Assembly: GCA_025351565.1 (NCBI GenBank) | Contig: JANXVR010000174.1 | Location: forward strand, 1-36,223 | DNA length: 36,223 nt | Source of the DNA: Actinomycetes bacterium | GTDB lineage: Bacteria > Actinomycetota > UBA4738 > HRBIN12 | Direction: 5' to 3' | In this document: piece after piece, positions 1-36,223 of the stretch | How the letters are laid out: each line of letters starts with the position of its first letter | Position numbering within the stretch: the stretch's first letter is position 1 | Translations under genes and position numbers: made by a program | Notes under the pieces: generated by a model | Seen by the model: only the letters and a program-made list of their open reading frames with translations | Database searches by the model: none | What the model was told of the DNA's origin: nothing

Positions 1-2044
1 TGACCTTGCGGCGTCCGTGCTTGCGCTCGGCGTATTCGGTGTGCAGCCCATTGTTGAGCGGGCCTGGGCGGTAGAGCGCCACCAGCGCCATCATGTCCTC
101 GAACCGGTCCGGCTCCAGGACCTTGATCAACTGGCGCATCCCGGCGGACTCCATCTGGAAAACACCGGTGGTCTCGGCGCGCTGCAGCATCCGGTAGGTG
201 TCCGGATCGTCCAGCGCTACGTGGTCGATATCCAGGTCGATGTCCCGCTGCCGCAGATGCCGCAGGGTGTCTTCGATGACGCTCAGGTTCCGCAGACCCA
301 AGAAGTCCATCTTCAAGAGCCCGAGATCCTCAACCCCGTGCATGTCGAACTGGGTGACCACCCGTTTGGAGTCGTCACGAGAGTCCTTCGACAGCTTCAA
401 CGGTAGATAGTTCACGAGCGGCTTGTCGCCGATGACCACACCCGCCGCGTGGACCGAGTCCTCACGACGCAATCCCTCGAGCGCCCGGGCGGTTTCGATG
501 ATCTCCTTGGCCTCCGACTCCCTCTCGTAGGCGGCGGCCAGGTCGGGTGAGAGCTTCAGTGCGTCCTGGAGGGGGTAGTCACGGCCCATCACGGCCGGCG
601 GATACATCTTGCAGAGCCGGTCCCCGACCATCGGCGGATACCCCAGCACCCGGGCAGCGTCGCGGATGCCTTGCTTCCCCTTGATGGTCTGGAACGTGAC
701 GATCTGCGCGACGTGATCCGCCCCGTACTTCTGGGTGGCGTAGCGGATGACCTCGTCCCGCCGCCGCTCGTCGAAGTCCATGTCGATGTCGGGCATGGAG
801 ATGCGTTCGGGATTGAGGAACCGCTCGAAGATGAGCCCGTACTTCAGCGGGTCCAGGTCCGTGATGCGCAGGCAATAGGAAACGACGGACCCCGCGGCCG
901 ACCCCCGTCCGGGCCCGACGCGGATCCCCTGCTCCCGCGCGTGGCGGATGAGGTCCCAGACGATGAGGAAGTAGCCGCCGAAGCCCATCGACGTGATGAC
1001 GCCGAGTTCGTGATCGATGCGCTGCTGGATGTCGGGGGCGACGGAGCCGTAGCGCGCTACGGCTCCGTCCTGGACCAATCTGCGCAGGTAGTTGTCGCGG
1101 TCCAGCCCTTCGGGCGTCTCGAATTCCGGCAGATGGTAGCGCTCCTCCGCCGGCGCGCGCGCGCCGTAGACCAGATCGAGCTCGCACCGCTCGGCGATCC
1201 GCAGCGTGTTGTCGCACGCCTCGGGCACCTCGCGGAAGACCGCACGCATCTCCTCCGCGCTCTTCAAGTAGAACTCCTCCGAATCGAACCTCAACCGTTT
1301 CGGGTCCGTCTGGAGCTTCTGCTGCTGGATGCAGAGCAGGACATCGTGCGGCTTGGCGTCCTCGCGAAGGGTGTAGTGGAGGTCGTTCGTGGCCACGAGC
1401 GGGATACCCAGCTCGCGGGCGAGCGCCACCTGTCCGGGCAGGATCCTCCGCTGGTCGTCCAGCCCATGATCCTGCAGCTCCATGAAATAGCTATCCGCAC
1501 CGAAGATGTCGCGATACTCGGAGGCCGCCGTTCGGGCGCGTTCGTCCTGGCCGTTCTTCAGGTGGGTGGCCACCTCGGACGACAGGCAACCAGAGAGACA
1601 GATCAAGCCCTCGGCGTGTTCGGCCATGAGGGGTTTGTCCATCCGGGGCTTGTGATAGAAGCCCTCCAGGTGCGCGGCGGAGACGAGCTTCAAGAGGTTG
1701 TGGTAGCCGGCCAGGTTCTGGGCCAGCAACGTGACGTGGTAGTACTTCTCCTCGCTCTCCCCCGGGTTCCGGTCGAACCGCGAGCCCGGGGCCACGTAGG
1801 CCTCGACGCCGATGATCGGCTTGATCCCGCTGGCCCGGCCGGCCTCGAAGAACCGGAGCGCTCCGAACATGGATCCGTGATCCGTCACGGCCACCGCCGG
1901 CATCCCCAGCCGCTCGGCCTCGGTGAAGATGGTGGGTGCCCCCGGGTTGGTCGCGGGCGCTTCGATCCGCGCCGCGCCGTCCAAGAGCGAGTACTCCGAG
2001 TGCACGTGGAGGTGGACGAAGCTCTGGTCTTGGTCGCTGCTCAT
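1..2044 (-). CDS. dnaE: DNA polymerase III subunit alpha (replicative DnaE1), N-terminal part, truncated by the window edge
   Basis: Minus-strand reading from ATG at 2044: MSSDQDQSFVHLHVHSEYSLLDGAARIEAP...VAVTDHGSMFGALRFFEAG...VGPGRGSAAGSVVSYCLRITDLDPL...NPERISMPDIDMDFDERRRDEVI, i.e. PHP domain plus polymerase motifs. Absent from the ORF track because it has no stop inside the window; ORFs called here on other frames are shadows. Confidence 0.95.
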   Translation of the reverse strand, partial: MSSDQDQSFVHLHVHSEYSLLDGAARIEAPATNPGAPTIFTEAERLGMPAVAVTDHGSMFGALRFFEAGRASGIKPIIGVEAYVAPGSRFDRNPGESEEKYYHVTLLAQNLAGYHNLLKLVSAAHLEGFYHKPRMDKPLMAEHAEGLICLSGCLSSEVATHLKNGQDERARTAASEYRDIFGADSYFMELQDHGLDDQRRILPGQVALARELGIPLVATNDLHYTLREDAKPHDVLLCIQQQKLQTDPKRLRFDSEEFYLKSAEEMRAVFREVPEACDNTLRIAERCELDLVYGARAPAEERYHLPEFETPEGLDRDNYLRRLVQDGAVARYGSVAPDIQQRIDHELGVITSMGFGGYFLIVWDLIRHAREQGIRVGPGRGSAAGSVVSYCLRITDLDPLKYGLIFERFLNPERISMPDIDMDFDERRRDEVIRYATQKYGADHVAQIVTFQTIKGKQGIRDAARVLGYPPMVGDRLCKMYPPAVMGRDYPLQDALKLSPDLAAAYERESEAKEIIETARALEGLRREDSVHAAGVVIGDKPLVNYLPLKLSKDSRDDSKRVVTQFDMHGVEDLGLLKMDFLGLRNLSVIEDTLRHLRQRDIDLDIDHVALDDPDTYRMLQRAETTGVFQMESAGMRQLIKVLEPDRFEDMMALVALYRPGPLNNGLHTEYAERKHGRRKV

Positions 2045-2171
2045 CTGCGCTGGTCAGGCCTCCTGTTGGGGCGTCTCCCTCAGCGTTTTCCCCAAGGGCC
2101 CCGGCGACTGTGGAGAACTACATCGGTGTGATTCTACGGGAGCCTCAAGGTACGCCGGGCTCCGGAAGGCG

Positions 2172-3083
2172 TCAAGGTTGCAGGTCGCGAGCATCGCCGC
2201 GGAGCGCAACCAACGCCGCCGCCAGATCATCGGGGAGCGGCTCCTCGAGTTCGATGAGCTCGCCCGTCAGCGGATGAGTGAACTTGAGCTGCCACGAATG
2301 CAGGAACGGGCGGGTCAAGCCGAGCCGCTTGGCGTCATCGCCCATCCCGCCGTAGGCCCGATCCCCCAGGATGGGGTGCCCGATAGCGCGGAGATGCACG
2401 CGGATCTGGTGCGTCCGCCCGGTCCTGGGCGTCGCATCAAGGAGCGTCGCGTTGTCGAAACGCTCGCGGACCTCGAACGCAGTCTCGGCATCCCGCCCCT
2501 CCGTGTGGTCGATCACCACGCGGTCGGCCTTCCGGCCGAGCGGCGCATCCACGGCGAACTGTTCGTTCTCCACGTGCCCACGGACGAGTGCCAGATAGCG
2601 TCGCCCCACCAGATGGCTCCGCATCATCTCCTGGATCGTCTCGTGGGCGCGATCGGTGAGGGCCACGAGCATGAGGCCGGAGGTGCCCGCATCCAGCCGA
2701 TGGACGATCCCGGGCCGCAGCGGGCCGCCCACGGTAGAGAGCGGGAGGTCCATCGCCAAAAGGCGGTTCACCAGGGTCCCCGTGCGATGGTTCTCGGTGG
2801 GATGCGTCACCAGGCCGGCCGGCTTGGAGATCACCATGAGATCCGGGTCCCGCCAGCGGATCGGCACGCCGCCGGGTTCGGGCTGCAGCGCCTCCGAATG
2901 ACCGAGCCGAACCTCCAGCCGTTCGCCGCCCGCCAGCTGGAAGGACTTCTGCTTCGCCGCGCCGTCCACCGTGACGTCGCCGGCCACGATGGCGCGCTGG
3001 ATGTCAGCCCTGGCGGCCCCGGTCAGGCGGGCGAGCACGGCATCCAGGCGGCCCGCCTCTCCCACGTACACCTCAGCTTCCAT
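2172..3083 (-). CDS. RluD-family 23S rRNA pseudouridine synthase
   Basis: S4-like N-terminus and catalytic HRLDAGTSGLMLVALT motif; C-terminal RTHQIRVHLRAIGHPILGDRAYGG. Confidence 0.93.
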   Translation of the reverse strand: MEAEVYVGEAGRLDAVLARLTGAARADIQRAIVAGDVTVDGAAKQKSFQLAGGERLEVRLGHSEALQPEPGGVPIRWRDPDLMVISKPAGLVTHPTENHRTGTLVNRLLAMDLPLSTVGGPLRPGIVHRLDAGTSGLMLVALTDRAHETIQEMMRSHLVGRRYLALVRGHVENEQFAVDAPLGRKADRVVIDHTEGRDAETAFEVRERFDNATLLDATPRTGRTHQIRVHLRAIGHPILGDRAYGGMGDDAKRLGLTRPFLHSWQLKFTHPLTGELIELEEPLPDDLAAALVALRGDARDLQP

Positions 3084-3570
3084 CGCGCACCTGCCTTTCC
3101 GCGGGCGGGTCTCGCCGCCACGTGGTGAGCGCGAGCAGCAGGGCTCCCATGACCACGGCGCTGTCGGCCAGGTTGAAGATCGGCCAGATGTGGAGATCGA
3201 CGAAGTCGACGACCTGTCCGGTCAGATGGGGGCCACGGAGCAGCCGGTCGGTCAGGTTCCCGATCCCCCCGCCCAGGACCAGGCCGAGCGCGATCGCGGG
3301 CACGACGCGGGTGTGACGCAGGCTCGTCACCACGATCGCGCCGCAGATCAAGGTGGTGGCCGAGGCGAACACTAACGGGGCGCTGGTTCCCAGGCTGAAG
3401 GCCCCCCCGGAGTTGGTCGCGTAGCGGAAGGTCAGCACCCCTTTGATCACGTCCATCGGATGTCCGGGGAGCGACCTTGCCGCCCAGCGTTTGGTCAGCC
3501 GGTCAGCGATCCAGACGCCGGCGGCAACGCCGAACAGAGCGAACGCGGCACGGCGCCGAACCGCGTCCAT
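3073..3570 (-). CDS. lspA: Lipoprotein signal peptidase (signal peptidase II)
   Basis: MDAVRRRAAFALFGVAAGVWIADRLTKRW...LVLGGGIGNLTDRL...VVDFVDLHIWPIFNLADSAVVMG, with the GNLxDR and FNxAD catalytic motifs. Likely start ATG at 3570, inside the longer called ORF. Confidence 0.93.
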   Translation of the reverse strand: MDAVRRRAAFALFGVAAGVWIADRLTKRWAARSLPGHPMDVIKGVLTFRYATNSGGAFSLGTSAPLVFASATTLICGAIVVTSLRHTRVVPAIALGLVLGGGIGNLTDRLLRGPHLTGQVVDFVDLHIWPIFNLADSAVVMGALLLALTTWRRDPPAERQVRDGS

Positions 3571-3572
3571 GA

Positions 3573-3959
3573 CTACCGGCGTGACTGCGCCTTCGCGTCG
3601 GCGATGCACATGTCCACGTACGGGAGCGCCTTGATACGAGCCTTCTCGATCGGCTTCCCGCAGAACTCGCATATGCCGTACGAGCCATCCACCATCCTGG
3701 CGAGTGCCCGCTCGATCTTCTGCAGGAGATCCCGGACGTTGTTCTCGATCGAGAGCTCCTTCTCACGTTCGAAGGTGGTGGTCCCGGCGTCGGCCGACTC
3801 GTCGTCGACCCCGGAATCCCCGGTCATGTCCGTCTGGGAGGCGGAGAAGGTGTCCTCTTCGATCGTTGTCAGCTGGCTGCGCAGTTCCTCCCGCTCAGCG
3901 AGAAGTGTGACCCGCAATGCCGCGATCTCGGGCTTCGTCAGTTTCGTGGTTCCGGCCAT
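3573..3959 (-). CDS. TraR/DksA-family zinc-finger-like protein
   Basis: MAGTTKLTKPEIAALRVTLLAEREELRSQL...DGSYGICEFCGKPIEKARIKALPYVDMCIADAKAQSRR; start ATG at 3959. Confidence 0.85.
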   Translation of the reverse strand: MAGTTKLTKPEIAALRVTLLAEREELRSQLTTIEEDTFSASQTDMTGDSGVDDESADAGTTTFEREKELSIENNVRDLLQKIERALARMVDGSYGICEFCGKPIEKARIKALPYVDMCIADAKAQSRR

Positions 3960-4007
3960 GGTCGGCGAGGGTAGCAGAGACACACCTCCAGGCCCCATCA
4001 GCGCAGG

Positions 4008-4273
4008 TCACCGGACGTGCAGAGCATCCTCCAGCTCACCTGAAGACCACCCCTTCACGGCGAACACCTTGACCCGCGAACGCGCCCCTGAGATCAGGCG
4101 AACATCCGACCGCGCAACCCCGATCGCAGCCGCCAGAGCCCGGCGGGCCTCCTCGGTGGCCTTCCCGTCCTCGGGCGCCGAACTGACCCGGATCACGACC
4201 CCCCGTTCGGCGCCGTCATCACAAGTGTGCGCCCCGATCTCGGCCTGACGTGAACGGTGATGGTTCCCTCCAT
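4008..4273 (-). pseudogene. DUF167 (YggU-like) protein, apparently frameshifted
   Basis: MEGTITVHVRPRSGRTLVMTAPNGG in one frame from ATG 4273, continued by VVIRVSSAPEDGKATEEARRALAAAIGVARSDVRLISGARSRVKVFAV in the adjacent frame; the break falls at a G6 run (+ strand cccccc near 4199-4204). Confidence 0.65.
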
Positions 4274-4291
4274 GGCCGTGTAGCATCCCCC

Positions 4292-4570
4292 ATCACAGGC
4301 GTCGACGGGAACACGGTCGTGGGGGCCGAACGGCACGAGCGAGCCGGGGGTGGTGTGAGCCCGGCGCCGGATCCCCACGGGCATCCTCCCCGAGCCCCTG
4401 CCCGAACCGGTGGCGGACGGACCGCCTCCGCAGTAGACGCAGGCGTGACCGCACGTCATAGCGGATGGCCGCTTCGGCGGCCCGGAGCGGCCGGCCGCCG
4501 AAGGCGGCCGGCAAGCGGGGTGGTACCGCGGGGATAACGCCTCGTCCCTGCAAGGGACGAGGCGTTTCGC
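4292..4570 (+). ncRNA. T-box leader of ileS (tRNA-Ile-sensing)
   Basis: T-box core GGGGTGGTACCGCGG at 4517-4531, followed by a perfect 14-bp hairpin AACGCCTCGTCCCT-GCA-AGGGACGAGGCGTT (4536-4566), directly upstream of ileS. A short upstream hairpin GCCCG/CGGGC (4359-4382) has an ATC (Ile) codon in its loop at 4371-4373. The 5' boundary is approximate. Confidence 0.88.
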
Positions 4571-4588
4571 ATGTCGGGAGGGAACGAG

Positions 4589-7500
4589 ATGACGCGGTTC
4601 GAACCGGTGGATCAGAAGATCAGCTTCCCTGAGATGGAGGCGCGCATCCTGAGCTTCTGGAACGCCGAGCGGATCTTCGAGGCGTCGCTGCGCCAGCGCG
4701 AAGGCGCCCCCGAATGGGTGTTCTACGACGGCCCTCCGACCGCGAACGCGAAGCCCCACATCGGCCACGCCGTCACCCGCACGTTCAAGGATGTCTACCC
4801 GCGCTTCAAGACGATGACCGGCCACTACGTGCATCGCAAGGCGGGATGGGACTGCCATGGCCTGCCAGTGGAGATCGAGGTCGAGAAGGAGATCGGCACC
4901 AAGGGCAAGCGCGACATCGAGGCATTCGGGGTGGCCGAGTTCAACCTGCGCTGCCGCGAGTCGGTCCGGCGCTATGTGCGCGATTGGGAAGAGCTGACCG
5001 AGCGCATCGGCTTCTGGCTGGACATGTCCGACCCCTACTGGACCATGGACACCGAGTACATCGAGTCCGTCTGGTGGTCGCTCAAATCCCTCCACGGGCG
5101 GGGTCTGCTCCAGGAGGCCGACAAGGTCACGGCCTACTGCCCCCGGTGCGGGACGGCCCTGTCCGACGCTGAGGTCGCCCAGGGGTATGAGACCGTCGAG
5201 GACCCGAGCGTCTTCGTCCGGTTCCCTCTCATGTCGGTTCCCGGAGATCCGGAGCTGGCCGGTTCGTCCCTCCTGGTGTGGACCACCACCCCCTGGACGC
5301 TTCCGTCCAACACCGGAGCGGCCGTCGATCGAACCGCCGACTACGACCTGGTCGAACGGGACGGGGAGCGGCTGTTGATCGCGAGCAGCCTCCGCGCCCA
5401 GGTGCTCGAGGACGCAGCGCTGCTGCGCACGCTCAAAGGCGAGGTGTTGCTGGGCGCCGGGTACACGCCCCCTTACCTCAACGTCGAGAACGCGCACAGC
5501 GTGGTGCACGGGGACTTCGTGACCATGGAGGATGGGACCGGCATCGTGCACATGGCGCCGGCGTTCGGTGCCCCCGACCTGGCCGTCGGCCGGGAGCACG
5601 GTTGGCCCGTTCACAAGCCGGTCGGTGACGACGGGCGCTTCACGGATCTGGCGCCGGAGTTCATCCGGGGGCTCTTCTTCAAGGACGCTGACCCAGTGAT
5701 CATGGATGACCTCCGCGCGCGCGGGCTCCTCCTGCGCGAAGGCGTGTACGAGCACACCTACCCGTTCTGCTGGCGGTGCAAGACCCCGCTCCTCTACTAC
5801 GCGCGGACATCGTGGTACATCCGCACCACCGAAGTGAAGGACCGGCTCCTGGAAGTGAACAGCGCCGTGGACTGGCACCCCGAACATCTCAAGAAGGGCC
5901 GATTCGGGAACTGGCTGGAGAACAACGTCGACTGGGCTCTCAGCCGCGAGCGCTACTGGGGCACACCGCTGCCCATCTGGCGTTGCGGCGCCGGCCACCA
6001 GACCGCCATCGGCTCGCTCAGCGAACTCACCGCCAGGACCGGCAGCGACCTCTCAGAGCTGGATCCGCACCGCCCGTTCATCGACGAGGTGACCTTCGCC
6101 TGTCCGGAGTGCGGTCGCGCCGCGACCCGTGTTCCCGAGGTCATCGACACCTGGTACGACTCCGGCGCCATGCCGTTCGCCCAGTGGGGCTACCACCCGG
6201 AGCTGGGCCGCGGCATCGAGACGTTCGCGAAGCGCTACCCGGCCGACTTCATCTCCGAGGCGATCGACCAGACGCGCGGATGGTTCTACACGCTCATGGC
6301 AGAGGGAACGCTTCATTTCGACGAGACCGCGTATCGGAGCGTGGTGTGCTTCGGCCACATCACCGACGAGGACGGCCGGAAGTTGTCGAAGTCCCTCGGC
6401 AACGTCTCGGACCCCATGGAGATCATCGAAGCGCACGGGGCAGACGCCGTCCGCTGGCTTGCCCTCACCAGTGGCTCCCCGTGGACCTCCCGCCGCATCT
6501 CCCCCGCGATCTTGGATGAGATCGTTCGCCAGTTCCTCCTCACCCTGTGGAACGTCTATGCGTTCTTCACCACCTACGCGAACGCCGAGGGTTTCGACCC
6601 CGACGTGGGGGCACCGCCAGCCCAGGAGCGGCCGCTGCTAGATCGCTGGGTGCTCTCGCGGCTGGCGACGACCTGTCGCGGGACTCGCGCGGGGCTGGAC
6701 GAGTTCGACGCGACCGGCGCGGGACGTCTCATCGCCGCCTTCGTCGACGACCTCTCCAACTGGTACGTCCGGCGGTCGCGGCGCCGCTTCTGGAACCCCG
6801 GCGGCGCCGCCGATGCCGACAGCGCCGCGGCCTTCCATACGCTGTATGAGTGTCTGACCACGCTGGCCCGGTTGCTCGCGCCCTTCACCCCGTTCATCAG
6901 CGAGGAGATCTGGCTCAACCTCGCGGCCTGGCGTTCGACGATGTCCCGCTCGGTGCATCTCTCCGACTACCCCGGGCCCACCGAGTTCTCCGAGGACCCC
7001 GCGTTGGACCAGGCCATGGGAACCGCCCGCGCCATCGTTGAGCTGGGCCGCCGCGTCCGGACGGACACGAAGACCAGGACGCGGCAACCCCTCGCGGAAG
7101 CGGTGATCCACCTCCCGGAGGACCCGGCGGGCCTGCGGGACCTTCTGCCGATCGTCGCCGAGGAGCTGAACGTTCGCGAGGTGGTATTCGCCGAGTCCGT
7201 CGCTGGTTTCGGGCGATGGCACGCGAAGCCGAACTTCAAGGCGCTCGGTCCCAGGCTCGGAGCCCGCGTGAAGGAACTGGCGACCGCGCTGGCGGCCGAT
7301 GACGGCACGCTGGCCGGACAACTCGCTCGCGGCGAGACGGCGCAGGTCCCGACCGCCGTCGGGAACGTCGACGTCGAGCCGTCCGAGGTTGAACTGACCC
7401 AGGAGGTTCGCGAGGGGTGGGGGGTGGCATCCGAAGGTGGCCTCACGGTCGCACTCGATCTTGAACTCACCGACGACCTTCGCCGGGAGGGACTCGCGAG

Positions 7501-7753
7501 AGAATTGGTTCGCGCGGTTCAGGACGCGAGGAAGGCGGCGGGCTTCGACGTGAGCGACCGGATCGCGCTGGGCGTTGAAGGCGACGCGAACGTCGAGGCA
7601 GCATTGACCGCCCATCGGGGCTACATCGCGGCCGAGACGCTCGCGACACAGGTCCTGGCGTCCGAACTTCCCGACGCCGAGTTCGAACGGGCGGCGGCGT
7701 TGGAGGGAGCCGAGATCCGGCTCACGCTCCGCCGGATGGGTCCGGACGCCTGA
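4589..7753 (+). CDS. ileS: Isoleucyl-tRNA synthetase
   Basis: MTRFEPVDQKISFPEMEARILSFW...YDGPPTANAKPHIGHAVTRTFKD...HRKAGWDCHGLPVEIEVEKEIG...DGRKLSKSLGN. Start at 4589 has SD GGGAGG; an in-frame ATG at 4571 is the alternative. Confidence 0.97.
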   Translation: MTRFEPVDQKISFPEMEARILSFWNAERIFEASLRQREGAPEWVFYDGPPTANAKPHIGHAVTRTFKDVYPRFKTMTGHYVHRKAGWDCHGLPVEIEVEKEIGTKGKRDIEAFGVAEFNLRCRESVRRYVRDWEELTERIGFWLDMSDPYWTMDTEYIESVWWSLKSLHGRGLLQEADKVTAYCPRCGTALSDAEVAQGYETVEDPSVFVRFPLMSVPGDPELAGSSLLVWTTTPWTLPSNTGAAVDRTADYDLVERDGERLLIASSLRAQVLEDAALLRTLKGEVLLGAGYTPPYLNVENAHSVVHGDFVTMEDGTGIVHMAPAFGAPDLAVGREHGWPVHKPVGDDGRFTDLAPEFIRGLFFKDADPVIMDDLRARGLLLREGVYEHTYPFCWRCKTPLLYYARTSWYIRTTEVKDRLLEVNSAVDWHPEHLKKGRFGNWLENNVDWALSRERYWGTPLPIWRCGAGHQTAIGSLSELTARTGSDLSELDPHRPFIDEVTFACPECGRAATRVPEVIDTWYDSGAMPFAQWGYHPELGRGIETFAKRYPADFISEAIDQTRGWFYTLMAEGTLHFDETAYRSVVCFGHITDEDGRKLSKSLGNVSDPMEIIEAHGADAVRWLALTSGSPWTSRRISPAILDEIVRQFLLTLWNVYAFFTTYANAEGFDPDVGAPPAQERPLLDRWVLSRLATTCRGTRAGLDEFDATGAGRLIAAFVDDLSNWYVRRSRRRFWNPGGAADADSAAAFHTLYECLTTLARLLAPFTPFISEEIWLNLAAWRSTMSRSVHLSDYPGPTEFSEDPALDQAMGTARAIVELGRRVRTDTKTRTRQPLAEAVIHLPEDPAGLRDLLPIVAEELNVREVVFAESVAGFGRWHAKPNFKALGPRLGARVKELATALAADDGTLAGQLARGETAQVPTAVGNVDVEPSEVELTQEVREGWGVASEGGLTVALDLELTDDLRREGLARELVRAVQDARKAAGFDVSDRIALGVEGDANVEAALTAHRGYIAAETLATQVLASELPDAEFERAAALEGAEIRLTLRRMGPDA

Positions 7754-7919
7754 CGCGCCGGCTGCGGGCCACCCCGGACCACAGCAGGATGAGCGCACCG
7801 GTGCCCGCCAGGACCGACAGCACGATGACGTTCGTCCGGTGCTCGCTGAGGAGGCCGATGGCGAGGGCAACCGCCGAGACCGCGACCAGCGCGAGCGCTG
7901 CCGAGTAGATCAGCGCCAC
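7722..7919 (-). CDS. Small protein with two predicted TM segments
   Basis: 65 aa: VALIYSAALALVAVSAVALAIGLLSEHRTNVIVLSVLAGTGALILLWSGVARSRRVRRPDPSGGA (GTG start). Directly downstream of divIVA, overlapping the ileS 3' end antisense by 32 nt. Confidence 0.6.
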   Translation of the reverse strand: MALIYSAALALVAVSAVALAIGLLSEHRTNVIVLSVLAGTGALILLWSGVARSRRVRRPDPSGGA

Positions 7920-7939
7920 ACCGAGCGGCTCGCGCTCGG

Positions 7940-8644
7940 TCAGTCCTCACCCCAGAAGAGTTCGCGCAGCGACCGGTCCGGACCGTCCCCGGGGCCGTCG
8001 TCGTCTCGGCGCGCCGACGCGGGCGCCTGTTCCTCGACCCGGATGGGTTCCTCTACCGTCTTGATCGGGGCCGTCGAGCGGGGGTCCATCGGGGGTCGGG
8101 CGGCCCGTGCAGGCTGAAGCGGAACCGAAGAACCGGCCATCGGCCCAGGCGAGGGCGCCGCCACGGCTCGGTCGGCTCGAACCATGCCCTTCACGGCTTC
8201 GGCGTGCTCGTTCATCAGGCCGGCCATGCTCTGGAGGAAGGTCTTCTCCTTGGCCAAGAAGGCGTTGACCGGGGCTCGATCCGGCGAGCCGGGGGGCCCT
8301 GCGGTCCCGACCGCCCCCGCGCCCCGTTGTGCGTCCCGGATGATCTGTTCGGCCTGGGCTCGGGCCCGTTGGATGATCTCGTCGGCTTGGCGAGATGTGT
8401 CGGCGAGGTCGGGAGCGCCGATGGACGGGCCGCCGCCTTGGGTGCGCAACTTGCGGTTCTCCTCGACCATGGCGTTCATGGACTCGGTGATCTGGTCCAA
8501 GAACTCGTCGACGTCGCGCATCTTGTAGCCACCGCTGAAGCGCGAGACGCGGAATTCCTTCTGTTGGACGTCGGCGGGCCCGAGCGCCTTGGGCGCCGGG
8601 CCTCCGGCGAAGTCGGCCACATCGTCGGTCTGCTTCTTCTTCAT
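7940..8644 (-). CDS. divIVA: DivIVA / Wag31-type protein
   Basis: FRVSRFSGGYKMRDVDEFLDQITESMNAMVEENRKLR is typical of the DivIVA N-terminal coiled coil; the C-terminal part is low complexity. Confidence 0.85.
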   Translation of the reverse strand: MKKKQTDDVADFAGGPAPKALGPADVQQKEFRVSRFSGGYKMRDVDEFLDQITESMNAMVEENRKLRTQGGGPSIGAPDLADTSRQADEIIQRARAQAEQIIRDAQRGAGAVGTAGPPGSPDRAPVNAFLAKEKTFLQSMAGLMNEHAEAVKGMVRADRAVAAPSPGPMAGSSVPLQPARAARPPMDPRSTAPIKTVEEPIRVEEQAPASARRDDDGPGDGPDRSLRELFWGED

Positions 8645-8672
8645 CGTTCCTCCCCGCGAAAACGGCAGTATC

Positions 8673-8951
8673 TCAGCAATGCAGCGCCTGTTGCACCACG
8701 ATCAGGACGACGAACGCCGCCAGAGCGGACCCGTCGATCAGGCGCATCGGCGGCAGGATCTTCCTGATGGGTCGGAGCATCGGTTCCGTCACGTCGATGA
8801 TGAGGTCATGTCCGGCCCGTACGGGCCCGGAGACCGGAACGCGCCACCCCGCGGCTTCGGCCCAACTCAGGATGACCCGGATCAGCAAGATGACCCAGAT
8901 AAGGGTGACGGCAAGGCAAAGGAATCGGGTCAGGCTCGACGCAGCGATCAT
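8673..8951 (-). CDS. YggT family membrane protein
   Basis: MIAASSLTRFLCLAVTLIWVILLIRVILSWAE...DLIIDVTEPMLRPIRKILPPMRLIDGSALAAFVVLIVVQ; typical YggT repeat and position next to sepF. Confidence 0.88.
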   Translation of the reverse strand: MIAASSLTRFLCLAVTLIWVILLIRVILSWAEAAGWRVPVSGPVRAGHDLIIDVTEPMLRPIRKILPPMRLIDGSALAAFVVLIVVQQALHC

Positions 8952-9007
8952 CGAGGCGAGAGGCTAGCAGCCCCAGCCGAACAAGGGCCTCTGGGATCTG
9001 GCGACGG

Positions 9008-9475
9008 TCAGAACTGGTTGTAGAAGGCGCCGCCTGCGATCCTCTCGCGCTCCTCGGCACTCACTTCCACATCGGCCGGGGTGAGCAGGTAGACGCGGTT
9101 CGCGACCAGCTCGATCTTCCCGTCGAGTCCGTAGACCAGACCTGAGGCGAAGTCCACGAGCCTGCGAGCGATCGTGTCCTCCGTGCTCTGGAGATTCATG
9201 ATGACCGCAGTGCCGTCTTTGAACCGGTCGGCCACATCTCGCGCTTCGTTGAACCGCTTGGGCTCGGATTTGTGGATCGACCCGGATGCAGCAGGGCGAG
9301 GGGACGCGTGGGTGAGAACCACACCTTCAGCGTTGGACGGAATCTCCCGAACGGCCTGCGGCCTCATGCGACGAACCGCTGCGGGCTCGGCTTCCGGCAT
9401 CTCCTCGACGAAATCGTCGTCGTCCTCAACCAGGCCCAGATAGTTCAACGTCTTCTTCCACACGGCGGCCATCAC
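9008..9475 (-). CDS. sepF: Cell division protein SepF
   Basis: AVWKKTLNYLGLVEDDDDF...EPKRFNEARDVADRFKDGTAVIMNLQSTEDTIARRLVDFASGLVYGLDGKIELVANRVYLLTPADVEV. Confidence 0.94.
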   Translation of the reverse strand: MMAAVWKKTLNYLGLVEDDDDFVEEMPEAEPAAVRRMRPQAVREIPSNAEGVVLTHASPRPAASGSIHKSEPKRFNEARDVADRFKDGTAVIMNLQSTEDTIARRLVDFASGLVYGLDGKIELVANRVYLLTPADVEVSAEERERIAGGAFYNQF

Positions 9476-9487
9476 TTCCTCCCTACT

Positions 9488-10168
9488 TCACGTCGCTCGC
9501 GGACCGAACAACGCCGTTCCGATCCGCACCATCGTAGCGCCTTCCTCGACGGCGATCGGGTAATCCAACGACATTCCCATGGAGAGTTCCAGCACTTCAG
9601 GGTAGGTTCGGCGCAGCTCATCGCGGAGATCTCGGAGCCGGCGGAAGTACGGACGGGCATCCTCCGGGGTCTTGGGCACGGGCGGCACCGTCATGAGCCC
9701 CGTCAGCCGAACCCCTTCCAACGAGGCCACGAGGGAGGCCGCCTCGGCCAGGTCCTCGGGCCGGACACCGGAGCGTTCGGCCGTGAAGTCCACCTCGATG
9801 AGGACATCCAGGTTCCGGCCGGCGCGAGCGGCCCTGCCGGCCAGTCGTCGGAGCGCCCCCTCCCCCGAGATGGTCTCGACGACACCCGCGAGATCGGCCA
9901 CGTGATGCGCGGTGCCGCGCTGCAACGTTCCGATGAAATGCCACGTGACGTCCGGGAAGACGGGCGCCTTCTCCCGCAGCTCCGTCACGTAGTTCTCTCC
10001 CACGGCGGTGACCCCGGCGTCTACGACCCATCGGACGGCCTCCACCGGCACCAGCTTGGCGGCGGCGACGATGGTGACGCGCGCAGGGTCTCGGCCCGAG
10101 CGCGCGGCGGCATCAGTGATGGCCGCGGTGATATCGGCGAGGTTCGCGAGAACGTGGGCCTTGTCCAT
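9488..10168 (-). CDS. YggS-family PLP-binding protein (PLP homeostasis)
   Basis: VTIVAAAKLVPVEAVRWVVDAGVTAVGENYVTELREK...WHFIGTLQRGTAHHVA...LSMGMSLDYPIAVEEGATMVRIGTALFG. Confidence 0.94.
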   Translation of the reverse strand: MDKAHVLANLADITAAITDAAARSGRDPARVTIVAAAKLVPVEAVRWVVDAGVTAVGENYVTELREKAPVFPDVTWHFIGTLQRGTAHHVADLAGVVETISGEGALRRLAGRAARAGRNLDVLIEVDFTAERSGVRPEDLAEAASLVASLEGVRLTGLMTVPPVPKTPEDARPYFRRLRDLRDELRRTYPEVLELSMGMSLDYPIAVEEGATMVRIGTALFGPRAT

Positions 10169-10189
10169 TAGCCCTAGAGGATATGGAAC

Positions 10190-10260
10190 GAGGGCGGGGA
10201 GGCCCGCTCACTGCCACGAGGCGGGGGAAGGTCGCCTCGGGCTGGAACCTCCCCGCCCTC
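10190..10260. repeat. 71-nt nested inverted-repeat element between ftsZ and yggS
   Basis: Outer perfect 13-bp arms GAGGGCGGGGAGG (10190-10202) / CCTCCCCGCCCTC (10248-10260); inner 7-bp stem CGAGGCG (10217-10223) / CGCCTCG (10233-10239). Confidence 0.8.
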
Positions 10261-10305
10261 AGGTCCGCGCGGGGCCGCGCGGCAGGGCGGGCTTGCTTGC
10301 CCGGC

Positions 10306-11490
10306 CTAGCTCTTCAGGAAATCTGGGATGTCCAGATCCTCCTCCGCATCGAACGAAACCGAAGCGGGCTCGGGTTCGTTGGTCGGCGCGAAGATATCGG
10401 CCTCGTCGTCTAGATCCTCGGCCAGGATGGACGGCAGGGACGAGTCGGACGCGCTTCGGCGACCGGTGCGAACCGGCTCCTCGAGCAATCGGGACAGGCG
10501 GTTCTCGAATCGGTTCTGATCGCCGGTGCCGGCCACGGGGGAGGTCTTGTCGAACCCTGCCGCTACGACCGTCACGCGGACCTCTTCACCCAGCGCATCG
10601 TCGACGACCGCGCCGAAGATGATGTTGGCGTCGGGGTGCGCCACTCGAGTGATGGCCTCGGCGGCCAGGTTGACCTCATGAAGCGAGAGGTCGGTGGGGC
10701 CGGCGATCGAGAGCAGCACACCCTTCGCGCCGTCGATGGAGGATTCGAGCAGGGGCGAGCTGATGGCAGCCTTCGCGGCCTCGACGGCCCGATCCGCCCC
10801 CGAACCGATACCGATACCCATGAGAGCAGACCCGGCGCCGGTCATGACCGACTTCACATCGGCGAAGTCCAGGTTGATGAGACCCGGGGTGGTGATGAGC
10901 GAAGTGATCCCGTCAACGCCTTGGAACAGGACCTGATCCGCCATGCGGAACGCGTCCACCATCGGGGTGCTGGGGTCCGACACCTGGAGAAGTCGATCGT
11001 TGGGAACCACGATGAGGGTGTCGACGGCCTTCTTCAATTCGGTGATGCCGACGTCGGCCTGGGTCGCGCGCTTGCGACCTTCGAAGCCGAAGGGGCGGGT
11101 GACCACGCCGATGGTGAGGGCGCCCAGACCCTTAGCGATCTCGGCGATGACGGGGGCACCACCGGTCCCCGTTCCGCCTCCCTCACCGGCCGTGATGAAC
11201 ACCATGTCCGCGCCCTTGAGGATCTCTTCGATCTCATCGCTGTGCTCGTGCGCCGCGGCCTGCCCGACCTCGGGATCCGAACCGGCCCCAAGGCCTCGCG
11301 TGGTCTCCCGGCCGATGTCGAGCTTGACCTCCGCGTCGGACATCAGCAGGGTCTGCGCGTCCGTGTTCACGGCGATGAACTCGACGCCCCGGAGGCCTGC
11401 CTCGATCATCCGGTTCACCGCATTCACACCACCGCCACCGATGCCGATGACCTTGATCACCGCTAGGTAGTTCTGGGGAGCATCGATCAT
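10306..11490 (-). CDS. ftsZ: Cell division protein FtsZ
   Basis: [32 protein letters not shown]...[20 protein letters not shown] tubulin signature; SD GGAGG upstream of ATG 11490. Confidence 0.98.
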
Positions 11491-11691
11491 GGAGAGCCTC
11501 CGAATTCCCGGACCCCGGTCCGGCTAGCTTGGGAAGGTGCTACCTACGTACCAGACCCTAACTGTAAACTATATGGTTATTGTTATATCTACCTAACGTA
11601 GAAGTACGGAGCCTACTAAGAACATGCTGGTCCGTCAAGCATCTTGGTCAACCAGATGAACACACTCTTGGCAGTTCCTCGGGCCCTACAG
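11491..11691 (-). promoter_or_regulatory. AT-rich ftsZ upstream region
   Basis: Conspicuously AT-rich stretch in a GC-rich window (aactgtaaactatatggttattgttatatctacctaacgtagaag). Candidate TTGACG-N17-TAGGCT promoter (11638 to 11610, minus), plus a hairpin CCGGACC-CC-GGTCCGG (11508-11523) just before the SD. Confidence 0.6.
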
Positions 11692-12477
11692 TCATGGTGT
11701 TGCCGACGGAGACGGCGTGGGTGAAGGGGGCGCGATGATCGCAGTGGCCGACGTGGTTCCGCGCAACCTTGCGGTGGGGACTCCGGGGGAGGACACGTCT
11801 ATGGACTCAACGCCGATCGGTTGGTTGCGAGCCCATGTCAACACCGACCGCAACGCCTGGGCTTTGCGGTATGCATCTCGAGCGTCACCATAGGTCACGC
11901 TCACCCCGTCCCTCAGGGTCAGCGTGATGGCGCCATCGGCTGCGACCGCTGCGGTCGCGACCCGCGCCAAGAGACTCGGCGGCATGGCGCCCAACGCCGC
12001 CGCTACGTCGCGGATGGACGCCTCCCCCACCATCCCGACCACCGGCAGCCGGGTGCCCGGCGGAGGCGAACCCAAGATCGTGCCGTCTTGCGCGAGCAGC
12101 ATCGGCGCCTGAGCGTTCGCCGTCACGCCCACGGGTCGAACCTCGTGGATGGTGATCAGCACGGTAGAGGGAAGCGAGCGAGCGACGGTTGCCGAGGCCA
12201 CCCACGGGTCCGCCACGAGCCGGGCCTGGGCCGCCGCGGTATCGAGGTAGAAGACGTTCGTGCCCGGGTGAACGCCCGAGCGCCGAAGGATGTCTGTCTC
12301 TGACAGATGGGCCGCGCCTCGAACCGTGATGGTTCGGGCCGCGAAGATGGCCGAATGGGTGGACAAGACGGCCACCCCCACGAGCATCGCCACGATGATG
12401 CCGATGACCGCGGCCTGGCTCACCCGGCTGTACGCGCCCCAGCGCCTGCTTAGCCAGGGCCGAAGGTCAGACCGCAT
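11692..12477 (-). CDS. ftsQ: Cell division protein FtsQ (POTRA domain)
   Basis: Single N-terminal TM, then ITVRGAAHLSETDILRRSGVHPGTNVFYLDTAAAQARLVADPWVASATVARSLPSTVLITIHEVRPVG. Confidence 0.9.
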   Translation of the reverse strand: MRSDLRPWLSRRWGAYSRVSQAAVIGIIVAMLVGVAVLSTHSAIFAARTITVRGAAHLSETDILRRSGVHPGTNVFYLDTAAAQARLVADPWVASATVARSLPSTVLITIHEVRPVGVTANAQAPMLLAQDGTILGSPPPGTRLPVVGMVGEASIRDVAAALGAMPPSLLARVATAAVAADGAITLTLRDGVSVTYGDARDAYRKAQALRSVLTWARNQPIGVESIDVSSPGVPTARLRGTTSATAIIAPPSPTPSPSATP

Positions 12478-13396
12478 CCTTGGCGCCTCCCGCGAAACGG
12501 ACCTCGGTCTGTAGCCGGACTCCCGAGGATGCCTCGACGAGAGCCTGGACGCGACCGATCAACGCCCGGACATCTGCGGCGGTGGCGCCGGGGTTCGCCA
12601 CGATGAAGTTCGCGTGCTTCCGGCAGACGACGGCCCCGCCGACCCTGAGCCCCTTCCCCCCAGCGGCGTCGATGAGACGGGCCGCATGATCGCCCGCAGG
12701 GTTGGTGAAGACGCTCCCGCAGTTGGGTTCGGCGAGCGGCTGGGTTCGGCGGCGCCAGTCCTTCGCGGCATCCATCCGCGAGCGGATGCCGGCCGTATCT
12801 CCGGGACCCAGCCGGAGAGCGGCACCGATGACCACTCCATCTTTCGGAACGCCGGAGTGCCGGTAGGAGAATCCGAGGTCCGCCGGCTGCAGGGTCGTGG
12901 TGTTCCCGCTGTCCATCAGGAAGACCGTGACGGTCTCCACAACGTGGCTCATCTCACCCGAGTGTGCGCCAGCGTTCATAGCCACGGCCCCTCCCAGCGA
13001 GGCTGGGATGGCGACGCCGAACTCGAGCCCCGCGAGCCCATGGCGCAGGGCGATGCCCGCGAGCGCGGGCAGCGGCATCGACCCGCCGGCCGTGACGACG
13101 TCCCCGTCACGCGCCGACCACCGGAAGCCGCGGCCGAGCCGAAGCACCAGCCCGGGGAACCCTTCGTCCGCGACCAGGACGTTCGAGCCTTTCCCGATGA
13201 CGAGGTACGGGATCCCAGTGTCGCCCACAGCCTCGCCGCAGGCCTCAAGATCAGATCCCGAGTCGGGTTCCAGATAGATCGAAGCGGGACCACCGATCCG
13301 GAACGTGGTCAACGGTGCCAACGGAAGATCCCGCTTCATCCGTTCGCCCGCATGCCGTCGCAGGATCGCCGCCGCACGTTCCAACCGGTCGTTCAC
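12467..13396 (-). CDS. murB: UDP-N-acetylmuramate dehydrogenase
   Basis: LAPLTTFRIGGPASIYLEP...LGKGSNVL-like VIGKGSNVLVADEGFPGLVLRLG...IPASLGGAVAMNAGAH...NCGSVFTNP. Confidence 0.96.
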   Translation of the reverse strand: MNDRLERAAAILRRHAGERMKRDLPLAPLTTFRIGGPASIYLEPDSGSDLEACGEAVGDTGIPYLVIGKGSNVLVADEGFPGLVLRLGRGFRWSARDGDVVTAGGSMPLPALAGIALRHGLAGLEFGVAIPASLGGAVAMNAGAHSGEMSHVVETVTVFLMDSGNTTTLQPADLGFSYRHSGVPKDGVVIGAALRLGPGDTAGIRSRMDAAKDWRRRTQPLAEPNCGSVFTNPAGDHAARLIDAAGGKGLRVGGAVVCRKHANFIVANPGATAADVRALIGRVQALVEASSGVRLQTEVRFAGGAKDAV

Positions 13397-14823
13397 GCGT
13401 CATGCTCCACGATCCGCGCAATCGCGGCGTCGCCGAGCATCCAGACGTCGCCGCATCCCATTGTGAGGACGAGGTCCCCCGGGCGAACCTCGCGTTCCAG
13501 GAAGTCCAAGAGGTCGTCGCGGTGCGGGAGATAGACGATCGGGCGATCGGGCGCCGCGGCACGCGCCCCATCGGCGACCATCTCTCCAGTGACACCCGGG
13601 ATCGGCGGCTGATCCGCGCCGTAGATGTCCGTCACGACGATGAGGTCGGCTTCGGTGATACTGGCGCCCAGTTCCCTCCACAGGGCCTGTACCCGCGAGT
13701 ATCGATGCGGCTGGACGACGGCGACCAGCCGTTCGGGCGAACGGCCGCGGGCCGTCCGGAGCGCCACCGCAAGCTCCGTAGGGTTATGGCCGTAGTCATC
13801 GAAGAAGTCGGCGCCGCGCGCGGTCCCTCGCAGCTCGAACCGGCGATGCACCCCGGTGAACGCAGACAAAGCCTGCGCCGCCACCTGCGGATCGACCCCG
13901 ACCCCGCGAGCGGCGAGCAACGCGGCCGTGGCGTTCAACAGGTTATGCGCGCCGTCCACCCGCAGCTGCAGGCTCACTGCTGAGCCGTCCTCTAACTCGA
14001 TCGAGCCCTTCGCGCCGTGGGGCCCCGACCGATCGACGCGCAACCGGATGTCGTTTCCGGGCTCGAGCCCGTAGGCGAGGACCGCGCGACCGGCCATCGC
14101 CGAGGCCCGGCCGACGCCGGGGTCGTCTCCGCACGCCAGGACCGACCCGGCCCGTTGCATGAACAGGACGAACGCGGCGTCGATCTCACGTTGGCCTCCC
14201 GGGAAGAAGTCGACGTGGTCCAGTTCGATGTTGGTCACGATGGCGATGGCCGGCTCGGACAGGAGGAACGAGCCGTCGCTCTCGTCGGCTTCGAACACGA
14301 AGAGATCGCTGGAGCCGGCTCGGGCACCGCTTCCCGATTCGTTGAGGTCGCCACCGATGAGGTAGCTGGGATCAAACCCTGCGCGCTCCAGGATCACCGC
14401 GAGCATCGATGTCGTCGTCGTCTTCCCGTGGGTTCCCGCTACCGCGATCGACCGATGCCCTGCCGCGAACGCGGCGAGCGCTTGGGCGCGGGCCCACACC
14501 GGGATCCCGGTTCGCTCGGCCAGGGCGAGCTCGACGTTCGACGGAGCGATCGCGCTCGAAGCGATCACCGCATCCGGCGCACCGACCTGGCCTGCCACGT
14601 GACCGATAGACACGAGCGCACCCAGTTCGCGAAGCTCGCGGAGCCCCTGGGAGTCCTTGAGGTCCGAACCACTCACCACCACACCGCGGGCCAGGAACAG
14701 CCGGGCGAGGTTCCGCATCCCGGCGCCGCCGATGCCGATGAGGTGTACCGACCTGATCCCCAGGAGAGAGGGCACCGGCAACGTCGGGATGCTGCCGGGC
14801 GGTGGGATGTAGGTATCGCTCAT
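13393..14823 (-). CDS. murC: UDP-N-acetylmuramate--L-alanine ligase
   Basis: MSDTYIPPPGSIPTLPVPSLLGIRSVHLIGIGGAGMRNLARLFLARG...AVAGTHGKTTTTSMLAVILE. Start ATG 14823 overlaps the murG stop (ATGA). Confidence 0.96.
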   Translation of the reverse strand: MSDTYIPPPGSIPTLPVPSLLGIRSVHLIGIGGAGMRNLARLFLARGVVVSGSDLKDSQGLRELRELGALVSIGHVAGQVGAPDAVIASSAIAPSNVELALAERTGIPVWARAQALAAFAAGHRSIAVAGTHGKTTTTSMLAVILERAGFDPSYLIGGDLNESGSGARAGSSDLFVFEADESDGSFLLSEPAIAIVTNIELDHVDFFPGGQREIDAAFVLFMQRAGSVLACGDDPGVGRASAMAGRAVLAYGLEPGNDIRLRVDRSGPHGAKGSIELEDGSAVSLQLRVDGAHNLLNATAALLAARGVGVDPQVAAQALSAFTGVHRRFELRGTARGADFFDDYGHNPTELAVALRTARGRSPERLVAVVQPHRYSRVQALWRELGASITEADLIVVTDIYGADQPPIPGVTGEMVADGARAAAPDRPIVYLPHRDDLLDFLEREVRPGDLVLTMGCGDVWMLGDAAIARIVEHDA

Positions 14824-15923
14824 GATCCGGCCACCTCGGTCACCAGAGCCGCCAGCCGCTCGGCGGCGTCGGGTCGTGCCCACGTCTGCATCGCGCGCGC
14901 CATCCCGGCTCGGGCCCCGTCGTCGTCCATGAGCCTCAGGATGCCCGCTGCGAGACCTTCCGGCGACAACCCCGCATCCAACAGGACCGTGGCGGCCCCG
15001 GTTCGTTCCAGCTCCCTGGCGTTCGCCTCCTGATGGTTCTCGGTGGCGTGCGGATAGGGCACGAGGATGGCCGGAACCCCGCACGCCGCGAGTTCGGCGA
15101 TGTGGCCCGAGCCCGCGCGCGAGACGGCGAGGTCGGCGACGGCGAGCGCCAGGTCCATCCGTTCGATGAAGCCGTAGACACGCGCGGGGAGCCCGCCGGC
15201 GTCCGCCACGGCGGGTTGGAGCACCCCGACGTGGGCCGGCCCCGTGGCGACCAGCAGCTGGATGTCGGCCCTGTCTCGAAGTAGGGGAAGCGCGCCGGCC
15301 AGCACTTCGTCAAGGTGCAGCGCGCCCTGGCTGCCTCCGAACACGGCGACGGTCCGCCGGGCTGCGTCCAGTCCGAACGCGGCCCGCGCCTCTATGACGA
15401 GCTGCGCGCGCGCAGCTCCCACCGCCAGGATCTCGGGCCGAACGGGGTTGCCCGTTCGTTCGACACGCACGCCCGGACGCAAGCGCGCGGCCGTTCCGTC
15501 GAACACCACCGCCACGACGGCCGCCCAGCGCGACGCGATCTTGTTCACGGCCCCGGGAACGCTGTTCTGTTCGATCAAGACGATCGGCGTGCCCGCTCGC
15601 CTGGCGGCGAGCAGGGCGGGGGCGCTGGCATAGCCACCGATCCCCACCACGACATCCGCTTCCGTAACCAGCGGGCGGATCTCGCGCGCGCCCACCAGCG
15701 TGCGCCACAAGGCCTTGACGGCGCCGAGCGAGATCCGCGTCTGAGCCGGCGCCACGCGGAGTGCGCGGAACGCATGGCCGGCCTCGGGAACCAGCCGTGC
15801 CTCCGGACCCTCGGAGGACCCGACGAACGTGACCCGTGCACCTCGCGCCGTGAGCCGTTCAGCCAAGGCGAGCGCGGGGAAGACGTGACCGGCGGTTCCA
15901 CCTCCCGCGATGATGACCTTCAC
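14820..15923 (-). CDS. murG: UDP-N-acetylglucosamine--N-acetylmuramyl-(pentapeptide) pyrophosphoryl-undecaprenol N-acetylglucosamine transferase
   Basis: VKVIIAGGGTAGHVFPALALAERL...VVGIGGYASAPALLAARRAGTPIVLIEQNSVPGAVNK; GTG start at 15923 within the longer called ORF. Confidence 0.96.
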   Translation of the reverse strand: MKVIIAGGGTAGHVFPALALAERLTARGARVTFVGSSEGPEARLVPEAGHAFRALRVAPAQTRISLGAVKALWRTLVGAREIRPLVTEADVVVGIGGYASAPALLAARRAGTPIVLIEQNSVPGAVNKIASRWAAVVAVVFDGTAARLRPGVRVERTGNPVRPEILAVGAARAQLVIEARAAFGLDAARRTVAVFGGSQGALHLDEVLAGALPLLRDRADIQLLVATGPAHVGVLQPAVADAGGLPARVYGFIERMDLALAVADLAVSRAGSGHIAELAACGVPAILVPYPHATENHQEANARELERTGAATVLLDAGLSPEGLAAGILRLMDDDGARAGMARAMQTWARPDAAERLAALVTEVAGS

Positions 15924-17203
15924 GGCATCGCCTTCCGGGCGCGGGCGCGGCCGTGTGCCGCGTTCCCCGACCCGGAAGCGACACTCGATCGCGCGACACT
16001 CGCCAAGACACCGATCGCCGCCATGGTGGCGATGAGCGCCGAACCGCCGAACGACACCAGCGGGAGCGGCACACCGGTGATCGGGAGGAGCCCGGTCACC
16101 GCTCCCAGGTTCACGACCGCCTGAACACCGATCCATGCGGTGATGCCAGTCGCGAGCAGCCGGCCGAACACATCCGGGGCGCGGAGAGCGATCCGCACCC
16201 CCGCGTAGATCAGAACGACGAAGCAGGCAAGCACTGCAAGCTCTCCGAGGAACCCGAGTTCCTCGCCAAGGATCGCGAAGATGAAGTCCGTGTGCGCGTT
16301 GGGCACGTTCCCCCATTTGCCCCGGCTTGCCCCCAGCCCTACGCCGAACCAGCCCCCGGAGCCTAGCGAGATGAGGCCCTGTGTGAGCTGATACCCGGTG
16401 CCGCCGGGATCGAGGCTGGGGTTGATGAAGCTGAGGAATCGAGCCCGCCGATACGCGGTCCCAAGCACTGTGTACCCCCCGAGCACCATCGCCGCGACCG
16501 CCGCCGCTCCCAGATGCTTCATCTGCGCGCCCGCGACGAAGACCACGATGAACACGCTCGAGCAGAGGACGACGGTGGTTCCCAGGTCGTGCTGCAGCAT
16601 GACGATCCCTGCCACCACGATGACCACCAGCCCGAGCGGCAATGCCAGATGGCCCCCGTCGTGAAGCTTGTCCCACTTCTTCGTGAGGATCATGGCCGAG
16701 AACGCGACGAGACCGAGCTTGGCGAATTCGGAGGGCTGGAGCGTGAACGGACCGAGCGCGATCCAGCGGCTGGCACCATAGGCGGACTGACCCGCCCCGG
16801 GTTGTAGCGCCAGCAACATGAGCAACACTGTCGCACCCAGGAACGGCACGGCGGCTCGCTGCCACACGCGGTACGGCAGGCGCCACCCGGCCACCAACGC
16901 GACCGACCCCATCCCCGCGTACATCAGCTGGCGTCCGAAGAACCAGAAGCTGGTGTGGTACGTGATGTAGGCCTCGACGGAGCTAGCCGACAGCACTTCG
17001 ACCATCCCGACCAGGACGAGGAGCACGGTGGGAACGAGCAGGAACAGGAGGCTCGCCCGCACCCCGCGAGCCGGATCCCTGACCGGCGTGTTGACCGGCA
17101 CCGGCGTGACCAGCCGGAGCGGTTCTCGGGCCGGCCGTGACGCCGGCCCCCGGCCTTTTCGAGCCGGCTGCTTCTTCGCACGCGCCGCGCCGCGCTCAGT
17201 CAC
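15920..17203 (-). CDS. ftsW: FtsW (SEDS-family lipid II polymerase)
   Basis: Multi-TM SEDS protein: SAYGASRWIALGPFTLQPSEFAKLGLVAFSAMIL...NAHTDFIFAILGEELGFLG...GVPLPLVSFGGSALIATMAAIGVL. Confidence 0.95.
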   Translation of the reverse strand: MTERGAARAKKQPARKGRGPASRPAREPLRLVTPVPVNTPVRDPARGVRASLLFLLVPTVLLVLVGMVEVLSASSVEAYITYHTSFWFFGRQLMYAGMGSVALVAGWRLPYRVWQRAAVPFLGATVLLMLLALQPGAGQSAYGASRWIALGPFTLQPSEFAKLGLVAFSAMILTKKWDKLHDGGHLALPLGLVVIVVAGIVMLQHDLGTTVVLCSSVFIVVFVAGAQMKHLGAAAVAAMVLGGYTVLGTAYRRARFLSFINPSLDPGGTGYQLTQGLISLGSGGWFGVGLGASRGKWGNVPNAHTDFIFAILGEELGFLGELAVLACFVVLIYAGVRIALRAPDVFGRLLATGITAWIGVQAVVNLGAVTGLLPITGVPLPLVSFGGSALIATMAAIGVLASVARSSVASGSGNAAHGRARARKAMP

Positions 17204-18557
17204 GACGGTGCTCCTCTACGATCGCCCTCGCGCCGGCCGCGAAGTCCTCGCCGCGCTCGCGGTAGTCCCGATACATGTCCCAGCTGGCACACGCCGGCGC
17301 CAGCAGCACGGTTCCGGGATGAGGACAGCAGTCGAACGCCGCGCGCGTGGCCTCTCGCATGGACCCCGCGGTCCGCACCTCGGTTCGCTCGCGCAGGAGT
17401 TCGACGATCTCCGGGGCCGCCTCACCGATAGCGATGACCGCATCGAGGCGTTTCGCCGCGCGGCCGAGCGGGGCTAGATCCTGCCCCTTCGCGCGGCCCC
17501 CTGCGATCAGGACGAGGGGGCCGTCCACCGCGGCGATAGCCGCGAGCGCGGCATGCACGTTCGTCGCTTTGGAGTTGTCGACGAACCGCACGCCCTGGCC
17601 CTGCGCCACGACATCACCACGATGGGGTTGCGGCTCGAAGGCTGCTAGTCCCTGCGCAACGGCCGCCGGCGTGACTCCGAACGAGAGCGACGCAGCGGCC
17701 GCAGCGGCCGCATCTTCCCGATATCCCGCTCGCCGGGGATCGACCGTGCCCAGCGACACTGCCTCGCCGTCCAGGCGCGCGGTGAGCTGGTCATCGACGT
17801 AGCCAACCTCGCCGGCGGAGGGTTCACCGGCGCAGATCCACACAACGGCGCAGGGCGCCGTGGCGGAGATCGCGGCCCCCTGCGGGTCCTCTCGGTTGCC
17901 AACGTGCGTGTCCGGAGCCGATTGCGCCGCGAAGATCTTCGCCTTCGCCAGGCGGTACGCGTCGGCGGACCTGTGCCAGTCCATGTGATCCTCCGCCACA
18001 TTGAGCAGCACCGAGACCACGGGATGGAAGGAGGATTGCGTGGACAGCTGGAACGATGACGCCTCGACAACGAGCACCTCGTGGCGCTGCGCGGCGGCTG
18101 CCGGGAACGGGTGCCCGATGTTCCCGCACGCGAGGGCATCCAACCCCGCGGCGGTCAGGCACGAGGCGATCATCCCCGTCGTCGTGGTCTTGCCGTTGGT
18201 GCCGGTGACCGCCAGGTACGGAGTCGCGGCGATCCTGGCGCCGAACTCGAGTTCGCCCCACACGGGCAGCCCGCGCTCGCGCGCCCACGAGGGGACCGCG
18301 GCGCCGAGCCGCACACCCGGGCTCACGATGACCAACGTAGCGCCGTCGAGGTCATGGGGGTCATGTCCTCCGGTATGGACGTCCGCACCTGCAGCCAGCA
18401 GTGCAGCGACCGTCCCGTTCAGCTCCGTCGCTTCGCGTTCATCGGTCACGAGCACCTCTGCGCCGAGGTTCAGCAAGACGCGCGCCGCCGAGGCGCCGGC
18501 AACGCCGGCACCCACGACCACGGCGCGAACACCTCCGAACGAGAAGTCGCCGGTCAT
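17196..18557 (-). CDS. murD: UDP-N-acetylmuramoylalanine--D-glutamate ligase
   Basis: MTGDFSFGGVRAVVVGAGVAGASAARVLLNLGAEVLVTDERE...AVTGTNGKTTTTGMIASCL. Start ATG 18557 overlaps the mraY stop. Confidence 0.95.
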   Translation of the reverse strand: MTGDFSFGGVRAVVVGAGVAGASAARVLLNLGAEVLVTDEREATELNGTVAALLAAGADVHTGGHDPHDLDGATLVIVSPGVRLGAAVPSWARERGLPVWGELEFGARIAATPYLAVTGTNGKTTTTGMIASCLTAAGLDALACGNIGHPFPAAAAQRHEVLVVEASSFQLSTQSSFHPVVSVLLNVAEDHMDWHRSADAYRLAKAKIFAAQSAPDTHVGNREDPQGAAISATAPCAVVWICAGEPSAGEVGYVDDQLTARLDGEAVSLGTVDPRRAGYREDAAAAAAASLSFGVTPAAVAQGLAAFEPQPHRGDVVAQGQGVRFVDNSKATNVHAALAAIAAVDGPLVLIAGGRAKGQDLAPLGRAAKRLDAVIAIGEAAPEIVELLRERTEVRTAGSMREATRAAFDCCPHPGTVLLAPACASWDMYRDYRERGEDFAAGARAIVEEHRRD

Positions 18558-19612
18558 CCCAAGCCGCCGCGCGCGATGAAGTCGGCGTAGTAGAGCCCGA
18601 GCCCCATGCCGACGCAGAGTCCCGCCACGATCCAGAACCGAACGATGACGGTGAACTCGGGCCACCCCGCCAATTCGAAATGGTGATGGATCGGAGACAT
18701 CCGGAATATCCGCCTGTGGAAGCCACGGAAGGAGATGACCTGGAGGATCACCGATGCCGTCTCGATCACGAAGAGCCCGCAGAGGATCACCAAGAGCAGC
18801 TCCGTGTTCGTGGTGATGGCGAGCGCCCCGAACAGTCCGCCGAGTGCCAGGGCGCCCGTGTCTCCCATGAATATCCGCGCGGGCGCGGCGTTCCACCACA
18901 GGAAGCCCGTGGCCGCGCCCATCATCGCCGCCGCCACCACGGCGGCGTCCAGCATCGCGCGTCCCTGGACCGAGTAGCAGGCATGCAGGACCGGAACGCC
19001 GCAGGCGTGCCGGAACTGCCAGAAGCCGATGAATACGTACGCCGCGAGCACCATGATCGACGAACCCGACGCCAACCCGTCAAGCCCGTCGGTGAGATTT
19101 ACCGCATTGGACGACGCGGTGAGGATCACGAATGCCCAGGCATAGAACAAGAACCCGAGCCGGATCCCAGTGTCGCGGATGAACGACACATCCGTGGTGG
19201 TGCCCGTATGGCCCGCAACGTGCACCACCATGACCGCGAACACCACGGACACCAGGGCGGTTCCCAGGAACTTCTGCGCCTTGGACAATCCGAGCGACCG
19301 ACGATGGCGCACCTTGATGAAATCGTCCAGGAACCCGACCAGGCCGAACCCGATCGCCGCCAGGACCAGCGACACACCAGTGGTCGAGAACCCGCCGAAG
19401 GTGAACCGCGAGGCCACGTACCCGAACACGAGCCCCACCAGCATGACGGTCCCGCCCATGGTCGGCGTCCCCATCTTCTCGAAGTGGGTGTGCGGTCCAT
19501 CCTCGCGGATCCGTTGACCCCAACCCCACAGGCGGAACGCGCGGATCGCGATGGGGGTCCCGAGGAGCGTGACCGAAAGCCCGACCCCTGCCGCCACCAG
19601 GATCGAGATCAT
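18554..19612 (-). CDS. mraY: Phospho-N-acetylmuramoyl-pentapeptide transferase
   Basis: KMGTPTMGGTVMLVGLV...VGFLDDFIKVRHRRSLGLSKAQKFLGT...NLTDGLDGLASG...MGDTGALALGG...MSPIHHHFELAGW. Confidence 0.97.
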   Translation of the reverse strand: MISILVAAGVGLSVTLLGTPIAIRAFRLWGWGQRIREDGPHTHFEKMGTPTMGGTVMLVGLVFGYVASRFTFGGFSTTGVSLVLAAIGFGLVGFLDDFIKVRHRRSLGLSKAQKFLGTALVSVVFAVMVVHVAGHTGTTTDVSFIRDTGIRLGFLFYAWAFVILTASSNAVNLTDGLDGLASGSSIMVLAAYVFIGFWQFRHACGVPVLHACYSVQGRAMLDAAVVAAAMMGAATGFLWWNAAPARIFMGDTGALALGGLFGALAITTNTELLLVILCGLFVIETASVILQVISFRGFHRRIFRMSPIHHHFELAGWPEFTVIVRFWIVAGLCVGMGLGLYYADFIARGGLG

Positions 19613-20970
19613 CGGAGTGCCTCCGCAAGCTTCTCCAGGCCCGCAACGCGCGAGGCTTTGAACAACACGACATCGCCCGGGCGTGCGTGCGCACCTACGT
19701 CGGCCAGGACGTCGGCGCCCTCGTCGTAGCTCGCGACGTTCTCGGGCTCCACGCCCTCCCTGAGACCGGCCACCGCGATCGGGTACGCGGCCGGACCAAC
19801 GGTGATGAGCCGGTCCACCCTGACCCGGGCGGCGAGCTCGCCGATCCGTTCGTGTTCGGCCATGGCAAGCGAACCCAACTCAGCCATGGGACCGAGGACC
19901 GCGATGAGCTTGGCGTCTCCGGCGATCCAGCGCGCGGCCTTGATGGCAGCCGCCACCGATTCGGGATTGGCGTTGTAGGCGTCGTTCACCACGCGGATGC
20001 CGCCGGGAGTGGTGAACGTCTCCATCCGCCAATGCGAGATACGGGCATCGGCGAGCGCGTCCGCGGCGGCGGCGAGCGGGACGTCCATCTCGTTCCCGAC
20101 CGCGATCGCCGCCAAGGCGTTCGTGACCATGTGTTCCCCGGGCACGGACAGGCGCACCTGGGCATCGTCCACGCCCGCGGAAACCATGAATCGCGCGCAC
20201 CCGTCGCCGTCCAAACTGACATCCACCGCGCGAACATCCGCGGATGCGGTGAGCCCGAAGGTGACAACCCTGCCCGCACATCGGTCGCGATAGCCGGACA
20301 CCACCTTGTCGTCCGCGAGCAGGATCGCGACCCCATCGGCGTCCAGGGCCTCCACGGGTTCGGCCGAGGCTTCGACGATGGCATCCCACGATCCGAAGAT
20401 CTCGATGTGCGCCATACCGATGTTCGTCACGACAACGATCGTGGGGCGAGCGATCGCGCAGAGCTCCGACACATCCCCCTTGTGGCGGGCGCCCAGCTCC
20501 GCCACCACGACCTGCGTCTCAGGTGGCGCGGACAGGAGCGTCACGGGGAGCCCGACCTCGTTGTTGAAGGAGCCGGAGCTGGCGTGGGTGCGCAGCGCTG
20601 TGGACAGGACCGCCGCCGCGAGGTCCTTCGTGGTGGTCTTGCCGTTCGCACCGGTGATGGCGATCACGGTGGCGTCCATCCGCAGACGTTCGTCCGAGGC
20701 CAGCCGCGTCAGCGCCTCCCCCGTGGACCGGACGAACACCGCCGGCCCTTGGATGGTGGTGCCGTCCCTGCCCAGGACGCCTGCCGCTCCGCCGGCCAGG
20801 GCATCCGCGACGAACTTGGCACCGTCCGTCCGCTCGCCCGGGAGCGCGACGAACAGGGCACCCGGTGTCACGTATCGGGAGTCCGTCGTCACCGAGGTGA
20901 CCTCGACATCCTCACCGATGAGCATGCCGTCCACCGCCCGCGCCACATCGCTCATCCGCCGCGGTCTCAT
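19609..20970 (-). CDS. murF: UDP-N-acetylmuramoyl-tripeptide--D-alanyl-D-alanine ligase
   Basis: VTTDSRYVTPGALFVALPGERTDGAKFVADAL...AITGANGKTTTKDLAAAVLS...VVNDAYNANPESVAAAIKA. Confidence 0.96.
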   Translation of the reverse strand: MRPRRMSDVARAVDGMLIGEDVEVTSVTTDSRYVTPGALFVALPGERTDGAKFVADALAGGAAGVLGRDGTTIQGPAVFVRSTGEALTRLASDERLRMDATVIAITGANGKTTTKDLAAAVLSTALRTHASSGSFNNEVGLPVTLLSAPPETQVVVAELGARHKGDVSELCAIARPTIVVVTNIGMAHIEIFGSWDAIVEASAEPVEALDADGVAILLADDKVVSGYRDRCAGRVVTFGLTASADVRAVDVSLDGDGCARFMVSAGVDDAQVRLSVPGEHMVTNALAAIAVGNEMDVPLAAAADALADARISHWRMETFTTPGGIRVVNDAYNANPESVAAAIKAARWIAGDAKLIAVLGPMAELGSLAMAEHERIGELAARVRVDRLITVGPAAYPIAVAGLREGVEPENVASYDEGADVLADVGAHARPGDVVLFKASRVAGLEKLAEALR

Positions 20971-22478
20971 GACCTCTCCCCCACGAGTTCCGCTAGTTCC
21001 GCGCGCGCGACGGCTCGATCGTCGAACGGCACCTGGAGGCCATCTACCTCCTGATAGGGCTCATGTCCCTTCCCGGCGATAACGACCGCGTCACCAGCCT
21101 CGGCTCGGCGCAGGGCGAGCCTGATGGCCGCGCGCCGGTCCACCTCGGACACGAAGTTTCCCCCGGCGGCGCCCTCCTCGATCTGCCTGATGATCGCCAG
21201 CGGATCCTCCGAACGCGGGTTGTCGCTCGTGATGACGGTGAGATCTGCACCGGCCGTGGCGGCCGCTCCCATCAGCGGTCGCTTCGCCCGGTCGCGATCT
21301 CCACCGCAACCGAACACACAGATCAGCTTCCCGGGCACCAGCGGGCGCACCGCCCTCAACACGGTCTGGATGCTATCCGGCGTGTGCGCGTAGTCCACTA
21401 CCACCAGGAATCCCTGTCCTTCGTCGACGGGCTCGACACGGCCGGGCACGCCTTCGAGCCCCGCGATACCGGCCGTGATGACGTCGTCGGCGATCCCAAG
21501 CTGCCGCGCGGCGGCCACCACCCCGAGGCAGTTCGACACGTTGAACGCCCCTCGGAGCGCGGAGCGGACCGAGAGCCCATCCGCCGCGAACGAGACTCCT
21601 TCCCCATCCACCCGGATGTCGGTGGCAACCAGGTCCGCGCCGGCCGCCGCGGTCCCGACGGTGATCACGGGGATGGTGGCAAGATCGCCGAGCTTCCGCC
21701 CATACGGATCGTCGATATTCACGACCCCGACGGCCGCGCGCCCGGGGGTGAACAGGCTCGCCTTCGCTTCGAAGTACTGCTCCATGTCCCGGTGGTAGTC
21801 CAGGTGGTCCTGCGAGAGATTCGTGAAGACCGCGACGTCCACCGCGAACCCGTCGACCCGGTGCTGCGCCAGGGCGTGTGAGGAGATCTCCATCGCCACC
21901 CCGCGAACGCCGGATGCTCGCATGCGCGCCAGCAGGCGTTGGAGGTCCGGCGCCTCAGGGGTGGTCCGGGGAAGCGGGACGGGCACGCCGTCGATGCGGG
22001 CGCCGGTGGTACCGATCACGCCGCTCGTCATCCCGGCGGCGCCGAAGACCGCCTCCATGAGGTACGTCGACGTAGTCTTCCCGTTGGTCCCGGTGATCCC
22101 GGCAAGGGTGAGCGCCTGCGCGGGGCGTCCGAAAACCTGGGCAGCCATCGGACCCATGGCCGCGCGAACGGACGGCACGACCAGCTGAGGAACATCGACG
22201 CCGTCGACGCGGCGCTCGACCACGAGGGCCAGGGCGCCGGACGCCACCGCAGCCCCGGCGAAAGCGTGGCCGTCGACCTCCTCCCCCCGGACGCAGAAGA
22301 AGATCGAGCCGGCCGCCACGTCGCGGGAATCGTAGGAGACCTCCCGGACCCCGACCCCGGGGTCGCCGAACACGACGACGCCGGGCACCGCGGTCGCGAG
22401 GTCACCAACGGTGGGGAAGGAGGGAACCACGGACCCCGAGCTTACCGTCGGCCCGCCCCCTTGGCCCGGAGGGATCAC
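20967..22478 (-). CDS. murE: UDP-N-acetylmuramoyl-L-alanyl-D-glutamate--diaminopimelate ligase
   Basis: VSYDSRDVAAGSIFFCVRGEEVDGHAFA...GITGTNGKTTSTYLMEAVF...VITSDNPRSEDPLAIIRQI; the DNPR motif suggests meso-DAP specificity. GTG start at 22478. Confidence 0.96.
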   Translation of the reverse strand: MIPPGQGGGPTVSSGSVVPSFPTVGDLATAVPGVVVFGDPGVGVREVSYDSRDVAAGSIFFCVRGEEVDGHAFAGAAVASGALALVVERRVDGVDVPQLVVPSVRAAMGPMAAQVFGRPAQALTLAGITGTNGKTTSTYLMEAVFGAAGMTSGVIGTTGARIDGVPVPLPRTTPEAPDLQRLLARMRASGVRGVAMEISSHALAQHRVDGFAVDVAVFTNLSQDHLDYHRDMEQYFEAKASLFTPGRAAVGVVNIDDPYGRKLGDLATIPVITVGTAAAGADLVATDIRVDGEGVSFAADGLSVRSALRGAFNVSNCLGVVAAARQLGIADDVITAGIAGLEGVPGRVEPVDEGQGFLVVVDYAHTPDSIQTVLRAVRPLVPGKLICVFGCGGDRDRAKRPLMGAAATAGADLTVITSDNPRSEDPLAIIRQIEEGAAGGNFVSEVDRRAAIRLALRRAEAGDAVVIAGKGHEPYQEVDGLQVPFDDRAVARAELAELVGERS

Positions 22479-24184
22479 GGGTGGAAGGCACTGGGCGGCA
22501 GCGGTACCGGCACGGCCGGCGCGATCCCCAGACGATGGATCGCGTACCGCGCCACCTGCTGGAACAGCGGTGCCGCGGCGACCCCTCCGTAGACCGTCGT
22601 CGGCCTGTCGATGATCGCTGCAACGACGACGCGCGGGGCCGACGCTGGGAGGAACCCGATGAACGAAGCCACATAGGCGTTCTGGTAGTAGCCACCCTGA
22701 GGGTCGGGTATGAGCGCCGTCCCGGTCTTCCCAGCAACCTGATACCCCGGGATCGCCGCGTTCACCCCCGTGCCGTCGGCGACGACCGAGGAGAGCATCT
22801 GCGTGAGCTCATCGGCGGTCGTCTTCGCGATAACGGGCCGCGTCGGCGAGGGCGGCGCGGGGTTGAAGACGCCGCCGGGGTCGTTCGTGCCGAGGATCAG
22901 GCGCGGCTGGACCAAGGTGCCTCCGTTGGCGACGGTGGCGTACACCGAGGCCATCTGCATCGGGGTGACGGAGATCCCTTGTCCGTAGGAGATGGTGGAA
23001 AGGCTCGTGCCCGTCCAGTCCGGCGTCGCCGGGACTTGACCTGCGGCCTCGCTCGGGAATCGGAGTCCCGTGGTGCGCCCGAACCCGAACCTGGCCAGGT
23101 AGGTCGCGAGTCCCGGGGCACCAACCTTGTCGGCCACCTCGCTGGCGCCGATGTTGCTGGACTGGGTGATGATGTCCCCGAGCGTCATCTGCTCGATCGG
23201 GTGCACGTGCGAATCGTGGATCGTGTAGGTCCCGATGGTCCGCGTCCACGGCACGCTGAAACGCTGGGACATCGAGACCCCGCCGATCTCCAGCCCCGCA
23301 GCGGCGGTGATGACCTTGTTCACTGAACCCGGCTCGAACATGTCGGTGAGCGCGCGGTTGCGGAAGAAGTTGGCGTTCGCCGTCGCGAAGGCGTTCGGGT
23401 CGAACGTCGGGTAGTTCGCCATGGCGTAGATGTCGCCGGTCCGCGGGTCCATGACGATGATCGTGCCGCCCTTCGCGTGATTGGCCTGCACGGCTTGCCG
23501 CAGGTACTCCTGCGCCTGGAACTGGATCTGGCGGTCGATCGTGGTGACGAGCGTGCTCCCGGCCACCGGAGGATCCACCACGTGGACGCCTTCAGGGATC
23601 AGCTGACCTCCAGGCGACAACTCAACCTGCTCTTGGCCGGGATGGCCCGCGAGGAGCCCTTGGAACTGGGACTCAAGGCCGGACAGACCGAGGCCGTCGA
23701 TGTTCACGAATCCCAGCGTCTGGGAGGCGAGGTTCCCGGCCGGGTACTCGCGCTTGGGCACCGGGGTCGCGAAGATCCCCGGGAGCGACAATGCCTCGAT
23801 CTTGGCCGCAACGCCCGGGTCGATCTGGCGACCCAGGTAAGCGAACGACCCGCTCCGTGTCAGCGCGGACATGAGGGTTCTGGGCTTGACCTCCAACAGC
23901 GGCGCGATCGCGCCCGCCGTGGCCACGGGATCGACGACGTAGCGGGGATCGGCGTAGATGTCGCGCGCCTGTACGGTCATCGCCAGCGGGGCGCCGTCGC
24001 GGTCCACGATCATCCCTCGGGCCGCCGGCAGGGTGATGGTATGCACGCGCTGCGCCAGCCCTTGCGCTGCGTATGCCCGCTGATCGCGCAACTGGAGCAC
24101 TCCGAGGCGCACCGTGATCCCCCCGAACGCCAAGACGAACACCACGAGAAGGATCACGAGCCGGGCGCCGGGTGGCCTCCTCAC
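22475..24184 (-). CDS. ftsI: Class B penicillin-binding protein (septal transpeptidase FtsI/PBP3 type)
   Basis: N-terminal TM; FEPGSVNKVITAAA (SxxK), TQSSN (SxN), VAGKTGTA (KTG); position between ftsL-like and murE. Confidence 0.95.
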   Translation of the reverse strand: MRRPPGARLVILLVVFVLAFGGITVRLGVLQLRDQRAYAAQGLAQRVHTITLPAARGMIVDRDGAPLAMTVQARDIYADPRYVVDPVATAGAIAPLLEVKPRTLMSALTRSGSFAYLGRQIDPGVAAKIEALSLPGIFATPVPKREYPAGNLASQTLGFVNIDGLGLSGLESQFQGLLAGHPGQEQVELSPGGQLIPEGVHVVDPPVAGSTLVTTIDRQIQFQAQEYLRQAVQANHAKGGTIIVMDPRTGDIYAMANYPTFDPNAFATANANFFRNRALTDMFEPGSVNKVITAAAGLEIGGVSMSQRFSVPWTRTIGTYTIHDSHVHPIEQMTLGDIITQSSNIGASEVADKVGAPGLATYLARFGFGRTTGLRFPSEAAGQVPATPDWTGTSLSTISYGQGISVTPMQMASVYATVANGGTLVQPRLILGTNDPGGVFNPAPPSPTRPVIAKTTADELTQMLSSVVADGTGVNAAIPGYQVAGKTGTALIPDPQGGYYQNAYVASFIGFLPASAPRVVVAAIIDRPTTVYGGVAAAPLFQQVARYAIHRLGIAPAVPVPLPPSAFHP

Positions 24185-24588
24185 GGATGCCCCACCTTTG
24201 CGGTCATCCCGGGAACCGTCAGCACGATCACGTCAGGCGGGGTCACCATGCCGCGGGCGATCGCCCATGTTTGGATGCGCCCGGGCGCGGACAGCGCCGC
24301 CAAGTGTTCCGTCAACGCGACCCTGTTCGCTTGCAGGGCACTGATGTTGTCGCGCAAGGTGCGCGCCTGGAACGCCTGCTGGGCAAGCAGAACGTTGAGC
24401 ACCACCACCCCCGTCACCAACGCGGTGACCACGGCGGCGGAGAAGAAGAGGAATCCGGGATGGAACGCGGGCCGGCGCTGACGACGGGGTTCCGGACGCG
24501 CAGCCGGCGTCGTGGGGGCGCGGCGGGGGGCCGGCGCCGGTCCACGGCTGGGAGCCGGGGCGGGAGCACTTCGTGCCGGTTCGCTCAT
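24181..24588 (-). CDS. ftsL: FtsL-like division protein
   Basis: Ala/Pro/Arg-rich cytoplasmic N-terminus, one TM ([28 protein letters not shown]), short coiled coil [24 protein letters not shown]; syntenic position between rsmH and ftsI. Confidence 0.75.
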
Positions 24589-25451
24589 GCGGCCGCCGCC
24601 GACCGCTCTGCCACACGGAACTTCGCGCTGCGCGCTCGAGGGTTCCGGGCGACCTCTTCCCGGCTCGGCACCAACGGCTTCTTCGTCAAGGTGGCAAGGC
24701 GTTCGTCGGCGCGGAACGTCCTCTTCACGAACCCGTCTTCCAGGGAGTGGTAGCTGATCACGACGACGCGGCCGCCGGGAGCGAGGAGATCGACCGCCTG
24801 AGGCAGGGCGGCGGCGAGCTCCTCCAACTCCCGGTTGACCGCGATACGGAGCGCCTGGAAGGTGCGACGCGCGGGGTGGGGGCCCCCCGGCCGCTTCCCG
24901 ACGGCGCCCACGACGACCCCGGCCAGCTGGTCGGTCGTCTCGATACGGGCCTTATGACGATTACGAACGATGGCGGAGGCGATCCTTCGGGACTTCGGCT
25001 CTTGCCCGAACCTGAAGATCAGATCGGCCAGCTCCTTCTCCGGGAGGTCGTTGACCAGATCGGCGGCGGTGGGGCCCTCGCGGTCCATCCGCATGTCGAG
25101 CGGCGCGTCCTGCCGGTAGCCGAACCCGCGCTCGGCTGCATCGAGCTGCATCGAAGACACCCCGAGATCGAAGAGGACGCCATCCACCGGCCCCAGTGTG
25201 TCGGTCTCTTCGATCTCGGAGAAGAGGTGTTGCAACGCCCTGAACCGGTCGCCGAACCCTGCGAGTCGCCCGGTCGCGAGCGCGATGGCCACGGGGTCGC
25301 GATCGATGCCCACCACCGATCGAACCCCCGCCGACAGGAGCGCCTCCGCGTGTCCTCCGGCGCCCAGCGTCATGTCCACCACGATGCCCCGGCCTCCGAG
25401 GAACTCGGTCACCTCGGTCACCATGACGGGAAGATGCGGAGCCTCGGCCAC
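24585..25451 (-). CDS. rsmH: 16S rRNA (cytosine(1402)-N(4))-methyltransferase
   Basis: [14 protein letters not shown]...[35 protein letters not shown]...[17 protein letters not shown] start at 25451. Confidence 0.96.
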
Positions 25452-25564
25452 TACGCCACGTGTCCGGCAAGGAGACCCAGGCCGTAGGTCGCAAGCACGG
25501 TGAGCGCCATCATCGCGATGAGGGACAGACTCTGTCGAACTTCCTTACCAAGGTCGGGCTTCAT
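25451..25564 (-). CDS. 37-aa small single-TM protein between mraZ and rsmH (not in ORF track)
   Basis: ATG at 25564, stop TAG at 25451-25453, 38 codons: [37 protein letters not shown]. Start overlaps the mraZ stop (ATGA); stop overlaps the rsmH GTG start by 1 nt (TAGTG). Confidence 0.65.
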
Positions 25565-25995
25565 CCTTGCCTCCCGGGCTCAAGGGTCCCGGCTTGATAC
25601 GCACCGCTGTAGCTCTCTTCGTAGCGGTCGTAGGCTGCCCGGTCCCAGATCTCCATGCGGTCCATCACACCGAGGACGATCACGTCCTTCGTGATGCCGA
25701 CCTCCTCGCGTAGCCGGCCGGGGATGGTGACCCGGCCTTGCGAATCGAGTTCGGCCTCGTGCGCCTTGCCGAAGAACATCCGTCCGTAGGCCCGGCCCGC
25801 AGCGTCGGAAAGGAGTGGAGACCCGACCTCGGCGGCGCGGCGATCCCACTCGGCCCTGGGGAAGACATAGAGGCAGTTGTCCTGGCCGATGGTCAGCCAA
25901 CAACCGTCGGCGAAGGCCTCGCGGAACCTCGCCGGCAGCGACACCCTGCCCTTGGGGTCGAGTACGTAGCTGTGCGTACCGAGCAAACCTGCCAC
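25561..25995 (-). CDS. mraZ: Division/cell-wall cluster transcriptional regulator MraZ
   Basis: Two SpoVT/AbrB-like repeats: LDPKGRVSLPARFREAF and LDSQGRVTIPGRLREEVG. Likely GTG start at 25995 with SD GGAGGA. Confidence 0.95.
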   Translation of the reverse strand: MAGLLGTHSYVLDPKGRVSLPARFREAFADGCWLTIGQDNCLYVFPRAEWDRRAAEVGSPLLSDAAGRAYGRMFFGKAHEAELDSQGRVTIPGRLREEVGITKDVIVLGVMDRMEIWDRAAYDRYEESYSGAYQAGTLEPGRQG

Positions 25996-26012
25996 GTCTC
26001 CTCCCCCTTCCT

Positions 26013-26084
26013 CCACTGCGAGCCACTTTTATGCCACCAACACTCCACCGCGTCAACCAGAATCGTGCCCGAACTGCTGTTCGA
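26013..26084 (-). promoter_or_regulatory. mraZ promoter region: TTGACG-N17-CATAAA, four phased GTGG boxes, LexA-like palindrome
   Basis: Minus strand: -35 TTGACG (26056-26051), 17-nt spacer, -10 CATAAA (26033-26028). GTGG copies at 26045-26048, 26034-26037, 26023-26026, 26013-26016. Palindrome ccgaactgctgttcga (+) at 26069-26084. Confidence 0.6.
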
Positions 26085-26163
26085 GACGGGCGGGAGCATG
26101 ACGAAGAACGATGTCGGCGATGGCGGACGGAGATGCGAATGCGTCAGGGCCAGCGCAGGAGTC

Positions 26164-26646
26164 TCAGACGAGGAAAGGTTCCCAGCCGGGTTCGAGCCGC
26201 CCAAGCGTGAGCCGGAATCCGTCGGTGGGAGCGAAGGGCGCTCTGGCGAGGTGGAATCCAGCCTCGCCCGGCGTGCGGTCTTCCTTCTTCGCGTTGCAGC
26301 GCCGGCACGCGGCCACCACGTTTTCCCATATATGGAGTCCGCCCCGGGACCGCGGGATCACATGGTCCAGGTTCTCCGCGGTGGTTCCGCAGTATTGGCA
26401 CACCCACCCATCACGCGCGAAGACCGCCCGCCGGGTGAGCGGCGCGTGCGCTCGATAGGGCACCCGCACGAACCGCCGCAATCGGACCACCGAGGGGGCT
26501 TCCATGACGATCCGCTCAGCGTGGAAGACCATCCCATTGGTCGCGACGACCTCGGCCTTCTCCTTGAGGATCAGGACGACCGCCCGGCGCGCGGGCACGA
26601 CCGCAAGGGGGATGTCGGTGGCATTGAGCACTAGGGCCCGTCCCAT
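26164..26646 (-). CDS. HNH endonuclease family protein
   Basis: VFARDGWVCQYCGTTAENLDHVIPRSRGGLHIWENVVAACRRCNAKKEDRTP (CxxC, DH, N, CxxC of HNH). Confidence 0.92.
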   Translation of the reverse strand: MGRALVLNATDIPLAVVPARRAVVLILKEKAEVVATNGMVFHAERIVMEAPSVVRLRRFVRVPYRAHAPLTRRAVFARDGWVCQYCGTTAENLDHVIPRSRGGLHIWENVVAACRRCNAKKEDRTPGEAGFHLARAPFAPTDGFRLTLGRLEPGWEPFLV

Positions 26647-26806
26647 CCAGTGAGTGTAGACAGGCTTCCCGCGGAAACGTTCGCCTCAGGGTGGCGCGAA
26701 CGAATCACATCGGTGTAATCTGTCCCATCGGCGGGCTGGCCCGGATGCCTGGAACCAAGCGAACAGGGGCCGCGCGGGGTGTCCTTCGGGCCGGTCCGCC
26801 GAGTTC

Positions 26807-26837
26807 ACGCGGGAACCTCCTCCCCCGGTTCCCGCGT
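26807..26837 (+). repeat. 11-bp perfect inverted repeat in the leader of the MoxR operon
   Basis: ACGCGGGAACC (26807-26817)-tcctccccc-GGTTCCCGCGT (26827-26837). Confidence 0.75.
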
Positions 26838-26929
26838 CGCAGCCCCACGTCCCCTCATCGCGGCCGCATCGGGGAGCAAGCCCCCCGTTCCCCGGGCCGT
26901 AAGATGATGACCCTGCCCTGGAGGTGATA

Positions 26930-27904
26930 GTGGAGGTTCGCGAACGTCCGCAGGACTGGCAAGGCTTCGCCGCGAGATTCAGCGAGATCGAGCACAACGT
27001 CGAACGAGTGGTTCGCGGGAAGAATGCGGAGATCCGACTGGCGCTGGTCGCGCTCGTTGCAGAGGGGCATCTCCTCATCGAGGACGTCCCGGGTGTCGGC
27101 AAGACGATGCTCGCGAAGGCTATCGCCCGATCCATCGATTGTTCGTTCCGGCGCATCCAATTCACGCCCGACCTTTTGCCCACCGATGTCACCGGCGTCA
27201 ACGTCTTCAACCAGGAGCAGCGGGACTTCGAGTTCAAGCCGGGAGCCATCTTCGCCAACATCGTGCTGGGTGACGAGATCAACCGAGCCTCCCCCAAGAC
27301 GCAGTCCGCCCTCCTGGAATGCATGGAGGAGCGCCAGGTCACCGTCGACACTCAGACGCACCCACTTGGCACCCCGTTCATGGTGATCGCCACGCAGAAC
27401 CCGATCGAACACGAAGGCACCTACCCGCTGCCCGAGGCGCAACTCGATCGATTCATGCTCCGGTTGGCGATCGGGTATCCGAGTGCCGAGGTCGAGGCGG
27501 ACATCCTCTCGAGCCACACGGGCTCGGGAACCCTGCTTGAGATCCATCCGGTCACCGATGCGCCCGGCATCGCCGACATGATCCAACAGGCCCGGCTGGT
27601 TCACGTGGCACCCACCCTCCGCCGCTACATCGTCGACGTCGTGGAGGCCACACGCCGCCATTCGGACATCTACCTGGGGGCCAGTCCACGCGCGTCGATC
27701 ATGATCGTGCGCGCTGCCCGGGCGCTGGCGGCTTCGGAACAACGCGATTACGTCATCCCCGACGACGTGAAGACCCTGGTTTTGCCGACGCTGGCACACC
27801 GAGTGATCGTCACCGCGGACGCGATCATGAGCGGCAGATCCTCAGACGTCGTGCTCCGCGAGATCCTGGACGCGGTTGCAGTACCGGTGACGGAGAACCC
27901 CTGA
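26930..27904 (+). CDS. MoxR-family AAA+ ATPase
   Basis: IEDVPGVGKTMLAKAIARS (Walker A), GAIFANIVLGDEINRASPKTQSALLECMEERQVTVD (Walker B), VIATQNPIEHEGTYPLPEAQLDRFM. Start GTG 26930 after SD GGAGG, or the upstream GTG 26924. Confidence 0.95.
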   Translation: MEVRERPQDWQGFAARFSEIEHNVERVVRGKNAEIRLALVALVAEGHLLIEDVPGVGKTMLAKAIARSIDCSFRRIQFTPDLLPTDVTGVNVFNQEQRDFEFKPGAIFANIVLGDEINRASPKTQSALLECMEERQVTVDTQTHPLGTPFMVIATQNPIEHEGTYPLPEAQLDRFMLRLAIGYPSAEVEADILSSHTGSGTLLEIHPVTDAPGIADMIQQARLVHVAPTLRRYIVDVVEATRRHSDIYLGASPRASIMIVRAARALAASEQRDYVIPDDVKTLVLPTLAHRVIVTADAIMSGRSSDVVLREILDAVAVPVTENP

Positions 27905-29133
27905 TGCCCACCGGCCGCGGGGTGGCCGTGTTCCTCGCGGGTCTAGGTCTGTGGGTCGCGGCACGCCTGGTGGGGTCACCGGGGATGGAGGTCGTGGCCA
28001 TCGGCGTTGCAGCGCTGCCGTTCGTGGCCGGTGGCGTGGTGCGATGGTCCCCTCACCGGTTCGGCATCCGGCGTCGGTTGAGCGACATCCGCGTGGATCC
28101 GGGAACACGCGTCACCGTCGAGCTCGACGTGGAGAACCGAACCGGGGCGCCTACCTCGTTCCTCCTGGTCGAGGATCACCTTCCGCCGTCGCTGGGGCGC
28201 CCCGCGCGGATGGTGGTGACGGGCATCGGCCCCCGAAAGACCCAAACGGTTCGCTACACCGTGCTGCCGCAGACGCGGGGGCGGTTCCGGCTGGGCCCGC
28301 TCACCGTTGATGCGACGGACGCGTTCGCGCTTACCCGGAAACGGCTGTCGTTCGACGATCGTGACGAGCTCATCGTGACGCCGAGGGTCGAAGACCTCCG
28401 AACGCCTCCGGAAGCCGGCACCGGCAGAGGCTTCGGCAACTCCCGCGCGATGCACCTGTTCCGATCGGGGCAGGAGTACTACACGATGCGCGAATACCAA
28501 ACCGGCGACGACCTGCGACGGATCCACTGGCCGAGCGTCGCCCGGACGGGTGACCTGATGATCCGACAGGACGAATCCTCCCGGCGGGCCAGCGGCATGG
28601 TGTTCCTGGACAACCGGAAGGACGTGCTTGGCAAGGAAGGCACGCCCGCGTTCGAGAAGGCCGTCTCGGCCGCCGCGTCCATCGGCGTGCTGTTGCTGAG
28701 GGAGGGGTTCAGCCTCAAGATCGCCGCGGCGAGCATCGCGCCTCACCCCGTAGCGGAAGACACGTTCCTCGACGAACTCTCGGCTATCTCCGACGTGCAG
28801 GTTCGCTCGATCGGTCCGTCCTTGGCGAACCTGCGGGCGGCGGCGGCCGCGGATGCATCGCTCGTCTACGTGGGCCCGCCGCCCGAGGGCGCGGAACTGG
28901 CCGGCGTGATGCGCGCGGGTCAGGGGTTCGGTCCGCGCCTGGCTGTATTGGTCTACCCGCACGAGCCCTCGGCGCTCCCGCCGAAACGGCAGGCCGAACA
29001 GGAAGGGCATGCCACGGCCGCCCGGCTCGCACTCTTGCGCGCAGGGTGGGACGCGATCGTCCTGCCCCCGTCCATGTCACTGAGGGATCGATGGCACACC
29101 CCCAACGAACGCCCGCTCGCGCGCACCGTCTGA
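27904..29133 (+). CDS. DUF58 domain-containing protein
   Basis: Two N-terminal TMs; RLGPLTVDATDAFALTRKR...YYTMREYQTGDDLRRIHWPSVARTGDLMIRQDE. Start overlaps the MoxR stop (TGATG). Confidence 0.93.
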   Translation: MPTGRGVAVFLAGLGLWVAARLVGSPGMEVVAIGVAALPFVAGGVVRWSPHRFGIRRRLSDIRVDPGTRVTVELDVENRTGAPTSFLLVEDHLPPSLGRPARMVVTGIGPRKTQTVRYTVLPQTRGRFRLGPLTVDATDAFALTRKRLSFDDRDELIVTPRVEDLRTPPEAGTGRGFGNSRAMHLFRSGQEYYTMREYQTGDDLRRIHWPSVARTGDLMIRQDESSRRASGMVFLDNRKDVLGKEGTPAFEKAVSAAASIGVLLLREGFSLKIAAASIAPHPVAEDTFLDELSAISDVQVRSIGPSLANLRAAAAADASLVYVGPPPEGAELAGVMRAGQGFGPRLAVLVYPHEPSALPPKRQAEQEGHATAARLALLRAGWDAIVLPPSMSLRDRWHTPNERPLARTV

Positions 29134-31325
29134 TCGGGGCCACCGCTGTTCTCGCTGTGGCCTTGGCAACGGCGCTGGCGTTCGCGCGCGTGTTCGTCGG
29201 GCACGGACCCACGTGGAAGTTGTTGGCGGTCGGGCTGGCCTCGGCCGGTATCGCCATCGCGTTCGAACGACGGAGCCTGATCCTGGCGACTCTGATCAGC
29301 ACGGCCGCGTGTGCCGTGGCCGTGGCCGTCGTGGTGTTCCCGCAGAGTGCGTGGTTCGGGCTCCCGACCGTCCACACGTTACACCTGGCGGTGACGGCCG
29401 CCGGTCAGATCGGGCAGGAGGCGAAGATCCAGGTCGCACCGACCCTGCCACTGGCCCCGCTCATGCTGGCCGGTGTGGTTGCGGTGTGGGCGGCGGTGTT
29501 CTCCATGCACGCCCTTGCCGTTCGAACGGGGAGCCCCCTGTTGGCGCTGCTGCCCCCGATCGCGCTCCTCGCCTTCGCCGATACCGTGCTGGAGGAGACG
29601 GTGAAGCCGCAGTACGGCGTCCTCTTCCTCATAGCGGCGCTGTGTCTGGTGTTCGCCGACGGACTGCGCCGGATGCAGGGGTGGGGGCCGGTGTGGGGGC
29701 TCCCGGCTTCCTCCCGATCCCGCCGATGGTCGATGGGGAGCGGCGCCAGGCGGATGGGCCTTGCCTGCGTGACCGTCGCCGTGCTCGCACCGTTCGTCCT
29801 GCCCGGATTCGGCTCCAAGGCCGTCATCGACCTGTCGACGTCGACAGGGGCCGGGCTCAACCCGCTCGTGTCCATCCGTGCGCAGCTGAACCGCACGAAC
29901 CCGGTCGAGCTCTTCCGGGTCCAATCTCCCGTGGCCGCGTACTGGCGGACGGTGGCGTTGGATTCGTTCGATGGGACGACATGGCGCCCGGAGCCGTCGC
30001 AGGACCCGGTGCAGATCCAGCCGCAGACGTCCATCGCGGCCCCCGGCCTGAGTCCCAGCGTGACCACGGACCAGCCGTTCGAACAGCACTTCACGGTGAC
30101 GAGCGACCTGGGTTCCCCGTGGATCCCGGCCGCCTATCCGCCGTCGGCGGTCACCTCCGATACCACGCTGCGTTATGACGTCAGCAGCCTGTCGCTCTCG
30201 GCCGACGGGCCCCTGCGGATCGGCACGACATACACGGTCACGTCGTCCGTGGTCCAACCCACACCGGGCCAGTTGGACCAAGTCGTCTTCCCGCACCCGT
30301 CTCAGGATGTCCGGTACACATCCCTACCGAAAGACCTGCCGACCTCCATCGCCGCGATCGCCAGGGCATGGACGCAGGGCCAACCCAACGACTACCGCAA
30401 GATCCTGGCCATCCAGGATCGGCTCCGTTCGTTCACCTATGACACCACCGTGGCCCCACGCGACGACGCGCTCTCCATGAGCGACTTCCTCACCGTGACC
30501 AAACGCGGCTTCTGTCAGCAGTTCGCGAGCTCCATGGCCGTGATGCTTCGAACCTTGGGCATCCCCGCCCGCGTTGCCGTGGGATTCACCCCGGGAACGT
30601 TCGCAACTGGGACCGACACCAGGGTGGTGACCACGAACGACTACCACGCGTGGGTCGAGGTGCTGTTCCCAACCTACGGGTGGCTCGCCTTCGAGCCAAC
30701 CCCCGGCCGAAGCAATCCGCTGGCCGCCGGGTACTCGCAACCGGCTCCCGATTGCGTGGGATCGAAGTGCGGCTCCGGAGGCGGGCCCGGTCCGCTGCCC
30801 GGCAAAGGTGGCCTTCCGGATGGCGGACCCGGCGGACAGAAGGGCAGCAGGGGCGGGGCACTTCCCGGGACCGACCGGAGATCGTCGCCGCTCGGACGAC
30901 GCCCGTGGGTGCCCTTCGCAGCCGGCGGGGCGGCGGTTCTGCTGCTGGCGCTGCTCGGGCTCCCGCTCTGGCGCGCGGTCGCCCGCCGTGCGCGACGGCG
31001 GCGAGGCGGCCGCGGGGTCCGCGGACACATCCTGGCGACGTACCGAGCGTTCACCGATCAGGCCGGGGCCCTCGGGTATCCGCGAGCCACGGGGGAGACG
31101 ATCCAGGAGTACCGGGTTCGCGTCGGTGTCCAGGTCGGGACCGCGGAACCCGGGCTGGCCCGGCTCACGGGGCTTGCGGGGGCGGCTGCGTACGGGCCTA
31201 CCGAGCCCGAGCGCGACCTCGGCCACGAAGCCGACAGGGCCGCGCGGCAAGCGCTGGGAGCGCTCCGTGGAACCAGGACCATCCGCCAGCGTCTCCTCGG
31301 CGCGTACCGTCCATCGAGGGCTTAG
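29091..31325 (+). CDS. TgpA-like transglutaminase-domain membrane protein
   Basis: Multiple N-terminal TMs, then KRGFCQQFASSMAVMLRTLGIPARVAVGFTPG...NDYHAWVEVLFPTYGWLAFEPTPG (transglutaminase Cys/His/Asp), Gly-rich linker, C-terminal TM and cytoplasmic domain. Start ATG 29091 after GAGGGA. Confidence 0.92.
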   Translation: MAHPQRTPARAHRLIGATAVLAVALATALAFARVFVGHGPTWKLLAVGLASAGIAIAFERRSLILATLISTAACAVAVAVVVFPQSAWFGLPTVHTLHLAVTAAGQIGQEAKIQVAPTLPLAPLMLAGVVAVWAAVFSMHALAVRTGSPLLALLPPIALLAFADTVLEETVKPQYGVLFLIAALCLVFADGLRRMQGWGPVWGLPASSRSRRWSMGSGARRMGLACVTVAVLAPFVLPGFGSKAVIDLSTSTGAGLNPLVSIRAQLNRTNPVELFRVQSPVAAYWRTVALDSFDGTTWRPEPSQDPVQIQPQTSIAAPGLSPSVTTDQPFEQHFTVTSDLGSPWIPAAYPPSAVTSDTTLRYDVSSLSLSADGPLRIGTTYTVTSSVVQPTPGQLDQVVFPHPSQDVRYTSLPKDLPTSIAAIARAWTQGQPNDYRKILAIQDRLRSFTYDTTVAPRDDALSMSDFLTVTKRGFCQQFASSMAVMLRTLGIPARVAVGFTPGTFATGTDTRVVTTNDYHAWVEVLFPTYGWLAFEPTPGRSNPLAAGYSQPAPDCVGSKCGSGGGPGPLPGKGGLPDGGPGGQKGSRGGALPGTDRRSSPLGRRPWVPFAAGGAAVLLLALLGLPLWRAVARRARRRRGGRGVRGHILATYRAFTDQAGALGYPRATGETIQEYRVRVGVQVGTAEPGLARLTGLAGAAAYGPTEPERDLGHEADRAARQALGALRGTRTIRQRLLGAYRPSRA

Positions 31326-31804
31326 CCGCCGGTGGCGGTGTGGACAGCTGCTTCCCGGAGCGCCCGAACGAACTTCTCGCGGTCTTCCTGGAACTGCGCC
31401 ACGTTGGTCTGGACCCCCGTCGCGATGTCGTCGATGGCCACGAAGAATGCCATCTGGCCATCTTTGAGGGCATCCATGACCTCACCGTCGCGCCGGCAGA
31501 TCTTGAAGATGCTCTGGCCATCGGTCACGAGCTTGACCTCGGACAGATGCTTGTCCAGCCCGGCCTTCTTGTTCAGGAAGTCCCAGGACCTGCGCACCCG
31601 TTGCAGCGACATACCGCCGTCCAACAGGGACCTCACGATCCGAAGGGCAACCAGGTCGCGGAACGAGTAGAGCCGGGGGATCCCGGGGCGTCCCCCCGTT
31701 CCTTGCACCGAAGGTTCTACGAGTCCGATCTCGTCCCAGTAGCGGAGCTGTCTCGAGGTGCAGCCGGTGAACTTGCTGGCCTGGTGCGAGGTGAACCCCT
31801 CCAT
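31322..31804 (-). CDS. MerR-type HTH transcriptional regulator
   Basis: EGFTSHQASKFTGCTSRQLRYWDEIGLVEPS...PRLYSFRDLVALRIVRSLLDGGMSLQRVRRSWDFL. Confidence 0.88.
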   Translation of the reverse strand: MEGFTSHQASKFTGCTSRQLRYWDEIGLVEPSVQGTGGRPGIPRLYSFRDLVALRIVRSLLDGGMSLQRVRRSWDFLNKKAGLDKHLSEVKLVTDGQSIFKICRRDGEVMDALKDGQMAFFVAIDDIATGVQTNVAQFQEDREKFVRALREAAVHTATGG

Positions 31805-31999
31805 GGGACGCGTGCCCTTTCGATAGAAACAACTGCCTGCGTTGCCGCGTAGTTCATCTGAACAGTGGTGCTCGGAACGCGCGATGACCGCGCACCCAGG
31901 GAAGGACGCTCTTTGTACCGCAGCGCATGAACATGTGGCAAGCGCAGAGCGTACATGGGGTGAAGAATCACCCGAACGGGCTATGCCATCGGTCGGGTG

Positions 32000-32374
32000 T
32001 CAGTCGTCGAGCGGAGTGTCGCGCGGCGCGCGGAACCGGGCGACGATCTTGCTGATGATGCCGACCACCGACGCGCCTCCGCCTCGTTGCAGATCCCGGA
32101 GTTGGTCGCGTCCCAACTGGCCGACGTAGCGATAGATGGCAGCCCCGGCCAGCACCATGATCACGAAGCCAACGCCCGCAAGCGGAACCCACACCTGGAA
32201 CAACAGCAGCAGGATGAACCCGATGACGAACGCTGCGCCCGCCCTACGGATCCGCCGCGCCAGATGCGAGTAGAGGTCCGAACGTCCGACCTGTTCCACC
32301 AGCTTGGGATCGTCTTCCGCAAGCCGCCGCTCGATCTCTTCCAGGATCTTCTGTTCGTGTTCGCTGAGCGGCAT
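32000..32374 (-). CDS. DUF3040 domain-containing small membrane protein
   Basis: MPLSEHEQKILEEIERRLAEDDPKLVEQVGRSDLYSHLARRIRRAGAAFVIGFILLLLFQVWVPLAGVGFVIMVLAGAAIYRY. Confidence 0.88.
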   Translation of the reverse strand: MPLSEHEQKILEEIERRLAEDDPKLVEQVGRSDLYSHLARRIRRAGAAFVIGFILLLLFQVWVPLAGVGFVIMVLAGAAIYRYVGQLGRDQLRDLQRGGGASVVGIISKIVARFRAPRDTPLDD

Positions 32375-32399
32375 GTGGCACCTTTCCCGCGCGCCCTCT

Positions 32400-32433
32400 C
32401 CGATCGTGGGGACCGATCGGCCCCTGGATTATA
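32400..32433 (-). promoter_or_regulatory. Promoter and initiation-site hairpin of the DUF3040 gene
   Basis: Minus-strand TATAAT (32433-32428), followed within a few nt by inverted repeat CCGATCG-N7-CGATCGG (32400-32420). Confidence 0.5.
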
Positions 32434-32490
32434 GGGTCGCCCGTCGCAGAAGGTAGGGCCAATGTCGGAGTCGCGCGCAACGGAGGCTGT

Positions 32491-33669
32491 TCAACGTCGC
32501 CGGTCGCGATCCAGGAGCGAGGCAGGCATCGCGCTTCCGCGCCCGAACCGATGCTCGATGCGATCGACCGTTCGTTCGATATCGCCCCATCGTTCGCTTC
32601 GGAGCATCGCGAGCTGTTCGGCGCCGGCCGGGATCAGGCCGGTGGCGGCCACGCCCAGGAGGCGGATCCTCCGGCGCTGCCCGGGGAGCGCTCGGAAGAG
32701 CTCGGAGACATGGTGGTAGAGGTCGGCGCCCGTGTCGGTGGGGTCGGGGAGCGTTCGTGAGCGTGAGAGCGTCGTGAAGCTCGCCAGCCTGGCTTTGAGG
32801 GTGACCGTGCGAGCGTGGTAGCCGTCGGCTCGCAGGCGGCTCGCTACACGCCCGGACAGGCCGAGCAGCTCCCGGAGGATATCCGTCTCGTCGTCGAGAT
32901 CGCGATCGAACGTTTCCTCGTGGCTCACGGACTTCGGCGCCTCGTACGGAACCACCGGTCGGTCGTCCATCCCGTGGGCTAGGTTCGAGAGGTGCCGGGC
33001 GGTCTGATCTCCCAAGAGACGGGTCAAGACGGCCTCGGGCGTATCGCGCAGGTCACCGATGGTGCGGATGGCCATCCGTCCCAAGAGGTCGCCGGTCTTC
33101 TCCCCCACCCCCCAAAGCCTGCCAACCGGCAGGGGTTCCAGGAACTCCCGCACACCCTCAGCGGGAACAACGAGCATCCCGTTCGGCTTGCACAGGTCCG
33201 AGGCGAGCTTGGCGATGAACTTCGAGGAGGCCACCCCGACGGAGCACGTCACCCCGACCTCCGCCTCCACCTCCGCGCGGATCTTCCTCGCGATCTCCGC
33301 CGGCGAACCGAAAAGCGAGGTGGCCCCGCCCACGTCCAGGAAGGCTTCGTCCATCGAGATGGGTTCGACCAGCGGGGTGTGGGCGATGAGCACCTCACGG
33401 AACCGGTTCGAGTGGGTCCGGTATGCCTCGAAGTCGGCCGGCAGGAAGATGGCGTCGGGACACAGGCGCTTCGCGCGAACGCCCGGCATCGCGGAGTGGA
33501 TGCCGAACGCTCGGGCTTCGTACGACGCGGAGGCGACCACGCCGCGCGGCCCGCCGCCCCCGACCACGATGGGCTTGCCTTTGAGGCTCGGGTCCTTCAA
33601 CACCTCGACACCGGCGTAGAACGCGTCAAGGTCGACGTGGAGCATCGGTTCGGCCGGACGCGCGGTCAT
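32491..33669 (-). CDS. dinB: DNA polymerase IV (Y-family DinB)
   Basis: MTARPAEPMLHVDLDAFYAGVEVLKDPSLKGKPIVVGG...VASASYEARAFGIHSAMPG...EPISMDEAFLDVGG...GVASSKFIAKLASDLCKPNG. Start ATG 33669 overlaps the dnaE2 stop. Confidence 0.95.
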   Translation of the reverse strand: MTARPAEPMLHVDLDAFYAGVEVLKDPSLKGKPIVVGGGGPRGVVASASYEARAFGIHSAMPGVRAKRLCPDAIFLPADFEAYRTHSNRFREVLIAHTPLVEPISMDEAFLDVGGATSLFGSPAEIARKIRAEVEAEVGVTCSVGVASSKFIAKLASDLCKPNGMLVVPAEGVREFLEPLPVGRLWGVGEKTGDLLGRMAIRTIGDLRDTPEAVLTRLLGDQTARHLSNLAHGMDDRPVVPYEAPKSVSHEETFDRDLDDETDILRELLGLSGRVASRLRADGYHARTVTLKARLASFTTLSRSRTLPDPTDTGADLYHHVSELFRALPGQRRRIRLLGVAATGLIPAGAEQLAMLRSERWGDIERTVDRIEHRFGRGSAMPASLLDRDRRR

Positions 33670-36223
33670 CCTGCGGAGCCTCCACTCGAATGCCAGAGCC
33701 TGCGCGCGGGTGCGCTCGGTTCGGCGCGCCTGCCCATCGCTTCCCGCAGTTCCCCGCGCCCCCGCGCCCGGTGCAACGCGGTGAGGTCCCAGACCTCTTC
33801 GGCGATGATACTCACCCCGTTCACCCCGGTTCGCCGCAGCTCCCCCCACACCGCCAGCGCATACGAATGGAATACCGTCCGCGCCACCTTGGGCTGCACC
33901 GACTCGAACACGGTGACCTCCACCGGCCCCGTCGCATCATCTAGCGTGAGGAAGATGATCCGCTGCCCGCTCCTGATCGCCGGCGTCTGCGACGCAACTT
34001 TCACCCCCGCTACCATCACTTTCGTCCCTCCCCGCTGCTTCGCGAGATCCCTCGTCCGCGTAACCCCCAGATCCGCCAGCGTCCCCTCGAAGAAACTCAC
34101 GATGTGCCGGCTCGCATCCAGCCCCAACACATCCAACTCCGCCCTCACCACCTCAGCATCGGTGTAATCCTTGAAGACGTAGGCAGAAGGAACCGTTCCC
34201 GTGTCGGCCCCAAGCGTGAGCTGCTCCCCTTCCCGCTCCGTCAAGGTGGTGATGGCCTCATACAGATGTGCCCGCCTGTTCTTCTCGTCCGGGATGCTGT
34301 CGAACGCCCCCGCATGCGCCAGCGCCTCCACCACAGGCTTCGCCACCGACGTACGCCGCAAGAAGTCCCCCACAGATGAGAACGGGTGATCCGCCCGGGC
34401 TTGCAAGATCGACCGTATCTCCGAACCAGACATGCCGTGAACTTCCTGCAATGCCAACCTGATCCCGAACGTAGGTGTGTCGGGCCCGACCGATCTCTCG
34501 GTTCCCACCACCTCCACCACGTAGTCGGGTTCGCTGGTGTTCACGTCTAGCGGGAGGATGGGGATGCCGTGTTGCCTCGCGTCCTCCAGGATCAGTCGGC
34601 GGGGGTACATCCCTGGGTCGTGGGTCAAGAGTCCGGAGATGAAGTGGGCGGGATAGTGGGTCTTCAGCCATGACGAGCGGTAGGTGGGCACCGCGAATGC
34701 TGCGGCGTGGGCCTTGCAGAAACCGAAGCTTGCGAATTGCGCTATGGCGTCCCATGTCTGTTTCGCAACCGCTCGGTCGATGCCCCGGTCCGCCGCCCGC
34801 GCCAGGACGTCGCGTTCGAACCCGGGGAGCAGGTCGTCGCGGTCCAGGTGGCGACGGATGTGGTCGGCGTAGGTGAGGTCGTAGCCGGTCATGGCGGCGA
34901 TGGTTCGCATGACCTGTTCGTGGTAGACGATGACCCCGTACGTCTCCTGGAGAGCAGGTTTGAGCAAGGGGTGGGCGTAGGTGGGGCGTTCGCGGCCGTC
35001 GCGGCGGGCGAGGAACGGGCGGATCATGTCGGACTTCACGGGGCCGGGGCGGAACAGGGAGATGTCGATGATGAGGTCGCCGAACCACCGGGGCTGGAGC
35101 TTCTGGAGCAGTTCGCGCTGGCCGGGTGATTCGATCTGGAAGCAGCCCAGGGTGTCCGAGGCGCGGATCGTCTCGAACGTGGGTTCGTCGTCAAGCGGGA
35201 CAGCGCCCAGGTCGTCCTTCTCGCCGGTGGTTCGCGCGATCTCGTCCAGGGCGTGGCGCATGGAACTGAGCATGCGAACACCCAGCACGTCGAGCTTGAG
35301 GTAGCCGAGCGCCTCGACATCGTCCTTGTCGGCCTGGACCATCCGGTGGCCACCGGCGCTCCGTTCCAGGGGAACGCGTTCCACCAGGTCGTGGCCGGCC
35401 AGGATGATGCCGCACGGGTGCAGCGCGATGTGCCGCGGGAACCCGTCCAGGCGTTCGGCGACGCGGAAGAGGAGATCGAGCGCCTGCATCGGCAGGTTGA
35501 TGCCCTGGAGTTCAGGGAGCGTCTGGACCGCCCGGCGCAGACCGCGGGCCGAGATGTGCGGGAAGGACTTCGCGACCACACCGACCTCGACCTCGGGCAG
35601 ACCGAGCGCCTTGCCCACCTCCCGGACGGCCGAACGGGCGCGGTAGGTGTCGACCATGGCCACGCAGGCGGCGCGTTCGTCGCCGTGACGGCCGAGCACC
35701 ATGTCGTAGACGTCCTCGCGCCGGGCCGATTCCACGTCGATGTCGATATCCGGTGGTTCGTCCCGCATGGGGTTCAGGAACCGCTCGAACGACAGGTCAT
35801 GACGCAGGGCGTCCACGTCGGAGATCCCGGTGAGGTAGCAGACGAGCGAACCGGCCGCTGAGCCACGGCAGGCCGCCATGATGCCCATCGCCTTGATGTC
35901 CGCGACGATGTCGGTGACGGTAAGGAAGTACGCCGCGAACCCCAGCTGGCGGATCATCTGGAGTTCCAGGTGGAGACGATCCTGTAGCTGCGGTGTGTCC
36001 GTCATCCCCCGCTCGCGGACACCGCGCCAGCACCGCTGGGTGAGTGCGGCATCGGCGCTCCGTCCGCCCGGCACGGGGAAGTCGGGGAAGTGCAGCTGCT
36101 TCAGCCCCAGGTCGAACGTGCACCGTTCAGCGATCGCCAGCGTGGCGTCGCAGAGGTCGGGACGCTCGGCGAACAGCGCGCGCATGGCCGCAGGAGGCTT
36201 CAGGTAGCCCTCGGCGTTGACGC
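33666..36223 (-). CDS. dnaE2: Error-prone DNA polymerase III alpha (DnaE2/ImuC type), truncated at the 5' end by the window
   Basis: AACRGSAAGSLVCYLTGISDVDALRHDLSFERFLNPMRDEPPDIDIDVESARREDVYDMVL...FPRHIALHPCGIILA...DVLGVRMLSSMRHAL...LFRPGPVKSDMI...EVTVFESVQPKVA. The DIDIDVESARREDV motif distinguishes it from DnaE1 (DIDMDFDERRRDEVI). Confidence 0.93.
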   Translation of the reverse strand, partial: VNAEGYLKPPAAMRALFAERPDLCDATLAIAERCTFDLGLKQLHFPDFPVPGGRSADAALTQRCWRGVRERGMTDTPQLQDRLHLELQMIRQLGFAAYFLTVTDIVADIKAMGIMAACRGSAAGSLVCYLTGISDVDALRHDLSFERFLNPMRDEPPDIDIDVESARREDVYDMVLGRHGDERAACVAMVDTYRARSAVREVGKALGLPEVEVGVVAKSFPHISARGLRRAVQTLPELQGINLPMQALDLLFRVAERLDGFPRHIALHPCGIILAGHDLVERVPLERSAGGHRMVQADKDDVEALGYLKLDVLGVRMLSSMRHALDEIARTTGEKDDLGAVPLDDEPTFETIRASDTLGCFQIESPGQRELLQKLQPRWFGDLIIDISLFRPGPVKSDMIRPFLARRDGRERPTYAHPLLKPALQETYGVIVYHEQVMRTIAAMTGYDLTYADHIRRHLDRDDLLPGFERDVLARAADRGIDRAVAKQTWDAIAQFASFGFCKAHAAAFAVPTYRSSWLKTHYPAHFISGLLTHDPGMYPRRLILEDARQHGIPILPLDVNTSEPDYVVEVVGTERSVGPDTPTFGIRLALQEVHGMSGSEIRSILQARADHPFSSVGDFLRRTSVAKPVVEALAHAGAFDSIPDEKNRRAHLYEAITTLTEREGEQLTLGADTGTVPSAYVFKDYTDAEVVRAELDVLGLDASRHIVSFFEGTLADLGVTRTRDLAKQRGGTKVMVAGVKVASQTPAIRSGQRIIFLTLDDATGPVEVTVFESVQPKVARTVFHSYALAVWGELRRTGVNGVSIIAEEVWDLTALHRARGRGELREAMGRRAEPSAPARRLWHSSGGSAG

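Follow-up and report, generated by a model that had tools for sequence, protein, structure and literature searches.

Location and structure of the element

The level of FtsZ sets the timing of division, and to our knowledge few controls of ftsZ at the RNA level are known. The window (the whole analysed stretch of 36,223 nt) raises the question of what a nested inverted repeat does in the 137-nt spacer between the ftsZ stop codon (10306) and the yggS start codon (10168). Both genes lie on the minus strand and are followed by sepF, a yggT-like gene (called from reading only) and divIVA. An earlier note had described perfect 13-bp arms, a 7-bp hairpin nested within them and two further hairpins, and all four were recovered at the positions listed in Table 1. 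The RNA fold of the spacer on the minus strand, which is the ftsZ mRNA strand, had an energy of -83.9 kcal/mol, compared with -64.8 ± 4.5 kcal/mol for dinucleotide shuffles (z = -4.2, 0 of 200 as good). The plus-strand spacer gave z = -2.6 against the same kind of reference. The nested inverted repeat at 10190-10260 is real, and a chance origin is unlikely.

Table 1. Features of the ftsZ-yggS spacer and its flanking genes, with positions in the window.
Feature	Position	Strand	Remarks
yggS	9488-10168	-	Pfam Ala_racemase_N; gene after the element here; pgeF/yfiH in other members
Candidate -10, TATCCT	10178-10183	-	9 nt upstream of the yggS start; immediately follows the element
Outer stem, 3' arm, RNA CCUCCCCGCCCUC	10190-10202	-	Perfect complement of 10248-10260 over 13 nt; covarying helix 1 (19 relatives)
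Internal loop, 3' side (variable linker)	10203-10216	-	Length and sequence differ among relatives
Inner hairpin, 3' arm, RNA CGCCUCG	10217-10223	-	
Inner-hairpin C-rich loop, RNA ACCUUCCCC	10224-10232	-	Class consensus nCCUUCCCC; CCUUCCCC identical in 22/22 relatives
Inner hairpin, 5' arm, RNA CGAGGCG	10233-10239	-	GAGGCG invariant in 22/22; closing pair A-U/C-G/G-C covaries
Internal loop, 5' side (variable linker)	10240-10247	-	Differs among relatives
Outer stem, 5' arm, RNA GAGGGCGGGGAGG	10248-10260	-	Helix 1 paired in 95.5% of cells
Small upstream hairpin with box CGCGCGGCCC	10265-10282	-	In many relatives, the box lies 4-11 nt upstream of the outer stem
Hairpin CGGGC-TTGCTT-GCCCG	10288-10303	-	Adjoins the ftsZ stop codon; genome-specific, not conserved in relatives
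ftsZ	10306-11490	-	Pfam Tubulin and FtsZ_C; element follows the ftsZ 3' end in every relative

The anatomy of the element in the class is as follows. After the ftsZ stop codon, the mRNA has approximately 33 nt that often carry CGCGCGGCCC, followed by the outer 5' arm (G)GGGGCGGGGAGG, a variable linker, the inner hairpin GAGGCG-nCCUUCCCC-CGCCUC, a second variable linker and the outer 3' arm CCUCCCCGCCCC(C). The next gene then follows, either directly or after a nearby promoter-like sequence. Among class members, the median distance from the stop codon to the stem was 33 nt, and the fold energy of the element ranged from -39 to -57 kcal/mol. Conservation was confined to the nested hairpin and, in part of the relatives, the CGCGCGGCCC box; the hairpin next to the stop codon was not kept. 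The box was counted by eye in approximately 13 of 22 relatives and was absent from the rest, so its hairpin is an optional part of the element.

Copy number and distribution

One option raised in the earlier note was a small REP- or MITE-like repeat, to be judged by the copy number. Searched at the DNA level, the genome itself (2.63 Mb, 293 contigs) had a single copy, and no second element with the inner core at ≤3 mismatches was detected there. The related genomes also had one copy each, at the same locus each time. A mobile repeat would fit the inverted-repeat form, but not one copy per genome at a constant locus; multiple copies were not found, the repeat reading is refuted, and its probability is close to nil.

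The direct DNA search returned homologues from the family and order of this genome, and those with long enough flanks follow ftsZ. A 19-sequence covariance model matched 23 of the 27 class genomes. Wherever ftsZ was detected in the class (22 genomes), the element lay at its 3' end. In 21 of them, ftsZ and the element were on one contig, and in the other (G019) a contig edge falls right at the stop codon. In the five class genomes without the element at ftsZ, ftsZ itself was also not detectable. The 23rd match of the model was at a locus other than ftsZ. No match at E ≤ 0.01 was found outside the class among the 397 phylum genomes searched.

A scan of 84,980 species for the exact pattern yielded 21 matches. 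Of these, 17 belong to this lineage and are mostly in the same assemblies; the other 4 lie outside it. The exact core in Acetobacteraceae, Zoogloeaceae, Verrucomicrobiia and Chloroflexia is read in frame as E-A-T/A-F-P-R-L with no ftsZ nearby, and these matches were rejected as chance coding matches. The lineage is an uncultured group of Actinomycetota, whose records include HRbin12, UBA5182, UBA5176 and the soil MAGs AC_45 to AC_69.

The 23rd match of the model is a weak candidate second copy in one genome (G025; L060 1501-1570, G025:C74:3529-3598) between genes read as phoX-like and pstS-like, with E = 0.039, a value at which one chance match over 27 genomes is unsurprising. This candidate has the same CCUUCCCC loop on a different but fully complementary inner stem. 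If it is real, it would suggest that the loop and the pairing matter and not the stem sequence. Assembly breaks tend to fall at the element (G017 C295/C348, G019 C128/C170 and G015 C42), as expected from its strong GC hairpin, and its frequency may be underestimated in fragmented MAGs.

Selection on the structure and the loop

Covariation in the relatives, one of the checks proposed in the earlier note, was detected. In a structure-guided alignment, which was fitted to the proposed structure and is hence biased in its favour, 96.6% of cells were paired and double changes occurred in 9 of 20 pairs. The number of double-changed cells was 30, compared with 9.4 in the shuffled and at most 5 in the slid controls, and the outer stem covaries. 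The covariation score was 0.289, compared with 0.154 for shuffled and 0.078-0.134 for slid partners. The initial MAFFT alignment still gave 6 pairs with double changes. Read on the ftsZ mRNA strand, the stems of the 22 members contained 19 G-U cells against 4 A-C mismatches, although these cells are not independent because the members are related. Given this excess of G-U over A-C, selection appears to act on the RNA of the ftsZ mRNA strand rather than on a DNA palindrome. With compensatory changes beyond the controls and this wobble asymmetry, the element is a conserved structured RNA, specific to the class.

A protein-binding site in the DNA was also considered. Three GGCGGGGNAGG-like motifs, one of them inverted, would control the downstream promoter or ftsZ, and the RNA structure would be incidental. 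The frozen 20-bp core, the arm motif directly repeated on the plus strand of the element and the -10 found near the element in some members would suit such a site. Its binding does not account for compensatory changes that keep the pairing, nor for the G-U excess, which fits an RNA made from one strand; moreover, among class members the -10 lies anywhere between about 5 and 90 nt from the element. We regard this explanation as improbable.

The inner hairpin was the most constant part, with 18 of 21 columns invariant in the 22 members. In comparison, 0 of 122 four-fold degenerate sites of ftsZ were invariant in 18 of the same members, and their mean pairwise identity was 47%. The loop is therefore under strong constraint.

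The 3' end of ftsZ

In many relatives, the gene downstream of the element is pgeF (yfiH; PF02578) instead of yggS. Judged by eye, about half of the class members have a TAnnnT-like -10 that precedes the start codon of the following gene by 4-9 nt. A leaderless-type -10 close to the start codon is common in Actinomycetota. The short and near-constant distance from the stop codon, the changing downstream gene and the downstream -10 point to an element that is part of the ftsZ message and not of the next gene or the ftsZ-yggS junction. The earlier note had offered a structured cis-acting RNA between ftsZ and yggS-sepF. Class-wide conservation and covariation bear out the structured RNA; its assignment to that junction fits poorly with an element tied to the ftsZ 3' end, where pgeF often replaces yggS.

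As in a canonical terminator, a G/C-rich hairpin closely follows the stop codon. A U-tract is absent: the tail here is GUUCCAUAUC, in agreement with the earlier note. In the 22 relatives, the 10 nt after the stem contained a mean of 2.8 T (range 0-5), compared with 1.5 expected. Outside the class, a plain strong hairpin directly after ftsZ is common (L146, L148, L150, L155, L158, L163, L166 and L167), and L155 and L163 have a GGGCGGGG-type stem like that of the element together with a U-rich tail. At 25 ftsZ loci of genomes outside the class, the region after ftsZ showed only simple hairpins and no proto-element. Judging from these loci, ftsZ in other Actinomycetota often seems to be closed by a terminator-like structure of its own.

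The missing U-tract is a weakness of the terminator reading, softened by the report that hairpin clusters near stop codons act as terminators (PMC8355165). Like the element, these U-tract-less terminators have their strong hairpins no more than 80 nt from the stop codon. The absence of a T-tract is compatible with a terminator role. The earlier note had called a simple terminator not an obvious fit, which is right as to the T-tract; the element may still be a terminator because simple hairpins occupy the same place in other Actinomycetota and promoter-like sequences often come after it.

We propose that the element is the 3'-end structure (for termination or end protection) of a separate ftsZ unit, with an invariant C-rich loop as a recognition site in trans, and we give this explanation about an even chance. 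The long G/C outer stem would be the ftsZ terminator and/or a 3'-end barrier against exonucleases. It would split a monocistronic ftsZ unit from the pgeF/yggS-sepF-divIVA unit, which would often start at its own promoter just after the element. The nested hairpin would be the addition of this class to the ftsZ terminator or 3'-end structure. The C-rich loop would be shown to a hypothetical trans-acting partner, either a G-rich RNA or an RNA-binding protein, which may tune the level or stability of the ftsZ mRNA. From the sequence comparisons, a terminator or 3'-end function is likely, and trans recognition of the loop is plausible.

No promoter was seen between the element and the next gene in five members (G004, G006, G018, G020 and G021), so read-through would be needed there, which counts against the proposed explanation. 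These members would suit an intercistronic processing or stability element, that is, an RNase site or barrier in a polycistronic ftsZ-yggS/pgeF-sepF mRNA, which would make the levels of its two halves unequal. Its position between cistrons and the stem stability of -39 to -57 kcal/mol would agree with this. However, the element stays with ftsZ while the downstream gene differs, and promoter-like sequences stand right after it in about half of the members. We consider such a processing role unlikely.

Possible role of the loop

Termination alone needs no invariant loop. We know of no reason to expect conservation of the loop sequence in ordinary terminators; here, in contrast, the nested 21-nt hairpin is nearly frozen across the class. 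A co-transcriptional folding switch was examined, in which the 5' outer arm would first pair with the inner loop and the 3' inner arm and be displaced once the 3' outer arm was made. Prefix folding predicted this arm exchange for 20 of 22 members, and at full length the nested form was favoured. However, composition-matched shuffled arms were nearly as good, and G001 and G022 hardly or cannot form the exchanged pairing, although their loop is unchanged. The switch is not supported, and we hold it to be very improbable. Neither termination nor arm exchange explains the constancy of the loop, and therefore recognition in trans remains as the plausible explanation.

Among the sepF and divIVA ribosome sites and the ftsZ leader, no conserved pairing target for the loop was found, and no trans partner came to light, which counts against the recognition part of the proposal. 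Pairing with the ribosome sites of ftsZ, sepF or divIVA was rejected as no better than chance or not conserved. Pairing between the loop and the ftsZ leader (5'-3' UTR, icaR type) was also rejected, the fraction of shuffles as good being 0.09-0.89. The icaR 3' UTR of Staphylococcus aureus (PMC3868564) likewise has a C-rich 3' UTR motif on the message of the regulated gene; unlike icaR, the element has a loop whose pairing with the leader was no better than shuffled.

The hairpin may instead be a 3' UTR-derived sRNA, released or terminated with the ftsZ mRNA, whose C-rich loop would pair with G-rich ribosome sites of other mRNAs in the manner of 6C/B11. The C-rich loops of the sRNA B11 repress targets through G-tracts in their 5' UTRs (PMC10470900), and the element has a C-rich hairpin loop of invariant sequence and its own stable 3' structure. 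The weak second copy in G025 (L060), which keeps the loop on a different complementary inner stem, would also agree with an sRNA. However, the 6C covariance model of Rfam gave no match up to E = 10, the loop is CCUUCCCC and not a C-run, and a conserved G-rich target was not found in sepF, divIVA or the ftsZ leader. This alternative is possible but rather unlikely. The mycobacterial 6C/B11 sRNA resembles the element in its C-rich loop on a hairpin in a high-GC actinobacterium; it differs in being an sRNA with two C-run loops, whereas here one loop in a long stem is tied to ftsZ. By analogy, B11/6C may serve as the closest worked example of loop recognition in high-GC actinobacteria.

Comparison with known RNAs

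Searches against Rfam 15 gave 0 matches at the gathering cut-off and only chance-level matches at E ≤ 10, and a known Rfam family was rejected as the identity of the element. Its description was not found in literature searches. The element is an RNA structure at the ftsZ 3' end that is absent from Rfam. Comparative genomics has reportedly yielded RNA motifs named after ftsZ, such as 'ftsZ-DE', which would also be a structured RNA linked to ftsZ. The element is outside every Rfam 15 family, and hence outside any ftsZ motif listed there. CcsR1 and the CCUCCUCCC-loop RNAs of alphaproteobacteria share with it a pyrimidine-rich loop resembling the anti-Shine-Dalgarno sequence, but the match of CcsR1 to the element was at chance level (13 bits compared with a gathering value of 65.3).

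We tentatively speculate, at clearly less than even probability, that this is an undescribed RNA family in which the 3' loop of the ftsZ mRNA would be read by a trans-acting RNA or protein to set the FtsZ level, or would be released as an sRNA; the ftsZ leader has a similar UUCCCC box that may act jointly with the loop. A structure fixed at the ftsZ 3' end class-wide, with a loop kept far beyond the needs of termination, offers a concrete starting point for testing whether division in Actinomycetota is controlled post-transcriptionally, and the element is a new motif for RNA databases.

The ftsZ leader

The region upstream of ftsZ (11523-11640 of the window, minus strand) is also conserved in the class, as seen in the leaders of about 21 relatives. 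In order, it carries a promoter-like TTGACG-17-TAGGCT and the AT-rich motif GTAGATATAACAATAA with AGTnGAGGTT. The box GGCnnYUUCCCCAGGUAG (CACCTTCCCAAGCTAG in this genome) comes next, then a hairpin and the Shine-Dalgarno sequence CGGAGG. The conserved promoter-like region was counted in favour of a separate ftsZ transcription unit. The leader had no meaningful Rfam match. The AT-rich motif occurred once per genome, at ftsZ, in 7 of the 8 genomes searched. Matches of the leader box elsewhere were mostly at coding or unrelated positions. In some relatives, a box TTTCCGCAGGTAG resembling that of the ftsZ leader recurs in non-coding DNA next to genes for potC-like transporters (L185, L192 and L193, at about 949, 1500 and 132, respectively).
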